DNA of 64,000 bases from Halomonas sp. KG2 (lineage in GTDB: Bacteria; Pseudomonadota; Gammaproteobacteria; Pseudomonadales; Halomonadaceae), in contig CP098528.1 of NCBI GenBank assembly GCA_030440445.1, forward strand, positions 2,046,001-2,110,000. The letters are read 5' to 3'. Each line of letters begins with the position of its first letter. Within the stretch, counting starts at the first letter, position 1. Made by a program: the position numbers and the translations under genes. Of the stretch, positions 1-64,000 are shown in pieces. The notes under the pieces are model-generated. The model had not been told where the DNA came from. It saw only the letters and a program-made list of their open reading frames with translations, and did no database searches.

Positions 1-655
1 CGTATTAGTTTCGCTAGGTATCTTCCTAGGACTATGGCAGTGGGAGCGTGCCGCTGACAAGCGAGTTTTGTTAGCCGCTCGGGAGGCAGCGCCTTTGGTC
101 AAATCGCCTACTGCTATGCCAGAAGACGGGTCTGAGCTGCATTTGCAAGGAGAGTATCTTGCTAGTCACACGCTTTATCTGGATAACCGCATTGTAGACG
201 GGCGTCTGGGCGTGGCTGTGTTAACGCCTTTCCGAGACAGTGCTGATCAGTTGTGGCTTATTCAGCGAGGGTTTATTGAGACAGGGCCAAGTAGGGCGGC
301 GCCACAAGCGGATACTCCAGAGGGCAGCGTAACCGTTTCAGGCGAGTGGCAGGTTGCACGATCCGGTGGACCTCTATATGGCAAAAACAAGGAAGGGCTA
401 AGACTGCAGCAGATCAGTTTAGCCCCGTGGGAATCAACATTGCCGGCCTTCACTTACACCGGCTGGCTACATGCTGACCAGGGGGAGGGGGTGTTTGCGC
501 CCTGGTGGGAAGCTAACGTGATGCCGCCTAGTCGCCATCTTGGCTATGCTTTTCAATGGTGGGGGTTGGCGCTTGCTGCGACAGTGGTCATGGTGTTGGG
601 GGGACGTCGCCTGCGCAAAGATAGTCTTACAAAAGATAGCCTTACAGGTTGCTGA
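1..655 (+). CDS. SURF1 family cytochrome oxidase assembly protein, 5'-truncated by the window edge
   Basis: SURF1 proteins are inner-membrane factors that help assemble heme-copper cytochrome c oxidase. The reading frame is open from base 2, and the residues before the first possible start (TTG at 68) include LGLWQWERAADKR, the family's LGxWQxxR signature after the first membrane helix. The gene therefore begins upstream of this window. The C-terminus has the second family hallmark, HLGYAFQWWGLALAA, followed by a membrane helix and a basic tail. The periplasmic domain lies between the two helices. A small membrane protein and heme A synthase follow on the same strand, the usual SURF1-ctaA arrangement downstream of the cytochrome c oxidase genes. 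The exact N-terminus is not visible. Confidence 0.9.
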   Translation, partial: VLVSLGIFLGLWQWERAADKRVLLAAREAAPLVKSPTAMPEDGSELHLQGEYLASHTLYLDNRIVDGRLGVAVLTPFRDSADQLWLIQRGFIETGPSRAAPQADTPEGSVTVSGEWQVARSGGPLYGKNKEGLRLQQISLAPWESTLPAFTYTGWLHADQGEGVFAPWWEANVMPPSRHLGYAFQWWGLALAATVVMVLGGRRLRKDSLTKDSLTGC

Positions 656-665
656 GGGGAAAAGC

Positions 666-1172
666 ATGGAGCAACGCCAGCCAGTTCGTTATCCGCGAGT
701 TAAATTGTTGCTGATATTTGCAGCATTCGCGGCGCCTATTGTTACTGCGTGGATGATGTTGACATGGCAAATAGGCATACCTAGTGAAGATACTGCCCAT
801 GGTCAAGTGCATGTCAGCGTACCAGTACTAGATGATTGGCCTCTGAGCACTCAACCCGAAAAAAATGATGCATGGACACTCGTATTTGACTGTACTTCTC
901 TCTGTGATGAGCGCATGGATGAATTGTGGCGTCTGCATCGAGCGTTGGGTCGAGAAGCCCCTCGGTTAGAGCGACTGCGAATAGGCGGGAGTGCACAAGC
1001 GCTTCCAGGTGAAAAGGTTAGTCTTTGGCTGGCAGAACCTGCATGGCGAGAAGAAAATAGCGTCTGGCTAATGGATCCTTTCGGCAGGCCAGCGTTGTCA
1101 TTTAATAATGCAGTGCCCGCAGCTGATATTCTCGATGATATACGTCATTTGTTTAAGGTTAATCCGCTATAG
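666..1172 (+). CDS. Small membrane-anchored protein of the oxidase assembly cluster, function unknown
   Basis: This 168-residue protein has one N-terminal membrane helix (about residues 12-32) and a periplasmic-looking remainder. The ATG at 666 is preceded by GAGGGG with good spacing; an in-frame start at 540 would overlap most of the SURF1 3' end and has no ribosome-binding site. The soluble part contains a CTSLC segment (FDCTSLCDERMDELWRLH) and ends with a FGRPALSF stretch, loosely resembling SCO/thioredoxin-fold proteins, but I cannot assign it to that family. A protein of this size commonly sits between SURF1 and heme A synthase genes in gammaproteobacteria. A role in oxidase assembly is inferred from position only. 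Confidence 0.75.
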   Translation: MEQRQPVRYPRVKLLLIFAAFAAPIVTAWMMLTWQIGIPSEDTAHGQVHVSVPVLDDWPLSTQPEKNDAWTLVFDCTSLCDERMDELWRLHRALGREAPRLERLRIGGSAQALPGEKVSLWLAEPAWREENSVWLMDPFGRPALSFNNAVPAADILDDIRHLFKVNPL

Positions 1173-1226
1173 CGAAAATATATCGTTACTCTGCATGCTC
1201 GACCTCGCAGGTCGTAAGGAAGCAAC

Positions 1227-2330
1227 GTGCCATATTCTACTGAGCGGCGCTTACAATGGCTGAAACGTTTAACCTTGATCGGTACTGCGCTGACAGCGTT
1301 AGTGATTCTTGTGGGCGCATGGACGCGCTTAGTTGACGCTGGTTTGGGGTGCCCGGATTGGCCAGGTTGTTATGGGCGGCTGTTAGTCCCCGATGCCGAG
1401 CATGCTGCTCTACAACATCCGGATGTACCTCTTGTGCCTTTTAAAGCCTGGGTAGAGATGGCTCATCGGTATGTAGCAAGTTTTTTAGGGCTTATCGTTC
1501 TAAGCGTAGTGGCGCTAGGTTTTTCATTGCGCAAGCGTTCAGAGTTTCCATGGAAAGTAAGTATTGCTTTGCTCGTTGTTATTTTGCTTCAAGGCGCGTT
1601 TGGCGCTTTTACAGTGACGCTAAAGCTTTGGCCACAAGTGGTTACTTTGCATTTGTTGGGTGGGCTAAGTGTGCTGATGCTGTTTTTTTGGGTGCATTTG
1701 CGAATTCGGCTCAGCTTGACAAGACCTGCGCCCGCCTGTGCCGAGCATGCTTCTTTTCCCGCACGTTATACCTCTTCATTTAAGAATGCTAATGCGCTCT
1801 GGGTAATAGGCGTGTTGGTATTAGTTTTGCAGCTTGCTTTAGGTGGCTGGGTAACCAGCAACTATGCAGGTATTGCCTGCCAAGGGTTCCCGACCTGCAA
1901 TACGCAGTGGTGGCCAGAAATGGACATAAGCGAAGGCTTTCATCTGACACAAACTGTCGGCCCTAATTATTTACACGGACAGTTGCATGCCGATGCACGT
2001 ACGGCAATTCACGTTATGCATCGTATTGGAGCGCTTGTGCTCGGCATTGTCTTGTTAGCACTATTGTGGCGATATCGTACGGTTGCGCCTGTTGGGCGAG
2101 CGCTCAGATTGGTGGTAATTGCTTATTTTGCTCAAGCCGCGCTTGGCATTGCTAATGTGTTGCTGTGGCTTCCGCTATGGCTGGCTCTGTTGCATACCGC
2201 TGGAGCAGTAGCTTTGACCTTGAGTATGGGGTGGGCTGTTTGGTGCTGGAAATGTTATTTAAATCAGTGCTTTAATGAGGTGGGTGATTTAAGGTCATCT
2301 CAGGTTCCCTTGACGTACGGTGGTAACTAG
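1227..2330 (+). CDS. ctaA: Heme A synthase (CtaA/COX15 family)
   Basis: CtaA oxidises the C8 methyl group of heme O to a formyl group, giving heme A for aa3-type cytochrome oxidases. The 367-residue protein has the expected eight-helix pattern with the heme-liganding histidines in AHRYVASF, LHLLGGL, VMHRIGAL and LHTAGAVAL. It also carries the N-terminal LVDAGLGCPDWPGC motif and a second cysteine pair (ACQGFPTC). The GTG start at 1227 follows AAGGA at 1216-1220. In many relatives the next gene is protoheme farnesyltransferase (cyoE/ctaB), which would make the heme O substrate. Here a DUF2489 gene follows instead, so that enzyme must be encoded elsewhere. Confidence 0.93.
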   Translation: MPYSTERRLQWLKRLTLIGTALTALVILVGAWTRLVDAGLGCPDWPGCYGRLLVPDAEHAALQHPDVPLVPFKAWVEMAHRYVASFLGLIVLSVVALGFSLRKRSEFPWKVSIALLVVILLQGAFGAFTVTLKLWPQVVTLHLLGGLSVLMLFFWVHLRIRLSLTRPAPACAEHASFPARYTSSFKNANALWVIGVLVLVLQLALGGWVTSNYAGIACQGFPTCNTQWWPEMDISEGFHLTQTVGPNYLHGQLHADARTAIHVMHRIGALVLGIVLLALLWRYRTVAPVGRALRLVVIAYFAQAALGIANVLLWLPLWLALLHTAGAVALTLSMGWAVWCWKCYLNQCFNEVGDLRSSQVPLTYGGN

Positions 2331-2474
2331 AGGTTTTGCTTCGTCAAAAACAATAGAGGCTATTTGTTGTTGTGCTGTAACAAAGATGAAAAAATTGTGA
2401 AATTGGTCTCGTTGGGGAAATAGGGTGTACAATTATCGTCAAACTTTCTGCCTCTCCGTTGTGAAAGGAGCGTT

Positions 2475-2942
2475 ATGAGTTCTACAGGAGCGTTGTTGTT
2501 ATTCATCGTTGCAATTATTGTCGTTGCAGCCCTTGGTTTTTATGCCTATAAACTTCGCCAAGAGGTTAAGCGTCGAGAAGCGTTTCGGCTAGACGAAGAG
2601 CGTCGTGCTCATCAAAACAGCCTGGAAAATCTTGATTTTGTCGTTAGCGCGCTGGTGCAAGAGCAAGTCGACATTACAGAAGGGGCTTGGCGATGCAAAG
2701 TGTTGCTTGAGATTATTGATTCTAGCCTAACAGAGCGTCCAGACTTTCAAGCGTTTGCAGAGGTGTACAATCGTACTCGGCATTTAAAAACTCACTCCGC
2801 ACGTAAGCAATTGACGCCACGAGAGCGAATGCAAGAAGATAAAGAGCGTATTGCTGTTGAGGACGACATGCGTCCAGCCGTACTTGAGGCAGCAAAAAAG
2901 GTAATTGACTGGAGGTCCAAAGGATCTATGGGTCTTCATTAA
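2475..2942 (+). CDS. DUF2489 family membrane-anchored protein
   Basis: The protein has 155 residues: an N-terminal membrane helix (about residues 5-25), then a charged, helical cytoplasmic-looking domain containing ALVQEQVDITEGAWRCKVLLE and ending in AAKKVIDWR, which I associate with DUF2489. The ATG at 2475 follows AAAGGAG at the usual distance. It is separated from ctaA by 144 bases. That gap contains a weak -10-like TACAAT at 2428, so it may have its own promoter. A small hairpin with a T run about 50 bases downstream may end the transcript. No function is known to me. Confidence 0.8.
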   Translation: MSSTGALLLFIVAIIVVAALGFYAYKLRQEVKRREAFRLDEERRAHQNSLENLDFVVSALVQEQVDITEGAWRCKVLLEIIDSSLTERPDFQAFAEVYNRTRHLKTHSARKQLTPRERMQEDKERIAVEDDMRPAVLEAAKKVIDWRSKGSMGLH

Positions 2943-2990
2943 CCCTGTTTAACGAGCATAGGGGTCTATAAATACGATAACCTATGTTTT

Positions 2991-3013
2991 TTGACGCTTA
3001 TGGCGTCAATTTT
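2991..3013 (+). terminator. Possible intrinsic terminator after the DUF2489 gene
   Basis: Arms TTGACGC (2991-2997) and GCGTCAA (3003-3009) form a 7-bp stem with a five-base loop, followed by TTTT. The stem is short, so termination may be weak. The TTGACG arm could alternatively act as a -35 element with a TATGCT further on, for the OmpA-like gene. The rest of the 291-base gap (2943-3233) shows no coding potential. Confidence 0.4.
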
Positions 3014-3233
3014 GCTATGCTGAAAATGTCGGTATTGGCAAGAAGTTGATATCTCGGCATTGTTGCCTTCTGGTGATTAAACGTTAATCATAGGCAAACG
3101 TTCAGGCATATGGTGAAAGTACAATATTGCCATGGTACTGAGCAGCGAAAAATGGATGCTCTCGCGAATTAGAAGCATTGGGATAGATTTGGTCTTTTGA
3201 CCATGTCAGCATTGGATCAAGAAGGAGTCTTGC

Positions 3234-4103
3234 ATGAAAAAATCAACGACTGGCTTGCTAATCGGTTCTGCACTGGTAGTGGGTTTATCAGGCTGTGCCA
3301 GCTCAGCATCACAATCATCTGGCCAAACCAGCGCAAGTAGCGATCGCGATTGGTATCAACATCCCTTCGTTTGCGGATTGGCCGGCAGTGTTATCGGCGG
3401 CAGTATTGCTTACGCAACGAGCGGCAATTCTGACGAAGATGAAAATACCGCTATTGGCGCAACTGCTGGTGCAGCGATCGGTGGCCTGCTATGTGCAGAC
3501 CGTACGCCTGAGCCAGTAGCACCGCAGTGCCCAAGCTTTGGTGAAGTGCCCGCAGGTGTTGCAGTGGATGCTGAAGGCTGCCCGCTGGACTCCGATGGTG
3601 ACGGCGTGCCAGATTTCCGTGATCAGTGCCCGGGAACGCCTGCTGGTGTAGCTGTTAACGCAAATGGCTGCCCACTCGATTCTGATAACGACGGCGTGCC
3701 GGATTATCGCGATCAGTGCCCCAATACTCCTGCAGGTGTTGCAGTTAACTCACTAGGTTGCCCTGACAGCGTTGTGTTGCAGGACGTAAACTTTGAGTTT
3801 GATTCTGCACAGCTAACTGCCCAAGCACGAGGTGTTCTGGATGGTGTTGCAGAGCGCCTGGTCAATAATCCTGATGTGCGTGTGAGCATTGAAGGCCACA
3901 CTGACTCTCGCGGTGCTGCTCAGTACAATAAAAATCTGTCGCAGCGCCGTGCGGAATCCGTTGCTGCTTACCTTGCCCAACGTGGCGTAGGTGCTAACCG
4001 TATGCGTTCTGTTGGCTACGGCGAAGAGCGCCCGGTTGCTAGCAATGATACCGATGCGGGCCGTGCACAAAACCGTCGTGTAGAAATGGATGAGTGGAAC
4101 TAA
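3234..4103 (+). CDS. OmpA family lipoprotein with glycine zipper and thrombospondin type-3 repeats
   Basis: This outer-membrane lipoprotein probably tethers the envelope to peptidoglycan. The 289 residues begin with a signal peptide ending in a lipobox (LSGC, Cys21). A glycine-zipper-like stretch (about residues 50-85) follows, then tandem aspartate-rich calcium-binding repeats of the thrombospondin type-3 kind (DSDGDGVPDFRDQCPGTP and DSDNDGVPDYRDQCPNTP, plus a degenerate first unit). The C-terminal OmpA-like peptidoglycan-binding domain starts at about residue 184, with FEFDSAQL, EGHTDSRG, LSQRRAESV and RRVEM. It lacks the OmpA beta-barrel. The ATG at 3234 has AAGGAG eight bases upstream. 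It is monocistronic, closed by a strong terminator at 4171. Confidence 0.9.
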   Translation: MKKSTTGLLIGSALVVGLSGCASSASQSSGQTSASSDRDWYQHPFVCGLAGSVIGGSIAYATSGNSDEDENTAIGATAGAAIGGLLCADRTPEPVAPQCPSFGEVPAGVAVDAEGCPLDSDGDGVPDFRDQCPGTPAGVAVNANGCPLDSDNDGVPDYRDQCPNTPAGVAVNSLGCPDSVVLQDVNFEFDSAQLTAQARGVLDGVAERLVNNPDVRVSIEGHTDSRGAAQYNKNLSQRRAESVAAYLAQRGVGANRMRSVGYGEERPVASNDTDAGRAQNRRVEMDEWN

Positions 4104-4170
4104 GCCACGCATCGCTTTACGTTAAAGGGGTAGGCCATTGTGCCAGTGATTAATGCCCTTTAAGCACGAA

Positions 4171-4200
4171 ACGGGAGGCTTATGCCTCCCGTTTTATTTT
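4171..4200 (+). terminator. Intrinsic terminator after the OmpA-like gene
   Basis: A perfect 9-bp stem (ACGGGAGGC at 4171-4179 and GCCTCCCGT at 4184-4192) with a four-base loop is followed by a T-rich run. It separates the OmpA-like gene from thrS. Confidence 0.9.
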
Positions 4201-4316
4201 ACGGCTGGGTAAATTCTGGTAGGCTGGGCAACCCTCAAAAAGCACCTAATACTCTCGACCATTGATAGCGAAATGTGATCCTTGGTATGGATCACCACTG
4301 CGCTCAAGGAACACGA

Positions 4317-6239
4317 ATGCCTATTGTTACTCTGCCCGACGGCAGTCAAAAGACGTTTGAAGCACCACTAACCATTATGCAGCTCGCAGAATCCATTGGC
4401 CCTGGTTTGGCTAAGGCCTGCATCGCTGGCAAGATCGATGGTGTGCTGGTAGATGCCGCTGACCTGATTGAGAAAGACGCAACGGTGGCGATAATTACTG
4501 CTCGTGACGCTGAAGGACTGGAAATTATTCGCCACTCCTGCGCTCACCTCATTGGTCATGCGGTTAAGCAGATGTACCCCGAGGCCAAAATGGCCATTGG
4601 GCCAGTTATTGAAGATGGTTTCTACTACGATATTGAGTTTGGTCAATCCGTTACACCGGAAGACCTGGAAGCTATTGAAGCGCGTATGCAGTCACTGATC
4701 GAGCGTGAGTACGATGTGGTGCGCGAGTATGTTGATCGTGACCAGGCAATGCTGACCTTTTTGCATCGTGATGAACCCTACAAGCAGGAAATTGTTCGCG
4801 ATATCCCCGATGACGCGACCATTCGGCTTTATCATCACGAAGAATACACCGATATGTGCCGCGGGCCCCACGTACCGAATACTCGCCACTTAAAAGCCTT
4901 CAAGCTTACCAAGTTGGCAGGCGCCTATTGGCGTGGTGATGCAGCCAATACCATGCTAACGCGTATCTATGGCACTGCATGGGGTGATAAAAAACAGCTT
5001 AAAGCTTATGTTAAGCGTCTTGAAGAGGCAGAGAAGCGCGATCACCGTAAGTTGGCGCGTCGGTTGGATCTCTTCCACATGCAGGAAGAGGCGCCGGGGA
5101 TGATCTTCTGGCATCCAAACGGCTGGGCGCTATGGCAGCAGATCGAACAATATATGCGAGGCGTCTACAAAGAGGGTGGTTATCAAGAAATACGCTGTCC
5201 TCAGATTATGGACGTTTCACTATGGAAGAAGTCAGGGCACTGGGATAACTATGCGGACGGCATGTTCTTTACCGAGTCCGAAAAGCGTGAGTATGCTCTC
5301 AAACCGATGAACTGCCCTGGACACGTTCAGGTGTTTAATTCAGGCTTGCGAAGCTATCGTGAATTGCCCGTACGTTTTGGTGAGTTTGGCGGATGCCACC
5401 GTAACGAGCCTTCGGGGGCATTGCACGGCATTATGCGTGTACGGGCATTTACGCAAGATGATGGTCATGTTTTTTGTACAGAAGCTCAAGTTGAGCCTGA
5501 AGTGACTAATTTTCATCGCCAAGCGCTCAAGGTATATAGCGATTTTGGTTTTGAAGATATTGCTATTAAAATTGCCCTTCGCCCAGAAAAACGTATTGGA
5601 AGTGATGAAGTTTGGGATCGGGCAGAGGATGCGTTACGTAGTGCATTAAAAAGCTGCGGCGTTGAATGGCAGGAACTTCCTGGCGAAGGCGCGTTCTACG
5701 GCCCCAAGATCGAGTATCATATGAAAGATTGCTTGGGGCGTGAATGGCAGGTCGGTACCATGCAGGTCGATTTTATGATGCCAGAGCGTCTTGGGGCTCA
5801 GTATGTGACCGAAGAGGGACAACGCAAGTCGCCGGTAATGCTGCATCGTGCTATTGTTGGTTCCATGGAGCGCTTCATTGGCATCTTGATTGAACATTAT
5901 GCTGGCGCTATGCCATTATGGCTTGCGCCGCAACAGGCGGTTGTCATGACTATCACCGACTCGCAGCGTGATTATGCGCTTGAGTTGGAGCAACGGCTGC
6001 AAAAAAATGGCTTACGAGTTAAAGCGGACTTGAGGAACGAGAAGATCGGCTTTAAAATCCGTGAGCATACGTTACAGAAAGTTCCCTATCTCCTTGTGGT
6101 GGGAGATAAGGAAGTCGAAGCTGACTCAGTGGCCGTGCGAACTCGCAGCGGCGAAAACCTCGGCACAATGACAGTCGATGAATTCATCGAGCGTTGCAGT
6201 GCAGAGCGAGCAGCCCTGGCGACATCGTCAATTGCCTAA
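4317..6239 (+). CDS. thrS: Threonine--tRNA ligase
   Basis: The enzyme charges tRNA-Thr and edits mischarged serine. The 640-residue length matches the bacterial family. Domains in order: TGS (from [17 protein letters not shown]), the editing domain with [10 protein letters not shown] and a distal CRGPHVP, the class II catalytic core with [10 protein letters not shown] and FGECH-equivalent [11 protein letters not shown], motif 3 around [13 protein letters not shown], and the anticodon-binding domain at the end. I chose the ATG at 4317 because AAGGA lies six bases upstream and the protein then starts like other ThrS. A longer in-frame GTG at 4275 would add an unconserved extension. It heads the thrS-infC-rpmI-rplT cluster and ends 12 bases before the infC start. 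Confidence 0.97.
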
Positions 6240-6251
6240 GGAGACGGAGCA

Positions 6252-6791
6252 ATCAAGCGAAGCAATCAGCGCGGGCGTCCACAAGACAAGCGCCCACCAA
6301 TGAACGAGAGAATTACCGAAGAAGAAGTACGTTTGATCGATGCTGAAGGTGAGCAGTTGGGTGTTGTGCCCACCACCGAAGCGCTTGAGCGTGCAGAAGC
6401 TGCCGGTTTAGACCTCGTGCAAATTTCGAATGCCGATCCAATCGTTTGTAAGATTATGGATTATGGCAAATTTGTTTTTGAGACGAAGAAGCAGAAAGCG
6501 GCTCAAAAGAAAAAGCAGAAGCAAATTCAGGTCAAGGAAGTCAAATTCCGTCCTGGCACCGACGAAGGCGATTATCAGGTCAAGCTTAAAAACCTGACGC
6601 GCTTTCTTGAAGGTGGTGATAAGGGCAAAGTCACATTGCGCTTCCGTGGTCGTGAAATGGCGCACCAGGACATTGGTCGTAAGCTAATGGAACGGATCGC
6701 GGCAGACCTGGAAGAGATCGGAGCGGTAGAGTCTTTCCCGAAAATGGAAGGACGCCAGATGATCATGATTATTGCCCCGAAGAAGAAGTGA
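6252..6791 (+). CDS. infC: Translation initiation factor IF-3, with an ATC start codon
   Basis: IF-3 binds the 30S subunit and rejects initiation complexes on non-standard start codons. The first ATG in frame (6300) would give only 163 residues and has no ribosome-binding site. Upstream of it the frame stays open and encodes [16 protein letters not shown], a typical basic IF-3 N-terminus. It begins at an ATC codon at 6252, eight bases after AAGGAG (6238-6243). That gives 179 residues, close to the E. coli 180. E. coli infC starts with AUU and IF-3 represses its own synthesis through it; an AUC start would allow the same control. The C-terminal domain ([34 protein letters not shown]) is fully conserved. 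The ribosome-binding site overlaps the thrS stop, so it is coupled to thrS. Confidence 0.93.
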
Positions 6792-6811
6792 TCCAACGGC
6801 GAAGCTAACGG

Positions 6812-6831
6812 GTCAGCGTGAAAGCGCTGAT
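6812..6831 (+). other. Hairpin in the infC-rpmI intercistronic leader
   Basis: GTCAGCG (6812-6818) pairs with CGCTGAT (6825-6831), with one G-U pair and a six-base loop. It has no T run, so it is not a terminator. In other bacteria, RNA structure in this region lets ribosomal protein L20 repress rpmI-rplT translation. Whether this hairpin takes part in such control is inference. Confidence 0.35.
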
Positions 6832-6872
6832 CGGCCCTGGGTTTTCTAAAAAATATCGAGCGGAGTTTTCTC

Positions 6873-7067
6873 ATGCCGAAAATCAAAAGCAACAGCGGCG
6901 CTGCTAAGCGCTTTAAAAAGACTGCTAATGGCTTCAAGCACAAGCAGTCTTTCCGTAGCCACATCTTGACCAAGAAGTCGACCAAGCGTAAGCGTCAGCT
7001 GCGTGGTATGAAGCAGATCCATGCTTCTGACAAAGCGCTGATTCAGCGCATGCTGCCGAATCTGTAA
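6873..7067 (+). CDS. rpmI: 50S ribosomal protein L35
   Basis: The 64-residue basic protein starts with [17 protein letters not shown] and ends with [11 protein letters not shown], the conserved L35 termini. The ATG at 6873 follows GAGCGGAG. It lies between infC and rplT as in nearly all gammaproteobacteria and is probably translated from the infC transcript, with possible L20-mediated control. Confidence 0.97.
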
Positions 7068-7124
7068 GGTCGAATTTTCTTATCTGAGTGCATTTAGCCT
7101 CAGTCATAAAGTCAGGAGTGTGTT

Positions 7125-7478
7125 ATGACTCGTGTTAAGCGTGGCGTAGTTGCCCGTCGTCGCCATAAAAAAGTATTGAAGCAGGCTAAAGGTTACTACG
7201 GAGCACGTTCGCGTGTTTTCCGCGTAGCCAAGCAGGCTGTTATCAAAGCCGGTCAGTATGCTTACCGTGACCGCCGCAACCGCAAGCGTCAATTCCGCGC
7301 TCTGTGGATTCAGCGTATTAACGCTGGTGCGCGCATCAATGGCATGTCTTACAGCCGCTTTGTTGGCGGTCTGAAGAAAGCCGGTATTGAAATTGACCGC
7401 AAAGTATTGGCCGACCTGGCAGTACACGAGAAAGCTGCATTTGCGGCTATCGTGGAAAAAGCCAAGGCTGCCCAATAA
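7125..7478 (+). CDS. rplT: 50S ribosomal protein L20
   Basis: L20 binds 23S rRNA early in large-subunit assembly and in other bacteria also represses its own operon. The 117 residues match the family from [16 protein letters not shown] through [17 protein letters not shown] and [19 protein letters not shown] to the C-terminus. AGGAGTG precedes the ATG. A strong terminator at 7540 ends the thrS-rplT transcription unit. Confidence 0.97.
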
Positions 7479-7539
7479 GTCACATTACACTGAGTTAAAT
7501 CAGTGTGACGTGTCAGAGGTCATTTCAGTGTGACCCATG

Positions 7540-7574
7540 CAGGGGAAGAGCAGCCGCTCTTCCCCTGTTTTTTT
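7540..7574 (+). terminator. Strong intrinsic terminator between rplT and pheS
   Basis: A perfect 12-bp stem (CAGGGGAAGAGC at 7540-7551, GCTCTTCCCCTG at 7556-7567) with a four-base loop is followed by seven T residues. It is in the position of the E. coli pheST attenuator, but I see no convincing leader peptide, so it is called a plain terminator. Confidence 0.92.
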
Positions 7575-7620
7575 GTCACCTTCAACATGCCAGCCATCTT
7601 TAGAGATGGAAATCGCTTAA

Positions 7621-8655
<1,035 letters not shown>

Positions 8656-8681
8656 GACCGCTGCCAACGACGGGAATCAAT

Positions 8682-11063
8682 ATGAAATTTTCAGAACAGT
8701 GGCTGCGTGACTGGGTGGCTCCGCAGCTTGATACACAGGCAATTGCCGATCAAATTACCATGGCAGGCCTTGAGGTCGATGCTATCGAGGCCGTTGCGTC
8801 CGCGTTTAGTGGCGTAGTGGTTGCAGAGGTGCTGACTAAAGAGAAGCACCCAGACGCTGATAAGCTCAACGTATGTACTGTTAATGATGGTACCGGTGAG
8901 CCTGTGCAGGTTGTTTGTGGCGCTGCCAATGTCGATGTTGGTCAAAAAATTCCGTTTGCTCAGGTGGGTGGCATTCTGCCGGGCGACTTCAAAATCAAAA
9001 AAGCTAAATTGCGTGGTGTTGAGTCACGCGGAATGATTTGCTCGGCCTCAGAACTAGGCCTGGAAGAAGAGACGTCTCCTGGGATTTTTGTGCTGCCCGC
9101 CTCTGCGCCGGTAGGTCTAAGTTTTCGAGAGTATATGCAGCTCGATGACATGACCATTGAAGTTGATCTCACGCCGAATCGCGGCGATTGCCTAAGTATC
9201 AAGGGGCTGGCTCGAGAAGTGGGTGTGCTCAATCGTCTACCGGTGAGTGGCCCTGAGATTGCGGCTATTGAAGCCAGTATTGACGATACTTTTTCAGTGC
9301 GTATTGAGGCGCCGGAGCAGTGCCCGCGCTACGTGGGTCGCATTATTAGGGGTGTCGATATTAGCGTCGAAACCCCGCTATGGATGGTGGAGCGTCTCCG
9401 GCGTAGCGGTGTTCGTTCCATTGACCCTGCCGTTGATGTGACTAACTATGTGATGCTAGAGCTAGGCCAGCCGTTGCATGCGTTTGATCGCAACAACCTC
9501 CACGGCGGTATTACCGTTCGCTTGGCGCGTAAAGAAGAGCGTTTGACCTTGTTGGACGGTCAGGAAGTAGCGCTAAGACCTGAAACACTGGTTATTGCTG
9601 ATGATGAAGGTCCTCTGGCAATGGCAGGCGTTATGGGGGGCGAGAACTCAGGGGTAAGTGAGAAGACCGATACGATTTTCTTGGAAGCTGCCTATTTTAC
9701 GCCGCTGGCTATTGCAGGGCAGGCGCGTTCTTATGGTCTTCATACGGATGCATCACACCGTTTTGAACGTGGCGTTGATCCAGCGCTTGCCAGTGTGGCG
9801 ATTGAGCGTGCCACACAGCTTCTAATGGAGATATGTGGTGGTCAGGCTGGCCCTGTTACTGAGTCGTCCAGCGGCGAACACCTGCCAGCACCGCGTAACA
9901 TTGTATTGCGCGAGGCGCGTTTAGAGAGCGCGCTTTCGAAGCGACTGCCCGTTGAAGATGTAACTGACATTCTGCAGCGTTTAGGGCTTGCGGTTGATAA
10001 GCAGGCAGATGGCTGGTCAGTCACAGCGCCAAGCTGGCGTTTTGACGTGGCGATCGAAGAAGATCTCATTGAAGAGATTGCTAGGGTCCATGGTTATAAC
10101 AACCTGCCTGTTCGGCGCCCTGCGGCGCGTTTGGCGCTGCGTCCGGCTAACGAGGCGGTGCTAACCCAAGCCCAGCTGCGCAACCAAATGGTAGCTCGTG
10201 GTTTTCAGGAGGCGATAACTTACAGCTTTGTTGCACCTGACCTGCAAGCGACGATGTTGCCTGACGCTGTGTCGCCTGTGCTGGCGAACCCTATCTCGTC
10301 AGATCTGTCGGTGATGCGGGCTAGTTTGTTCCCAGGCTTAGTGCGTGCGCTTGAGCATAATCTGAACCGTCAGCAAACCCGTGTCAGGCTGTTTGAAACC
10401 GGCTTGGTGTTTAATGGCCATTTGGACAACCTTTCGCAAGTCCCGATGATGGGAGCGCTGGTATGCGGAGGGCGTGAAGCTGAAGGTTGGTGCGGGGCTA
10501 AAGCCCAAGTCGATTTTTACGATCTAAAAGGCGATTTAGAAAGCCTGTTGGCGCTTGGTGGCGCGCTTGATGCTTGGCGTTTTGAGCCGGGTGAGCATCC
10601 TTCGCTACATCCTGGGCAAACAGCGAAGCTGTTGCATAATGGTCAGCCTGCCGGTTGGATTGGCACCTTGCATCCTCAGGTACGAGCCAAGCTAGGGCTG
10701 AAAGTAGATGCCGTTATGTTTGAGGTTCGCTTAGATGCGCTGAGCGAGGGGCTCATCCCAGCCTTTGAGCCGCTGTCACGTTATCCAGAAGTTCGCCGTG
10801 ACTTGGCTTTCACTGTTAAGGCAGAGATACCTGTCCAGGCGCTACTTGATTGTGCAAAAGCACAAGCTGGCGATTACTTAAAAGACATTAAGCTATTTGA
10901 TGTCTATGCTGGTAAAGGCGTAGCTGATGGTTGCAAGAGTATTGCATTGGGCTTGACGTGGCAGCACGGATCACGCACGCTAAATGACGATGAAATCAAC
11001 CTGTTGGTAGATTCCATCGTATCGCAAGTGCGAGCAGAATTGGATGCTGAGCTACGTGGATAG
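8682..11063 (+). CDS. pheT: Phenylalanine--tRNA ligase beta subunit
   Basis: The beta subunit binds tRNA and edits misacylated Tyr-tRNA-Phe. The 793 residues match the bacterial length. Visible parts in order: an N-terminal tRNA-binding (EMAP-II-like) domain at about residues 40-150, the B3/4 editing domain around VTNYVMLELGQPLHAFD, the B5 domain, a catalytic-like core (LANPISSDLSVMRASLFPGLV), and a C-terminal FDX-ACB anticodon-binding domain (FEPLSRYPEVRRDLAF onward). It is co-transcribed with pheS. Confidence 0.96.
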   Translation: MKFSEQWLRDWVAPQLDTQAIADQITMAGLEVDAIEAVASAFSGVVVAEVLTKEKHPDADKLNVCTVNDGTGEPVQVVCGAANVDVGQKIPFAQVGGILPGDFKIKKAKLRGVESRGMICSASELGLEEETSPGIFVLPASAPVGLSFREYMQLDDMTIEVDLTPNRGDCLSIKGLAREVGVLNRLPVSGPEIAAIEASIDDTFSVRIEAPEQCPRYVGRIIRGVDISVETPLWMVERLRRSGVRSIDPAVDVTNYVMLELGQPLHAFDRNNLHGGITVRLARKEERLTLLDGQEVALRPETLVIADDEGPLAMAGVMGGENSGVSEKTDTIFLEAAYFTPLAIAGQARSYGLHTDASHRFERGVDPALASVAIERATQLLMEICGGQAGPVTESSSGEHLPAPRNIVLREARLESALSKRLPVEDVTDILQRLGLAVDKQADGWSVTAPSWRFDVAIEEDLIEEIARVHGYNNLPVRRPAARLALRPANEAVLTQAQLRNQMVARGFQEAITYSFVAPDLQATMLPDAVSPVLANPISSDLSVMRASLFPGLVRALEHNLNRQQTRVRLFETGLVFNGHLDNLSQVPMMGALVCGGREAEGWCGAKAQVDFYDLKGDLESLLALGGALDAWRFEPGEHPSLHPGQTAKLLHNGQPAGWIGTLHPQVRAKLGLKVDAVMFEVRLDALSEGLIPAFEPLSRYPEVRRDLAFTVKAEIPVQALLDCAKAQAGDYLKDIKLFDVYAGKGVADGCKSIALGLTWQHGSRTLNDDEINLLVDSIVSQVRAELDAELRG

Positions 11064-11170
11064 GATTTGTTGGCAGGTTTGGTGGATAGTTACGTGAATA
11101 ATTAAATAATGCCATGACACGACGCTTATCACGTTCTTGGCAATGCGTTTGCTACATGGAGGGGGGCCTT

Positions 11171-11467
11171 ATGGGTGCGTTGACCAAAGCAGAGCTAGCA
11201 GAACATTTACACACTGAGCTCGCGCTGTCGAAGCGAGAAGCAAAAGCCATGGTTGAGGCTTTTTTTGAAGAGATCCGCGCCTGCTTGCGCGAAAACGAGC
11301 AGGTTAAACTATCGGGTTTCGGCAATTTCGATTTGCGTGATAAGCGCGAAAGACCGGGGCGTAACCCCAAGACAGGTGAAGAGATTCCCATTTCTGCACG
11401 GCGCGTTGTTACTTTTCGTCCCGGTCAAAAACTAAAGCAGCAGGTAGAGCGCTATACAAGCAGCTAA
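11171..11467 (+). CDS. ihfA: Integration host factor subunit alpha
   Basis: IHF is a heterodimer that sharply bends DNA at specific sites in replication, recombination and transcription. The 98-residue protein carries the bacterial DNA-bending signature ([18 protein letters not shown]) and the conserved N-terminus [16 protein letters not shown]. The ATG at 11171 follows TGGAGGGGGG. An in-frame start at 11114 would add 19 unconserved residues and is rejected. ihfA lies 107 bases after pheT, the standard location. ihfB is not in this window. Confidence 0.95.
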
Positions 11468-11555
11468 CTTGCGGGTGGCGGAAGTTTAAACGCACTGGTC
11501 GGAGGGTGTGTGTCGAACAGTTGTGCTGAGCTGATGCGCAGAGTGGTAGCAAATG

Positions 11556-11590
11556 AAAAGGAGTACCTTCGGGTGCTCCTTTTTAATTTT
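11556..11590. terminator. Bidirectional terminator with a UUCG tetraloop
   Basis: A 12-bp stem (AAAAGGAGTACC at 11556-11567, GGTGCTCCTTTT at 11572-11583, one G-U pair) closes a C(TTCG)G tetraloop, among the most stable RNA loops. T-rich sequence follows, and the A run on the left gives a T run on the other strand. It lies between convergent ihfA and the DUF2788 gene and can serve both. Confidence 0.9.
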
Positions 11591-11594
11591 CGGA

Positions 11595-11801
11595 CTAAAG
11601 TCCACGTCCTTCAATGAGCCAAGTGATCACTACCTTAATGACATAACCCAGCATGCCAGCACCCAGAACGACAAAAAGCATGATCGTGCCAAACTTCCCT
11701 GCGTTGGATTTCTTAGCTAAGTCCCAAATAATAAAGCACATAAACACGATTAAGCCACCGACCATGATCGGTGTTATCCATGCCTCAAAGAGCTGCTGCA
11801 T
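11595..11801 (-). CDS. DUF2788 family small membrane protein
   Basis: The 68-residue protein has two membrane helices (about residues 10-30 and 38-62) separated by KKSNAGKFG, the pattern of DUF2788 proteins in gammaproteobacteria. AGGAAA precedes the ATG. It converges on ihfA and shares its terminator. Function is unknown to me. Confidence 0.8.
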   Translation of the reverse strand: MQQLFEAWITPIMVGGLIVFMCFIIWDLAKKSNAGKFGTIMLFVVLGAGMLGYVIKVVITWLIEGRGL

Positions 11802-11943
11802 AAGATTTCCTACTAAATGATTGATAGTGCCTCATGAGAAGGCGTGTGTCGTTTTTGCGAGTCGTGTTAATATTTGACCAAATTCATCGGGTATTTGTCG
11901 ACTGAACAAAGCACAGTGCGACATTATTGCAGAGGAGTAGGCC

Positions 11944-12405
11944 ATGCCAACGCTAACGATTCTAGTCGGTACAATGTACGGTGGCGCGCTAGATGTCGCA
12001 GAGCAAGTAAAGCCGTTATTTGAGCAGGCTGGCTACAATGTTGATATTTCTGAGCAGCCAACGATTGACGATTTGACCAATAGCCAAGATCTTACGCTGT
12101 TTTGTGTATCAACCACGGGCAGTGGAGATTACCCAGGGAATTTTGTTTCTTTTGTGCGCGGGCTGCAGGAAAAAAGTCCCTCGCTTACCTCGTTGCGCTA
12201 TGGGTTGATTGCGTTGGGCGATAGCTCATACGGAGACACGTTCTGTGGGGCGGGAAGGGCGCTCGATGCGTTACTAGAGGATCATGGTGCAACGCGTTTA
12301 GGTGAGCGGCTGGAAGTGGATGCTATGGAAACCTTTATGGCAGATGACGCCGCTATTCCGTGGGTAGAAGAGTGGATTGAGTCTCAGCAACTGAAGGTTG
12401 CTTAA
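11944..12405 (+). CDS. Flavodoxin domain protein (MioC-like)
   Basis: This is a short-chain flavodoxin of 153 residues that should bind FMN and act as an electron carrier. The phosphate-binding loop TMYGGALDVAE is near the N-terminus. The isoalloxazine-contacting loops are STTGSGDYPGN (about residues 56-66) and LGDSSYGDTFCGAGRALD (about 91-108). It is closest in layout to MioC and the FMN domain of sulfite reductase, but there is no attached reductase. GAGGAG precedes the ATG. A small membrane protein starts two bases after its stop and is probably co-translated. The redox partner is not evident. Confidence 0.85.
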   Translation: MPTLTILVGTMYGGALDVAEQVKPLFEQAGYNVDISEQPTIDDLTNSQDLTLFCVSTTGSGDYPGNFVSFVRGLQEKSPSLTSLRYGLIALGDSSYGDTFCGAGRALDALLEDHGATRLGERLEVDAMETFMADDAAIPWVEEWIESQQLKVA

Positions 12406-12407
12406 CC

Positions 12408-12776
12408 ATGCAGCGAGTCCCTTTTTCTCCAGAACGTATTAGCGTTGCCCTCGGACTTTGCATTGTTATGTTGGCCGCGATACCTCGTTACATGGTAGAA
12501 GGGCATGAAACACGCCAAACATTGTTACTTATTGCGCTAGCCATTGTGGTGGGTGCTGCTGCTGTTCAGTGGAAAATGCTGCCGGTTGGCGCACGAAAAG
12601 CGCTGCCAGCATTATGTCAACGCTTGCTATTTATGCTGCTATTGGGTTCCCTGGTAATGGGGGCGTGGCATGGTCTGTTCACTGACTGGATTAGCTGGCA
12701 AGTGTTTATTTCCCACGCAGCAACCTGTGGTTTGCTATTTCATGCTGTTTCTTTGTGGTGGGCAAAGCGCGACTAA
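12408..12776 (+). CDS. Small polytopic membrane protein, function unknown
   Basis: The 122-residue protein consists almost entirely of four hydrophobic helices (about residues 12-26, 38-55, 68-88, 97-115) joined by short loops. It begins two bases after the flavodoxin stop, so the two are very likely in one operon. I do not recognise the family. A membrane partner for the flavodoxin is only a positional guess. Confidence 0.7.
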   Translation: MQRVPFSPERISVALGLCIVMLAAIPRYMVEGHETRQTLLLIALAIVVGAAAVQWKMLPVGARKALPALCQRLLFMLLLGSLVMGAWHGLFTDWISWQVFISHAATCGLLFHAVSLWWAKRD

Positions 12777-12856
12777 AGGCCACTATTTTAGATGTGATAG
12801 TCAGGCTACAAGGCTTCATCTAACGTTTAAAAATAATTTTGACTGCATTGTGGTCA

Positions 12857-12882
12857 AAAAACGACCTAAAATGGTCGTTTTG
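12857..12882. terminator. Probable terminator before tig
   Basis: A 9-bp perfect stem (AAAACGACC at 12858-12866, GGTCGTTTT at 12873-12881) with a six-base loop carries A and T runs in its arms. It lies about 80 bases after the small membrane protein stop and would insulate the downstream tig cluster. The rest of the 248-base gap shows no gene; an apparent frame running across it is not protein-like. Confidence 0.5.
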
Positions 12883-13024
12883 CTAGTGATTACCCTTGTA
12901 TTTGCGGGTTATGCCCCCATCTTGCGAGCATGGCGCTTGCCACGATGCGCTAGGGTTCTTAAAATTGCCCCCTTGTACTTATTTTACGCAATCAACATAA
13001 CGCCCAGCCGCTAGAGGACAATTC

Positions 13025-14377
13025 ATGCAAGTTTCCGTCGAGACGACCTCCCAGATCGAACGCCGTATCACTATTCAGGTGCCGGCCGCCGAAATCGACG
13101 AGGCCGTCAGCGCTCGCTTAGTAGACACCGCGAAAAACGTTCGCCTGAATGGTTTTCGCCAAGGCCGAGTGCCGATGGCTGTAGTTCGTCAGCGCTATGG
13201 CGACAGCGTGCGCAATGAAGTGGTAGGTGAAGTGATGCGTGAGCGCTATGTGCGTGCCATCACGGAAGAAGGCCTTAATCCTGCCGGTTTTCCCCAGATT
13301 GAGCCAAAAGTAAACCAAGCTGGCAAAGACCTAGAGTTTGTGGCGGTTATGGAAATCTATCCGCAGGTTGAGCTTGCGTCTATCGAAGGCACTGAAGTTG
13401 AGCGTCCGGTAGTGGCGGTTAACGATGCTGATGTCGACGAAATGATCGATACACTGCGTAAGCAAAATGCTGCGTGGGAAGAGGTAGACGCCGCTGCTGC
13501 TGATGGCGATCAAGTTACCATCGACTTCCAGGGCTTCCTGGGTGACGAGCCGTTTGAAGGTGGAAGTGCTGAGGGCCATGCTTTAGTTATTGGCTCTAAC
13601 AGCTTCATCCCAGGCTTTGAAGAGCAGTTGATCGGTGCGAAGGCGGGTGATGAGAAAACCATCACTGTTACCTTCCCTGAAGATTACCAAGCAGAGCATC
13701 TTGCAGGTCAGGAAGCCACCTTTAAAGTCACCGTTCATAAAGTCAGTAGCCAAACGCTGCCGGCCGTAGACGCTGAGTTTATTGCGCGCTTTGGTGTTGA
13801 CGATGGCGATGAAGAGAAATTCCGCGCTGAAATCAAAAAGAACATGACCCGCGAAGCGGCCCAAGCGGTGGATAACCGTGTTAAGCAGCAGGTGTTGGAT
13901 GCGCTGAAAAAAGCGAACGATATTCCTGTGCCAAGTGCGCTTGTTCAGCAAGAAACTGATGGCATGAAGCGTCAGGCAGCACAGCAGTTCGGTCTGGGCG
14001 AGGACTTTGATGTCAGCCAACTGCCGAATGAACTCTTCGAAGCGCAAGCGAAAGGCCGCGTCCAGGTAGGATTGCTGCTGGCCGAGGTTATCAAGGCGAA
14101 TGAGTTAGACGCTGATGATGATGCAATTAAAGCTAAGGTTGAAGAGCTGGCAGAGCAGTATCAGGATCCTTCCGAAGTGGTTGAATACTACATGGGTAAT
14201 GAGCAGCTCAAAACCCAAGTGAAGTCTGCCATCCTGGAAGAGAAAGCTGTTGATAAGCTGCTGGAGCAGACGAACGTTAAAGACGTTGAAATGTCATACC
14301 AGCAGGCATTGGCAGCGGCTCAGCAACAGGCCGAGCAAGATGAAGGTGTTGAAGAAAGCGAACAAGCTAGCGCTTAA
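13025..14377 (+). CDS. tig: Trigger factor (ribosome-associated chaperone, peptidyl-prolyl isomerase)
   Basis: Trigger factor binds the ribosome exit tunnel and protects nascent chains. The 450-residue protein has the ribosome-binding N-terminal domain with the signature GFRQGRVP (about residues 42-49), a central FKBP-type isomerase domain ([21 protein letters not shown] to about residue 245), and a long helical C-terminal domain ending in an acidic tail. It heads the tig-clpP-clpX-lon-hupB-ppiD cluster, the same order as in E. coli. Confidence 0.97.
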
Positions 14378-14389
14378 CTTCATCGCGTG

Positions 14390-14417
14390 GCGCATCCCAT
14401 GTGGGTGCGCTTTCCCT
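14390..14417 (+). other. Weak hairpin between tig and clpP
   Basis: GCGCATCC (14390-14397) pairs with GGGTGCGC (14403-14410), with one G-U pair and a five-base loop, followed by TTTCCCTT. It could attenuate read-through from tig into clpP or mark a processing site. The U run is poor, so strong termination is unlikely. Confidence 0.35.
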
Positions 14418-14439
14418 TACCGGACGCAAGGAATCACGA

Positions 14440-15057
14440 ATGAGTGAGTTTGATATTCAAAACGCCGGCGGTTTAGTGCCCATGGTGGTTGAGCAGAGCG
14501 CCAAAGGGGAAAGAGCCTATGACATCTACTCACGCCTGCTAAAAGAGCGTGTTATTTTCCTGGTTGGACCAGTTGAAGATTACATGGCGAACTTAGTAGT
14601 GGCGCAGCTGCTGTTTCTTGAGTCAGAGAACCCTGATAAAGATATTCACCTTTACATCAATTCGCCTGGTGGGTCTGTTACGGCAGGTATGTCTATCTAC
14701 GACACCATGCAGTTTATCAAGCCTGATGTGTCGACCGTATGTATTGGTCAAGCGGCCAGCATGGGTGCACTGTTGCTGACAGCAGGCGCAGCAGGTAAGC
14801 GTTATTGTTTGCCTAATTCCCGTGTGATGATTCACCAGCCGCTGGGTGGCTATCAAGGCCAAGCGTCTGATATCGAGATCCACACCCGTGAGATTTTAGG
14901 TATTCGTGAAAAACTGAACCAGATTTTAGCCCATCATACTGGTCAAGAACTTGATACTGTTGCTCGGGATACTGACCGTGACAACTTTATGAGCGCCACT
15001 AAAGCCCAAGAATATGGCTTGATTGACGCAGTGCTGGATAAGCGGCCTACATCCTGA
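14440..15057 (+). CDS. clpP: ATP-dependent Clp protease proteolytic subunit
   Basis: ClpP is the serine peptidase of the ClpXP and ClpAP proteases. The protein has 205 residues with the catalytic triad Ser107 (GQAASMGA), His132 (MIHQPLGG) and Asp181 (TDRDNFMS), spaced as in E. coli. The ATG at 14440 follows AAGGA. An in-frame GTG at 14401 would add 13 residues that lie in the tig-clpP hairpin region, and is rejected. Its partner ATPase clpX follows after 74 bases. Confidence 0.97.
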
Positions 15058-15094
15058 TAGCGTGGTAGGATTCTGCTTTTCTAACGAGCTTTTC

Positions 15095-15112
15095 CGGCGG
15101 CGTAAGCCGCCG
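15095..15112 (+). other. GC-rich intercistronic hairpin with a GUAA tetraloop
   Basis: CGGCGGC (15095-15101) and GCCGCCG (15106-15112) form a perfect 7-bp GC stem around a GUAA loop, a GNRA-class tetraloop. No T run follows, so it is not a simple terminator. In the clpP-clpX gap it could stabilise the upstream mRNA against 3' exonucleases or set the ratio of the two subunits. Confidence 0.5.
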
Positions 15113-15131
15113 CAGTGATAGAGGTACGCGA

Positions 15132-16412
15132 ATGGCCGACGGCAAAGGCAAGGACGAAGGTGGCAAGCTTTTATACTGCTCGTTTTGTGGTAAGAATCAA
15201 AACGAAGTACGTAAGCTAATTGCAGGCCCGTCCGTATATATCTGCGATGAGTGTGTCGACTTATGTAATGACATCATTCGCGAAGAAGTTCTCGAAGCCG
15301 ATGCCGAGAGCGATGAAGAGCGTTTACCTACGCCTCGCGAAATACGTCATACGTTAGACGACTATGTCATCGGACAAGATCGCGCCAAAATGGTGCTATC
15401 TGTAGCGGTTTATAACCACTACAAGCGTCTTAAGACGGAAGTGCGCGAAGGCGATGTAGAACTAGGTAAATCAAATATTCTGCTTATTGGTCCTACCGGT
15501 AGTGGTAAAACACTGTTGGCGGAAACCATGGCGCGGTTATTGAATGTACCTTTTACCATTGCCGATGCCACTACGCTGACAGAAGCGGGTTATGTGGGTG
15601 AGGATGTTGAAAACATCATCCAAAAGCTTCTGCAGAAGTGTGATTACGACGTCGAAAAGGCTGAGCGAGGCATTGTTTATATCGATGAAATCGATAAGAT
15701 TTCGCGAAAGTCTGATAACCCTTCCATCACACGTGATGTGTCGGGCGAGGGTGTCCAGCAGGCACTACTCAAGTTGATTGAAGGCACAACGGCATCCGTG
15801 CCGCCGCAGGGTGGTCGTAAACATCCCCAGCAAGAGTTTGTTCAGGTCAATACGGCCAACATGCTGTTTATTGTGGGTGGTGCTTTTGCGGGTCTTGATA
15901 AAGTTATCCGTGACCGTGCTGAGAAAGGTGGCATTGGTTTCAATGCCAGCGTGAAGAGCAAAGAGTCTTCACGTGGTGTAGGTGAGTTACTGGCCGACGT
16001 AGAACCAGATGATTTAGTGAAATTTGGTTTAATTCCTGAGTTTGTTGGACGTCTGCCCGTGATTGCGACGCTCACTGAGCTAAACGAAGATGCGTTGGTA
16101 CAGATCTTAACCGAGCCTAAAAACTCGTTGGTTAAGCAGTACGCCAAGCTCTTTGAAATGGAAGATGTGACGCTCGAGTTTAGAGACGAAGCGCTGCGTG
16201 CTGTCGCTACCAAGGCAATGGAGCGTAAGACTGGCGCGCGAGGTTTGCGATCTATCCTTGAGTCTGTGCTGCTAGACACCATGTACGAGATTCCTTCGCT
16301 TGAAGGTGTTAGCAAAGTGGTGATTGATAGTTCAGTGATTGCAGGCGAAAGTGAGCCACTACTGATCTATTCGCAGCAGGAAGACGCTCGTGTTGATGGC
16401 ACCGACGGCTAG
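15132..16412 (+). CDS. clpX: ATP-dependent Clp protease ATP-binding subunit ClpX
   Basis: ClpX unfolds substrates and feeds them to ClpP. The 426-residue protein has the N-terminal C4 zinc-binding domain (Cys16, Cys19, Cys38, Cys41), Walker A GPTGSGKT (from residue 120), the pore loop GYVGED, Walker [10 protein letters not shown], the IGF loop that docks on ClpP (GGIGFNA), and the arginine finger/sensor region ending in [12 protein letters not shown]. It lies between clpP and lon and has its own downstream terminator. Confidence 0.97.
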
Positions 16413-16458
16413 TCCCGACGTGCACACCACGGCCTAGCTTTTACCGCTTGCGCCAAAC

Positions 16459-16490
16459 CAAGGGGTCGCCTAGGCGGCCCCTTGTTATTC
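16459..16490 (+). terminator. Intrinsic terminator after clpX
   Basis: A stem of about 11 bp with one G-U pair (arms 16459-16469 and 16474-16484) and a four-base loop is followed by a moderate T-rich stretch. It separates clpX from lon, which suggests lon has its own promoter. Confidence 0.75.
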
Positions 16491-16556
16491 ATAAGTTATT
16501 CATGAAATGTTTGCCTAGCTGCTCAGCGCCCTAGCGCCATGCTTTTCATACTGTGA

Positions 16557-16574
16557 GGTACTTGGCTAAGTACC
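16557..16574 (+). other. Hairpin in the lon leader
   Basis: GGTACTT (16557-16563) and AAGTACC (16568-16574) form a 7-bp perfect stem with a four-base loop, 38 bases before the lon start; CAAGTACT follows nearby and could compete for pairing. It may be a leader structure or a protein-binding dyad. No sigma-32 promoter could be recognised with confidence around it. Confidence 0.35.
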
Positions 16575-16611
16575 CTTTCAAGTACTCATCCGATTTTGAG
16601 GAACGTCTGCG

Positions 16612-19041
16612 ATGCAGCAGAACGCCGATCAGACACAATGTCTACCCCTGTTGCCTTTGCGGGATGTGGTTGTATATCCGCAAATGGTTATTCCACTTTT
16701 TGTTGGTCGTGAGAAGTCCATCCAAGCGTTGGAAGCGGCGATGGAGGCCGACAAACGTGTGCTGCTGGTGGCTCAGCGTGAGGCCTCCCAGGATGAGCCC
16801 GATAACGCTGATCTTTATGCCATGGGCACCGTGGCCGATATCATGCAACTGCTAAAATTGCCTGATGGCACTGTAAAAGTGCTAATTGAGGGTAATTTCC
16901 GCGCTGATGTTATTGATATTGAAGAGCATGAGACGGGCTACACCCAAGCTTACTTAGTGCCTCGCGAGAGCGAGCCGCTAACCAGTCGTGAACAAGAAGC
17001 ACTGGTACGTGTGCTGCTCAACCAATTTGAGCAATACGTCAAACTGTCCAAAAAAGTGCCTAACGAGGTGCTCAATTCGCTTTCTGGAATTGAGGATCCG
17101 AGCCGCTTGGTCGATACCATCTGTGCGCATTTGTCATTAAAAATAGGCGACAAGCAAGAGTTGCTCGAAATGGATCGCGTGCGTGATCGCATCGAGCACT
17201 TAATGGCGCTGATAGAATCCGAAATTGATTTGCTGCAGGTTGAGAAGCGCATCCGCTCGCGCGTGAAAGAGCAGATGGAAAAGACCCAGCGCGAGTATTA
17301 CCTCAATGAGCAGATGAAGGCCATCCAGAAAGAGATGGGTGAGCTGGATAATGTGCCGAACGAGGCCGAAAAATACGAGCAAGCCATTGCTTCATCTGGA
17401 ATGCCTAAAGAAGCGGCTGAAAAAGCGACTCAGGAGCTTAGTAAGCTGAAAATGATGGCTGCTAACTCGGCCGAAGCTACCGTGGTTCGCTCTTACCTAG
17501 ACTGGCTAATAGCCGTCCCCTGGAAGAAGCGTACCCGCGTCAAGCACGACTTAGTGAAAGCGCAGGAAGTGCTGGATCAGGATCATTACGGCTTAGAAGA
17601 AGTTAAGGCACGCATCCTTGAGTATCTTGCGGTACAAAAGCGCGTGCGCAAGATGAAAGGACCTGTATTATGCTTGGTGGGCCCGCCAGGCGTGGGTAAA
17701 ACCTCTCTTGGCCAATCTATCGCACGGGCCACGAATCGTAAATATGTTCGCCTTGCGTTAGGTGGCGTACGAGACGAGTCTGAAATTCGCGGTCATCGCC
17801 GCACCTACATTGGCTCGTTGCCGGGTAAGTTAATGCAGCGGATGAGCCGGGCTGGCGTTAAGAACCCACTGTTTTTATTGGATGAAGTCGATAAACTCGG
17901 TATGGATCACCGCGGTGACCCTGCATCAGCGCTGCTAGAGGTGCTTGATCCTGAGCAGAACAATAGCTTTAGTGATCACTACCTTGAGTTGGACTACGAT
18001 CTATCAGAAACGCTATTTATCTGTACTGCTAACTCGATGAATATTCCTGGTCCGCTGCTGGATCGTATGGAAATCATTCGTTTGCCGGGTTACACCGAAG
18101 ATGAAAAGTTAGCGATCGCTAGGCGTTATTTGTTGCCGAAGCAGCAGGAAGCGAATGGCCTCAAAACGGAAGAGTTGGCGCTCAATGATGATGCCTTGCT
18201 AGAGCTAGTGCGCTATTACACCCGTGAAGCTGGGGTGCGAGAGCTGGAGCGTCAGATTGCCAAAGTGTGCCGTAAGGTGTTGCGCGAGCGTTTAGAAGCC
18301 GAACAAGCAACCAGTGGTAAGCAGGGTAGCCATCTGCAGGCTCAACAAGTCCTGGCAGCTGAAGATATTGAAGCCTATGCAGGCGTGCGCCGTTATAGCT
18401 ATGGGTTGGCAGAGCAGGAAGACCAAGTTGGTCGCGTGACGGGACTAGCGTGGACATCGGTTGGCGGCGAATTACTGAATATCGAATCGGTTGTGACACC
18501 CGGCAAAGGGCGTATTAACAAAACCGGCTCGCTAGGCGATGTTATGAAAGAGTCGGTGAGTGCGGCACAAACGGTCGTTAAGGCGCGTGCAAAAGAGTAT
18601 GGTATTGATCCGCAACGGTTTGAGAATGAAGACTTACACATTCACGTTCCGGAGGGCGCTACGCCTAAAGATGGCCCAAGTGCAGGCATCGCCATGGTAA
18701 CCGCTATTGTCTCTGCCTATACTCAACGCCCTGTGCGTTGTGATGTGGCCATGACAGGAGAAGTGAACCTCCGTGGCGAAGTGATGCCCATTGGGGGGTT
18801 AAAGGAGAAATTGCTGGCAGCCCGTCGCGGTGGTATAAAGACGGTCTTAATTCCTGAGGAAAATCGCCGAGACCTCAAGGAAGTGCCAGAAAATATCAAA
18901 GGGGCACTTGATATCCGCCCCGTACAGTGGATAGATGAAGTACTGGCCGTAGCGCTACATAACGATCCAATCGACGAGAGCGTCTCGTTGAAAGGTTCTG
19001 ATCCGGCTTTTAATTCAACCGTCGTAACGAGTACCCATTAA
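16612..19041 (+). CDS. lon: ATP-dependent protease Lon
   Basis: Lon degrades misfolded and regulatory proteins such as SulA-type and antitoxin substrates. The 809 residues comprise the N-terminal substrate-binding domain, a coiled coil (about residues 200-300), an AAA+ module with Walker A GPPGVGKTS and Walker B LFLLDEVDK, and the C-terminal protease domain with the Ser690-Lys733 dyad (PKDGPSAGIAM and LKEKLLAARR). The ATG at 16612 follows GAGG. It lies between clpX and hupB as in E. coli. Confidence 0.97.
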   Translation: MQQNADQTQCLPLLPLRDVVVYPQMVIPLFVGREKSIQALEAAMEADKRVLLVAQREASQDEPDNADLYAMGTVADIMQLLKLPDGTVKVLIEGNFRADVIDIEEHETGYTQAYLVPRESEPLTSREQEALVRVLLNQFEQYVKLSKKVPNEVLNSLSGIEDPSRLVDTICAHLSLKIGDKQELLEMDRVRDRIEHLMALIESEIDLLQVEKRIRSRVKEQMEKTQREYYLNEQMKAIQKEMGELDNVPNEAEKYEQAIASSGMPKEAAEKATQELSKLKMMAANSAEATVVRSYLDWLIAVPWKKRTRVKHDLVKAQEVLDQDHYGLEEVKARILEYLAVQKRVRKMKGPVLCLVGPPGVGKTSLGQSIARATNRKYVRLALGGVRDESEIRGHRRTYIGSLPGKLMQRMSRAGVKNPLFLLDEVDKLGMDHRGDPASALLEVLDPEQNNSFSDHYLELDYDLSETLFICTANSMNIPGPLLDRMEIIRLPGYTEDEKLAIARRYLLPKQQEANGLKTEELALNDDALLELVRYYTREAGVRELERQIAKVCRKVLRERLEAEQATSGKQGSHLQAQQVLAAEDIEAYAGVRRYSYGLAEQEDQVGRVTGLAWTSVGGELLNIESVVTPGKGRINKTGSLGDVMKESVSAAQTVVKARAKEYGIDPQRFENEDLHIHVPEGATPKDGPSAGIAMVTAIVSAYTQRPVRCDVAMTGEVNLRGEVMPIGGLKEKLLAARRGGIKTVLIPEENRRDLKEVPENIKGALDIRPVQWIDEVLAVALHNDPIDESVSLKGSDPAFNSTVVTSTH

Positions 19042-19124
19042 GCGTTAATGCTCCATTGAGTTTTAACATTACTTAATAGTTTTGCCCAAGACCTTGAGTT
19101 GCGGGCATTTCTCGGCACTGTCGC

Positions 19125-19154
19125 TTGACAGGGGTTTCAAGGCATTGCTATAAA
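19125..19154 (+). promoter_or_regulatory. Near-consensus sigma-70 promoter for hupB
   Basis: A perfect -35 TTGACA (19125-19130) is followed, after 18 bases, by TATAAA (19149-19154) preceded by TGC, an extended -10. Transcription would begin near 19161, giving a leader of about 75 bases before the hupB GTG. This is the clearest promoter in the window and suggests strong, lon-independent expression of HU. Confidence 0.75.
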
Positions 19155-19235
19155 ACACAGCTACGCTTTGAAGTTGTATCTAACGGTGGCAGTGCCGTTC
19201 AGAGCCATTTTTTTGAAACAGTTAAGGGGTGAAGT

Positions 19236-19508
19236 GTGAATAAGTCCGAGCTGATTGAAGCTATTGCCGCGTCTGCTGATATTCCTAAAGCAGCGGCAAC
19301 CCGCGCATTGGATGCCATGGTGGAGTCTGTCACCGATAGCCTCAAAAAAGGCGAAAGTGTTTCACTGGTAGGTTTTGGTACTTTCGCAATTAAAGAGCGT
19401 GCTGCTCGTACTGGCCGTAACCCGCAGACTGGCCAGCCGATTGAAATTAGCGCTGCAAAAGTCCCCAGCTTCAAAGCCGGTAAAGCGCTGAAAGACGCCG
19501 TCAACTAA
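19236..19508 (+). CDS. hupB: DNA-binding protein HU-beta
   Basis: HU is an abundant nucleoid protein that binds and bends DNA without strong sequence preference. The 90-residue protein carries the family signature ([19 protein letters not shown]) and the usual N-terminus [10 protein letters not shown]. It starts with GTG at 19236 after AAGGGG. It lies between lon and ppiD with its own promoter and terminator. Confidence 0.96.
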
Positions 19509-19532
19509 TTGGCTCGCGTTTGCTGTAAGCTA

Positions 19533-19569
19533 ATGGGCGCATCGCATTCGCGATGCGCCCATGTTTTTT
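19533..19569 (+). terminator. Strong intrinsic terminator after hupB
   Basis: A perfect 13-bp stem (ATGGGCGCATCGC at 19533-19545 with its complement at 19550-19562) and a four-base loop are followed by G and seven T residues. Confidence 0.94.
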
Positions 19570-19619
19570 TCTGGCCCGATAGTTAGGGCGATAGATAGCT
19601 GTGATGATCTGAGGCTAGC

Positions 19620-21437
19620 ATGCTGCAAAGTATTCGAGATGGCTCCAGAAGCTGGGGTGCCAAAATAATTATCGGTGTCATGGTGGCTGCCATGGCACTT
19701 TTTGGCGTGGAGTCGCTGTTTAGTGTCTTTGGCGATGACCCTAATCAAGTGGCGAGCGTTAACGGCGAGCCAATCATGCGTCAGCAGGTTGAGCTTGAGG
19801 TGCAGCGTGCACTTCGTTCTGGACAGGTGCCACCAGAGCAAGAGCGGGCGCTGCGTAATGACGTTCTTGACCAGCTAATAACTCAGCAACTGCTAACGGG
19901 GTATGCTGAAGACGGTGGAGTGTTTGTTTCTGATGCCCAACTAGATCAAATGATTGTTGGTTTGCCAGAGTTTCATGACCAAGATGGTCGGTTCTCGGCT
20001 GAAATATTCCGCAACCGTCTTGCTGGTGCAGGATACACGCCAGTGGCGTTTCGTGAAGAGCTGCGTGCTGATATTAAGCGCCAGCACTTGCAGCAAGGCC
20101 TTGCGTTTAGCGACTTTAGCTTGGAAAACGAGCAGGAGCGTTTAGCTGAGCTGCAGCGTCAGCAGCGCAGCTTTCGCTATATTTTATTAGATGCCGATGA
20201 TGTAAGCGTAGAGGCGGATGTTACTGAAGCGCAAATGCAGGAATATTTCGATGCAAACCAGGCACGTTTCGAACGTCCTGAGCAGGTGCGCGTTGAGTAT
20301 GTGCTAGTTGACCGTCAAGCCATGGCGGAAAACGTTGAGGTTGACGAGCAGAGCTTGCGCGATGCGTGGCGTGAGCAGAACCGCAATGCCGATCGGCGGG
20401 TCTCTCATATTATGGTGACGTTTGGCGAAGAGCGCAGTCGTCAAGAAGCGCAAGCACACGCTAATGAGGCTTTAGAAGCCTTGAACAGTGGTGAAACTTT
20501 CGCCGATACGGCACTACGTTATTCAGATGATACGGCGAGTGCTGAGGAAGGCGGCGACTTGGGGGTTATTAGTCGTGGTTTCTTTGGTGATGCCTTTGAT
20601 GAAGCTGCTTTTGCGCTAGATGAAGGTGAAACATCTCAACTGGTGGAAATGGATGGTGCATTTCATATCCTTCAGGTAACCGAGCTGGTAGCACCCGCCT
20701 TTGAAGAGCAGCGTGAAGCGCTTCAGCAAGATGTTGCTCTGCGTGAAGTCAGTGATGAGTTCAATCAGCAAGTTCAGCGCTTAATTGATGAGAGTTTTGC
20801 TGCCGATGATCTTCAAAGCGTAGCGGATGACCTCGGTCTAACGCTAAACCAGACTGACTGGTTAGCACGCGGTGAAGGTGAAGGCGTGCTTTCAGAGCCC
20901 GGGGTGCTAGAGGAGGCCTTTAGTGCTGATGTGCTAGAAGAAGGCTATAACAGCGAAGTGATTGAGCTTGATGATGACCGTCGCCTTGTGCTGCGTGTTG
21001 CGGAGCATCGCGAAACGACTCAACTCACGCTAGACGATGTGCGTGACGAAGTCGCTAACGCTGTTGTTGCTCAACAACGCCAAGAAGCGCTTGAGCAAGA
21101 GGCGGCTCGTATGATTGAGGCGGTGGAAGCGGGCGAGGCCAGCGACATTGATTGGCTTGAGGCTAGCAATATTTCGCGTCAGTCTGACAGTGCGCTTCCC
21201 CAGGCGGTAGTGCAGCAGGTATTTCGTATGCCGCGTCCGCAGGAGGGTGATAGCGTTTACCGCTCTGTGTCGCTGCCGGAAGGCGTTGCCATCATTGCGC
21301 TGGACAGCGTATCCGTAGGCGAAGTTGACGAGCAGCTTACCTCTTTTGTAGTGCAAATGGCTGAGCAACTTCGCGCACAGTCTATCATTCAAGGCTTGGT
21401 AGACGACCTGCGTAGTGACGCGAAGATTGAGCGTTAA
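19620..21437 (+). CDS. ppiD: Periplasmic folding chaperone PpiD (SurA_N and parvulin domains)
   Basis: PpiD is an inner-membrane-anchored periplasmic chaperone that sits near the Sec translocon. The 605-residue protein begins MLQSIRDGSRSWGAKI, followed by a single membrane helix (about residues 15-36). A SurA-like N-terminal chaperone domain, a parvulin-type PPIase domain (about residues 257-355: RRVSHIMVTF to DEGETSQLVEMDGAFHILQV) and a long acidic helical C-terminus follow. It completes the tig-ppiD cluster in the E. coli order. Confidence 0.94.
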   Translation: MLQSIRDGSRSWGAKIIIGVMVAAMALFGVESLFSVFGDDPNQVASVNGEPIMRQQVELEVQRALRSGQVPPEQERALRNDVLDQLITQQLLTGYAEDGGVFVSDAQLDQMIVGLPEFHDQDGRFSAEIFRNRLAGAGYTPVAFREELRADIKRQHLQQGLAFSDFSLENEQERLAELQRQQRSFRYILLDADDVSVEADVTEAQMQEYFDANQARFERPEQVRVEYVLVDRQAMAENVEVDEQSLRDAWREQNRNADRRVSHIMVTFGEERSRQEAQAHANEALEALNSGETFADTALRYSDDTASAEEGGDLGVISRGFFGDAFDEAAFALDEGETSQLVEMDGAFHILQVTELVAPAFEEQREALQQDVALREVSDEFNQQVQRLIDESFAADDLQSVADDLGLTLNQTDWLARGEGEGVLSEPGVLEEAFSADVLEEGYNSEVIELDDDRRLVLRVAEHRETTQLTLDDVRDEVANAVVAQQRQEALEQEAARMIEAVEAGEASDIDWLEASNISRQSDSALPQAVVQQVFRMPRPQEGDSVYRSVSLPEGVAIIALDSVSVGEVDEQLTSFVVQMAEQLRAQSIIQGLVDDLRSDAKIER

Positions 21438-21458
21438 TTAACGCGTTTTTATCAACCC

Positions 21459-21496
21459 AAAAAAGCCGGCCAAAATTGATTTGGTCGGCTTTTTTT
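21459..21496. terminator. Bidirectional terminator between ppiD and lpxH
   Basis: Arms at 21459-21474 and 21480-21495 form a stem of about 16 bp (one G-U pair) with a five-base loop and A and T runs at the ends. It lies between convergent ppiD and lpxH and can end both transcripts. Confidence 0.9.
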
Positions 21497-21529
21497 GATG
21501 ACTTTTTTGCTGATGTGCAGCGTTAAGTA

Positions 21530-22300
21530 TTAGGGTGGGTTGGCTAAGGTAAATTGGCGTAGAATAGGCATGGCGTCATGCTCTGCCGTGCGTTCAACGA
21601 TGATGTCCCAGCCATGGTGAGTATCCCAATCACCGAGAACAAAACGTTTTGCAGGAACGTCCTCAACCGTCAGGTCATGTACCTTTGGCCGATGGGTGTG
21701 ACCATGAATCATGGTGGTGACACCAGAGCGCGCCATCAGCGCCACCACTTCTTCGTGTGTCACGTCCATGATCGCTTCCGCTTTACTCGCGTTGGCATCG
21801 CCCGACTGCATACGCAGACTCTTGGCAAGCTCCAACCGCTGATCAAGGGGTAAGGACAGGATTTGCGTTTGCCACTGAGGATCTCTCGACTGTTGGCGGA
21901 ACGCCATGTAAGCATCATCTTTAGTGCAAAGACTATCGCCATGGAGAATAACGACAGGCACTCCTTGGAGTTCCACCGTTTGGCTTTCGGGTAGCAGAGA
22001 GGCTTGGCACTCACTGATGAAGCGCTCGCCAATCAGAAAGTCGCGATTGCCGTGCAGGAAATAAATCGCGGTTCCGTTACTGCTTAATTTGCGTAACCGT
22101 CTAATCACTTCCCAGGCGATGTCGCTAAGAGGATGCGGTGTGTCAAGGAGATCATCTCCGATCCAGGCGTCAAACAGGTCGCCTAGAATATACAGGGCGT
22201 CAGCCCCAGTAGCGGTGTGCTCTAAGTAACGATAAAACCCCTGATTGATTTCAGGGGTATCACTGCTTAGATGCATATCAGCTATCAGCAGAGTGCGCAT
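21530..22300 (-). CDS. lpxH: UDP-2,3-diacylglucosamine diphosphatase
   Basis: LpxH removes UMP from UDP-2,3-diacylglucosamine to give lipid X in lipid A synthesis. The 256 residues contain the metallophosphoesterase motifs in order: DMHLSSD, GDLFDAWIGDD, HGNRDFLIG, LHGDSLCTKDD and HGHTHRP. It is a peripheral inner-membrane enzyme. It starts 13 bases after the ppiB stop and is probably co-transcribed with it, the same lpxH-ppiB pairing as in E. coli. Confidence 0.95.
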   Translation of the reverse strand: MRTLLIADMHLSSDTPEINQGFYRYLEHTATGADALYILGDLFDAWIGDDLLDTPHPLSDIAWEVIRRLRKLSSNGTAIYFLHGNRDFLIGERFISECQASLLPESQTVELQGVPVVILHGDSLCTKDDAYMAFRQQSRDPQWQTQILSLPLDQRLELAKSLRMQSGDANASKAEAIMDVTHEEVVALMARSGVTTMIHGHTHRPKVHDLTVEDVPAKRFVLGDWDTHHGWDIIVERTAEHDAMPILRQFTLANPP

Positions 22301-22313
22301 AGAACTCCCGTAA

Positions 22314-22814
22314 TTAGTCGGCTTCTTTTACATAGGCGCGCTCAATGATGACATCGTCTGCGGGCACATCGGCATGCATGCCACGGCGTGTGGTGCTGAC
22401 ACCGCGGATGGCGTCTACCACGTCCATGCCGTCGACAACCTCGCCAAACACGGCGTAGCCCCAGCCTTGAAGACTTTTACCACTATGATTCAAGAAACTA
22501 TTGTTACCAACGTTGATAAAGAACTGCGCTGTGGCAGAGTGAGGGTCTTGGGTGCGTGCCATCGCCAGTGTGCCAACCGTGTTTTGTAATCCATTGTCGG
22601 CTTCGTTTTCGATCGGCTCGCGCGTTGGCTTTTGATTAAAATCTTGATCGAAGCCACCGCCCTGAACCATAAAGCCATCAATAACACGGTGGAACAAAGT
22701 GCCATCATAAAAACCTTCGCGGACATATTGCTCAAAGTTAGCGGCAGTTTTCGGCGCTTTTTCATGATTAAGCGCAATAGTGATGTCACCGTGGTTGGTC
22801 TGTAATACGATCAT
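22314..22814 (-). CDS. ppiB: Cytoplasmic cyclophilin-type peptidyl-prolyl cis-trans isomerase B
   Basis: The 166-residue enzyme isomerises prolyl bonds. It shows the cyclophilin core FHRVIDGFMVQGGGFD (catalytic Arg in FHRV), the QFFINVGNNSFLN stretch and GYAVFGEVVDGMDVVD. I chose the ATG at 22814, which has AGGAA seven bases upstream; an in-frame TTG six codons earlier overlaps this ribosome-binding site. The lack of a signal peptide supports a cytoplasmic location. It is the first gene of the ppiB-lpxH unit, divergent from glnS. Confidence 0.94.
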   Translation of the reverse strand: MIVLQTNHGDITIALNHEKAPKTAANFEQYVREGFYDGTLFHRVIDGFMVQGGGFDQDFNQKPTREPIENEADNGLQNTVGTLAMARTQDPHSATAQFFINVGNNSFLNHSGKSLQGWGYAVFGEVVDGMDVVDAIRGVSTTRRGMHADVPADDVIIERAYVKEAD

Positions 22815-22970
22815 AGATAAATTCCTGTTCAATAAAGGCGTTCGCCTTGGCGCTGTGCATCGGCGTCACGTTATAATAGCGGTTTTGCTTGGCACCGCGA
22901 AGCGCAAACCCTAATAGCTTAGGCATTGGTTGCCTAGCCCGCCATCCACCATGAGGTTATCAACACCACC

Positions 22971-24650
22971 ATGACCAACGAGACCACCCCAGCGCCGAAC
23001 TTCATTCGCAACCAAGTACGCGACGAAATAGAGGGCGGCCAGGTCACCAAAATTGTGACGCGCTTTCCTCCCGAACCTAATGGCTTTTTGCATATCGGTC
23101 ATGCAAAGTCGATCTGTTTAAACTTCGGGTTGGCAGAGCAGCTAGGTGGTGAGTGTCATCTGCGCTTTGACGACACCAACCCCGCGAAGGAAGAACAGGC
23201 GTATATCGACGCTATTAAAGAGGACGTCAGCTGGTTAGGCTTTAACTGGGCAGGCCCAGTTCGCTTTGCTTCTGATTATTTCGACCAGCTTTATGCGTGG
23301 GCCCAACATCTTATTCGCGAGAGCAAAGCTTACGTTGATGATCTTTCTCCAGATGAAATTCGCGAATACCGTGGCACACTCACGGCACCGGGTAAGCCAA
23401 GTCCTTACCGCGAGCGCAGCGTTGACGAAAACCTAGATTTGCTGGAACGCATGCGTAACGGCGAGTTTGGTGAAGGCGAAAAAGTACTGCGTGCAAAAAT
23501 TGATATGGCGTCGCCCAATATCAATCTACGCGACCCGATCCTTTACCGGATTCGCCATGCCAGCCACCATCAAACAGGTGACAAGTGGAAAATCTACCCG
23601 TCGTACGATTTTACCCATGGCCAGTCTGACGCCATCGAAGGCATTACCCATTCAATCTGTACGCTGGAGTTTGAAGACCATCGCCCGCTGTACGAGTGGT
23701 TTTTGAATAATTTGCCGGTTCCTGCCAAACCGCGCCAAATCGAGTTTGCTCGACTGAATCTGGATTACACCCTCACTTCCAAGCGCAAGCTGAAACTGCT
23801 GGTTGACGAACAGATTGTCGATGGCTGGGACGACCCGCGTATGCCAACCATTTCAGGTATGCGTCGTCGCGGCTATACGCCGGCATCCATTCGCAAGTTC
23901 TGTGAGATGATTGGTGTTACGCGCGCCGATGGCGGCTTGGTGGATATTGCCATGCTAACGCATGCGATTCGCTCTGATCTTGAGGACAATGCGCCGCGGG
24001 CAATGTGCGTGTTGAAACCCCTTAAGGTGGTACTGACCAACGTTCCTGAAGACCATGAAGAAGTGTATGAGGTGCCTGGGCACCCTGCGCGAGAAGATAT
24101 GGCGGTGCGTAAGGTGCCGTTTAGTCGCGAGCTGTATATTGACCAAGACGACTTCATGGAAGACGCGCCCAAAAAGTTTTTCCGTTTAGCGCCCGGCAAA
24201 GAAGTCCGCCTGCGTAACAGCTACGTGATTCGTTGTGATGACGTTGTTAAGAACGAAGCCGGTGACGTGACGGAACTGCACTGTTCGGTGGATTTCGATA
24301 CGCTGGGTAAAAATCCTGAAGGCCGCAAGGTGAAAGGCGTGATTCACTGGGTGAGTGCCGCCCATGGTGTGCCGATGGAAGTGCGTTTGTATGACAATTT
24401 ATTCACGGTTGAACAGCCGGATCGTGATAAAGATGTCGACTTCCTCGAACACCTGAACCCCGACTCCTTGGCGGTGTGCCACGCCATTGGCGAGCCCAGT
24501 TTGGCGGATGCTGTTCCAGAAGATCGCTTCCAGTTTGAGCGGGTGGGCTATTTCTGCGCTGACCGTCATGCTTCTAAGCCAGGGCAGCTGGTGTTTAATC
24601 GTACCGTTGGGTTGAAAGATAGCTGGGCGAAAATCAAACAGAAGGGCTAA
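22971..24650 (+). CDS. glnS: Glutamine--tRNA ligase
   Basis: A class I synthetase of 559 residues that charges tRNA-Gln. The HIGH-type motif is in [15 protein letters not shown] and the KMSKS-type motif appears as LTSKRKL, the form typical of GlnRS. The C-terminal half has the two beta-barrel anticodon-binding domains. The ribosome-binding site before 22971 is weak (GAGG about 15 bases away). cysS begins 11 bases after the stop, so the two synthetase genes form an operon. Confidence 0.96.
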
Positions 24651-24661
24651 GGAATCGTCAT

Positions 24662-26053
24662 ATGCACATTTATAATACGCTGACACGCCGCAAAGAACCG
24701 TTTACCCCGCTAGTGGCGGGTAAAGTCAGTATGTATGTCTGTGGCATGACGGTGTATGACTACTGTCACCTTGGCCACGCGCGGGTCATGGTAGCCTTCG
24801 ATGTGATAACCCGCTATCTGCGTTATCGCGGTTATGATGTTACTTATGTCCGTAACATCACCGACATTGACGATAAAATTCTCAAGCGTGCCGAAGAGAA
24901 TAACGAATCGATCAGCGCACTCACCGAACGCATGATTCAGGCAATGCATGAAGACGAAGCACGTCTTGGGGTATTGCCCCCAAGCCATGAGCCTCGGGCG
25001 ACAGGTCATATTGATGACATTGTTGCCATGGTTGAGACGCTGATTAAGAAAGACTTTGCTTATGCTGCTGCCAATGGTGATGTGTATTATCGGGTACGCA
25101 AGTTCGCTGATTACGGCAAGCTAAATAATCGTCAACTTGATGATATGCGTTCTGGTGCCCGGGTCGAGGTTGATGTCCATAAAGAAGACCCGCTTGATTT
25201 TGTGCTTTGGAAAGCCGCTAAACCGGGCGAAGCACACTGGCACTCTCCTTGGGGCAATGGCCGTCCTGGGTGGCACATTGAATGTTCTGCAATGTCGACA
25301 TGCTGCTTAGGCGATACCTTCGATATTCATGGTGGTGGCCCTGACCTTACGTTTCCTCATCATGAAAACGAAATTGCCCAATCAGAGGCAGCGACGGGTA
25401 AAACCTACGTCAACACCTGGATGCATGCCGGGGCTGTGCGGGTTAACCAGGAAAAGATGTCAAAATCGCTGGGTAACTTTTTCACCATCCGTGATGTGTT
25501 GGCCGAGCATGATCCGGAAGTCGTGCGTTTCTTGCTAGTGGCTAGCCACTACCGTAGCCCAATTAACTACTCGGTGGGTTCTCTCCATGAGGCCCGCAAA
25601 TCACTGACGCGTTTTTACACAGCGTTAGAGGGTGTGGAAGTGTTATCTAGCGGTGATGGTGTTGAGGAAGGTTATGCTGAGCGTTTCACCACGGCGATGG
25701 ATGATGACTTTAATTCGCCTGAGGCGTTAGCGGTATTATTCGATCTGGCGCGGGATCTCAACCGCGCTAAGAGCGAGTCGTCAGAAAAGGCGCAGCGTTT
25801 AGCAGCGGAATTAACCCGTCTAGCGGGTGTGCTAGGGCTTTTGCAGCAAGACCCTCAGACCTTTTTGAAAGGTAATCAGCAGCAGGTAGCGCTGAGCGAG
25901 ACTGAGATTGAGGCCAAAATAGCACAGCGTAAAGAAGCAAAAGCCAATAAAAATTTTGCTCAGGCAGATGCTATCCGAGATGAACTAGCGAGTTTGGGTA
26001 TTATCCTGAAGGATTCCCGGGAGGGAACAACCTGGGTGATTGAAGCGCCTTAA
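24662..26053 (+). CDS. cysS: Cysteine--tRNA ligase
   Basis: A class I synthetase of 463 residues, within the usual bacterial range. It shows [16 protein letters not shown] with the zinc-binding cysteine and HIGH motif, further zinc ligands at [10 protein letters not shown] and [13 protein letters not shown], and [10 protein letters not shown]. The C-terminal DALR-like anticodon domain ends with DSREGTTW. It follows glnS closely. An inverted repeat (GATGACA, five bases, TGTCATC at 26074-26092) lies just after the gene but lacks a T run. Confidence 0.96.
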
Positions 26054-26112
26054 GCGTTATCGATGTTGAGCGTGATGACAGTGGGTGTCATCGAATAGAA
26101 ACGTTGTCGATG

Positions 26113-26163
26113 TCAGGCGCCGTTGATATGGCGTCTGATGTCAATGTCGTTGGCTCTTATACT
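26113..26163 (+). promoter_or_regulatory. Dyad and possible sigma-S-type -10 upstream of the osmoprotectant operon
   Basis: TCAGGCGCC (26113-26121) and GGCGTCTGA (26130-26138) form an imperfect dyad (8 of 9 pairs). About 20 bases later lies TTATACTGA (TATACT at 26158-26163) with no recognisable -35, a form compatible with sigma-S promoters. E. coli osmF is sigma-S dependent, so stress control is plausible here, but it is inferred. Confidence 0.35.
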
Positions 26164-26204
26164 GAGATGATACCTTCAAGACGCTAAATAAGAGGATGAC
26201 CACT

Positions 26205-27113
26205 ATGCGCTTTACTCTAAAACCGACCATCGTCGCTTGCTTATCAGCTATTACTTTTTCGACTGCTTACGCCAGCGATCCTGTTGTCGTGTCCTCCAAA
26301 ATCGACACAGAAGGGGCCGTGCTGGGTGAGCTGATTATTCAAACGCTAGAACGTGGCGGTGTGCCTACAGAAGATCGCCTACAACTAGGTGGCACCAGCG
26401 TTGTGCGTAGTGCGCTTGAAGCGGGAGAAATCGACCTTTATCCCGAATATACCGGTAACGGCGCTTTTTTCTTTGATATGACTGACAGCCCTGTCTGGAA
26501 TAGTGCAGAGGATGCCTACCAGACGGTTAAAGAGCGCGATGCGGCGCAAGGGCTGATATGGCTGAAGCCTGCTAGCGCGAATAACACCTGGGCGATGAGT
26601 ATTCGTGAAGACGTGGCGACGGCCAACGGCTTAACGACCCTTGATGATCTTGCCGACTATGTTAACGAAGGCGGCGAGTTTAAATTCGCAGCGAGTGCAG
26701 AATTTGTAGAATCCGCTCAGGCATTGCCTGCATTTCAGGATGCTTATGGGTTCGAACTTAGCGATGATCAACTGCTTGTGCTGTCCGGTGGTAATACGGC
26801 GGCTACTATGCGAGCCGCTGCCCAACAAACAAGCGGTGTAAATGGTGCCATGACGTATGGAACCGATGGTGGCTTAAGTGCGCTTGGACTGGTTGTTTTA
26901 GAAGATATTAAGGGGGTTCAGCCGGTATATCAGCCGTCGCCAATGGTGCGTGCCGAAGTGCTGGATGCCTACCCTGAAATTGAGACGCTACTCAACGACG
27001 TATTTGCAACACTTGACCTTGTGACGTTGCAAACGCTGAACGCAGATGTAGCGGTGAATGGTTTCTCGCCTGATCAAGTCGCAAGCGACTATCTTGATAG
27101 CCTGGATGACTAA
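26205..27113 (+). CDS. Osmoprotectant (glycine betaine/choline-type) ABC transporter substrate-binding protein, OsmF/YehZ-like
   Basis: The 302-residue periplasmic protein has a signal peptide ending near AYASD and an OpuAC-type fold: KIDTEGAVLGELIIQTLE, LQLGGTSVVRSALEAGEIDLYPEYTGNG and a C-terminal NADVAVNGFSPDQVASDYL. The EYTG segment is typical of OsmF/OpuC-like binding proteins. I chose the ATG at 26205, nine bases after AGAGG; the ATG at 26196 directly abuts that site. It heads a four-gene operon with two permeases and an ATPase. The substrate is likely a quaternary amine, which suits a salt-tolerant organism, but is not proven. Confidence 0.88.
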   Translation: MRFTLKPTIVACLSAITFSTAYASDPVVVSSKIDTEGAVLGELIIQTLERGGVPTEDRLQLGGTSVVRSALEAGEIDLYPEYTGNGAFFFDMTDSPVWNSAEDAYQTVKERDAAQGLIWLKPASANNTWAMSIREDVATANGLTTLDDLADYVNEGGEFKFAASAEFVESAQALPAFQDAYGFELSDDQLLVLSGGNTAATMRAAAQQTSGVNGAMTYGTDGGLSALGLVVLEDIKGVQPVYQPSPMVRAEVLDAYPEIETLLNDVFATLDLVTLQTLNADVAVNGFSPDQVASDYLDSLDD

Positions 27114-27116
27114 TGA

Positions 27117-28310
27117 ATGTCGCAGATAGACGCCTTGCCATCGCCACTCCGTCAATATGGGCATTTAAACTCAGTACTGATTTGTTTAAGTGCCGCTATG
27201 TTAGGGGCCTCTTGGCTACTAGGTCTTGTTAGCGTCGCGCCTAATAGAATTGTAGCGGGCACATCTTATGGCTTAGTAGCTGCGATTGGGTGGCCCGGTG
27301 CACTGCTTGTTTCCTTGTTATTTATCGCTATGGGCGGCTTGGCTATAAGGCCAAGCCGCCTTCATGGCTATGCTCAGCTGTGTATCATTACCCTGACACT
27401 CTTATTGATGCCATTCGGGCTTATGGTAGCAGGCCACTGGCTGATTGATCCGACTCTGCCGCAAGCGCGTTTAGGGATTGGGGCAGCCTATTGGGTCGTG
27501 CTTTTTTTGCTTTTATTGTGCCTAGTGGAAGTGCGTTTACGTTTGGGGTTGTCGCGTTTATGGACCACTCTACTGCTCAGCAGCGTGGGGGGAGCGTGGC
27601 TGCTTTGTGCCGCCTTATGGCTTGAAAATTTAGCCCTTGTTCAGGAGTTTCAAGCGCGCGACCAGCAGTTTTATCGTGCCATGCTGCAACATGTGGTACT
27701 GGTCGGCATAGCGGTGAGCGTTAGTATCGTGGTTGGTTTAGTGCTCGCTATGCTAATGCGACGTTACCAACGTCTACAACGAATAGCGTTTGCATGGCTG
27801 AACTTCCTGCAAACGATTCCGAGCTTAGCTCTGTTTGGGCTACTGCTCGCTCCGCTTGCTTGGCTAGCTGCTAACGTGCCCTTTTTAGCGCAGTTAGGAG
27901 TTAGCGGTATTGGCGCCACACCCGCATTGATTGCGCTCATTGCTTATAGCCTGTTACCCATGGTGCGCAATACGTATATTGCGCTTGATGAAGTCGACCC
28001 TGAAACCTTAGATGCTGCTAAGGCGATGGGGATGCGTCCGTATCAGCGCTTCTGGCAGGTAAGATTTCCGTTGGCGCTGCCAATACTATTAGAAGGTGTA
28101 CGAATTACCGCTGTGCAAGCGATTGGATTAACGGCCGTTGCTGCGTTGATTGGGGCAGGTGGGCTTGGCACGTTTATTTTTCAGGGGTTAGGCCAAGCGG
28201 CTATGGACATGGTGCTACTTGGCGCGCTGCCTATTTTGGTCTTGGCACTAATTGTAGATGCTAGTTTGGGGGCATTAGCCGACGCGCTTCGCCCCGGGGG
28301 ACATAAATGA
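27117..28310 (+). CDS. Osmoprotectant ABC transporter permease, YehY-like
   Basis: The 397-residue membrane protein has an N-terminal extension of several helices (residues 1-180), then a standard binding-protein-dependent permease domain. The cytoplasmic loop motif is EVDPETLDAAKAMGMRPYQRFWQVRFPLALP (EAA loop). This long form resembles E. coli YehY. It starts three bases after the binding-protein gene, and its stop overlaps the ATPase start by four bases (ATGA). Confidence 0.88.
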   Translation: MSQIDALPSPLRQYGHLNSVLICLSAAMLGASWLLGLVSVAPNRIVAGTSYGLVAAIGWPGALLVSLLFIAMGGLAIRPSRLHGYAQLCIITLTLLLMPFGLMVAGHWLIDPTLPQARLGIGAAYWVVLFLLLLCLVEVRLRLGLSRLWTTLLLSSVGGAWLLCAALWLENLALVQEFQARDQQFYRAMLQHVVLVGIAVSVSIVVGLVLAMLMRRYQRLQRIAFAWLNFLQTIPSLALFGLLLAPLAWLAANVPFLAQLGVSGIGATPALIALIAYSLLPMVRNTYIALDEVDPETLDAAKAMGMRPYQRFWQVRFPLALPILLEGVRITAVQAIGLTAVAALIGAGGLGTFIFQGLGQAAMDMVLLGALPILVLALIVDASLGALADALRPGGHK

Positions 28311-29272
28311 TAGAGCTTTCCCATGTGTCGAAGCACTTTGGCGAAGACACAGCGGTTGACGACATATCCTTACACGTCGCGAAAGGAAAGTTCTGTGCGC
28401 TGGTAGGGTCATCAGGCTGCGGAAAATCGACGACGTTACGTATGATAAATCGTTTGATTGAGCATAGTAGCGGCGACATTATCATCGACGGACAGGCAAT
28501 AGGCCACTATGACCCGGTTAAGCTTCGCCGCCGAATAGGCTATGCGATCCAGAGTACCGGCCTGTTTCCTCATTGGACGGTAGCGCACAACATTGGGCTG
28601 GTACCGCGTTTGTTAAAATGGCCTGCCGCTGATGTTAAAGCACGCGTAGAAGAGTTAATGCGTCTGTTAGGCCTTCCCACGGAAGAGTTTGCTCATAAGT
28701 ATCCTCATCAGCTCTCTGGCGGCCAGGCGCAGCGGGTAGGCGTTGCGCGCGCATTGGCGGCAGATCCTGATATTTTGCTGATGGATGAGCCTTTTGGAGC
28801 GCTAGACCCTATTACGCGAGAAAAGCTTCAAGACGAGCTGGCAAAGCTTCAGGCGCGGTTGCATAAAACCGTGGTGTTCGTGACTCACGATATGGATGAA
28901 GCGCTCAAACTGGCAGATCATTTAGTCGTTATGCGCGAAGGTCGTATTGTTCAGCAGGGGTCACCGCTAGCGCTGCTTCAAACCCCCGCCGATCCGTTTG
29001 TTGAGTCGCTATTGGGAGGGTTGGAGCGTGGCTTAAAGCAGGCTGCCTTAACACGCGTGAAAGACCACATGTCGTCGCTTGGGCAGACACTGCCTGCCCA
29101 GTCGCGTATTCCGGGTGATTTTTCACTGCGCCAAGCGCTTTCAATGATGCTGCGAGACCACTGCGATAGGCTGACGGTTGTCGACCAGCATGATATGCCG
29201 ATTGGTGAGTTATCGCTGCGCAAAGTGGTCAAAGAGGCCCAGTTAGACAAGGTGAGTCACCGTGACGCGTGA
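28307..29272 (+). CDS. Osmoprotectant ABC transporter ATP-binding protein, YehX-like
   Basis: The 321-residue ATPase has Walker A GSSGCGKSTT, signature LSGGQAQRVGVARAL, Walker B DILLMDEPFGALDP and the H-loop FVTHDMDEAL. The region after residue 240 (SRIPGDFSLRQALSMML, CDRLTVVDQHDMPIGELS) resembles a single CBS-type repeat, as in ProV/OpuA ATPases that sense ionic strength. It overlaps the upstream gene by four bases and the downstream permease by eleven. Confidence 0.92.
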   Translation: MIELSHVSKHFGEDTAVDDISLHVAKGKFCALVGSSGCGKSTTLRMINRLIEHSSGDIIIDGQAIGHYDPVKLRRRIGYAIQSTGLFPHWTVAHNIGLVPRLLKWPAADVKARVEELMRLLGLPTEEFAHKYPHQLSGGQAQRVGVARALAADPDILLMDEPFGALDPITREKLQDELAKLQARLHKTVVFVTHDMDEALKLADHLVVMREGRIVQQGSPLALLQTPADPFVESLLGGLERGLKQAALTRVKDHMSSLGQTLPAQSRIPGDFSLRQALSMMLRDHCDRLTVVDQHDMPIGELSLRKVVKEAQLDKVSHRDA

Positions 29273-30038
29273 TCGTAACCGTGGCGAATCATCGATTGCA
29301 GTTGGCCCGCGCTGGCTATGGCCTATTGGTTGGGCACTTTTGCTGCTGATAGGGGTATTGGGTATCCCGGCGTTAGAGCCCGTATTTCGTTGGCTGGAGC
29401 CAGACGCCCGTCAGGTGATTTATTCCCGCGCTGATTTTGCTTCTCTGCTGGCAAGGCACGTGTTCGTTGTTGGCATCGCAGCTGTCATTACGATATGTGT
29501 AGGCGTATTGGCCGGCATCGCAGTCACTCGGCAGTGGGGGCGAGACTTCTTACCCCTAGCCGGGCAGTTGGCTTCACTGGGTCAGACATTTCCTCCTGTG
29601 GCAGTGCTTGCCCTGGCGGTTCCTGTATTGGGTTTTGGAACATTGCCGATTATCGTGGCGCTAATGCTCTATGGCTTATTGCCGATTGTGCGAAACACGC
29701 TTGCCGGGTTGCAGGATGTAGATGCGAGTCTGAAACAGGCTGCGTTTGCCATGGGGATGACCCCTTGGCAGGTATTAACTCGCGTTGAGCTGCCATTGGC
29801 CGCGCCGGTGATTCTGGCCGGTATCCGAACATCGGTAACCATTAATATTGCCACAGCGGCTATAGGGGCGACGGTAGGCGCCAGTAACTTAGGTGACCCG
29901 ATCATAGCCGGTATCGTGAATGGCAATATGGCGTATGTTTTACAAGGTGCGCTGTTGATCGCGTTACTCGCGTTGACCGTCGATAGTCTGTTTGATGCGT
30001 TGCAACAACAGCTGCGCACTCGTCTATCTGCGTCTTAA
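29262..30038 (+). CDS. Osmoprotectant ABC transporter permease, YehW-like
   Basis: The 258-residue permease has five to six helices and the EAA loop DVDASLKQAAFAMGMTPWQVLTRVELPLA. It starts with GTG inside the 3' end of the ATPase gene (11-base overlap), which indicates tight translational coupling. With the binding protein, YehY-like permease and ATPase it completes an importer with a heterodimeric membrane part. No terminator was recognised in the 163-base gap downstream. Confidence 0.9.
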   Translation: MTRDRNRGESSIAVGPRWLWPIGWALLLLIGVLGIPALEPVFRWLEPDARQVIYSRADFASLLARHVFVVGIAAVITICVGVLAGIAVTRQWGRDFLPLAGQLASLGQTFPPVAVLALAVPVLGFGTLPIIVALMLYGLLPIVRNTLAGLQDVDASLKQAAFAMGMTPWQVLTRVELPLAAPVILAGIRTSVTINIATAAIGATVGASNLGDPIIAGIVNGNMAYVLQGALLIALLALTVDSLFDALQQQLRTRLSAS

Positions 30039-30201
30039 GTTGTATCCCTAAAAGTAGCAGACTGCGTTACTGTCCTTATGTTGAGTTGATCGAGGTGACA
30101 CTAACCTCGACAAGATTGACCTATGCTAGATAAATCCACTGGTAAAAACGGTCAACACCAACAACACTGCCCTCAAAAGGGGTAATACAAGGATAATAAG
30201 C

Positions 30202-31404
30202 ATGACAAACTACGTACATCAGCCGAGCTTTATGACCGGCGACGAATTCTCAATGGCTACTTTCAGCCTGCTCGACCCTGAGGGCGAGCTTTACGAAGGT
30301 GCGATAGAGCCAGACCTACCGCGTGATCATGCCAGACGGCTCTATCAAGCCATGCTGGCCACCCGTATCCTAGATGAGCGCATGATGGCTGCCCAGCGCC
30401 AGGGGCGGCTCAGTTTTTATATGCAAAGCACGGGTGAAGAAGCCGCCGTTGTTGGTGCAGCTGCTGCGCTAGACGATGCCGATATGATCATGGCGCAGTA
30501 CCGCGAGCAAGGCGCCTTAATGTACCGCGGGTTCTCCATTGATGAGTTTATGAATCAGCTATTTGGCAACGAGCTTGACTACGGTAAAGGCCGTCAAATG
30601 CCGATTCACTATGGATCACGCAAGCTGCACTACATGACCATCTCTTCTCCGCTTGCAACGCAAATCCCCCAGGCGACAGGCTACGCATACGGTCAGAAAT
30701 TAGCGGGTGATGGGCATTGCACCTTAACGTTTTTCGGTGAGGGTGCTGCATCAGAAGGTGATTTCCACGCCGCGCTGAATATGGCGTCTGTCCATCAAGT
30801 ACCGGTGATTTTTTTCTGCCGCAACAATGGCTATGCCATTTCGACGCCGTCAACCGAGCAGTTTGCAGCCGATGGCATTGCCCCCAGGGCGTTTGGCTAT
30901 CATATGCATGTGATACGCGTTGACGGGAACGATGCACTGGCAGTTTATGAAGCGACACGCCAAGCGCGTCAGATTGCTGTTGAACAGAACAAACCTGTGC
31001 TGATTGAAGCCATGTCTTACCGCCTTGCTGCTCACTCCTCTTCGGATGACCCTTCCGGCTATCGTGCCAAAAGTGAAGAAGAAGCATGGCGGTTAAAAGA
31101 TCCCATACTGCGCATGCAGAAATGGCTGTTGAAAAAAGGCTGGTGGAGCGAGGAGGAGGAAACCAGCCAGCAGGAAACGTTGCGCCGCGACGTGCTGGAT
31201 ACCTTGAAACGGGCAGAAAAGCGTTCACCCCCACCGCTGGAATCGCTGATTACTGATGTCTATGCCGACATAACCCCTGAGTTACAGCGTCAATTTGATC
31301 AGCTTAAACGCCATATTCGCCGCTATCCAGAGGCCTACCCGCGTGGAGCGCGGTCGCTAGACCTTGAGGTGAATACGTCCACAGATTCCCAGGGGGAGGC
31401 ATAA
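30202..31404 (+). CDS. Branched-chain 2-oxoacid dehydrogenase E1 component, alpha subunit
   Basis: E1 alpha binds thiamine diphosphate and decarboxylates 2-oxo acids from leucine, isoleucine and valine. The 400 residues contain the TPP-binding motif [31 protein letters not shown] (GDG-N type), the phosphorylation-loop equivalent [12 protein letters not shown], and [15 protein letters not shown]. The long N-terminus and [13 protein letters not shown] favour the branched-chain rather than the pyruvate enzyme. E1 beta starts one base after its stop and E2 follows. The E3 component is not present here and must be shared or encoded elsewhere. Confidence 0.87.
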
Positions 31405-31405
31405 C

Positions 31406-32383
31406 ATGCCCACAATGAACATGCTCCAGGCGATCAACAATGCGCTTGATATCGCCATGGCTGAAGATGACAAAGTTATCTGTTTTGGTGAAGATGTTGG
31501 CGTTTTTGGCGGCGTATTCCGTGCTACCAGCCATTTACAGGAAAAGTATGGTAAAGCGCGCTGCTTTAACACGCCGTTGGTAGAGCAAGGCATCATTGGT
31601 TTCGCCAATGGGCTGGCTGCTCAAGGCTCAGTGCCCGTTGCTGAAATTCAGTTTGCCGACTACATCTTTCCCGCTTTTGACCAAATCGTTAATGAGTCTG
31701 CGAAATTCCGCTACCGTTCGGGGGATTTATTCAATGTGGGTGGATTAACCATCCGCACGCCCTATGGCGGTGGTATCGCGGGGGGGCTCTATCATTCGCA
31801 ATCACCAGAGGCTTACTTTACACATACGCCCGGCTTGAAAGTCGTTGTACCGCGCAACCCCTACCAAGCGAAAGGGCTACTGCTCGCTTCCATTCGCGAT
31901 CCAGATCCAGTGCTTTTTTTGGAACCCAAGCGTCTCTATCGTGCATCGGTGGGTGAGGTGCCCCAAGAAGATTACCAGCTTCCGATTGGTGAAGCGGAGG
32001 TCATTAAAGAGGGGACTGATATAACGCTGGTGGGCTGGGGCGCGCAAATGGAAGTCATCGGCAAAGCCGTTGAGCTTGCTGAAGAGCAGGGCATTGCCTG
32101 TGAAGTGATTGATCTGCGCACGGTGATGCCATGGGACGCGGATACTGTCGTTGAGTCTGTTCTAAAAACAGGACGTTTGATCGTCAGCCATGAAGCGCCG
32201 TTAACAGGTGGCTTTGCGGGTGAAATCGCCGCGACGATCCAAGAGCGCTGTTTTCTCTATCTTGAATCGCCGATTACTCGGGTAACGGGGCTAGATACAC
32301 CTTTCCCGCTAGTGCTGGAAAAAGAGTATTTGCCCGACCATCTGAAAATTTTTGAAGCGATTCGCGAAAGCGTTAACTTTTAA
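31406..32383 (+). CDS. Branched-chain 2-oxoacid dehydrogenase E1 component, beta subunit
   Basis: The 325-residue protein has the transketolase-type pyrimidine-binding half ([58 protein letters not shown]) and the C-terminal transketolase domain ([20 protein letters not shown]). It is co-transcribed with E1 alpha, one base apart, and followed by E2 after 17 bases. Confidence 0.92.
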
Positions 32384-32400
32384 CGCCAGGGAGAAAAATA

Positions 32401-33648
32401 ATGAGCGATTTCATGCTGCCGGATATCGGCGAAGGCATTGTTGAATGTGAAGTAGTGGAGTGGCGCGTTGCGGAGGGTGATCGGATTGAGGAAGATCAGC
32501 CAATTGTCGAGGTGATGACCGATAAAGCGCTAGTGGAAATTACCGCTCCCGAAGCGGGCGTTGTCACCAAGCTTTATGTTGCCCAAGGAAAAATTGCCAA
32601 AGTACACGCACCGCTTTATGCCTACCAAGCAGAAAATGACACGCAAGAAGCCGGCGCGACGGAACAGGCTAACGAGCCTCAATCACCTGTCGCTGACGCT
32701 GACAGTGGCTCAGCCAAGACGGTTGAGCAAGCCGCTGTGGCATCCAGTACCTGCAGCCTTAGTACGAGCAGCGGCAAAATACCGGCCAGCCCAGCCGTGC
32801 GACGTCTTGTTCGTGAACACCAGCTTGAGTTAACTGCCATTGCTGGCAGTGGTAAAGATGGCCGGGTATTAAAAGAAGACGTGCTGGCGCACCTGAATCA
32901 ACCTTCTGCGGCCCCTAGCCAAGCACCATCGCAAGTAGCCCAACCTCCCCGCGTCGAACCGCTTCGCGGTGTGCGCGCGGTGATGGCGAAAAGAATGGTT
33001 GAGGCAGCCAGCTCCATCCCGCATTTCCACTATGGCGAAGAGATCGATGTGACCGATCTGTTGGCGCTGCGCGAGCGTCTAAAGCCACGGGTAGAAGCGC
33101 TTGGTGAGCGGCTAACACTCATGCCCTTTTTCATGAAAGCCATGGCGCTAGCGGTTACTGAGGCGCCGATCATCAATGCCCAGCTAAACGCGGAAGCCAA
33201 CGAGCTGCACTACTACAAACAGTGCAATATCGGCATGGCGGTGGATAGTAAAGCCGGTTTGCTGGTGCCCAATGTGAAAGGTGTTGAGCGTTTAACGCTG
33301 CTAGACATTGCTCGTGAAGTGGGGCGTTTAACCGTTGCGGCCCGAGAAGGGCGTGTCGATCAGGCTGATCTCAAAGGTGGCACCATTAGTATTTCTAACA
33401 TTGGTGCGTTGGGCGGCACCTATGCCGCGCCGATTATCAATGCGCCGGAAGCGGCGATAGTGGCGATTGGTAAAACCCAATGGTTACCGCGCTTCGACGA
33501 GCAAGGAGAAGTTCAGCGGCGAGCCATTATGACCATCACCTGGGCAGGCGATCACCGCTTTATTGATGGCGGTACCATCGCCAGGTTCTGCAATGCCTGG
33601 AAAGGCTACTTGGAAGCACCTGAAACCATGCTGCTGCACTTGGGCTAA
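32401..33648 (+). CDS. Dihydrolipoyl acyltransferase E2 component of branched-chain 2-oxoacid dehydrogenase
   Basis: E2 forms the core of the complex and transfers acyl groups to CoA. The 415 residues show one lipoyl domain (lipoylated Lys in VMTDKALVEI), an alanine/proline-rich linker, a peripheral-subunit-binding domain (PASPAVRRLVREHQLEL to GRVLKEDVLAHL) and the catalytic domain ending in AGDHRFIDGG, with the active-site His in the DHRxxDG motif. The ATG follows GGGAG. Confidence 0.93.
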   Translation: MSDFMLPDIGEGIVECEVVEWRVAEGDRIEEDQPIVEVMTDKALVEITAPEAGVVTKLYVAQGKIAKVHAPLYAYQAENDTQEAGATEQANEPQSPVADADSGSAKTVEQAAVASSTCSLSTSSGKIPASPAVRRLVREHQLELTAIAGSGKDGRVLKEDVLAHLNQPSAAPSQAPSQVAQPPRVEPLRGVRAVMAKRMVEAASSIPHFHYGEEIDVTDLLALRERLKPRVEALGERLTLMPFFMKAMALAVTEAPIINAQLNAEANELHYYKQCNIGMAVDSKAGLLVPNVKGVERLTLLDIAREVGRLTVAAREGRVDQADLKGGTISISNIGALGGTYAAPIINAPEAAIVAIGKTQWLPRFDEQGEVQRRAIMTITWAGDHRFIDGGTIARFCNAWKGYLEAPETMLLHLG

Positions 33649-33661
33649 GGTTGTTAGATAT

Positions 33662-33706
33662 TGAGTAGCAAGAGGTTAAATAGCCAGAAGTTGGTTAGCA
33701 AGGAAT
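33662..33706 (+). repeat. Three degenerate 15-bp tandem units before the kinase gene
   Basis: The units are TGAGTAGCAAGAGGT, TAAATAGCCAGAAGT and TGGTTAGCAAGGAAT (33662-33676, 33677-33691, 33692-33706). They share a TAGCxAGAAG-like core in register. They occupy most of the 63-base gap between the E2 gene and the kinase gene, and the last unit carries the kinase ribosome-binding site (AAGGAA). Confidence 0.45.
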
Positions 33707-33711
33707 GAGAA

Positions 33712-35577
33712 ATGTCTCAGGCACCGCTCCAGCAGTTTTATATACCGGAAGAGCAGTCGGTATATCTACTCAGCCATCACGATGCCCGTAAGCTTAAAGA
33801 CTGGGTAGCACTGTGTCAGGCACAGCTCGCCCAGCTAGGCTACACGGGGATTGAGCTGGTGGGTAAAGGTGCCTATGGCTTTGTATTTGCGGGCAGCGCG
33901 CAACACCAAGATGTGCCTGCCCACTACGTGTTTAAATTTTCACGTATTACGCTACCGACCCATTTACAAGAACGCCTTGAAGAAGAGGCGTTTATGCTTG
34001 ATCAGGTTTCCCATCCCCGCATACCAAAGCTGGTGGCTTACCAACGCTCCCGAGGCCAGTCAATTCTGGTGATGGAGCGTGCGCCTGGTTGGAATCTTGA
34101 ACAGGTGTCACTGAAAGAAGGCCGTCTCTCTCCACGGTTAGTGGTGCGCATTGCCAACCAGTTGGCCGATATTCTTTCCGCATTGCGCCGCGAAACGGGT
34201 CCCAATGCGCGTCCCGTTGTGCATGGCGACATCAAGCCGTCAAATTTGGTATTTGATCCAGATACCGAATCCATCGCATTGATTGACTGGGGATCGTCCG
34301 TATTTGCCCAGTTAGACGAAAAGCTCCAATTTGTTGGGGCAAACGTGATGGAATTAATGTCCGACAACCTGCAGCAAACCAACGCCCGGCTGGGCGATGT
34401 CTACTTTATTGGTGAAGAGCAGCTAAATGGAGCGCTATCATCGCCGCGTTTCGATGAGCAAGGGGCGGCAGGAACGCTATATGCATTAGCTTCGGCGCAA
34501 TCTTGCCGCTTTGGTCATCGCGCCATTCCCGCTAGCTCGCTGGGGCTACCCTTGGAGTTTGCCCGCACCTTAGACGGCATGCTGGATCCCGACCCACACA
34601 TACGCCATAAAGCAGGGGATCACTATTTACAGGCAATGTCCCGTATGGCCAAAGTAGTGATGTTAGATTTACCTACGCCAATACAAACCCCGCTAGTGCC
34701 TGTTTGGGGTCGTGCGGCGCACCAAGAAATTGATACGGTCGTTTACAGCTCCCGGAAAGCGTTTCTGCGCGAAGCGAACGCGGAAGAAACACTTAATGAT
34801 GTCAATGATGTGCAGCTAGACCGCTATTACAAACAATTTATGCAGGGCATGGGGGAAACCGAAAAGGCGTTTTTGGCCTCGGTGAGTCGCTTAGGAAAAT
34901 ACCCGGTTGTTGGTGGTTTAGCAGTACGCTGGGAGCGAGAGGGCGTCTATATAGACTCCTCACTTAACCTGCATGATCCCGCATTAAAGCCAGCGTTCAT
35001 TCAAGCCGTCAACAATATGGTGCACTTGGCGCGAGCCATCCATCGCCAAGGGGTGTTTAAAAGCTGTTTGTTTAATGCACGCCAAACGCTGCATTTAGAG
35101 CGCGCGAGTGCGGAAGAGCCTTTTCATTGTGATCCTGGCACCACGATTGACTACGAGCTGAGCGCGGTTCCAGAAATGGAAGACCTCACTCGCCAGCATA
35201 GCTACTTTGAAGACGGCCCTGATCCAGAAGAGCTACTGGTCCTGCCTGACACCATTATGCACATACTGCAACGGCTGAATGAGATTCATCACACCGGCAT
35301 GATCATCTTTGAGTCACTACCAAAGCATCTTAAAATCCATAGCTATTATCGGCTACTGGACCCTAGCCGAGAGGCCGAGTTTCGGGCTTTGCTGGCGCAG
35401 ATGTTGGCGTCTGTAAGCCAGATCGAGGGGTTAGGCGTGTCCGGCTTTATGAAAATGCCTTACAAAGACACGCGATTTTTTACCCATTTAGAGTGCCAGC
35501 CTGAACATTTTTATCCTAAAGACCCGCGTGATTTTTTAAGAAAGACGCCGTCAATCGGCGGTCCTCAGACTGCTTGA
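33712..35577 (+). CDS. Atypical Ser/Thr protein kinase-like protein with a long C-terminal extension
   Basis: The N-terminal half is a Hanks-type kinase fold: glycine loop GKGAYGFVFAG (residues 51-61), ATP-binding Lys75 in VFKFSR, alpha-C glutamate near residue 91, catalytic loop HGDIKPSN (171-178) in place of HRDxKxxN, and DWG (192-194) in place of DFG. All catalytic residues are therefore present, though in variant motifs. The C-terminal 250-300 residues are not a recognised domain, have no membrane helix and contain conserved-looking acidic and aromatic segments. The gene sits alone between the bkd-like operon and a convergent lipid-transport operon, whose last gene it overlaps by 27 bases. 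The substrate is unknown. Confidence 0.75.
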   Translation: MSQAPLQQFYIPEEQSVYLLSHHDARKLKDWVALCQAQLAQLGYTGIELVGKGAYGFVFAGSAQHQDVPAHYVFKFSRITLPTHLQERLEEEAFMLDQVSHPRIPKLVAYQRSRGQSILVMERAPGWNLEQVSLKEGRLSPRLVVRIANQLADILSALRRETGPNARPVVHGDIKPSNLVFDPDTESIALIDWGSSVFAQLDEKLQFVGANVMELMSDNLQQTNARLGDVYFIGEEQLNGALSSPRFDEQGAAGTLYALASAQSCRFGHRAIPASSLGLPLEFARTLDGMLDPDPHIRHKAGDHYLQAMSRMAKVVMLDLPTPIQTPLVPVWGRAAHQEIDTVVYSSRKAFLREANAEETLNDVNDVQLDRYYKQFMQGMGETEKAFLASVSRLGKYPVVGGLAVRWEREGVYIDSSLNLHDPALKPAFIQAVNNMVHLARAIHRQGVFKSCLFNARQTLHLERASAEEPFHCDPGTTIDYELSAVPEMEDLTRQHSYFEDGPDPEELLVLPDTIMHILQRLNEIHHTGMIIFESLPKHLKIHSYYRLLDPSREAEFRALLAQMLASVSQIEGLGVSGFMKMPYKDTRFFTHLECQPEHFYPKDPRDFLRKTPSIGGPQTA

Positions 35578-36171
35578 TTGCGCCGCGATCCATGCTGAAA
35601 GCTGCTCAGCTAGCGCGTCGCTGGCCGCGCCAAACGCATTGACGACGTCCGGAATCTCCGGGCTATTCGCGCGGGTGCGGATAACAAAACTAGTCGCTGC
35701 TAGCGGCTTTCGGTGTTGTGTATTCACAAGTTGGACATCTAATTGAAGATGAATACTGGGTGGGGAAGTGTCGTACTCACTTTGGAAATGGCGCAGCTCG
35801 CTCAGTAGCAGTATATCGTGAGGCAATCGGTCGCTACTCACGCCAGTGAATAGCTGGCGCTGCTGGAGATCAGAAATTAAGCGCGCTTGAAGCATTTCTG
35901 GGGCGTCTTCATGCCAGCGTACCCCCTCATATACATTGACTACATTGCCTTCTGGGTATACCACAATACGGTTGCTGTTAAGCAAGTGACCTGCCTCCGG
36001 GGTGGCAATGCCAAGTTTTACCGGGAGGGTGGCGGTCGTGTGTTCAGACAGCGTGGCAGGCGATGGCAGCCGATAGAGCGTTGCGGGATTACTTTCGGGC
36101 AGTATTGAACAACCGGCGCTTAATACAAGCGCCGCTAATGTGACGATGCTAAACGTAAAGCGCAAGCTCAT
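35551..36171 (-). CDS. ABC-type transport auxiliary lipoprotein (PqiC-like)
   Basis: The 206-residue lipoprotein has a signal peptide with lipobox LSAGC (Cys21) and the YRLPSP and IVVYPEGNVVNVYEGVRWHE segments typical of outer-membrane auxiliary lipoproteins of MCE transporters. It is the last gene of a four-gene minus-strand operon and overlaps the MCE gene stop/start by four bases. It probably receives or delivers lipid at the outer membrane. Its 3' end overlaps the convergent kinase gene. Confidence 0.85.
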   Translation of the reverse strand: MSLRFTFSIVTLAALVLSAGCSILPESNPATLYRLPSPATLSEHTTATLPVKLGIATPEAGHLLNSNRIVVYPEGNVVNVYEGVRWHEDAPEMLQARLISDLQQRQLFTGVSSDRLPHDILLLSELRHFQSEYDTSPPSIHLQLDVQLVNTQHRKPLAATSFVIRTRANSPEIPDVVNAFGAASDALAEQLSAWIAAQSSSLRTAD

Positions 36172-37109
36172 GGACGAAACTCCTCTACCTGATCCCGGCC
36201 CAGGAAGAAGTCTGTGGGACTCTCTTCAAGCTGGCGAGTAATACGCTCAAGATTAGTTAGTGTAGAACGTAAGGCTGAAAGTGCGGGAGCAATGTCTTGT
36301 GCCCCCTGCAGCATACTGTCGACAGCACCGGCATTGTCGTTAACGAGTTGTTCAATTCGTTGCGCGGCGCTGGCCACATCACGACTGGCGCTTGCAGCGC
36401 TTTGCATCATTTGCTGGCCATCTTGGCGCAATAGCTGTGTCGCCTCTTGGCTGAGGGTATCGATGCTTTCAAGGGTCGTTGTGGCTTGGCGTGATACTTC
36501 GCCGAACAGTGCCATATTTTGATCAAGCGCTGTTTGTTGTGAGGCGATCATCTCTGTGATCTGCGCAATACTCGTCAAAATAGTGCCGGCTTGTTCACGA
36601 TTGCCGTCATTAAATAGTTCATTAACGTTTATCAGAATAGAATTAATGTTTTGAATCATTGTTTCGCCTTCATCAAATAGCGTGGCGATCGGTGAAGGGT
36701 CTGCCTTGATAAGCGGTGCCATGCTGTCCGTTTGATTTGCCAGGCGGGGGCTTTCTGGGGTGCCACCATACAGTTGAACCGACATACTGCCGGTAATGCT
36801 GGCAAAGGCTAATTTTGCTCGGGTATCTGTTTTGACGGGGGTGTCTTCATAGACTCGCACACTGGCAATCACTTGGCGTGGGTCGTCAGGGTTCAGCGTC
36901 AGCTCGGTAACATCGCCAACTTCAATGCCGTTGTACTGCACCTTGCTGCCAATTGATAAACCACTAACACTGCGCTCAAATAGAATGCGGTAAGGCTGAT
37001 AGTTACGCTCTCCGGCGGCATAGCTCATCCAAAGTGCAAACAGCAGCGCCGCGACGGCGGTTCCCAGTGTGAACAAACCTATCAAAACGTGATGCGCGCG
37101 GGTTTCCAT
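36168..37109 (-). CDS. MCE-domain lipid-binding protein (MlaD-like)
   Basis: The 313-residue protein has one N-terminal membrane helix (about residues 7-28), a single MCE domain (RILFERSVSGLSIGSKVQYNGIEVGDV to about residue 120), then a long helical, coiled-coil-like region. Such proteins form periplasmic rings that shuttle phospholipids. It is longer than E. coli MlaD (183 residues) because of the helical tail, which suggests a tube-like rather than a minimal ring. It sits between the ATPase gene and the lipoprotein gene. Confidence 0.9.
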   Translation of the reverse strand: METRAHHVLIGLFTLGTAVAALLFALWMSYAAGERNYQPYRILFERSVSGLSIGSKVQYNGIEVGDVTELTLNPDDPRQVIASVRVYEDTPVKTDTRAKLAFASITGSMSVQLYGGTPESPRLANQTDSMAPLIKADPSPIATLFDEGETMIQNINSILINVNELFNDGNREQAGTILTSIAQITEMIASQQTALDQNMALFGEVSRQATTTLESIDTLSQEATQLLRQDGQQMMQSAASASRDVASAAQRIEQLVNDNAGAVDSMLQGAQDIAPALSALRSTLTNLERITRQLEESPTDFFLGRDQVEEFRP

Positions 37110-37115
37110 GTGCAG

Positions 37116-37943
37116 TCACTCCTGGACGTTTGCGTTATTTGAAGAGGCGCTATGAGCACGCTGAGCGGCTCGACCACGCGGGCCGTGAAAGTAGTCTTGA
37201 ATCCATTCATCGTCGGTATCCGCCACGTTATCGATAGTATCCACTACCAGCACACGTTTCTGTGAGAGTACCGCGACCCGGTCGCAGGCAGCGTAGAGCG
37301 TATCTAGGTCATGGGTAACCAGGAATACGCTGAATCCCAGCGCATCGCGAAGGGTGACCAGCAACTGATCGAAGGCCGCCGCGCCAATAGGGTCAAGCCC
37401 CGCGGTTGGCTCATCCAGAAACAGGATGTCAGGATCCAGCGCTAAGGCACGGGCAAGGGCGGCGCGCTTGACCATGCCGCCAGACAGCGACTCAGGAAAC
37501 TGCAGCGCGGCCTGGGGCGGAAGCCCGACCAACGATAGCTTGACCCTGGCAAGATGCTCGGCGTCTTCGCGGGGTAGCCTGGCATGTTCAATTAGCGGTA
37601 GGGCAATATTCTCTTGCAGGTTCAACGAGCTGAACAGCGCGCCGCGCTGAAACAGCACGCCAAAGCGGCGCTCTATTTGACTGCGCTGCGCCTCGTTAAG
37701 CTCGTTAAGCGTTGTGCCTAGGACTTCAACCGTGCCGCCATTGGGGCGTTTCAAGCCGACGATGCTGCGTAACAGCACTGATTTGCCGGTGCCAGAACCG
37801 CCGACAACGCCGAGGATTTCCCCGCGTTCAAGGGTTAGATCTAAATTTTCGTGAACCACATGCGTGCCAAAGCGGTTCACTAAGCCTCGAACCTTAATGA
37901 CCGGTAAGTCGTTTTGCTCTATCGGTTTATCTGAATTGATCAC
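37116..37943 (-). CDS. MCE transporter ATP-binding protein (MlaF-like)
   Basis: The 275-residue ATPase has Walker A GGSGTGKSVLLR, the signature LSGGMVKRAALARALALDP and Walker B DILFLDEPTAGLDPIGA. The SGGM(V/R)KR form of the signature is characteristic of MlaF/Ttg2A-type ATPases. Its start overlaps the permease stop by four bases. Confidence 0.92.
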   Translation of the reverse strand: MINSDKPIEQNDLPVIKVRGLVNRFGTHVVHENLDLTLERGEILGVVGGSGTGKSVLLRSIVGLKRPNGGTVEVLGTTLNELNEAQRSQIERRFGVLFQRGALFSSLNLQENIALPLIEHARLPREDAEHLARVKLSLVGLPPQAALQFPESLSGGMVKRAALARALALDPDILFLDEPTAGLDPIGAAAFDQLLVTLRDALGFSVFLVTHDLDTLYAACDRVAVLSQKRVLVVDTIDNVADTDDEWIQDYFHGPRGRAAQRAHSASSNNANVQE

Positions 37944-39070
37944 CAGCCCATCTCCATAAAGAATAGCGCGGCGACGGCATCAATTAGAATCACCATAAAA
38001 ATCGATTGAACGACACTTGAAGTGGTGTGTTCTCCCACCGACTGCGCGCTACCGCTGACCTTAAAGCCTTCCAGGCAGCCGATCACGGCGATCACGAAGG
38101 CAAACACCGGGGCTTTGCTTAGTCCTACCAAAAAGTGTGTCACCGATACGTCTTTTTGCAGCGTGGCCATAAACTGGGTAAGTGAAATATCCAGTGACAG
38201 GGAGGTGACCATGGCGCCGCCCGCTAAGCCGCTGAGCATACCTACAAAGGCGAGCATGGGCAGACTAATTAACATCGCCATTACCCGTGGGAGTACCAAA
38301 AGCTCGATAGGATCAAGCCCCTGCGCTTGGAGGGCATCTATCTCTTCATTGGATTTCATGGCGCCAATTTGGGCGGTAAAGGCACTAGCGGTTCGTCCCG
38401 CGAGTAGGATCGCAGCGAGCAGAACGCCGAACTCTCGCAAGAATGAGAACGCCACAAGATCGATGGTATAAATTGTGGCGCCAAAATCCTGCAAAACGGT
38501 AGCGCCAAGGAAAGCCACCACGGCGCCCACCATAAAGGTGAGTAGCGCAACGATAGGGACGGCATTCAGGCCGCTCTGCTGAATATGGGCCACGGTGGCC
38601 GTTAAACGCCAGTGACGTGGCCGCAATATCAACTGGAAAAGAGTGGCCACCACCAGGCCAATAAAGGCCAATAGCTGGCGCTGCTGGGACCAAAGCCCCA
38701 CCATGTGTTGACCCACGCTGGCAAGTGCTTGGCTAATGCGCGAATAGGAAGGCGTGTCAACGTCAAGCGGCGCTTCCATGGCTTCGGCAATACGCACTAG
38801 CAACGCCTGCTGCTCTTTCGGCAGTTCGGCTGCCCAATCTGCTACCGATTGCGCTTTCTCAACGCCAATCAGCTCCACAATGAGTATGGCACCAGCGGTA
38901 TCAAGGCGAGTTACTGCTTCTAATGAAACCGCCGTATCCGTTGGCTTGCCAAGCTCAGTTTGAGTTTCACTGTGCTGAAGCGCCGCTTTGATATGGCGAT
39001 AATTGGCAAGCGTCCACTCGCCTTTAAGGGTGACTGTTTGGTCATCACGCGCTATCCACTCGCTTGGCAT
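37940..39070 (-). CDS. MlaE-like permease with a fused N-terminal STAS domain
   Basis: The 376-residue protein combines a cytoplasmic STAS-like domain (residues 1-110, with LDTAGAILIVELIG) with an MlaE/YrbE permease domain of five to six helices (FSFLREFGVLLAAILLAGRTASAFTAQIGAMKSNEEIDAL is the diagnostic cytoplasmic segment). In the E. coli Mla system the STAS protein MlaB is separate; here it is fused to the permease. I chose the ATG at 39070, five bases after AAGGAG-T; the GTG at 39076 abuts that site. It is the first gene of the operon. Confidence 0.9.
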   Translation of the reverse strand: MPSEWIARDDQTVTLKGEWTLANYRHIKAALQHSETQTELGKPTDTAVSLEAVTRLDTAGAILIVELIGVEKAQSVADWAAELPKEQQALLVRIAEAMEAPLDVDTPSYSRISQALASVGQHMVGLWSQQRQLLAFIGLVVATLFQLILRPRHWRLTATVAHIQQSGLNAVPIVALLTFMVGAVVAFLGATVLQDFGATIYTIDLVAFSFLREFGVLLAAILLAGRTASAFTAQIGAMKSNEEIDALQAQGLDPIELLVLPRVMAMLISLPMLAFVGMLSGLAGGAMVTSLSLDISLTQFMATLQKDVSVTHFLVGLSKAPVFAFVIAVIGCLEGFKVSGSAQSVGEHTTSSVVQSIFMVILIDAVAALFFMEMGW

Positions 39071-39174
39071 CCCCACTCCTTGGCGCTCTTAGTATCGATG
39101 CACTTGTTTAGAAGTCTATGATGCATTCAAACGAGCGTTAGTTAAAGGTGCTTTGTAAGCTTAAGAAAACATGC

Positions 39175-40875
39175 TTATGAAAATTCTCGCCAAGCGGCGT
39201 AAGTACTTAGAAAAACGCGCCCGGTCAGGGCCTCTAAAAAATCGCTCTTTTTGAGCTGATCCATAACGGGGCCCTTCACCTCGGACAGATGAAGTTTCAC
39301 ATCGGAGTCTTTTAAGCGCGCATTGATCGCATCCAGGCTCTCGAGCGCTGATGCATCAATTAAGTTAACGGCTGAACAGATAAGAACGACGTGCTCCAGC
39401 TCAGGATAGCTAGCGACCAAATTATAGACGGTATCCTCAAGATAGCGGGCGTTCGCAAAATAGAGGCTTTCGTCGATTCGCAGTAGCGCCACATTACTGA
39501 CGGTTTCAACATCGTGGCGTTCGGTATTGCGGAAATGCTCGGTGTCCGGCACCCGGCCCACCAGCGCGCTATGGGGGCGGCTGGTGCGATACAGAAATAA
39601 CGCGATAGAAAGACTAACGCCGCCGAGGATGCCTGCTTCGATACCTTCAACTAGGGTGAGCAGAATGGTGACGGCCATTGCGGCGAAATCACTGCGAGAA
39701 TAGCGCCACGTTTGGCGCAACATGGGGATATCGACCAGGGTTAAAATAGACACGGTAATTGTCGCGGCCAACGTAGCAATCGGCAGGTAGTAGAGCCAGC
39801 CAGTAAACGCCATCGTTACCAAGGCTATTCCCAGTGCAGCAAAGGCTCCGGCCGCGGGGGTTTGTGCCCCAGCATCATAGTTGATGACCGTGCGCGAAAG
39901 GCCACCGGTGACCGGCATGCCACTGGTAAACCCAGCGGCTAGATTAGCGGCACCTAAGCCAATCAGTTCCTGATTAGGGGAGATACGTTGGCGCCGTTTT
40001 GCTGCCAACATTTGTCCCATGGAAACAGACTCGACAAACCCCACCAAACTAATGAGTAGCGCCGGGATGAACAGGGCGCGCCATAGTGACGTATCTGCCC
40101 AGGGAAAACTTAGCGCAGGTAGCCCGCTTGGAATAGCGCCGACAATGGCAACGCCTTGGTCGGCCAACTGCCAATGCCAAGCAGCCAGCGTGGTAATAAT
40201 CACCGCAAAGACAGGACCCGCCTTGGTGATTAAATCGGCGAGCGTTCTAGGCAAACCAATAGCGCTAAGGCTCTGCTTACCAAAACGCCGCATCATAACG
40301 AGAAAAAACAGCGTTCCAGCGCCGATTACAAGCGTATAGGGGTTAAAGGTGGGGAGATTAGGAAAAAGCGTTATCACACGCTCTACCAGCGTAAAGCCAC
40401 TGCTGGAGATACCCAATAGGCTTCCCAGTTGACTAACGGCAATCAGAATTCCCGATGCGGTTAAAAAGCCCGAGATAACCGGATGACTTAAAAAATTGCT
40501 AAAAAAGCCCATTTTAAGGGCACCCATTGCCACCAATATGCCGCCAGAAAGTAATGAAAGTACCAGCGCAGCTTGCAAATAGTCGGGGCTGCCGGGCGTT
40601 GCTACAGAAGAGAGCGCAGCGCCCGTCATTAATGCAATGATGGCCACCGGGCCTACGGCTAGAGTGCGGCTTGTGCCTAAAAAGGTATACAGAAGTTGCG
40701 GCAAAATACTGGCATATAGGCCCACTACCGCGGGCAAACCAGCAAGTAGGGCATAGGCTAATGACTGCGGAATCACCATCACGGTTACGATGAGTCCCGC
40801 TAATATATCGGCACCTAGCAGGCGCTTATGGTAGTGGGGCAGCCATGTAAGAATAGGAAAATAGCGCTTGAACAT
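39175..40875 (-). CDS. SulP family anion transporter with STAS domain
   Basis: The 566-residue protein has the SulP fold: an N-terminal region with LGADILAGLIVTVMVIPQSLAYALLAGLP (family signature), about 12-14 membrane helices, the NQELIGLGAANLAAGFTSGMPVTGGLSRT segment, and a C-terminal STAS domain (about residues 440-550, with ICSAVNLIDASALESL). Substrates in the family include sulfate, bicarbonate and other anions; which one applies here cannot be told. It lies 104 bases downstream of the permease start, so it is transcribed toward, but probably separately from, the MCE operon. Confidence 0.88.
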   Translation of the reverse strand: MFKRYFPILTWLPHYHKRLLGADILAGLIVTVMVIPQSLAYALLAGLPAVVGLYASILPQLLYTFLGTSRTLAVGPVAIIALMTGAALSSVATPGSPDYLQAALVLSLLSGGILVAMGALKMGFFSNFLSHPVISGFLTASGILIAVSQLGSLLGISSSGFTLVERVITLFPNLPTFNPYTLVIGAGTLFFLVMMRRFGKQSLSAIGLPRTLADLITKAGPVFAVIITTLAAWHWQLADQGVAIVGAIPSGLPALSFPWADTSLWRALFIPALLISLVGFVESVSMGQMLAAKRRQRISPNQELIGLGAANLAAGFTSGMPVTGGLSRTVINYDAGAQTPAAGAFAALGIALVTMAFTGWLYYLPIATLAATITVSILTLVDIPMLRQTWRYSRSDFAAMAVTILLTLVEGIEAGILGGVSLSIALFLYRTSRPHSALVGRVPDTEHFRNTERHDVETVSNVALLRIDESLYFANARYLEDTVYNLVASYPELEHVVLICSAVNLIDASALESLDAINARLKDSDVKLHLSEVKGPVMDQLKKSDFLEALTGRVFLSTYAAWREFS

Positions 40876-41104
40876 AAGCTCCTTGCGTCAGCTTCGTTTT
40901 TTAAACCCCAACCACTGGTGAGTCCGTCAGTTTAGCGTGTTGTGTAGGCAATAATGGCCTTTGCTTGCAAACAAAAGCATGTTCTGACCCGAAAGTGCTA
41001 CTTCATTCATTAGCATAACCCGTTAAGCTGACTGAAAAGTGGCTAATCGCTCCTTCTTTATTGATTGACTGCTCAATAACGTCAAATAAAAAAGAGTACC
41101 CCAC

Positions 41105-42760
41105 ATGCGACTACTTTGGCTATTAGTGCCCTTGGCAGTGCTAGGTGTTTCTGTTTGGATGATGACTGGGTCTGGTGTTTTTCCCTATGCTGCGCTGCTG
41201 TTGGCGACGGGGGCTGGTGCAGGTTTAATGCTCGCAACGATGATGTTGGTTTACTCTGCTGATCAAGCGCGTTTGACGAAACCCATTCATGGTTTCAAGC
41301 CCATTCGCGACTATGGTTCGCTTCGCGCGATGGCCTATCGGTTGATGAATCGAGCAAGTAGCACGGCTATCGCCTCGGCAGAAGTTTCTCATTACGCTGA
41401 TCTTATGGCGCAACGCCTTACTAAGCAGGAGGCCATGGCCAGTGATGCGTCATCGAGTATGAACGCTATTAATACCGCCATCATGCAAGTGAGTGTCAGT
41501 GCTAGCCATGTCGCCTCGCTTGCCGAGAGCGCTCGTCAGGCAAGCCATCACAATCATGATGAGCTGGCTGATATTATTGGTGATATGAGTGATGTTTCCG
41601 AGCGCTCTGATCAGGCGCTGGAAATGCTATCGGCGCTTAACGACAAAATTGAGCGTGTCCGCAACGTGACGTCGATGATTGAGGGAATAGCAGAACAAAC
41701 GCATCTGTTATCACTCAATGCTTCTATTGAGGCAGCTCGAGCGGGCGAGCATGGACGAGGATTTGCGGTGGTCGCGGGCGAAGTGCGCAACTTGGCACTC
41801 AAGACGTCAACGGCGACACAAAGCGTCGATGAGCTTGTTAAAGATATGCACCAGAGTGGCCAACGTGTTGTTGGTACCATGGGAGCGCTGATGAACCGCA
41901 TCAGAGAGCGTTCCCAAGGAATGCAGCAGGTGGGCAGTAGTCTTGCCACTATCACGCAACAGTTCGATCAAGTTGAGCAGGAAATCACCAGCGTCGCAGA
42001 AGCAATGGAAAGCACCAAAGTCCATAGCCAAACAGTTGCTGATAGCTTACGTCAGCTGGAAGACGATGTAGATGAGGGCAATCGCGATATGCGCGATTTA
42101 GCTCAGCAAGCTCGGGCGTTAATGGACGCTGCAGAAGGCGTTGATGGCGAGCTGGCGCAGCAGCGTTTACAGGGGCGTCATCAGCATGTGTTTAGCGTTG
42201 CTCGCCAAGCGGCGAACCGTATTGGTAAATCGTTTGAAAAGGCCATTGCCTCCGGTGCGTTATCAGAAGCGTCGCTGTTCCAGCCTGATTACAAGGTCAT
42301 GCCTGGGACACAGCCACCGCTTTACCACACAGGCTTTGATGCATTCACGGACTTACAGTTACCCAGCTTGCAAGAACCTTTGCTTGCTGAGCATGGGTTG
42401 AGTTACGCCATTGCATGTGACCGCAACGGCTATGTGCCGACCCATAACGCAGGCGTCAGCCGCGAGCCCACCGGTGATTACGATCACGATCTCAAGTATT
42501 GCCGCAGCAAACGCATTTTTGATGATCCTACGGGCAGTCGTTGCGGCGCCCACGAAAAACCGTTGCTGCTACAAACCTATAAGCGTGACACGGGCGAAAT
42601 CATGCACGATCTTTCGGTTCCCATTTACATTAATGGCAAGCACTGGGGAGGCTTTCGCGTGGGCTACCAGCCTGAAAAGACGAATAACACCAGTGCAGTG
42701 AGTATTGAAAAACCTGCGGAAGAATTAGCCTCAGGAAGCCACCTGCTGGCGCGAACGTGA
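41105..42760 (+). CDS. Methyl-accepting chemotaxis protein with the sensor domain at the C-terminus
   Basis: Two adjacent membrane helices (about residues 1-22 and 25-50) are joined by a very short loop, so there is no periplasmic sensor domain. The methyl-accepting signalling domain follows, with the hairpin tip IEGIAEQTHLLSLNASIEAARAGE and GRGFAVVAGEVRNLA. After it, residues 380-530 form a cytoplasmic, cache-like domain (YHTGFDAFTDLQLPSLQEP, DRNGYVPTHN, RRIFDD-like KRIFDDPTG, LLQTYKRDTGEIMHDLSVPIY, WGGFRVGY). This layout recurs in proteobacterial receptors that sense internal signals. The ligand is unknown. The 3' end overlaps the convergent transporter gene by 30 bases. Confidence 0.88.
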   Translation: MRLLWLLVPLAVLGVSVWMMTGSGVFPYAALLLATGAGAGLMLATMMLVYSADQARLTKPIHGFKPIRDYGSLRAMAYRLMNRASSTAIASAEVSHYADLMAQRLTKQEAMASDASSSMNAINTAIMQVSVSASHVASLAESARQASHHNHDELADIIGDMSDVSERSDQALEMLSALNDKIERVRNVTSMIEGIAEQTHLLSLNASIEAARAGEHGRGFAVVAGEVRNLALKTSTATQSVDELVKDMHQSGQRVVGTMGALMNRIRERSQGMQQVGSSLATITQQFDQVEQEITSVAEAMESTKVHSQTVADSLRQLEDDVDEGNRDMRDLAQQARALMDAAEGVDGELAQQRLQGRHQHVFSVARQAANRIGKSFEKAIASGALSEASLFQPDYKVMPGTQPPLYHTGFDAFTDLQLPSLQEPLLAEHGLSYAIACDRNGYVPTHNAGVSREPTGDYDHDLKYCRSKRIFDDPTGSRCGAHEKPLLLQTYKRDTGEIMHDLSVPIYINGKHWGGFRVGYQPEKTNNTSAVSIEKPAEELASGSHLLART

Positions 42761-43639
42761 TTGCCAAGAGGACCAAGAATATAGCGCTAAGCTCGCCCAG
42801 ATCATCACAAAGGTCGCTAACTGGATGAGCCCTAGAGGCTCGCCAAAGATAATGATTGCAATCAAAAACTGAATGCTGGGATTGATATACATCAGAAACC
42901 CTAGCGTTGCCAGCCGTAAGCGTCGTGCAGCCCCAGCAAAGGCCATCAAGGGCAGGGCGGTTAACACACCGCTAATTATTAGTAGGGTGCTCATCGGCAC
43001 ATTATGAATAAAGTGAGACTCCCCCTGCCAACTGAGCCAAGTGAGCGCTATTAGTGCTAGTGGGAATAGCAACAGCGTCTCTACAAACAGGCCTGAAAGC
43101 CCATCAAGAGGCACTTGCTTGCGAAATAATCCGTAGCTACCAAAGCTGAGTGCTAGCAATAGGCTAATCCAGGGCAGTTCACCCAACATCAGGAACTGGA
43201 TTGCAATCGCTAAACTTGCCAAACCAAGAGCAACCAACTGGAGGCGAGCCATTACTTCGCGTAGCACCAGTACGCCCAAGGCAATGTTGACCAGCGGCGT
43301 TAGAAAGTAGCCTAAACTGGCTTGTAATACCTGCTTGCTTTCAACAGCATAGATATAGAGGCCCCAATTAAAGGCAATCAGTAATGCGCACGCGAGTACG
43401 CGCCCCAAGCGCTTAGGCTCAACAAGTGCGCTAACCACTGGCGTCCATCGGCGCAGTATGCTGATTAGCCCGACCAGGAAAAGGCACGACCACAAAATCC
43501 GATGTATCAGGATTTCAAAGGCGGGAATGCCATCAAACAGAGCGAAAAATAGTGGGAAGCAGCCCCACATAATGTAGGCAGTTAAGCCAAACATAACGCC
43601 CTTGACCGCTTCAGGGTCCCTTGATGCGGGTGGAAACAT
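42731..43639 (-). CDS. rarD: EamA/RarD-family drug/metabolite transporter
   Basis: The 302-residue protein has ten predicted helices in two EamA halves and matches RarD in GLTAYIMWGCFPLFFALF near the N-terminus and NWGLYIYAVESKQVLQASLGYFLTPL. I chose the ATG at 43639, preceded by GTGAGG; an in-frame start at 43720 would cross into the divergent gene. The physiological substrate of RarD is not established. It is divergent from the omega-amidase gene. Confidence 0.87.
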   Translation of the reverse strand: MFPPASRDPEAVKGVMFGLTAYIMWGCFPLFFALFDGIPAFEILIHRILWSCLFLVGLISILRRWTPVVSALVEPKRLGRVLACALLIAFNWGLYIYAVESKQVLQASLGYFLTPLVNIALGVLVLREVMARLQLVALGLASLAIAIQFLMLGELPWISLLLALSFGSYGLFRKQVPLDGLSGLFVETLLLFPLALIALTWLSWQGESHFIHNVPMSTLLIISGVLTALPLMAFAGAARRLRLATLGFLMYINPSIQFLIAIIIFGEPLGLIQLATFVMIWASLALYSWSSWQSRSRQQVAS

Positions 43640-43711
43640 AGCAGCCTCACTAATTAAAAATGCTAATCTAGCACATAATTGACGAACACACTGATGCAAA
43701 GGAGACATGGC

Positions 43712-44527
43712 ATGAGTCAACTGAAAACGAGCTTAGTGCAGTGCGATTTGCGCTGGGAAGATCCTCAGGCCAATCATGCGCATCTTGAGCAGTTATTAGG
43801 CGAATTAGATAGCCGCGATACCGATTTAATTGTGTTGCCAGAGATGTTTGCTACGGGTTTTACCATGAATTCACGGGAAATGGCCCAGCCCATGAACGCG
43901 AGCCAGAGCGTTGCCTGGTTACAGACGCAGGCCAAGGCGAGAGGCTGTGTCATGACCGGCAGCGTGGCAATTGTCGATGAAGGGCAATACTTCAACCGCA
44001 TGGTATGGGCTACCCCCAGCGGCGACTTGCAGTACTACGATAAGCGCCATTTATTTCGTATGGCCGGAGAGCATGAACGCTATGGTATGGGCAACAGCCG
44101 GAAGATCGTTGAACTGAAAGGCTTCAGGCTGCTATTGAGCGTATGCTACGACCTGAGGTTTCCCGTTTGGATGCGTCAGCAGCCAGCAGAGGGCGAACAT
44201 TTCGAGTATGATGCCGCGCTGTGTGTGGCGAACTGGCCTGCACCCCGGCGTCACCCATGGCGCACGCTTTTACAAGCGCGTGCAGTTGAAAACCTAGTTT
44301 ATGTAGTAGGTGTAAACCGCGTCGGTGAAGATGCCAAAGGACTCGCCTATAGCGGCGATTCCATGCTGGTCGATTTCAAAGGGGAACCGCTGATCGACCA
44401 CCCTGCAAACTCTCCGTTTATTGAAACGGGGACGCTAAATAAAACGGACCTAGATGCTTTTCGAGAAAAATTTCCTGCCTGGCAAGACGCCGACCGCTTT
44501 TCGCTTCTGCCAGGAGTGGGTCAATAA
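43712..44527 (+). CDS. Omega-amidase / carbon-nitrogen hydrolase (YafV/NIT2-like)
   Basis: The 271-residue nitrilase-superfamily enzyme carries the catalytic triad Glu44 (LPEMFATGF), Lys111 (YYDKRHLF) and Cys145 (SVCYDLRF). These contexts match omega-amidases that hydrolyse 2-oxoglutaramate and 2-oxosuccinamate as metabolite repair. The ATG at 43712 has AAAGGAG seven bases upstream. The next gene starts within its stop codon (TAATG), so the two are translationally coupled. Confidence 0.88.
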   Translation: MSQLKTSLVQCDLRWEDPQANHAHLEQLLGELDSRDTDLIVLPEMFATGFTMNSREMAQPMNASQSVAWLQTQAKARGCVMTGSVAIVDEGQYFNRMVWATPSGDLQYYDKRHLFRMAGEHERYGMGNSRKIVELKGFRLLLSVCYDLRFPVWMRQQPAEGEHFEYDAALCVANWPAPRRHPWRTLLQARAVENLVYVVGVNRVGEDAKGLAYSGDSMLVDFKGEPLIDHPANSPFIETGTLNKTDLDAFREKFPAWQDADRFSLLPGVGQ

Positions 44528-45231
44528 TGCGCCTTGATCGCTTTTTGAGTGAAACAACCCCGCTAACGCGCAGCTTAGCAAAGCGGGCGCTAAAAAATGG
44601 CGAGGTGACCCTGAATGGCGAGCCCATCAAACAGTCGGCGACCCAAGTTGACACCCAGAACGACGAAATAAAACTCAACGGTGAGACGCTAGCGCTGGTT
44701 GGGTTGCGTTACCTGATGATGCATAAGCCACTGGAAGTAGAGTGCACTGCCCGCCGTGGGCTCTACCCAAGGGTGATTGACCTCATTGATCTACCCAAAG
44801 TAGAGCGACTGCAGCCGGTAGGGCGGTTGGATGTAGATACCACCGGCTTGTTACTGCTCACTGATGATGGCCAATGGTCCCATCGTGTCACCTCGCCGCG
44901 CCATCGCTGTGCCAAGGTATACATTGCAGAGTTGGCAGAGCCTATGGAAGGTAGCGCCGCTGAGTGGGCCATTAACCAAGTAGAGGAAGGACTTCTACTG
45001 GATGGTGAAGAAACGCCAACGCAACCTGCCGTGCTGAGGTTTATTACTCCCCAGCAAGCGGAATTGACCATTACAGAAGGGCGCTATCACCAAGTAAAAC
45101 GCATGTTTGCAGCCCTAGGCAATCACGTCAATGCGCTTCATCGCCGTTCGATTGGTGATGTGGTCTTGCCAGATGACCTGGCACCTGGTGAGTGGCGGGA
45201 GCTTACACCTGAAGAAATTGCCAGCTTCTAA
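44527..45231 (+). CDS. Small-subunit-type 16S rRNA pseudouridine synthase (RsuA family)
   Basis: The 234-residue protein has an N-terminal S4 RNA-binding domain (MRLDRFLSETTPLTRSLAKR) and the RsuA-family catalytic domain with Asp102 in GRLDVDTTGLLLLT and EGRYHQVKRMFAALGNHV. E. coli RsuA modifies U516 of 16S rRNA; that target is likely but inferred here. It shares one base with the upstream amidase gene. Confidence 0.9.
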   Translation: MRLDRFLSETTPLTRSLAKRALKNGEVTLNGEPIKQSATQVDTQNDEIKLNGETLALVGLRYLMMHKPLEVECTARRGLYPRVIDLIDLPKVERLQPVGRLDVDTTGLLLLTDDGQWSHRVTSPRHRCAKVYIAELAEPMEGSAAEWAINQVEEGLLLDGEETPTQPAVLRFITPQQAELTITEGRYHQVKRMFAALGNHVNALHRRSIGDVVLPDDLAPGEWRELTPEEIASF

Positions 45232-45258
45232 ACACACTTAGCGTCACTGCTAGTGGAT

Positions 45259-45308
45259 AAAACGCCTCGGTCAGCACACCCGTGCCAAGACCGGGGCGTT
45301 TTTATTAT
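45259..45308. terminator. Terminator after the pseudouridine synthase gene
   Basis: A stem of about 14 bp (45259-45272 with 45289-45302, one G-U pair), containing a further GCAC/GTGC pairing in its loop, is followed by T-rich sequence. The A run on the left side means it could also end the convergent yej operon. Confidence 0.85.
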
Positions 45309-45402
45309 GAGTAATTAATTTTTATACCGTTATCTTACTTCTGCGTTCATGCGTTGCCAGCTTGAAAAAACGCCGAGATAACCTCTTATGTTAACTAGGT
45401 AG

Positions 45403-47001
45403 CTAGTGCAAGTGGGCAGCTTCTATCAACGCTTTGGTATAGGGGTGCTGTGGGGCGGCGAGTACTTCCAGGCAATCGCCTTGCTCTACCACATCGCCAT
45501 CTTTTAGCACCATAATGCGGTGGGCCATAGCGCGCACCACGGCAAGATCATGGCTAATAAACAGGTAGCTTAGTTGGCGGCGTGCCTGAAGTTCTCGCAG
45601 TAGCGTGACCAACTGTTTTTGTACGGTCCGGTCTAATGCTGAGGTTGGTTCGTCCAGTACCAGTAGTTCAGGTTCTAGGATAATGGCCCGCGCCACTGCT
45701 ATGCGCTGGCGCTGTCCCCCTGAAAACTCATGAGGGTAGCGGGCAGCACAGCTTTCCGGCAGACCCACTTCTCGCAGCGTTCGATGCACGCGTTCGGTGA
45801 CTTCTGCATTGGTCAAGTTAGGGTAATGAAACTGCAGGCCTTCACTGACAATATCAAATACCGGCATGCGCGGAGAAAGCGCTCCGTAAGGATCTTGAAA
45901 CACCATTTGTAGCCGATGGCGCTGGCGTCGAAGCGTGTCGCCAGAGAGCTGGCTCAACGTGGCATTGCCCAGTATCACCTCACCTTGGCTAGCGACTAAT
46001 CGCATAACCGCTGACGCCAGCGTCGTTTTTCCAGAGCCTGATTCGCCAACAATGCCCAGCGTTTCGCCAGGGGCGATGGTTAGGTCGGTGGCTTTCAGGG
46101 CCTCAAAAGCGGGTGGCTGGCGCTGAAAAAGTCCTGTCCTCGGGCGCTTGAAGCTCACGCTAAGCTGGCGTGTGGTCAAAAGCGGCGTGGTATCGGCAGG
46201 CTCAGCAGGTCGGCCTTCTGGTTCGGCGGCAATAAGGGCTTTGGTGTAGTCGCTTTGGGGATTATTAAATACATCGGCAACGCTACCGGTTTCCTGGATT
46301 TTCCCTTGATACATGACGCATATCCGGTCTGCATGGCGACGTACCAAATTTAAGTCGTGACTGATAAACAGCACACCCATGCCGTGATGATCGCGGAGTT
46401 CTTTCAGCAGGGCTAAAATCTCTTGCTGAACGGTCACATCGAGCGCCGTCGTTGGCTCATCCGCAATCAGCAGTGCCGGATTATTGGCAATGGCCATGGC
46501 GATCATTACCCGCTGGCGCTGGCCGCCAGAAAGTTGATGTGGCCAGGCGTCAAGCAGTTCGTCAGGACGCGGTAGTTTGACTTGTTCTAACAGTGCCTTG
46601 GCCCGTGTACGTGCAGCCTGCCCGCTAAGGCCCTGGTGTAAACGAAGGGTTTCACCTATTTGCTTGCCAATGCGGTGAAGCGGGTTGAGCGACGTCATTG
46701 GCTCTTGGAAAATAAACCCCACCTGATTACCGCGAATACCATTCCAATCACGTTTGCCTAGTTGGTTAAGGTCGGTCTCTTCTAACCAGCGCTGACCGCT
46801 TACGCTAGCATTGTCAGGCAGTAAATTAATCGCGCCCAGTGCAGAAACCGACTTGCCCGAGCCAGATTCCCCCACGATAGCGAGCGTTTCGCCCGCATTG
46901 ACAGTGAGAGAGAGGGAATCAACAACGACGTTGCCATCGAAGGAAACAGAAAACTCGCTTAAGCGCAGTAGTGGTTTGGCAGTGTTTGCGTGATTAGGCA
47001 T
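45403..47001 (-). CDS. yejF: Peptide ABC transporter, tandem ATP-binding protein YejF
   Basis: The 532-residue protein contains two complete ATPase units in tandem: Walker [10 protein letters not shown] and GESGSGKTT, signatures [14 protein letters not shown] and [14 protein letters not shown], and two Walker B motifs ([24 protein letters not shown]). This fused form is characteristic of YejF. It energises import of peptides through YejB/YejE; in E. coli the substrate includes microcin C. It overlaps the yejE stop by eight bases and is the last gene of yejABEF. Confidence 0.93.
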
Positions 47002-48067
47002 GCTTGGCTTCCTGGGCGGGTGACTGATGCTGCTTCACATGTCGTGGGTCGAAGGCATCGCGAAGTCCTTCACCAATAAACACCAGTAGTGAGAGCATAA
47101 TGGCAAGCGTCATAAACGCGGTGATGCCAAGCCATGGAGCATGCAGGTTGTTTTTGCCCTGTGCCGCGAGTTCGCCAAGTGAAGGCGCGCCAGGTGGCAG
47201 ACCAAAGCCTAAAAAGTCCAGCGCGGTGAGTGTGCCAATGGCACCAGTGAACAGGAAGGGGATAAACGTCAGCGTGGCTACCATCGCGTTAGGTAGCACG
47301 TGGCGCCACATAATCAGCCGAGAAGGGAGTCCCATGGCCTTGGCTGCACGCACGTACTCAAGATTGCGTGCGCGCAAAAACTCGGCGCGCACAATATCAA
47401 CCAGTCCCAGCCACGAAAACAACAGCATGATGCCAAGTAACCACCAGAAACCGGGTTGCACAAAACTGGCCAATATAATCAGCAGAAATAGCACCGGTAA
47501 TCCCGACCAGATTTCCGTGATGCGCTGTCCGATGAGGTCTACTTTGCCGCCAAAATAACCCTGCACACCGCCCACTACTACGCCCAGTACTAAAGAGCCT
47601 GCGGTGAGCACCAGGGCAAAGGCAACCGATAGTCGAAACCCGTAAATGACTCGCGCTAATACATCACGCCCTTGATCATCGGTACCCAGCCAATGGCGCC
47701 TATCTGGCGGTGCAGGCGAAGGTCGTGTCATCAGCATATCGAGAGTTTGATAGGAGTAGGGAATCATCGGCCATAGCGCCCAACCGTGATCGCTGATTTG
47801 CTGTTGGACAAAGGGATCTAGGTAGTCGGTACGGGTGGGTAAGAAGCCGCCGAATTCGGTTTCCGGATAATCGACCAGTAGCGGTACATACCACTGCCCG
47901 TCATATTTCATTACGAGAGGCTTGTCGTTGGCGATCAGTTCAGCCAATAAGCTGATAATAAACAGAACGCCAAATAGCCACAGCGATACTCGGGCGCGGC
48001 GATTGGCTTTAAATGCTGCTAGGCGACGCAGCGTAATCGGCGAAAGACGCGAGCTGATAAATGTCAT
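46994..48067 (-). CDS. yejE: Peptide ABC transporter permease YejE
   Basis: The 357-residue permease has an N-terminal helix, a long periplasmic segment (FLPTRTDYLDPFVQQQI, DHGWALWPMIPYSY) and the C-terminal permease core with HWLGTDDQGRDVLARVIYGFR and EAA loop ARNLEYVRAAKAMGLPSRLIMWRHVLPNAM. The long periplasmic segment is typical of YejE relative to DppC. It starts two bases after the yejB stop. Confidence 0.93.
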   Translation of the reverse strand: MTFISSRLSPITLRRLAAFKANRRARVSLWLFGVLFIISLLAELIANDKPLVMKYDGQWYVPLLVDYPETEFGGFLPTRTDYLDPFVQQQISDHGWALWPMIPYSYQTLDMLMTRPSPAPPDRRHWLGTDDQGRDVLARVIYGFRLSVAFALVLTAGSLVLGVVVGGVQGYFGGKVDLIGQRITEIWSGLPVLFLLIILASFVQPGFWWLLGIMLLFSWLGLVDIVRAEFLRARNLEYVRAAKAMGLPSRLIMWRHVLPNAMVATLTFIPFLFTGAIGTLTALDFLGFGLPPGAPSLGELAAQGKNNLHAPWLGITAFMTLAIMLSLLVFIGEGLRDAFDPRHVKQHQSPAQEAKHA

Positions 48068-48069
48068 GT

Positions 48070-49143
48070 TTATGACTCCCTCGACGCAAAATCAATGCGT
48101 GGGTCTACCCATACATAGGTCAAGTCGGATATTAGCTTTAGCAGCAGCCCGATCACTGTATACAGAAATAGCGTTCCGAAAATGACGGGGTAGTCTCGCT
48201 GCATTACTGCCTCAAAGCCTAATAAGCCGAGGCCATCCAAGGAAAAAATTACCTCGATGAGCAGTGCGCCGGTAAAGAAAATGCCAATCATTGCAGAGGG
48301 CAGCCCAGCAATGATAATCAGCATGGCATTGCGGAAAACATGGCCATACAAAATACGCTGTTCGTCGGCACCTTTGGCCCGGGCTGTCAGCACGTACTGC
48401 TTATGAATTTCATCCAAAAAGCTGTTTTTGGTCAGCATGGTGAGAGTGGCAAAACTGCCAATCGCGGCAGCCAGTACCGGTAGGATGATATGCCAGAAGT
48501 AGTCTTTAGTTTTGCCCCAAGCGGATAGCTCGGAAAAATCGGGCGATGTTAAGCCGCGTAGAGGAAACCAATCCAGGTAAGTGCCACCAGCAAATACGAC
48601 AATAAGCAGAATGGCGAACAAAAAGCCCGGAATGGCATAGCCTACGATCACCAGACCTGAGGTCCAGACATCAAAGCGAGAGCCGTGTCGTAGCGCTTTG
48701 CGGATGCCTAAAGGAATAGAAATGAGATAGACCAGCAGCGTTGTCCATAAGCCTAATGAAATAGACACGGGCAGGCGCTCGATCATCAGTTCAATCACCG
48801 GTCGATCACGAAAAAAGCTGGTGCCGAAATCGAAGGTGAGATAGTCCACCATCATGCCGATAAACCGTTCATGAGCAGGTTTGTCAAAGCCAAATTGCTG
48901 CTCTAACTGCTCGATAAAGCGCGGATCGATTCCACGCGCGCCCCTAGAGTCATCACTAACTTGTATATCCGCGCCCCCCATATCCAGGCGCGTGCTTGCC
49001 ATGGCGTCGGCCCCCTCAAAGCGGGCCAGCATTTGGTCGATGGGCCCCCCAGGGGCAGCCTGAACAATCATGAAGTTAAGCAGCATGATGCCGAACAGGG
49101 TCGGGATCATCAGTAGCAGTCGGCGTAAGGTATAACGTGCCAC
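48070..49143 (-). CDS. yejB: Peptide ABC transporter permease YejB
   Basis: The 357-residue permease begins [20 protein letters not shown], like E. coli YejB, and contains [35 protein letters not shown] and the EAA loop [22 protein letters not shown] prefer the GTG at 49143, which has GGAG six bases upstream. The ATG at 49155 would add four residues and lacks a clear ribosome-binding site. It lies 99 bases after the yejA stop. Confidence 0.9.
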
Positions 49144-49242
49144 AGCGCGCTCCATGAGTAATTGGGGGCCAAAAGTTATTGCCGGTAAGCTGTTATAACG
49201 ATGTTGAAAGAATCTATGTTTGATGAATCTAGGTTGGCGAAA

Positions 49243-51123
49243 TCAGCGGCGTCGATGACGGCGTTGTAGTTCTGCTTCTCGATCGGTGTTTACCCACCAA
49301 GCGTCTAAATCCATGGCATAAGCTGGAAACGGTTCTGGGTAGCCAAATTTATCCCACACAGCAATCCGCGTTTCGCCTGAATGATAGTGCGGAATGACAT
49401 AAAAGCCCCAGCGCAGCACGCGATCAAGCGCTTGTGTAATAGTATCAAGCGTTTCACGGTCATCAGCACGAATCAGTTGCTCCACCAGCGCATCGACAGC
49501 CGGGTGGGCAAGGGCCATGCGATTGCGACTTTGGGGAGCCTCTGCGGCAGCACTGGTCCAAAAATCGCGTTGTTCATTGCCAGGATTGTTAGACTGAGGG
49601 AAATGGCTGATGACCATATCGTAATCGTAGCTGCGCACTCGGTTAAGGTATTGATTGATATCGACAATGCGTAGCGATGTTTGCACCCCAAGGCGTGCCA
49701 TATTGCGTAGCATGGGTTGCACAACACGCTCCAGGCCCGAGTCGTAGAGCAGTACTTCCAGGGTAAGCGGTCGGCCTGTTTCACCGTGCACCAACACACC
49801 ATCTTCTACGCGGTAGCCAGCGTCGCGCAGCAGATCAAGCGCAAGCCGCAGGCGTTCACGCAGCTCTGTGGGGTGTTCAATGGGCAGCGGGTCAGTGAAC
49901 AGTCGTTCTGAATGATGGGAGTCCATCAACGCTTCACGAAAGGGTTCGAGTAGCGCAAGTTCTTCTTCTGATGGCGTTCCAGTAGCTTCCATTTCAGAAT
50001 TTTGAAAAAAGCTTTCCGTGCGCCGATAGGTGCCATAGAAGATATTGGTGTTGAGCCAGGGGAAATCAAACGTGAGGCTCAGTGCTTCTCGAACCCTTGG
50101 GTCCTGAAACTTTTCTTCGCGTAAGTTGAAGACAAACGCCTGCATCATGGAGGGGTTAACATCGGGCACGGTAATCCGCTTAATTAAGCCGTCTTGGTAG
50201 GCAGGAAAATTATCATAGCCAATGGCCCAAGTGGCCGCACGTGCATCAGTTCTGAAGTCGGTAAGGCCTGCTTTGAAGGCTTCCCAGGCAATATCACGGT
50301 CGCGGTAGTACTCATAAACAACACGGTCGATGTTGTAGCGACCCACATTGACGGGCAAATTCTTACCCCAATAGTTGTCATCTCGTTGATAGACAATGCG
50401 CCGTCCAGGATCTACCTCGCTAATGCGATAGGGACCTGACCCAGGGTGTGCATCCAGGGTCGGAGAGCTGAAGTCGCGGGGTTCCCAGTAGTGACGAGGT
50501 AAGATAGGCAACTGGGCCACAATCAGTGGCAGCTCGCGTGACTCAGTGTCATTAAATTCAAAGCGCACTTGATGATCATTTAAGGCGACAGCGCGTTCGA
50601 CACCGGCGTAATAGCTACTGTAGAAGGGGTTGCCTTGTTCACGCAGCAGGTTCAGTGAGAACACCACATCATAGGCCGTTACCGGCTCCCCGTCCTGAAA
50701 GCGAGCTTCTGGGCGCAAATCGAACTCTATCCATCGGCGTTCAGGGTCCAGGCGGACGCCTTCTGCTAGCAGCCCGTACAAACTGAAGGGCTCGCCTGGA
50801 TTGCTGACCATCAACGAGTCATAAATATGTGAAATACCGGTAGCAGGCGTGCCGCGAATAATAAATGGGTTGGTAGAGTCGAAACTGCCCCCCACGGCGG
50901 TACGGGTAATCGTTCCGCCCTTGGGGGCGGACGGATTAACATGGGGGAAGTAGGCAAAATCGGGAGGTAGCTGCGGGCTATTGTAGAGAGATAGCCCGTG
51001 TACGGTCTCGACGGGGGTAGCGGTGTTGTTTTCGACGTCGTTTTCAGAAGCCAACAGCGACAGGCTCAACAGCAAGCCGCTGGTTAACAAAAGTACTTTG
51101 GTAAACAACACACCGCGTGGCAT
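49243..51123 (-). CDS. yejA: Periplasmic oligopeptide-binding protein YejA
   Basis: The 626-residue SBP_bac_5 protein has a signal peptide (hydrophobic stretch about residues 8-24, cleavage near LLASEND) and typical features: HGLSLYNSPQLPPDFAYFPHVNPSAPKGG, YDSLMVSNPGEPFSLYGLLAEG, TAYDVVFSLNLLREQ and EALSLTFDFPWLN. Length and motifs match YejA. AGGAAG seven bases upstream supports the ATG at 51123. Its leader holds an unusual 13-bp tandem array. It heads the yejABEF operon. Confidence 0.92.
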   Translation of the reverse strand: MPRGVLFTKVLLLTSGLLLSLSLLASENDVENNTATPVETVHGLSLYNSPQLPPDFAYFPHVNPSAPKGGTITRTAVGGSFDSTNPFIIRGTPATGISHIYDSLMVSNPGEPFSLYGLLAEGVRLDPERRWIEFDLRPEARFQDGEPVTAYDVVFSLNLLREQGNPFYSSYYAGVERAVALNDHQVRFEFNDTESRELPLIVAQLPILPRHYWEPRDFSSPTLDAHPGSGPYRISEVDPGRRIVYQRDDNYWGKNLPVNVGRYNIDRVVYEYYRDRDIAWEAFKAGLTDFRTDARAATWAIGYDNFPAYQDGLIKRITVPDVNPSMMQAFVFNLREEKFQDPRVREALSLTFDFPWLNTNIFYGTYRRTESFFQNSEMEATGTPSEEELALLEPFREALMDSHHSERLFTDPLPIEHPTELRERLRLALDLLRDAGYRVEDGVLVHGETGRPLTLEVLLYDSGLERVVQPMLRNMARLGVQTSLRIVDINQYLNRVRSYDYDMVISHFPQSNNPGNEQRDFWTSAAAEAPQSRNRMALAHPAVDALVEQLIRADDRETLDTITQALDRVLRWGFYVIPHYHSGETRIAVWDKFGYPEPFPAYAMDLDAWWVNTDREAELQRRHRRR

Positions 51124-51145
51124 TGGTAACTTCCTGTAGCAACGA

Positions 51146-51210
51146 AGGCTTAGAAACTGGGCTTAGCACCTGAACTCAGACCCTGGGCTTAGAACCTGGG
51201 CTTAGAAACT
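51146..51210. repeat. Five-unit 13-bp tandem repeat in the yejA leader
   Basis: Five contiguous 13-bp units run from 51146 to 51210, with consensus (+ strand) GGGCTTAGAAACT: AGGCTTAGAAACT, GGGCTTAGCACCT, GAACTCAGACCCT, GGGCTTAGAACCT, GGGCTTAGAAACT. The first and last units are nearly identical and the third is the most diverged. The array begins 23 bases upstream of the yejA start codon, so it is inside or just before the mRNA leader. The rest of the 194-base gap to mltD shows nothing recognisable. Confidence 0.8.
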
Positions 51211-51317
51211 TAGACACAACTGCTGAGTCACAGTGGCGGCGCTAATAGTAACTGAGACATAGCCAAGAAAGACTGCGTTTTAATCCTAGTTAACAAAGCC
51301 TGGTTAGATTCCCCAAA

Positions 51318-52523
51318 TTACCGTCCTGAAAGCGTCAGCAGTTGACCTGGCTTCAGTACCTCTGGCCGTTCAATCGCATTCCATCTGATCAGGTCTTGTT
51401 GCGTGACATTATAGCGTGACGCAATCACTGACAGGTTATCGCCACTTTCAACGCGGTGAACGCTTGGCGTGCTGGTTGACGCTAATGCAGTACTGTTTGG
51501 TTGCGAAAGCTGAGCTAACACCTGAGTGTCGACTTCTTCAGGCACAAGTAACGTCTGTGCGCTGCGTGGGTCAAGGCTGCCATTCAGCAAGCCAGGGTTT
51601 AGCTCGGCCAGCGCGGATTGACTAACATCCAGAAGCTGAGAGGCCTGTGCCAGGCTTACTGGCTGCTCTAGCTGAACTTTGGCAAAAGCGGGATCAGGAT
51701 GAATGTCGGGAAGTGAAACCCCGTACTGTTCCGGATTATTGATGATCGTCGCAATGGCTTTAAGTTTGGGAACGTACTGCATCGTTTCGTGGGGCAGTGA
51801 TAGTTCCCAGTAGTCGCCTGCAAGGCCTTGGCCCTGAGCTTGGCGTTGCGCACGGTTAACGGTGCCAGCACCGGCGTTGTAAGCGGCCAGCGAGAGCATT
51901 AGGTCACCCTCATACCACTCATCTGCCTGCATTTCCAGGTAATCAAGCGCTGCTGCGGTAGACGTCACAACGTCTAAACGTCCATCGTAGTTGCCGTTGC
52001 GAACCAGACCTAGTGCATCTCCGGTACCCGGCATAAACTGCCAAAGCCCAGCGGCTCCTCGATGGCTTCGGGCGCTGGGGTCGAAAGAACTCTCAACAAA
52101 CGGAATCAGCGCGATTTCTCCAGGAAGGCCACGCTCGCTCACTTGCTGGGTGATCCAAGCAAGCCAGGGAGTTGCTCGTTCCGTGATAGCGACAATATTT
52201 TGCGGGCTGGAACGGTAGTACTCTATCCACTTGTCGACACGTGCTTGAGCATCGGCGGGGAGATTTTTTTCCTGCCACTGGAAGCTGTCACGTAGTGTGC
52301 TCCAGGCATCTTGGGGTTGTAGCTCAAGTGCTTCCCAGAAGTGATGCTGAAAGGCATTGGGGCGGAAGTCGGGTAAAGCGGGCGCGTCATTGAGGGCGCT
52401 GTTAGATTGGTATGCTTCGGTAGTAGAGGCTTGAGAGCTGGCCGCTGCGGCTAAAAATAGGCTCACAATAACAGTGCTTCCAGCGCTTAGTAATAAGCGC
52501 TGGCGAATCGTTCGATAAGTCAT
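51318..52523 (-). CDS. mltD: Membrane-bound lytic murein transglycosylase D with one LysM domain
   Basis: The 401-residue periplasmic enzyme cleaves glycan strands of peptidoglycan. It has a signal peptide without a clear lipobox, an SLT catalytic domain with the active Glu in IPFVESSFDPSARSHRGAAG followed by LWQFMPGTG and SLAAYNAGAGTVNRA, and one C-terminal LysM domain (HRVESGDNLSVIASRYNV to LKPGQLLTL). E. coli MltD is a lipoprotein with two LysM repeats, so this version is reduced. I chose the ATG at 52523; a longer frame would start inside gloB. The pairing gloB-mltD is conserved in gammaproteobacteria. Confidence 0.88.
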   Translation of the reverse strand: MTYRTIRQRLLLSAGSTVIVSLFLAAAASSQASTTEAYQSNSALNDAPALPDFRPNAFQHHFWEALELQPQDAWSTLRDSFQWQEKNLPADAQARVDKWIEYYRSSPQNIVAITERATPWLAWITQQVSERGLPGEIALIPFVESSFDPSARSHRGAAGLWQFMPGTGDALGLVRNGNYDGRLDVVTSTAAALDYLEMQADEWYEGDLMLSLAAYNAGAGTVNRAQRQAQGQGLAGDYWELSLPHETMQYVPKLKAIATIINNPEQYGVSLPDIHPDPAFAKVQLEQPVSLAQASQLLDVSQSALAELNPGLLNGSLDPRSAQTLLVPEEVDTQVLAQLSQPNSTALASTSTPSVHRVESGDNLSVIASRYNVTQQDLIRWNAIERPEVLKPGQLLTLSGR

Positions 52524-52552
52524 AGTCGGTTCGTTTTTACTCGATAGCGTTC

Positions 52553-53320
52553 TTAAAAACGGTTCTTCCACTCGCGTAAAGTGGTGAACGTGGCGAGATC
52601 ATCATCATTGACCCCATGTGTACCTACTGCTTGACGCACACTATCGGTGCTCACGCGCAAGTAGGGGTTGATCTTCAGCTCGCGTCCTATCGTGCTGGGT
52701 AAGGTAGGTCGGTCTAACGCCCGAGCCTTCTCACACTCCTGCAGTGCATATTTAACGTCTTCGTTATCAGGATCTGCAGCACGAGCAAATGTTAGATTCG
52801 CTTGCGTATATTCATGCGCTGCAAAGACCAGCGTATCCTCTGGGAGTTCCGCTAAGGTTTGCAGAGATGCAAACATTTGCTCTGGCGACCCTTCAAATAA
52901 GCGGCCACAGCCACCACAAAACAGGGTGTCGCCGCAGAAAAGTAGCGCAGGAATTCCTGGAGTGAAGTAACTCACGTGATCTAATGTATGCCCTGGCGTG
53001 GCCATGACTTCAAAAAGACGCCCCATAATACGTACTTCATCGCCGTGCCCTACCTGTTCATTAATACCTTCAATAGTAGGATTGGAGGGGCCAATAACCC
53101 GAGGCGAGAAGCGTTTAATCAACTCTGTAAGGCCACCCGTATGATCATGGTGGTGATGAGTGATTAAAATCGTATCAAGCGTTAAGGATTCACGCTCAAG
53201 AAACTCAATGACAGGTGCTGCTTCACCGGGATCCACCACGCAAACGCTTTGACTGGTATCCTGTCTTAATAGCCAAATGTAGTTATCGCTAAGTGCGGGA
53301 ATCGGTGTCACGCTCATCAT
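52553..53320 (-). CDS. gloB: Hydroxyacylglutathione hydrolase (glyoxalase II)
   Basis: GloB hydrolyses S-lactoylglutathione to lactate in methylglyoxal detoxification. The 255-residue metallo-beta-lactamase-fold protein has the metal motif THHHHDHTGG, downstream ligands in TPGHTLDHVSY and FCGDTLFCGGCGR, HEYTQANL, and the C-terminal glutathione-binding domain. Two adjacent ATGs (53320 and 53317) are possible; the first is better spaced from AAGGA. It is divergent from the YafS-like methyltransferase, as in E. coli. Confidence 0.94.
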   Translation of the reverse strand: MMSVTPIPALSDNYIWLLRQDTSQSVCVVDPGEAAPVIEFLERESLTLDTILITHHHHDHTGGLTELIKRFSPRVIGPSNPTIEGINEQVGHGDEVRIMGRLFEVMATPGHTLDHVSYFTPGIPALLFCGDTLFCGGCGRLFEGSPEQMFASLQTLAELPEDTLVFAAHEYTQANLTFARAADPDNEDVKYALQECEKARALDRPTLPSTIGRELKINPYLRVSTDSVRQAVGTHGVNDDDLATFTTLREWKNRF

Positions 53321-53431
53321 GGGCGAGATCCTTTAGTTCAAAAAATAGACGCTCAATTAGACGCTTTCGAATGCGCTTACGCTGGCGTTCAAAACGTTAA
53401 AAAGCGTTTACTGTGGAGGGAAGCGCTGTTC

Positions 53432-54229
53432 ATGTCAACTTCGTCAACGGCAACTCGGCTCGCCCAGCAAATGGCGGAAAGCCAAGCATACTGGCAAACA
53501 GCGGCTGGCCGTTCGCTATGGGAGACGCAGCGAGCGTGTTTGGGGCCGTTGGTTGAGGGGCGCAAAGGTGGCCACAGTTTAGAGATGAGTATGGGCCCGA
53601 CGTTGATGACGATGTCAGCCATTCCTCATATCATTCGCTGGTCACCGACGAGAGCAATGGCGGAGGCTTCGTCCACTTTAGTCTGTCCACCAGATCACCT
53701 TGCCTTACCAGACCGCAGTTTAGAGGTGGTGGTTATTCATCATTGGCTAGAGCATTTGCCAGACGCCCATCACACGTTACAAGAGGCTGCTCGGGTAACT
53801 TCTGATAGCGGTGTGTTAGTTCTGTTTGGTTTCAATCCGCTAGGATTAAACGGGTTAACCCAGCGTTGGCGTAAGCAGCAAGGGAATTTCCCTTGGAGCG
53901 GACAGTGGCGTACGGCTAGCCGTTTGCGCGATTGGCTGGCGTTTGTCGATTTTGACGTAGAACGCGTAGACTATTGCTGTTTTCGGGGGCCGATGAGCAC
54001 CACCTGTGGAGAGCGCTGGGAAGCGTTGGGCCGCAGGCATAATTTACCGTTGGGTGAAAGTTACATGATTCAAGCGCAGCGGCGACAACGCCATGCGCCG
54101 GTAGAGCGTCTTAAATTTGGGTTGCGTGCACCGATCACTCCCACTTCTCTGGGAGCTACACGAACCGGTGTGTCTGCGCGATACCACTCAGGTCAACGTC
54201 GTCTAGAAAAGGATAGTGAAAGTGAGTAA
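53432..54229 (+). CDS. Class I SAM-dependent methyltransferase (YafS-like)
   Basis: The 265-residue protein has a Methyltransf_11-type core: the acidic stretch [31 protein letters not shown] and [16 protein letters not shown] are characteristic. The usual glycine-rich motif I is weak. The position between gloB and rnhA is that of E. coli yafS. The substrate is not known. Its last eight bases overlap rnhA. Confidence 0.82.
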
Positions 54230-54731
54230 GCAAGCAACCGATGGGTTGCCTCGCGTTACGGTGTATACCGATGGGGCCTGTCGAGGAAATCCGGGCCCAG
54301 GTGGCTGGGGTGTAGTGCTGTCAAGCGGGCAGCATGAGAAGACGTTAAAAGGCTTCGAAGCAGATACCACTAACAATCGTATGGAATTAATGGCGGCCAT
54401 TATGGCGTTGCGAACGCTAAATAAACCGTGTGAAGTGGCTCTCTGGACCGATTCCCAGTATGTGCGCCAGGGGATTACTCAATGGATTCACAATTGGATT
54501 AAACGAGGCTGGAAGACAGCGGCCAAGCAACCGGTTAAAAACGCTGAGCTTTGGAAGACCCTTCACGAGGAAACACAGCGGCATCGTGTCGAGTGGCACT
54601 GGGTAAAAGGGCATAGCGGGCATCCCGGCAATGAACGCGCCGATGCGTTGGCTAACGAAGCCATTGATGAGCATAACAGGAGAGCAGCATGCGCCAAGTG
54701 CTGTTCTTCTATACACAAGACGTCTTTGTAA
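54222..54731 (+). CDS. rnhA: Ribonuclease HI with an altered C-terminal tail
   Basis: RNase HI cuts the RNA strand of RNA-DNA hybrids. The four catalytic carboxylates are present: Asp17 ([17 protein letters not shown]), Glu55 (NNRMELMAA), Asp77 (LWTDSQYV) and Asp141 ([10 protein letters not shown]), plus the basic handle WIKRGWKTA and HSGHPGN. I chose GTG at 54222, nine bases after AAAGGA; GTG at 54216 is too close. The protein is 169 residues. About the last 13 ([11 protein letters not shown] and neighbours) run across the remnant dnaQ start into foreign sequence and do not look like a family C-terminus, so the tail was probably changed when the island inserted. All catalytic parts are upstream of that point, so it should be active. 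Confidence 0.93.
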
Positions 54732-54748
54732 ACAGTATCCGAGTATAG
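54689..54748 (+). pseudogene. dnaQ: dnaQ 5' remnant at the island junction
   Basis: AGGAG (54678-54682) precedes ATG CGC CAA GTG at 54689, encoding MRQV, which fits the start of the DNA polymerase III epsilon subunit (MRxVVLDTETTG in relatives). The gene order gloB-yafS-rnhA calls for dnaQ here. After the fourth or fifth codon the frame diverges ([15 protein letters not shown], then stop), with none of the exonuclease motif DTETTG. The rest of dnaQ is not found in the window. The identification rests on position and four residues, so it is an inference. Confidence 0.5.
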
Positions 54749-54792
54749 ATAATTCAATGTTTTAATGCGAGATATAGAGTCGGTGTTCCCTT

Positions 54793-54840
54793 AAAATGTA
54801 AACGTTGACCTGTTTTTAGGTTTTCCTGTTTACATTTTTT
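54793..54840. terminator. Nested inverted repeat with T run beyond rnhA
   Basis: AAAATGTAAAC (54793-54803) and GTTTACATTTT (54828-54838) are perfect 11-bp arms, with a smaller ACCT/AGGT hairpin between them (54808-54821), and TTTTTT at the end. It can end rnhA transcription and, on the other strand, the helicase operon. Because it lies just inside the island boundary it could instead be an element end or recombination site. Confidence 0.5.
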
Positions 54841-54918
54841 ATCGCCTCCTCAAAGATTCATTAATCTCGACTGAGTATTCCAGGAACTGTTTAGACCGCT
54901 TAGGGAGAGCCTGTGTAG

Positions 54919-56298
54919 TCATATCAAAGAAAGGAGGTACTGTCGGTAGTATTGAGAAAAGCTTAGTGTCAACAATGTGGAGTCAGTAACTTGCAACTCG
55001 CTCTTACCCTCCTGCTCAATAGGGGGAGGAGGGTGCTCATTATTTCCTGTTTCGCCCACTGTGTTGCCATAGGTATGTCTAGCGTATGATCCGGTACTGC
55101 TCCCATTTACTTTCTTTGACTGCAGCGTTGATTGATCTTCCGGCAGATCATTCGCGATTCTTTGTGAGTACTTGCGCAAAGTAGGCTCAGCGATGACATA
55201 GAGCCACGCCTCTCTGTCTTCAGCACCTATCTTTCTCAAAATTCGGCCAAGCACTTGCCTATAGTGAAGCTCTGTGCGAATGCGACTGAGGTAGCAGCAT
55301 ACTGCAAGTCGCTGTATATCTGTGCCTTCAGAAATCATGCTGACTGCGACAATCCAACAAGTGCTGTCATGTCGAAAGCGGTCAATTAATTGTTGAGCCC
55401 TTGGAGTTTTACTGGTGACTACGACATGACTTTGATGTTTGGCATGCAGTAGCTCCGCTATCTGATGGGCATGTTCAATATCCGTTGCCACAACGAGCCC
55501 ACCAGCTTTTGGGATCGTATTTCTAATTTCAGTCAACTGCTGAATACCAATATCTAGTACGGCATTGAGAATGTCGTCATGGCGCAATAGGTCTTCGTAG
55601 CTAACAGGTGACTCACTGAGCAGTTGAGAGAAGCATGAAAACCCCCGAACGGACTCAGTGTTCTCTTTTTCTTCGACGAGCCTAATTACTGGGTTGTCAA
55701 TTAACGTAATCCTAGGTGCTCTGCAAACGCCATCGTTTACGGCACTTTGAAGGTCATAACGATAGTCACAGATCAACTGCCCCTCTGGATCAGAGTACCT
55801 AGCTAATGCGATAGGCAGGTCATCAGAACGCCAAGGGGTTCCAGATAAGCCGAGAGTATAGGTCGCTTGATCCTGGATATTTCGAATAATCTGCTGTCCC
55901 CACGTGTTACTTAGTAGAGGATCGTGGCCTGCACAGTGATGGATTTCGTCGAAGATAGCTAATATGCGAAATTTTTGAAAAAGGTCCCAAAAATCTTCCG
56001 GTTGATACTCCATTGATTGGTAAGTGTAAGCGGCGCCTGATGATGCAATGACGTTTCCAAAACGCTGGCCTAAGACAGCAGAAAACGTACGCTGCATACC
56101 TGCTACCACTTCACGCGTAGGAGCAAAGCAAATAACGAAGTCGATCAGATGGTCTTCAAGTAACAACTTGGCTAGTTCGGCAGCAAGACGCGTTTTTCCG
56201 CTGCCAGGTGTTGCCTGGACGAAAAAATCACTGTGATTCAAATAGTGTGACTTAGCAAGATCTAAACACTCCGCTTGCCATGCTCGCAGTTCCGTCAT
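54919..56298 (-). CDS. SF2 DEAD/DEAH-family helicase of the accessory module
   Basis: The 459-residue protein has the core superfamily 2 motifs in order: motif I ATPGSGKT (29-36), Ia FAPTREVV, II DEIH (117-120), III SGTPW (152-156), V SEGTDIQRL and VI YRQVLGRILRK (346-356). It resembles the helicase cores of type I and III restriction and related defence enzymes rather than RNA helicases, but has no nuclease or methylase domain. The tail after about residue 390 is low-complexity and polar. Its start overlaps the upstream gene by four bases (ATGA), so the two proteins are translationally coupled and probably act together. Function is unknown. Confidence 0.85.
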   Translation of the reverse strand: MTELRAWQAECLDLAKSHYLNHSDFFVQATPGSGKTRLAAELAKLLLEDHLIDFVICFAPTREVVAGMQRTFSAVLGQRFGNVIASSGAAYTYQSMEYQPEDFWDLFQKFRILAIFDEIHHCAGHDPLLSNTWGQQIIRNIQDQATYTLGLSGTPWRSDDLPIALARYSDPEGQLICDYRYDLQSAVNDGVCRAPRITLIDNPVIRLVEEKENTESVRGFSCFSQLLSESPVSYEDLLRHDDILNAVLDIGIQQLTEIRNTIPKAGGLVVATDIEHAHQIAELLHAKHQSHVVVTSKTPRAQQLIDRFRHDSTCWIVAVSMISEGTDIQRLAVCCYLSRIRTELHYRQVLGRILRKIGAEDREAWLYVIAEPTLRKYSQRIANDLPEDQSTLQSKKVNGSSTGSYARHTYGNTVGETGNNEHPPPPIEQEGKSELQVTDSTLLTLSFSQYYRQYLLSLI

Positions 56299-56918
56299 GA
56301 TGCACTGAGGTGGTCAAGGGCTTTCTCTAGAGCGCTGACACACCCTAACAGTCGTGAGCTACGCTCATGAGCCTTACGGCAATCACACGAAAGGGTATTT
56401 TTAAGCTCTGGATGGTCATGCATAAGCTGCTGAAAGGTCTCTACTTCTCCTAGCGATTCTAAAAATCGGCTTTGTGCCTCATTCAACTTTTTTTCCAAAA
56501 CTGTGTGGCTATCGGAAGCTGCCCTTTTTCCTGATTTGCTTTCTTCGGTTGGTGGCGAGCTTACGTGATTGATAGCTGGCTCATTAAGCATTTGAGGATG
56601 AGTGCGTTGAAGCCACTCGGCAAAGCCATCTTTACCAGTACCTAGATCAGTCTCCATCAGTTCAGTGCTCACGTGATACAGCTGGCCACGCTTGCGTCTC
56701 TCACTATCCTTTTCAATCAAATGAGCCTTAACCAACTTTTTGATTCGCTCATAAATGAAACGTCGCAGCGGCGCTTTATGCGCAGGTTGTATTTCGTACA
56801 GATCCAAATACTGATCCCGAAGGTTTTGAACACAGAATGTTGAGTTTTCTGGCTTCAGTAAGAGCTCAATGATCCGACTATCTATGTTCGGAAGGTGATG
56901 GGGCATGGGTATAGGCAT
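56295..56918 (-). CDS. Winged-helix-like protein of unknown function coupled to the helicase
   Basis: From the ATG at 56918 the protein has 207 residues; a second ATG at 56906 would give 203, and neither has a good ribosome-binding site. Residues 10-90 (NIDSRIIELLLKPENSTFC, RRFIYERIKKLVKAHLIEKD, RGQLYHVS) look like a winged helix with a basic wing. The second half is helical and ends with CDCRKAHERSSRLLGCVSALEKALDHL. A frame extending further upstream would cross the divergent promoter region and is rejected. A -10 in the palindrome at 56935 would give a leader of only about 13 bases, so translation may be nearly leaderless. I do not recognise the family; DNA binding is inferred. Confidence 0.65.
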   Translation of the reverse strand: MPIPMPHHLPNIDSRIIELLLKPENSTFCVQNLRDQYLDLYEIQPAHKAPLRRFIYERIKKLVKAHLIEKDSERRKRGQLYHVSTELMETDLGTGKDGFAEWLQRTHPQMLNEPAINHVSSPPTEESKSGKRAASDSHTVLEKKLNEAQSRFLESLGEVETFQQLMHDHPELKNTLSCDCRKAHERSSRLLGCVSALEKALDHLSAS

Positions 56919-56934
56919 CAAAGGGGAAAAAATG

Positions 56935-56948
56935 CGGATTATAATCCG
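56935..56948. promoter_or_regulatory. Perfect palindrome with -10 hexamers on both strands (candidate Xre operator)
   Basis: CGGATTATAATCCG reads the same on both strands and contains TATAAT in each direction (+ strand 56940-56945). It lies in the 85-base space between the divergent Xre and winged-helix genes. On the minus strand a TTGCGG at 56966-56961 is 17 bases from the -10, a plausible -35; the plus-strand -35 is poor. A bound Xre dimer would cover both -10 elements and could repress both directions, as controller proteins of restriction systems do. This role is inferred. Confidence 0.6.
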
Positions 56949-57003
56949 TGGCTTGATTGGCCGCAACGCCCGATAGTCCAGCCTCATGAACAATGAGGCT
57001 GGT

Positions 57004-57276
57004 ATGGAAGAGCTTGCAGTCGCCATCGGAAAGAGCATTAGAAAAAAGCGTCAAGAAAATGGCTTGTCTCAGGATCGCTTTGCGTTGATAGCAGACATTG
57101 ATCGTAGCTATATGGGCAGGATAGAGCGTGGAGAGGTGAACCTCACCATTGAGAAGCTGTATAGAATCGCAGCGATATTACAGTGCGAGCCGATAATCTT
57201 GCTCCCCAGGATGTCTTCCATCAGCTTACCGGCCCCTCGTAAGTCAAATAAAAGCGGAGGTAGCGAGGGGAGATAG
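57004..57276 (+). CDS. Xre-family transcriptional regulator (controller-like)
   Basis: The 90-residue protein contains an HTH_3 domain: IGKSIRKKRQENGLSQDRFAL, IADIDRSYMGRIERGEVNL, TIEKLYRIAAILQCEP. It closely resembles short controller (C) proteins of restriction-modification systems. ATG at 57004 has GAGG five bases upstream; an in-frame ATG at 56986 would add six residues. The basic, polar tail (RKSNKSGGSEGR) is probably disordered. It is divergent from the winged-helix/helicase pair and likely regulates both through the palindrome at 56935. Confidence 0.85.
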   Translation: MEELAVAIGKSIRKKRQENGLSQDRFALIADIDRSYMGRIERGEVNLTIEKLYRIAAILQCEPIILLPRMSSISLPAPRKSNKSGGSEGR

Positions 57277-57284
57277 CTTTTTTT
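57233..57284 (+). terminator. Possible terminator overlapping the Xre 3' end
   Basis: CCCCTCG (57233-57239) pairs with CGAGGGG (57264-57270) across a 24-base loop, and a run of seven T residues begins eight bases later. The long loop makes it uncertain. The region from 57285 to 57459 is A+T-rich with no recognisable feature. Confidence 0.4.
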
Positions 57285-57459
57285 GCGCTTACAATTGATT
57301 TGCTTGTAACTTAATAAGGCATAGCTACACAGGTCATGTATAACCGTAGCCAAGCGCATGTGAAAACTAGCGGGTACGGCCCACAAACTTTTAATTTATT
57401 AATTACAGCTAATTATCACCATTCCAAGCTACTTCCAAAAAACGCTACTTTGCTAATAC

Positions 57460-57687
57460 TTAGAACTCATCTTCATTAATTAGGTGAAATACCATTCGCT
57501 TTGCATGAGTTAGGTTACTTTTAGCCAGGACGTGCCAGTCGTATGCTTCGCTTCCCGGTATCATTTCCTGCCCCACTGCACAACGGTCTCGCTCATAGCG
57601 AAATCTTGTTCCAGCAGGTGATTGCCACTCGACAACATTGTCACCGCTAAACACCGGCTTCAAATCACTTATTTTTCGTATGCTCAT
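57460..57687 (-). CDS. Small hypothetical protein of the accessory region
   Basis: A 75-residue frame starting MSIRKISDLKPVF, with an acidic C-terminus (LINEDEF). Composition is protein-like, with segments such as VVEWQSPAGTRFRYERDRC, but I do not recognise a family and the ribosome-binding site before 57687 is weak. It may be a genuine small gene or a remnant, since its neighbours are partly decayed. Confidence 0.4.
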   Translation of the reverse strand: MSIRKISDLKPVFSGDNVVEWQSPAGTRFRYERDRCAVGQEMIPGSEAYDWHVLAKSNLTHAKRMVFHLINEDEF

Positions 57688-57745
57688 CACATCAAGCTAC
57701 CTGAAAATTAACAGAGACCTTGATAACCTATTTTCTTGGGTAACG

Positions 57746-57961
57746 CTAATACCATTCATATATGGGTAGCAAAGTGCAGCTTCCCTGGTAAAACATACCT
57801 TTGGCTTGAGCAAGCTTTTGGGCTTGGGAGGACACATCGTAATACCTTATGACACACAAGAATTTTCTACCCTGCAAAGTAGACACGATCAGCCATGACG
57901 TGAAAACATCGACACCGCCAGCATCGAGTGCTTGCTTGGCATCCTGAAAAGCTGACGCCAA
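57746..57961 (-). pseudogene. Possible frameshifted remnant downstream of the large STAND gene
   Basis: The frame (residues such as QDAKQALDAGGVDVFTSWLIV and KGMFYQGSCTLLPIYEWY) looks protein-like but is closed upstream by a stop immediately before a TTG at 57961, with no start codon or ribosome-binding site. Just upstream, a different frame reads HHLIIAHVSTSANSDWRQ and then ends. Joining the two across a frameshift near 57955 would give one continuous small protein. This suggests a broken gene; apart from this the stretch 57691-58009 holds nothing I recognise. Confidence 0.35.
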
Positions 57962-58009
57962 TCACTATTCGCACTGGTGGACACATGGGCGATGATTAAG
58001 TGATGCCGA

Positions 58010-61000
58010 CTATCGATCGGTTGAGTGGATGAAAATAGCTGACGGAGCGTCCTGCCCAAAAAGTCGTTTCTGGCGCTCCTTTGCAAGCTTTCCATAGCGT
58101 CTATTCAGTGGGTTTTTTAGGCTCGTACCAAAGGCTACAATCGGTCCGCCATCTTGAGTAAAGCTATCTCTCCAGATATCAAACCGGCCATCAACACATT
58201 GTGTGAAAAGAACCCCAGCCTGCCAAAACGTGACAGGATTATTGGTTTCGCACATGATCTTGAACCAGTGTCGAGCCCAGCTATTATACCGATAGGCAGT
58301 GATCGCCGCCGCGTATGCTTTGCCGGGAAGGCCCTCGGTATCTTTGAATTCCGCTAATATCCTTTCACTGTGTGGGCTTTTATCGCAAAAGCCGGCAACC
58401 ATAAGCCCGCGAGCAATTTGGGCTGGTTCGAGCTGCGCAATCTTTTCATCGATATAGGTATCAAGAAAAGCCCCTTGATTGCATTGCAATGCGGATAATA
58501 CTTCGATTGCAATCGCTTGGTCAGTTGCCGCGCTGTCCAATCGCTTTCTACGCAACGCATCAAATGATGAAGATTTGCCTCCCTTCCATACGCTAATTGA
58601 TCCAAGATCAACGCCGCTCTTACCGAATGTAAACCTTACCAACGGGCGGCTATGTGCCGTTCGCTCAAATAGCAGCACACTCTTCTCAGGATTGGTGTCT
58701 GCAATCGCACTAGCCACCAGCAGAATGAGATTGTGGACGACTGGGAGCCTAGTGTCGTTGATCTCCATGAAGTGGTCACCCCACTTATTTATAATTTCGG
58801 GATCGATAACTGCCAACGCCGCAAAATCCTCATGCGTAAGGTGATCAAGAATGATATGCGCTTTTGCTGCTGTCAGCTCTTCCCTGAAAGCAACGAACGA
58901 GTCTTTATTATGTTTTTGCCTATCACGGAATTCATTATCGCTCTCGGATAAACGTCTGAAAAAATCTTCTATATTCTCTGAGGGCGTCTCTCGCTCTGAA
59001 ACAGAGAAAAGTATTGGATTCTCGGAAAAAATATACTCTGCCTCCAACTCAATTTCAGGAGTAACCAGTTCAATCGGTAGGCCGACTGCACAGTGAATAG
59101 AGGCATCAATGCGTTGAGCTATTTGTTGAACCGCTGTTCTTTTGAGCACCGTTGCTGCTCGCCCATAGAGTGATGATGAAATCCGGTCTATAACCATACT
59201 CTGATCGGTGAGTCCGGCTTCTGCAGCCTTTAGCAATGCAAGAGAGCCATACCAGTTCTCAAAATTATCTTTGCCCTCGGACAGAACATATTTCCAGTCA
59301 CTCTCCGCTACCGCCCTTATTAGGTCGGGATGCCCCGAGTGGGCTGCCAGACCGAGTGCGCTGCGGCGAAGCCGTCCCTCTTTCGAAGTAATGGAAGACC
59401 GGGTGAAATCGCATATCTCGGTTGAGAGTTCTGCGCCCGTCGCAGCCGCTATCTCAAGAAGTAGGTGCTGCCTATAACATTCCGTACCCTCGGCCAGGGT
59501 TTCTTTTAAGAAACGGTCAAGGATCTGTGGATCAGGAGTTTTGGTTTCATCTATGAGTTCCAGCAGGAGTGGCTGATCCTTGGTCGTTGCCAGCAGAATT
59601 TCAATCTGCTCGGAGCAATCAAGGAATGGAAAAGCGATGAGCAATTCATACTGCAGCAAGATGCTCTCACTTTTTGGCAGTCCTTGATTATCGCCTGCTC
59701 CTTGTGCATTTTTCCATTTTTCGACCAGCGCCCGTGCCTGATTCGCCGTGACGAGCGCGCCATGTTCGCGCAGCTCCAATAACCCTTGTCGAAGCGATAT
59801 GTCGGTGCGTTTTACAACGTTCTCTGCAAACTCGCGAAGCTTAGCTGCGGCGGCTTTCAGTCCAAAACGAGCAACGACAGGCAGGGAATCAACAAAAACG
59901 TGATCCTGAGACGATTGCCCTCTGCCCTGTCGGAGTGCGGTGAAATCAAGGCTCTGGTAACGCTGGACAGTTTGATCCATGTTAGCAGGTACCGGTGCTG
60001 ACGGATCACAGGGCTCTATTTTTTCCTTTGCAGGGAATAGGCCAAGTGGCATCTGACGATCTTGGGTTAGTTCCTCATAAAGGATGCTAGCTTCCCGATC
60101 GTCACCTGAATCGCCCGTTGCTCGCAAGATTCTAAGCAGAGCCCACTTGCCTGTTTTTGAGATGGTATCAGAGTTGAGGTCCTTACAACTTTGCAACAGT
60201 GAACTTCGCGTCTCTGACCAATCACGAAGGTTCAGGCTAATGAGGGCAAGGAAACTCTTGCTTGGCACCTGATAGGAGCCGTTAAGCGCGTTGGCAAAAC
60301 TCCAGTCAGTAAGCTCGTTTGCAAACGGTGCGAGTCTCTTGCCAGCCAGCAAAGTCAAAGCAAGCCCTGATAGTGCATCCAGATTACCCTCCATTTCTAT
60401 TAGACGTCTCTGACGAGTCTTTTCGGCGGGTGAGAGGGCAGCAAGCTTGTCATCCATTTCCGCTCGCAGCTTTTCACGCTCCTGCTTAACTTTGTCCTGG
60501 GGATCACGACGGACATGACAATGCATACGGCGCTCCACCGCCAGAGAGTATGCGCGTAGCCAATCCCGAACTTCCTGTGCTACCGAGTCCCAGACGGCAC
60601 TTGATTTTGCAGCTTGAACAAGCGCCGCTTGTATCCAGTCGAAGTTTGGCTGGTGACTAGAATGCAAACAGAGATTCCGAGCCGCCTTTGCGATATCCAG
60701 CGGTCTTTCCCTTGCTAAACTGACCAAGGCGTCAAGCGAATCTGGCGGTGGGTTCTGAAGCTCGGCGAATCCCTTAATAAGTGCCTGGGCAATCTCAGGT
60801 GAATGCTCATCCTCGTCAGCTGCGCATACTGTAATTGCCGCTTTCACTGCCTCAGCCGTTTTATCCAGCGCTTCGATCGGCTCAAGAACCTCCTTGAGAG
60901 CATCATCAAGACTACGGTTGTTGCGCTTGGCTTTGCGCAGATTTTCGATAATGGAGAACCCAAGGGCCAATGTTAGCCCCTCATCCCTGAGTTCGTATTT

Positions 61001-62584
61001 TTGCGGCTCCCCGGGGACGGAGGAATAGAAGCGGCCTTCGGCAACCGCTGGAACTTCGTTGTCAAAGATGCGCAGATCGTCCTTTACTTGGCTCGTAGCG
61101 CGTATTAGTAGTTCCTGCGCTTGCCCGCGTAGATGTGCTACGAATTCGATAGGATCATCGCCAAAGTCTTCCTTGATTCCTGCCATGATATGCTCGAACA
61201 ACAGGCGTTCGATGCTAAGTTCCTCAAATATTGCAACGTCATCGCCGAAAACCTCAAGTGCAATCGACAGAATGCGAGGATTCCTTAGGAACTCTGCAAC
61301 AAATGGATTGAGCTTGTTAAGGGGAACTAGGTGCCTCCTTAGAATGCTGTCACGTTCGTCAGCATTCCATTTGGGAATTACTACTTCTTTAAAGGGGTAT
61401 TGCAGCGCCTTCTTAACTCGCGTGTTGAAGTAGTGTGTGCGTACCGTGAGTACGATGCGACCGCCACGCTGGTTAACATAGGTAGCGACATTATCGACGA
61501 TCTTTCCCCATTTTCGGTCGGGGCGCTGATTGATCCCGTCGAAAACGAAAACAAAGCGCGGACGTGCCGGTTTGTCATCAGCTTTCCATGCCTTCAGTCG
61601 TCGCCGCCAGCGTATTATGCTCTTATCGCTTTTTTCATCGTTGGTTTGCGCAATGAGTTTTGCGATCAGAAGTGTCTCTATGTCGTCCTGTGTAGAGACC
61701 TCTGAAAAATCATCAGGCGTTAAAAACACCAGAAGAGGCTTGTCAGGTGGTGCAAGCCATGACTGCAACACAATCCATGACTTGCCGCAGCCTTCTTCAC
61801 CATGGACGCAGACAATATTGTCCTCACCCATATTCGATAAATAGGGTTCCAGTTTATTGACCAAGCCTTTGCGGGGTAAAACGGTGACAGTTTTATCTCT
61901 GGGTGCGAGGGGTTGACTGAGATTGCTGCGTGCAATGGCCTTTTCAGATACAGTATCTTCAAACCACTCTGCGTTGGCCTTTTCTGCCATCGCTGTGGCC
62001 ATTCCCGGAGCGTCAAGACGTTTGCGAATTAATTTCTCACTATCCTGAAACCGAGCATCTGAACGAATAGCATCCAGTGCATCAAGCACATCACTCAAAG
62101 CAATCTGATTGTTGAGATTGGCTTTCAGAAAGGCCTCGGTCTTCAGACCAGCTATTACGAGTGCTACGGCTAGACGTGGAAAGTCGAAAGGAGTCCAATC
62201 GAGGATTAGAACGCTGATACCTTGCTGTGCGCCATCGGTACGCAAGTCATCCGCTAGCTGGCTAGGTACTTCGCAGGTTGCCCCTAGCACCCAAACGAAG
62301 TCTGCGTGATCGTTGTGGCGAACAAAATCAGGTATCTTTGAGATCACTTCTGAACGTCCTAGAGTGCCATTGTAGCGCTTTGCCTCGAAGGCAACTTTAC
62401 CTTCAAAAGATGCCTTGCCGTCTACTCCACGCTGGTAGCCACTGCTCGCAAGCCGAAAGGGGATGCCAGTTATTCCGTCAAGCGCTTCGCCAATAAGCCC
62501 TTCAAAGCCATCTTCTCCCGTTGGCTTCAGACTCAGTAGAGCTTTCCTCAGGTTTTCGATATGGGTTATCAATGGTTCGGTCAT
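58010..62584 (-). CDS. Large PD-(D/E)XK nuclease-STAND NTPase (Avs-like candidate antiphage defence protein)
   Basis: The 1,524-residue protein has three parts. Residues 1-140 resemble an Mrr-like PD-(D/E)XK nuclease: an early helix with GFEGLIGEAL (Glu28), GVD (Asp55) and FEAK (Glu67, Lys69), then FVWVLGAT. Residues about 235-540 form a P-loop NTPase: Walker A GEEGCGKS (262-269), hydrophobic Walker B FVFVFDG (Asp349), VLTVRTHYF with an arginine (382), and a later RNPRIL segment, the STAND arrangement. The remaining roughly 950 residues are helical and repeat-like, with no recognised enzyme motif, as expected for a target-sensing domain. In Avs proteins such a C-terminus recognises conserved phage proteins, and the N-terminus then cuts DNA. 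Assignment to that class rests on architecture; the actual target and activity are unknown. It is a single long intact frame with no partner gene downstream. Confidence 0.8.
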   Translation of the reverse strand: MTEPLITHIENLRKALLSLKPTGEDGFEGLIGEALDGITGIPFRLASSGYQRGVDGKASFEGKVAFEAKRYNGTLGRSEVISKIPDFVRHNDHADFVWVLGATCEVPSQLADDLRTDGAQQGISVLILDWTPFDFPRLAVALVIAGLKTEAFLKANLNNQIALSDVLDALDAIRSDARFQDSEKLIRKRLDAPGMATAMAEKANAEWFEDTVSEKAIARSNLSQPLAPRDKTVTVLPRKGLVNKLEPYLSNMGEDNIVCVHGEEGCGKSWIVLQSWLAPPDKPLLVFLTPDDFSEVSTQDDIETLLIAKLIAQTNDEKSDKSIIRWRRRLKAWKADDKPARPRFVFVFDGINQRPDRKWGKIVDNVATYVNQRGGRIVLTVRTHYFNTRVKKALQYPFKEVVIPKWNADERDSILRRHLVPLNKLNPFVAEFLRNPRILSIALEVFGDDVAIFEELSIERLLFEHIMAGIKEDFGDDPIEFVAHLRGQAQELLIRATSQVKDDLRIFDNEVPAVAEGRFYSSVPGEPQKYELRDEGLTLALGFSIIENLRKAKRNNRSLDDALKEVLEPIEALDKTAEAVKAAITVCAADEDEHSPEIAQALIKGFAELQNPPPDSLDALVSLARERPLDIAKAARNLCLHSSHQPNFDWIQAALVQAAKSSAVWDSVAQEVRDWLRAYSLAVERRMHCHVRRDPQDKVKQEREKLRAEMDDKLAALSPAEKTRQRRLIEMEGNLDALSGLALTLLAGKRLAPFANELTDWSFANALNGSYQVPSKSFLALISLNLRDWSETRSSLLQSCKDLNSDTISKTGKWALLRILRATGDSGDDREASILYEELTQDRQMPLGLFPAKEKIEPCDPSAPVPANMDQTVQRYQSLDFTALRQGRGQSSQDHVFVDSLPVVARFGLKAAAAKLREFAENVVKRTDISLRQGLLELREHGALVTANQARALVEKWKNAQGAGDNQGLPKSESILLQYELLIAFPFLDCSEQIEILLATTKDQPLLLELIDETKTPDPQILDRFLKETLAEGTECYRQHLLLEIAAATGAELSTEICDFTRSSITSKEGRLRRSALGLAAHSGHPDLIRAVAESDWKYVLSEGKDNFENWYGSLALLKAAEAGLTDQSMVIDRISSSLYGRAATVLKRTAVQQIAQRIDASIHCAVGLPIELVTPEIELEAEYIFSENPILFSVSERETPSENIEDFFRRLSESDNEFRDRQKHNKDSFVAFREELTAAKAHIILDHLTHEDFAALAVIDPEIINKWGDHFMEINDTRLPVVHNLILLVASAIADTNPEKSVLLFERTAHSRPLVRFTFGKSGVDLGSISVWKGGKSSSFDALRRKRLDSAATDQAIAIEVLSALQCNQGAFLDTYIDEKIAQLEPAQIARGLMVAGFCDKSPHSERILAEFKDTEGLPGKAYAAAITAYRYNSWARHWFKIMCETNNPVTFWQAGVLFTQCVDGRFDIWRDSFTQDGGPIVAFGTSLKNPLNRRYGKLAKERQKRLFGQDAPSAIFIHSTDR

Positions 62585-62755
62585 TCAGGGTCTCATATCT
62601 ACCTGTTCAAAATCGATGAAAGCACATGCTGCTTTTTCTTGCATGGCCGCTTTTGGGTCGTCAGCTGTCATGGATCGCACGTTAAATGGCTTCCTTTGGC
62701 TGCACTCCACGGAAACAAAACGGGTTTTCTAGCCCCCGTCGGGGTCGGATTCGGG

Positions 62756-63040
62756 TCAGGTGTAAACCCCATGCTCTATCCTGGCTATCAGGTCTAGCAC
62801 CTGCTGAGGGTTTTCTTGCATGACATCGGCGGGGCGCTTCCACCCAAGCCCTATAGCCTCATGATGTAACCAGCGGTCTGCCTCTGTTCGATCACCCTCA
62901 AACAGCTTGATTGCCATACGCCAGACTTCGATTGCGATTTGTTCTTCCGTTTCATCAGTGCCGAGCATAGACCAACCCTCTTTTTCTGCAGCTGGCTCCA
63001 GCGTGGTTTTGCTTGAGGATGCTTCCCCGTAGCCGATCAT
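62756..63040 (-). CDS. Orphan DUF2384 (MbcA/ParS/Xre-type) antitoxin-like protein
   Basis: The last 45 residues (ADRWLHHEAIGLGWKRPADV and QQVLDLIARIEHGVYT) match the toxin-binding domain of RES-Xre/MbcA-type antitoxins. The expected N-terminal helix-turn-helix is not visible. A RES-type toxin gene, normally adjacent, is absent: downstream lies the large STAND gene, upstream a umuC remnant. No ribosome-binding site precedes the ATG at 63040. GGAGG with an ATG at 63065 lies just upstream in a different frame, so the gene may have lost its true 5' end by a frameshift. Confidence 0.65.
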   Translation of the reverse strand: MIGYGEASSSKTTLEPAAEKEGWSMLGTDETEEQIAIEVWRMAIKLFEGDRTEADRWLHHEAIGLGWKRPADVMQENPQQVLDLIARIEHGVYT

Positions 63041-63064
63041 GCGGCTTATAGCGTCGATTGGTCA

Positions 63065-63110
63065 TCGCAGCCTCCATCAGGTAACCGAAAACGGACTTCT
63101 TCCTATATAT
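63065..63110 (-). promoter_or_regulatory. Possible promoter and ribosome-binding site upstream of the antitoxin frame
   Basis: On the minus strand, TATATA (63110-63105 region) could serve as a -10, and GGAGG lies seven bases before an ATG at 63065. That ATG opens a frame (MTNRRYKPHDRLRG, about 36 codons) that is +1 relative to the DUF2384 frame. No convincing -35 was found. Confidence 0.3.
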
Positions 63111-63179
63111 AGTAAGGTTTACGCGCTTTCTTTGCCTAAAACCAGCCTCGCAGATCGTCCCAGCGGTCTAGTCACTTGA

Positions 63180-63706
63180 TGTACAGTGATGGTTTCTCGC
63201 TCGTTTGGTCGGCTTACTAACAACCCGCATGACCACCGCGAGGCACTTCGCCAGCATGCTGCCAGAGCGGGTGAAAAATTACGTAAACAGGGAAGTGTCT
63301 CCAGTGCGGTGATGGTATTCGTGCGCACCAATTCGTTTCGACAAGATTTGCCGCAGTACAGTAATCGGGTGGTAGTGACATTAGATCCACCGACGGATGA
63401 TAGCCGCGAGTCGATTCACGCAGTCATTCAAGGGCTACGACAGCTATGGCGTAAGGGGTTCGCTGTGATGCCGCTCGACCTTTCTCCCAAAGCCAACTGA
63501 CACTAATGAAAACACCGAAAACTACAGCCGTAGCTAAACGCAGCGAGTGGCTAATGGCCACTGTAGATCAACTCAATCGCGAATTAGGCAGAGGGACGAT
63601 ACAGCTCGGATTACCCCCTGCAGGTAACGCCTGGGCATTACGCGTTAAACATCGCACCCCACGGTACACCACGCGTTGGGATGAGTCGGTGAACGTTAAG
63701 CTTTAA
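63180..63706 (+). pseudogene. umuC: Decayed 3' fragment of umuC (DNA polymerase V catalytic subunit)
   Basis: Two adjacent plus-strand frames encode the UmuC C-terminus. The first (to 63500) has VSRSFGRLT, REALRQHAARAGEKLRKQGS, VFVRTNSF and VTLDPPTDDSRE of the little-finger domain, then RKGFAVMPLDLSP, where relatives carry several more residues. The second frame (63506-63706) has LMATVDQLNRELGRGTIQLG and SPRYTTRWDE-like TPRYTTRWDE, the DUF4113 tail. A stop at 63177 closes the frame upstream, and the polymerase active-site half and umuD are missing. It is therefore a truncated, frameshifted relic. Confidence 0.8.
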
Positions 63707-63817
63707 TTTAAGCGACAAGGCTTCTAATGAAAAAAGCTCAGAATAATAAGCATATCTAATAATCTGGTGCTAAGGTGGTTTAGAAAATAGCCGTGCGTAA
63801 TCTATATGGAGAGCAGG

Positions 63818-64000
63818 ATGCCATCAGCCCAGCCATTGAACGAGGAGCTTTTAGAACGCATATTTGCATACCGTGCGTTTGATCTGCGTGATCACTTCCC
63901 ACAACCGTTGGAAACGTTTCGGCAGGCACTTGAGTGCTTACAAAGCGATGAATCTTACTTGCCGGACATGAGCGGTGAGATTGTGGCTTATCTTCGGGAT
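63818..64000 (+). CDS. Unidentified protein, 3'-truncated by the window end
   Basis: The frame starts at ATG 63818, six bases after GGAG, and stays open to the window end (61 codons): MPSAQPLNEELLERIFAYRA, then FDLRDHFPQPLETFRQALEC and so on. An in-frame ATG at 63806 overlaps the ribosome-binding site. The composition is protein-like and amphipathic, but I do not recognise the family. It is not dnaQ. Whether it is the first core gene past the island or another island gene cannot be told. Confidence 0.55.
   Translation, partial: MPSAQPLNEELLERIFAYRAFDLRDHFPQPLETFRQALECLQSDESYLPDMSGEIVAYLRD

Follow-up and report, generated by a model that had tools for sequence, protein, structure and literature searches.

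The 1,524-residue protein encoded on the minus strand at 58010..62584 in Halomonas sp. KG2 is probably a one-gene antiviral STAND sensor-nuclease, with a build like that of Avs proteins and NLRs, belonging to an uncharacterised family. Positions refer to the window, the whole 64,000-nucleotide stretch of DNA that was analysed. The initial annotation had read the gene as a sensor-nuclease, and our analysis supported that interpretation overall, as a candidate. Bacterial NLR-like sensors recognise infection via conserved phage proteins, and each further family of them may bring another recognised pattern to light; this one is of interest for being large and widespread, for its portability as one gene, and for the question of its trigger.

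Three parts of one reading frame

The gene is a single ATG-started open reading frame (58010-62584, minus strand) of 1,524 codons with no internal stops, supported by unit-wise conservation in relatives; the intact frame lies at G000:C1:2104013-2108584 of the assembly. Among the window copy and those of Halomonas sp. SpR1 (L002) and Vreelandella titanicae (L003), dN/dS for the three pairs was 0.304, 0.302, and 0.231, which indicated purifying selection on the frame, and the possibility of a decayed gene was rejected on these values of 0.23-0.30. No PADLOC 2023 family matched the protein at E <=1 or <=10, in searches whose filters drop most matches above about 0.1, and an NCBIfam scan returned rows at chance level only. 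Of 8,000 candidates scored in a database search, 797 proteins reached E <=0.001, and 118 of the 120 listed among these have at least 1,480 residues. A second search, with a distant Methylobacterium member as query, yielded 48 proteins; conservation is given below as counts of non-gap rows over the 167 proteins listed by both searches.

Residues 1-160 (62105..62584, minus strand) form the proposed effector, a putative PD-(D/E)XK (Mrr-like) domain suggested by conservation, model secondary structure, and weak profile matches. The putative catalytic residues D55 (62420-62422), E67 (62384-62386), and K69 (62378-62380), all on the minus strand, carry the numbers that the initial annotation had given them, as do the Walker A motif G262-S269, D349, and R382 of the NTPase. 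D55 and K69 were found in 166/166 rows, E67 in 165/166, and E28 in 163/163, with Q51 (165/166) and G53 (166/166) also near-invariant close to the motif. One homologue (P0167) has Q at position 67, and in the 1,155-residue P0035 the positions of the nuclease and Walker A residues fall in gaps. As the key residues are nearly invariant over 167 homologues, the motif positions are not a product of chance. The model has strands at residues 43-45, 64-71, 96-102, and 124-128 and helices at 27-39 and 108-121, on which D...E-x-K appears to occupy a conserved PD-(D/E)XK core; confidence in the catalytic loop is low. Of 14 members compared, 7 matched Pfam Mrr_cat weakly and below the cut-off (E 0.01 at best), including the window protein at E 0.078 (13.5 of the 21 bits of the cut-off), and PADLOC short-Argonaute-associated REases gave weak matches in at most 3 of the 14, the window's protein not among them. 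With a profile of the 14 N-termini, no solved nuclease chain was found among PDB sequences below E 0.9; the 12 rows up to E 5 were at chance level, with AspBHI (E 0.93) the sole restriction nuclease. The nuclease assignment thus combines motif, topology, and sub-cut-off profile matches. A helical linker follows in the structure model (residues 161-235; 61880..62104, minus strand).

The central part (residues 236-545; 60950..61879, minus strand) is a STAND NTPase with a winged-helix part, recognised by fold matches, conservation, and a profile match to Avs2. It is a P-loop NTPase with Walker A at residues 262-269 (61778-61801), Walker B at D349 (61538-61540), and the sensor arginine Arg382 (61439-61441), all on the minus strand; helical and winged-helix parts come next, in the manner of NLR and Apaf proteins. 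G265, G267, K268, W270, D349, and G350 were each present in 166/166 rows, N352 in 163/166, R382 in 166/167, and P436 and R437 in 167/167. Foldseek and VIA-align searches with residues 1-640 matched the STAND part to NLRC4, NLRP3, CED-4, and Avs4, and the Foldseek list also contained AAA+ proteins such as ORC and FtsH at E about 1e-5. Membership of the STAND superfamily is claimed on fold and not on a curated Pfam cut-off, as all STAND-type Pfam matches of the window protein fell below theirs (AAA_16 20.8/32.6, nSTAND3 19.6/27.2, NB-ARC 18.9/23.5, and NACHT 13.8/26.7 bits); one relative, L008, exceeded that for NACHT (28.4/26.7 bits).

The remainder, residues 546-1524 (58013..60949, minus strand), is predicted to be a helical solenoid, the proposed sensor, on the basis of an AlphaFold2 model (mean pLDDT 90, pTM 0.89) that in VIA and Foldseek searches resembled only generic HEAT/ARM proteins. 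The helical C-terminus of the initial annotation was thereby borne out, at about 980 residues after the NTPase, almost all predicted as helix, against the about 950 first given, and models and Foldseek matches likewise agreed with its order of effector, NTPase, and sensor in one protein. Profiles of the nuclease, STAND, and C-terminal parts were each compared with ten proteins, and four distant family members matched all three (probability 99.1-100), which indicated that the three parts travel together in the members tested. For the C-terminal profile, these four scored 99.9-100, compared with 0.1-0.5 for ten reversed sequences and 0.1-0.3 for two Avs2 proteins, Avs3, and three other proteins. 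That an unrelated C-terminus had been swapped in among the distant members was rejected on those four matches.

A defence island and mosaic gene copies

The STAND-nuclease gene is located among known defence systems on mobile DNA. The initial annotation had placed it in an accessory region, which could be sharpened to a 30.9-kb island reaching from window position 54700 to extended coordinate 85597, so that 54700..64000 lies in the window and 21.6 kb beyond it. The island is missing from the same locus in two relatives (G152 and G594), in which window position 54699 is joined directly to 85598. It is inserted in the first codons of dnaQ, and the resident dnaQ frame now begins with different residues. 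The island has a GC content of 47.8% and the STAND-nuclease gene one of 49.8%, against 51-53% around the island. At the dnaQ end lie three genes, two with phage-integrase domains, and a resolvase was read by eye within the island. The cargo includes Gabija (GajA 1,029 bits, GajB 834 bits), a Septu-like pair (PtuB-like 95 bits, PtuA-like 146 bits), and a 1,662-aa type ISP/IIG restriction-modification fusion (2,273 bits over 1,646 residues scanned). Gabija, Septu, and restriction-modification are mainly anti-phage or anti-foreign-DNA systems.

The restriction-modification fusion bears Mrr_cat_2, and the N-terminus of the STAND-nuclease is itself weakly like Mrr-type restriction domains; both would fit a sequence- or modification-dependent restriction enzyme, in which ATP hydrolysis would serve DNA scanning and not signal-dependent oligomerisation. 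We consider this very improbable, as the NTPase is NLR/STAND-like by fold, the solenoid is kept together with it in four distant members, and a separate DNA-recognition domain was not recognised. The family profile gave no match to the island's Mrr_cat_2-bearing restriction protein.

Several other genes of the island and genome were observed alongside. A small cassette at window positions 54919-57276 may represent a further defence system: it comprises a 459-aa RadD-like/ResIII helicase, a 247-aa protein that matched no family, and a divergent gene resembling HTH controllers. At 62756-63040 lies a 94-aa gene with an MbcA/ParS antitoxin C-terminal domain, next to which no toxin partner was seen by eye. 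An IMS_C fragment (63186-63500) and a further short umuC-like frame, read by eye on to about 63700, are the remains of a mutagenesis gene inside the island. Elsewhere in the genome (G000:C1:2982279-2986202), the PADLOC Drt1a model (PDLC02171) matched in two pieces (261 and 280 bits) within a 1,318-residue open frame.

The STAND-nuclease gene is a one-gene module, in agreement with the initial annotation, in which the gene stood alone. Nucleotide similarity with the other two Halomonas copies (93.5% for L002 and 91.9% for L003) extended at most from 58016 to 62658 and 62659, respectively, that is, over the gene and about 75 bp upstream only. This shared upstream stretch (62585..62659, minus strand) is the presumed promoter region from the nucleotide comparison; a sigma-70 pattern scan placed none of its nine promoter-like sites within it. 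Comparison of the whole island again returned the gene and upstream stretch, plus one 107-bp match of 79% to L002 elsewhere, and between L002 and L003 similarity began about 120 bp before the gene and ended about 140 bp past it, with a separate 69-bp match besides. A partner gene was rejected, as no flanking gene is common to the three copies. With unrelated islands sharing one gene and very little flank, single-gene transfer combined with a phage-protein screen is feasible as a direct test.

Over residues about 51-250, the window copy has 73-86% DNA identity to L002 and L003, compared with 95-97% between those two, and outside this region it has 90-100% identity to L002 and 80-99% to L003, the lower stretches against L003 being residues about 301-400 and 1401-1524. 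The lowest-identity segment between the window copy and the other two was residues 151-235 (72%), which contains the linker. Such patterns in the sequences suggest recombination within the gene, the copies being mosaics. Residues 546-1420, at 91-98% identity between the window copy and the other two, have the highest identity in the protein, and a hypervariable sensor was rejected on this ground. Over the last about 100 residues, identity was 82-83% in both pairs with L003, with raised dS (0.27 and 0.39), which points to a mosaic end rather than one clearly under diversifying selection.

Distribution and neighbourhoods of relatives

The listed members come from Pseudomonadota, Nitrospirota plasmids, Bacteroidales MAGs, and Thermoleophilia MAGs, and, where the source names them, they are called only 'hypothetical protein', 'NACHT domain-containing protein', or 'restriction endonuclease'. 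No description of the family was found in the literature searched, which was searched by text and not by sequence. The distribution of the gene is patchy: it was present in 4 of 201 genomes of a family-level sample (own genome included; one match at 31% identity) and in 2 of 398 of a phylum sample (own genome included), where the other match had 25% identity over residues 22-631. Relatives occurred in 13 of 72,556 plasmid records and were at least 80% covered in 6. A tblastn search of phage records gave no match to the protein, and no stretch of the viral contigs matched six close patterns of it, so these collections gave no indication of the gene being carried by phages.

Besides the window, 12 independent loci were compared (L002, L003 with L060, L004, L006, L007, L008, L009, L010, L011, L017, L022, and L023), with L011 counted as one locus with L019 and L020; left out were L018, which is a fragment of the C-terminus, L005, which lacks flanking sequence, and L012-L016, which are short and in part duplicates. 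Ten neighbouring ORFs were run through PADLOC, and the remainder were called from the annotation of their records or by eye. Five of the 12 loci had recognisable genes of defence type or of CRISPR transposons: AriAB (508 bits) at L006, HamA at L008, RloB with an AAA ATPase at L007, and a SAVED protein with a helicase and XamI restriction-modification at the L011 group, the last three loci by annotation, with L003 as the fifth. L023 had a weak neighbour, an SMC-like ATPase (mad3 model, 54 bits), and no known defence gene was recognised near the other six (L002, L004, L009, L010, L017, and L022); a neighbour protein at L004 gave an nSTAND3 match just under the cut-off. These 12 loci, compared without a random-locus control, are supportive and do not amount to an enrichment test. 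A VapC-type gene lay directly upstream of the STAND gene in L007 (7559-7948, annotated) and L022 (17553-17954, by eye).

The V. titanicae homologue (L003/L060; G198:C2, about 238.5-276.6 kb) is cargo of a type I-F CRISPR-associated transposon, situated between TnsA and TniQ-Cas8/5f-Cas7f-Cas6f-repeats; the TnsA match is followed by two frames read by eye as TnsB and TnsC. The Cas genes in such transposons serve transposition rather than immunity. Four further cargo genes form what we take to resemble a QatABCD set.

Bacterial STAND proteins have been studied mainly as transcription regulators, according to an excerpt of PMC7159879, which could favour a role outside defence, such as the signalling of cell state or transcription, the nuclease fold being catalytically dead. 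Such a role is hardly credible here, given that 99-100% of non-gap rows keep E28, D55, E67, and K69 and that the gene is patchily distributed, sits in a mobile defence island, and has no fixed partner.

Proposed mechanism and comparison with known systems

Excerpts of PMC12931631 describe the effector-NTPase-sensor order as common to STAND sensors, and report that the nuclease effectors of Avs1-4 cut the genomes of both phage and host once terminase, portal, or Ksap1 has been recognised. An antiviral sensor-nuclease of the present family could, by analogy, work as follows. In the resting cell, the HEAT-like solenoid (about 546-1524) would keep the protein inactive. During infection, a foreign structure, most simply a conserved phage protein, may bind the solenoid, upon which the STAND module (236-545) would take ATP and the molecules would oligomerise. 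The Mrr-like PD-(D/E)XK domains (1-160) would then be brought together and could cut DNA, by which phage replication would be stopped and the cell probably killed or arrested, as in abortive infection.

The same build and mechanism could respond to a trigger other than a phage structural protein, such as proteins of plasmids or of conjugation, foreign nucleic acid, or, as in a guard model, a host process that has been damaged. The relatives in plasmid records speak for this, and the island partners, with their mainly anti-phage or anti-foreign-DNA activity, speak against it. STAND sensors of similar build recognise varied ligands, namely terminase, portal, Ksap1, and the early phage protein JADA, yet the Avs nucleases described bind phage proteins (both from excerpts of PMC12931631 and PMC12724215), and we regard such a trigger as unlikely. 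For the antiviral sensor-nuclease itself, we suggest tentatively, at somewhat under an even chance, a separate type beside Avs1-5, with a solenoid whose target, a component of phages or plasmids, would lie outside the range of every known Avs, and with mosaic genes in which the effector-linker region (about 51-250) of the window copy was exchanged and most of the solenoid is nearly fixed.

Among known systems, Avs4 (8DGF) was the best Foldseek match of residues 1-640 (E 7e-9, 644 alignment columns) and is likewise a large single chain, with 1,541 residues in the structure. Its order is nuclease-STAND-sensor. The PADLOC Avs4 model (PDLC02169, 1,570 positions) had no match in the Halomonas sp. 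KG2 genome, and, when 274 genomes were searched for Avs4, 11 had matches, none above 22 bits and none a full-length Avs4. Avs4 was not among the 50 VIA-align entries shown for residues 1-640, nor among the VIA or Foldseek rows shown for the C-terminal model, an absence that is evidence neither of a different fold nor against similarity.

Two Avs2 proteins matched the STAND profile (probability 83.9, E 7.8e-6, and 86.7, E 4.4e-6) and have the Walker B block D-x-x-N-E/Q in common with the family, with no profile similarity in the nuclease or C-terminal parts (0.1-1.6), so that the STAND part is the family's sole link to Avs2. Two Avs2-like genes (L033 and L039, G644:C100) were also seen about 9 kb apart in one gammaproteobacterial genome. 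Avs3, also a large single protein, aligned weakly at the P-loop, with negligible STAND profile similarity (1.6) and a compared frame of 2,112 residues against 1,524. Other STAND-profile scores were low (the nSTAND3 protein beside L004 19.5, the island restriction protein 0.2, and GajA 3.9). In contrast to bNACHT proteins and animal NLRs, the window protein lies under the NACHT cut-off, its Walker A is followed by a Trp (W270), and its Walker B is of the form D-G-x-N-Q/E. By the PADLOC definition the protein is not an Avs; its predicted architecture, an N-terminal effector, a central STAND, and a long C-terminal helical part, is of the Avs type, and, with no PADLOC Avs model matching, it is filed as an uncharacterised family of antiviral STAND nucleases.
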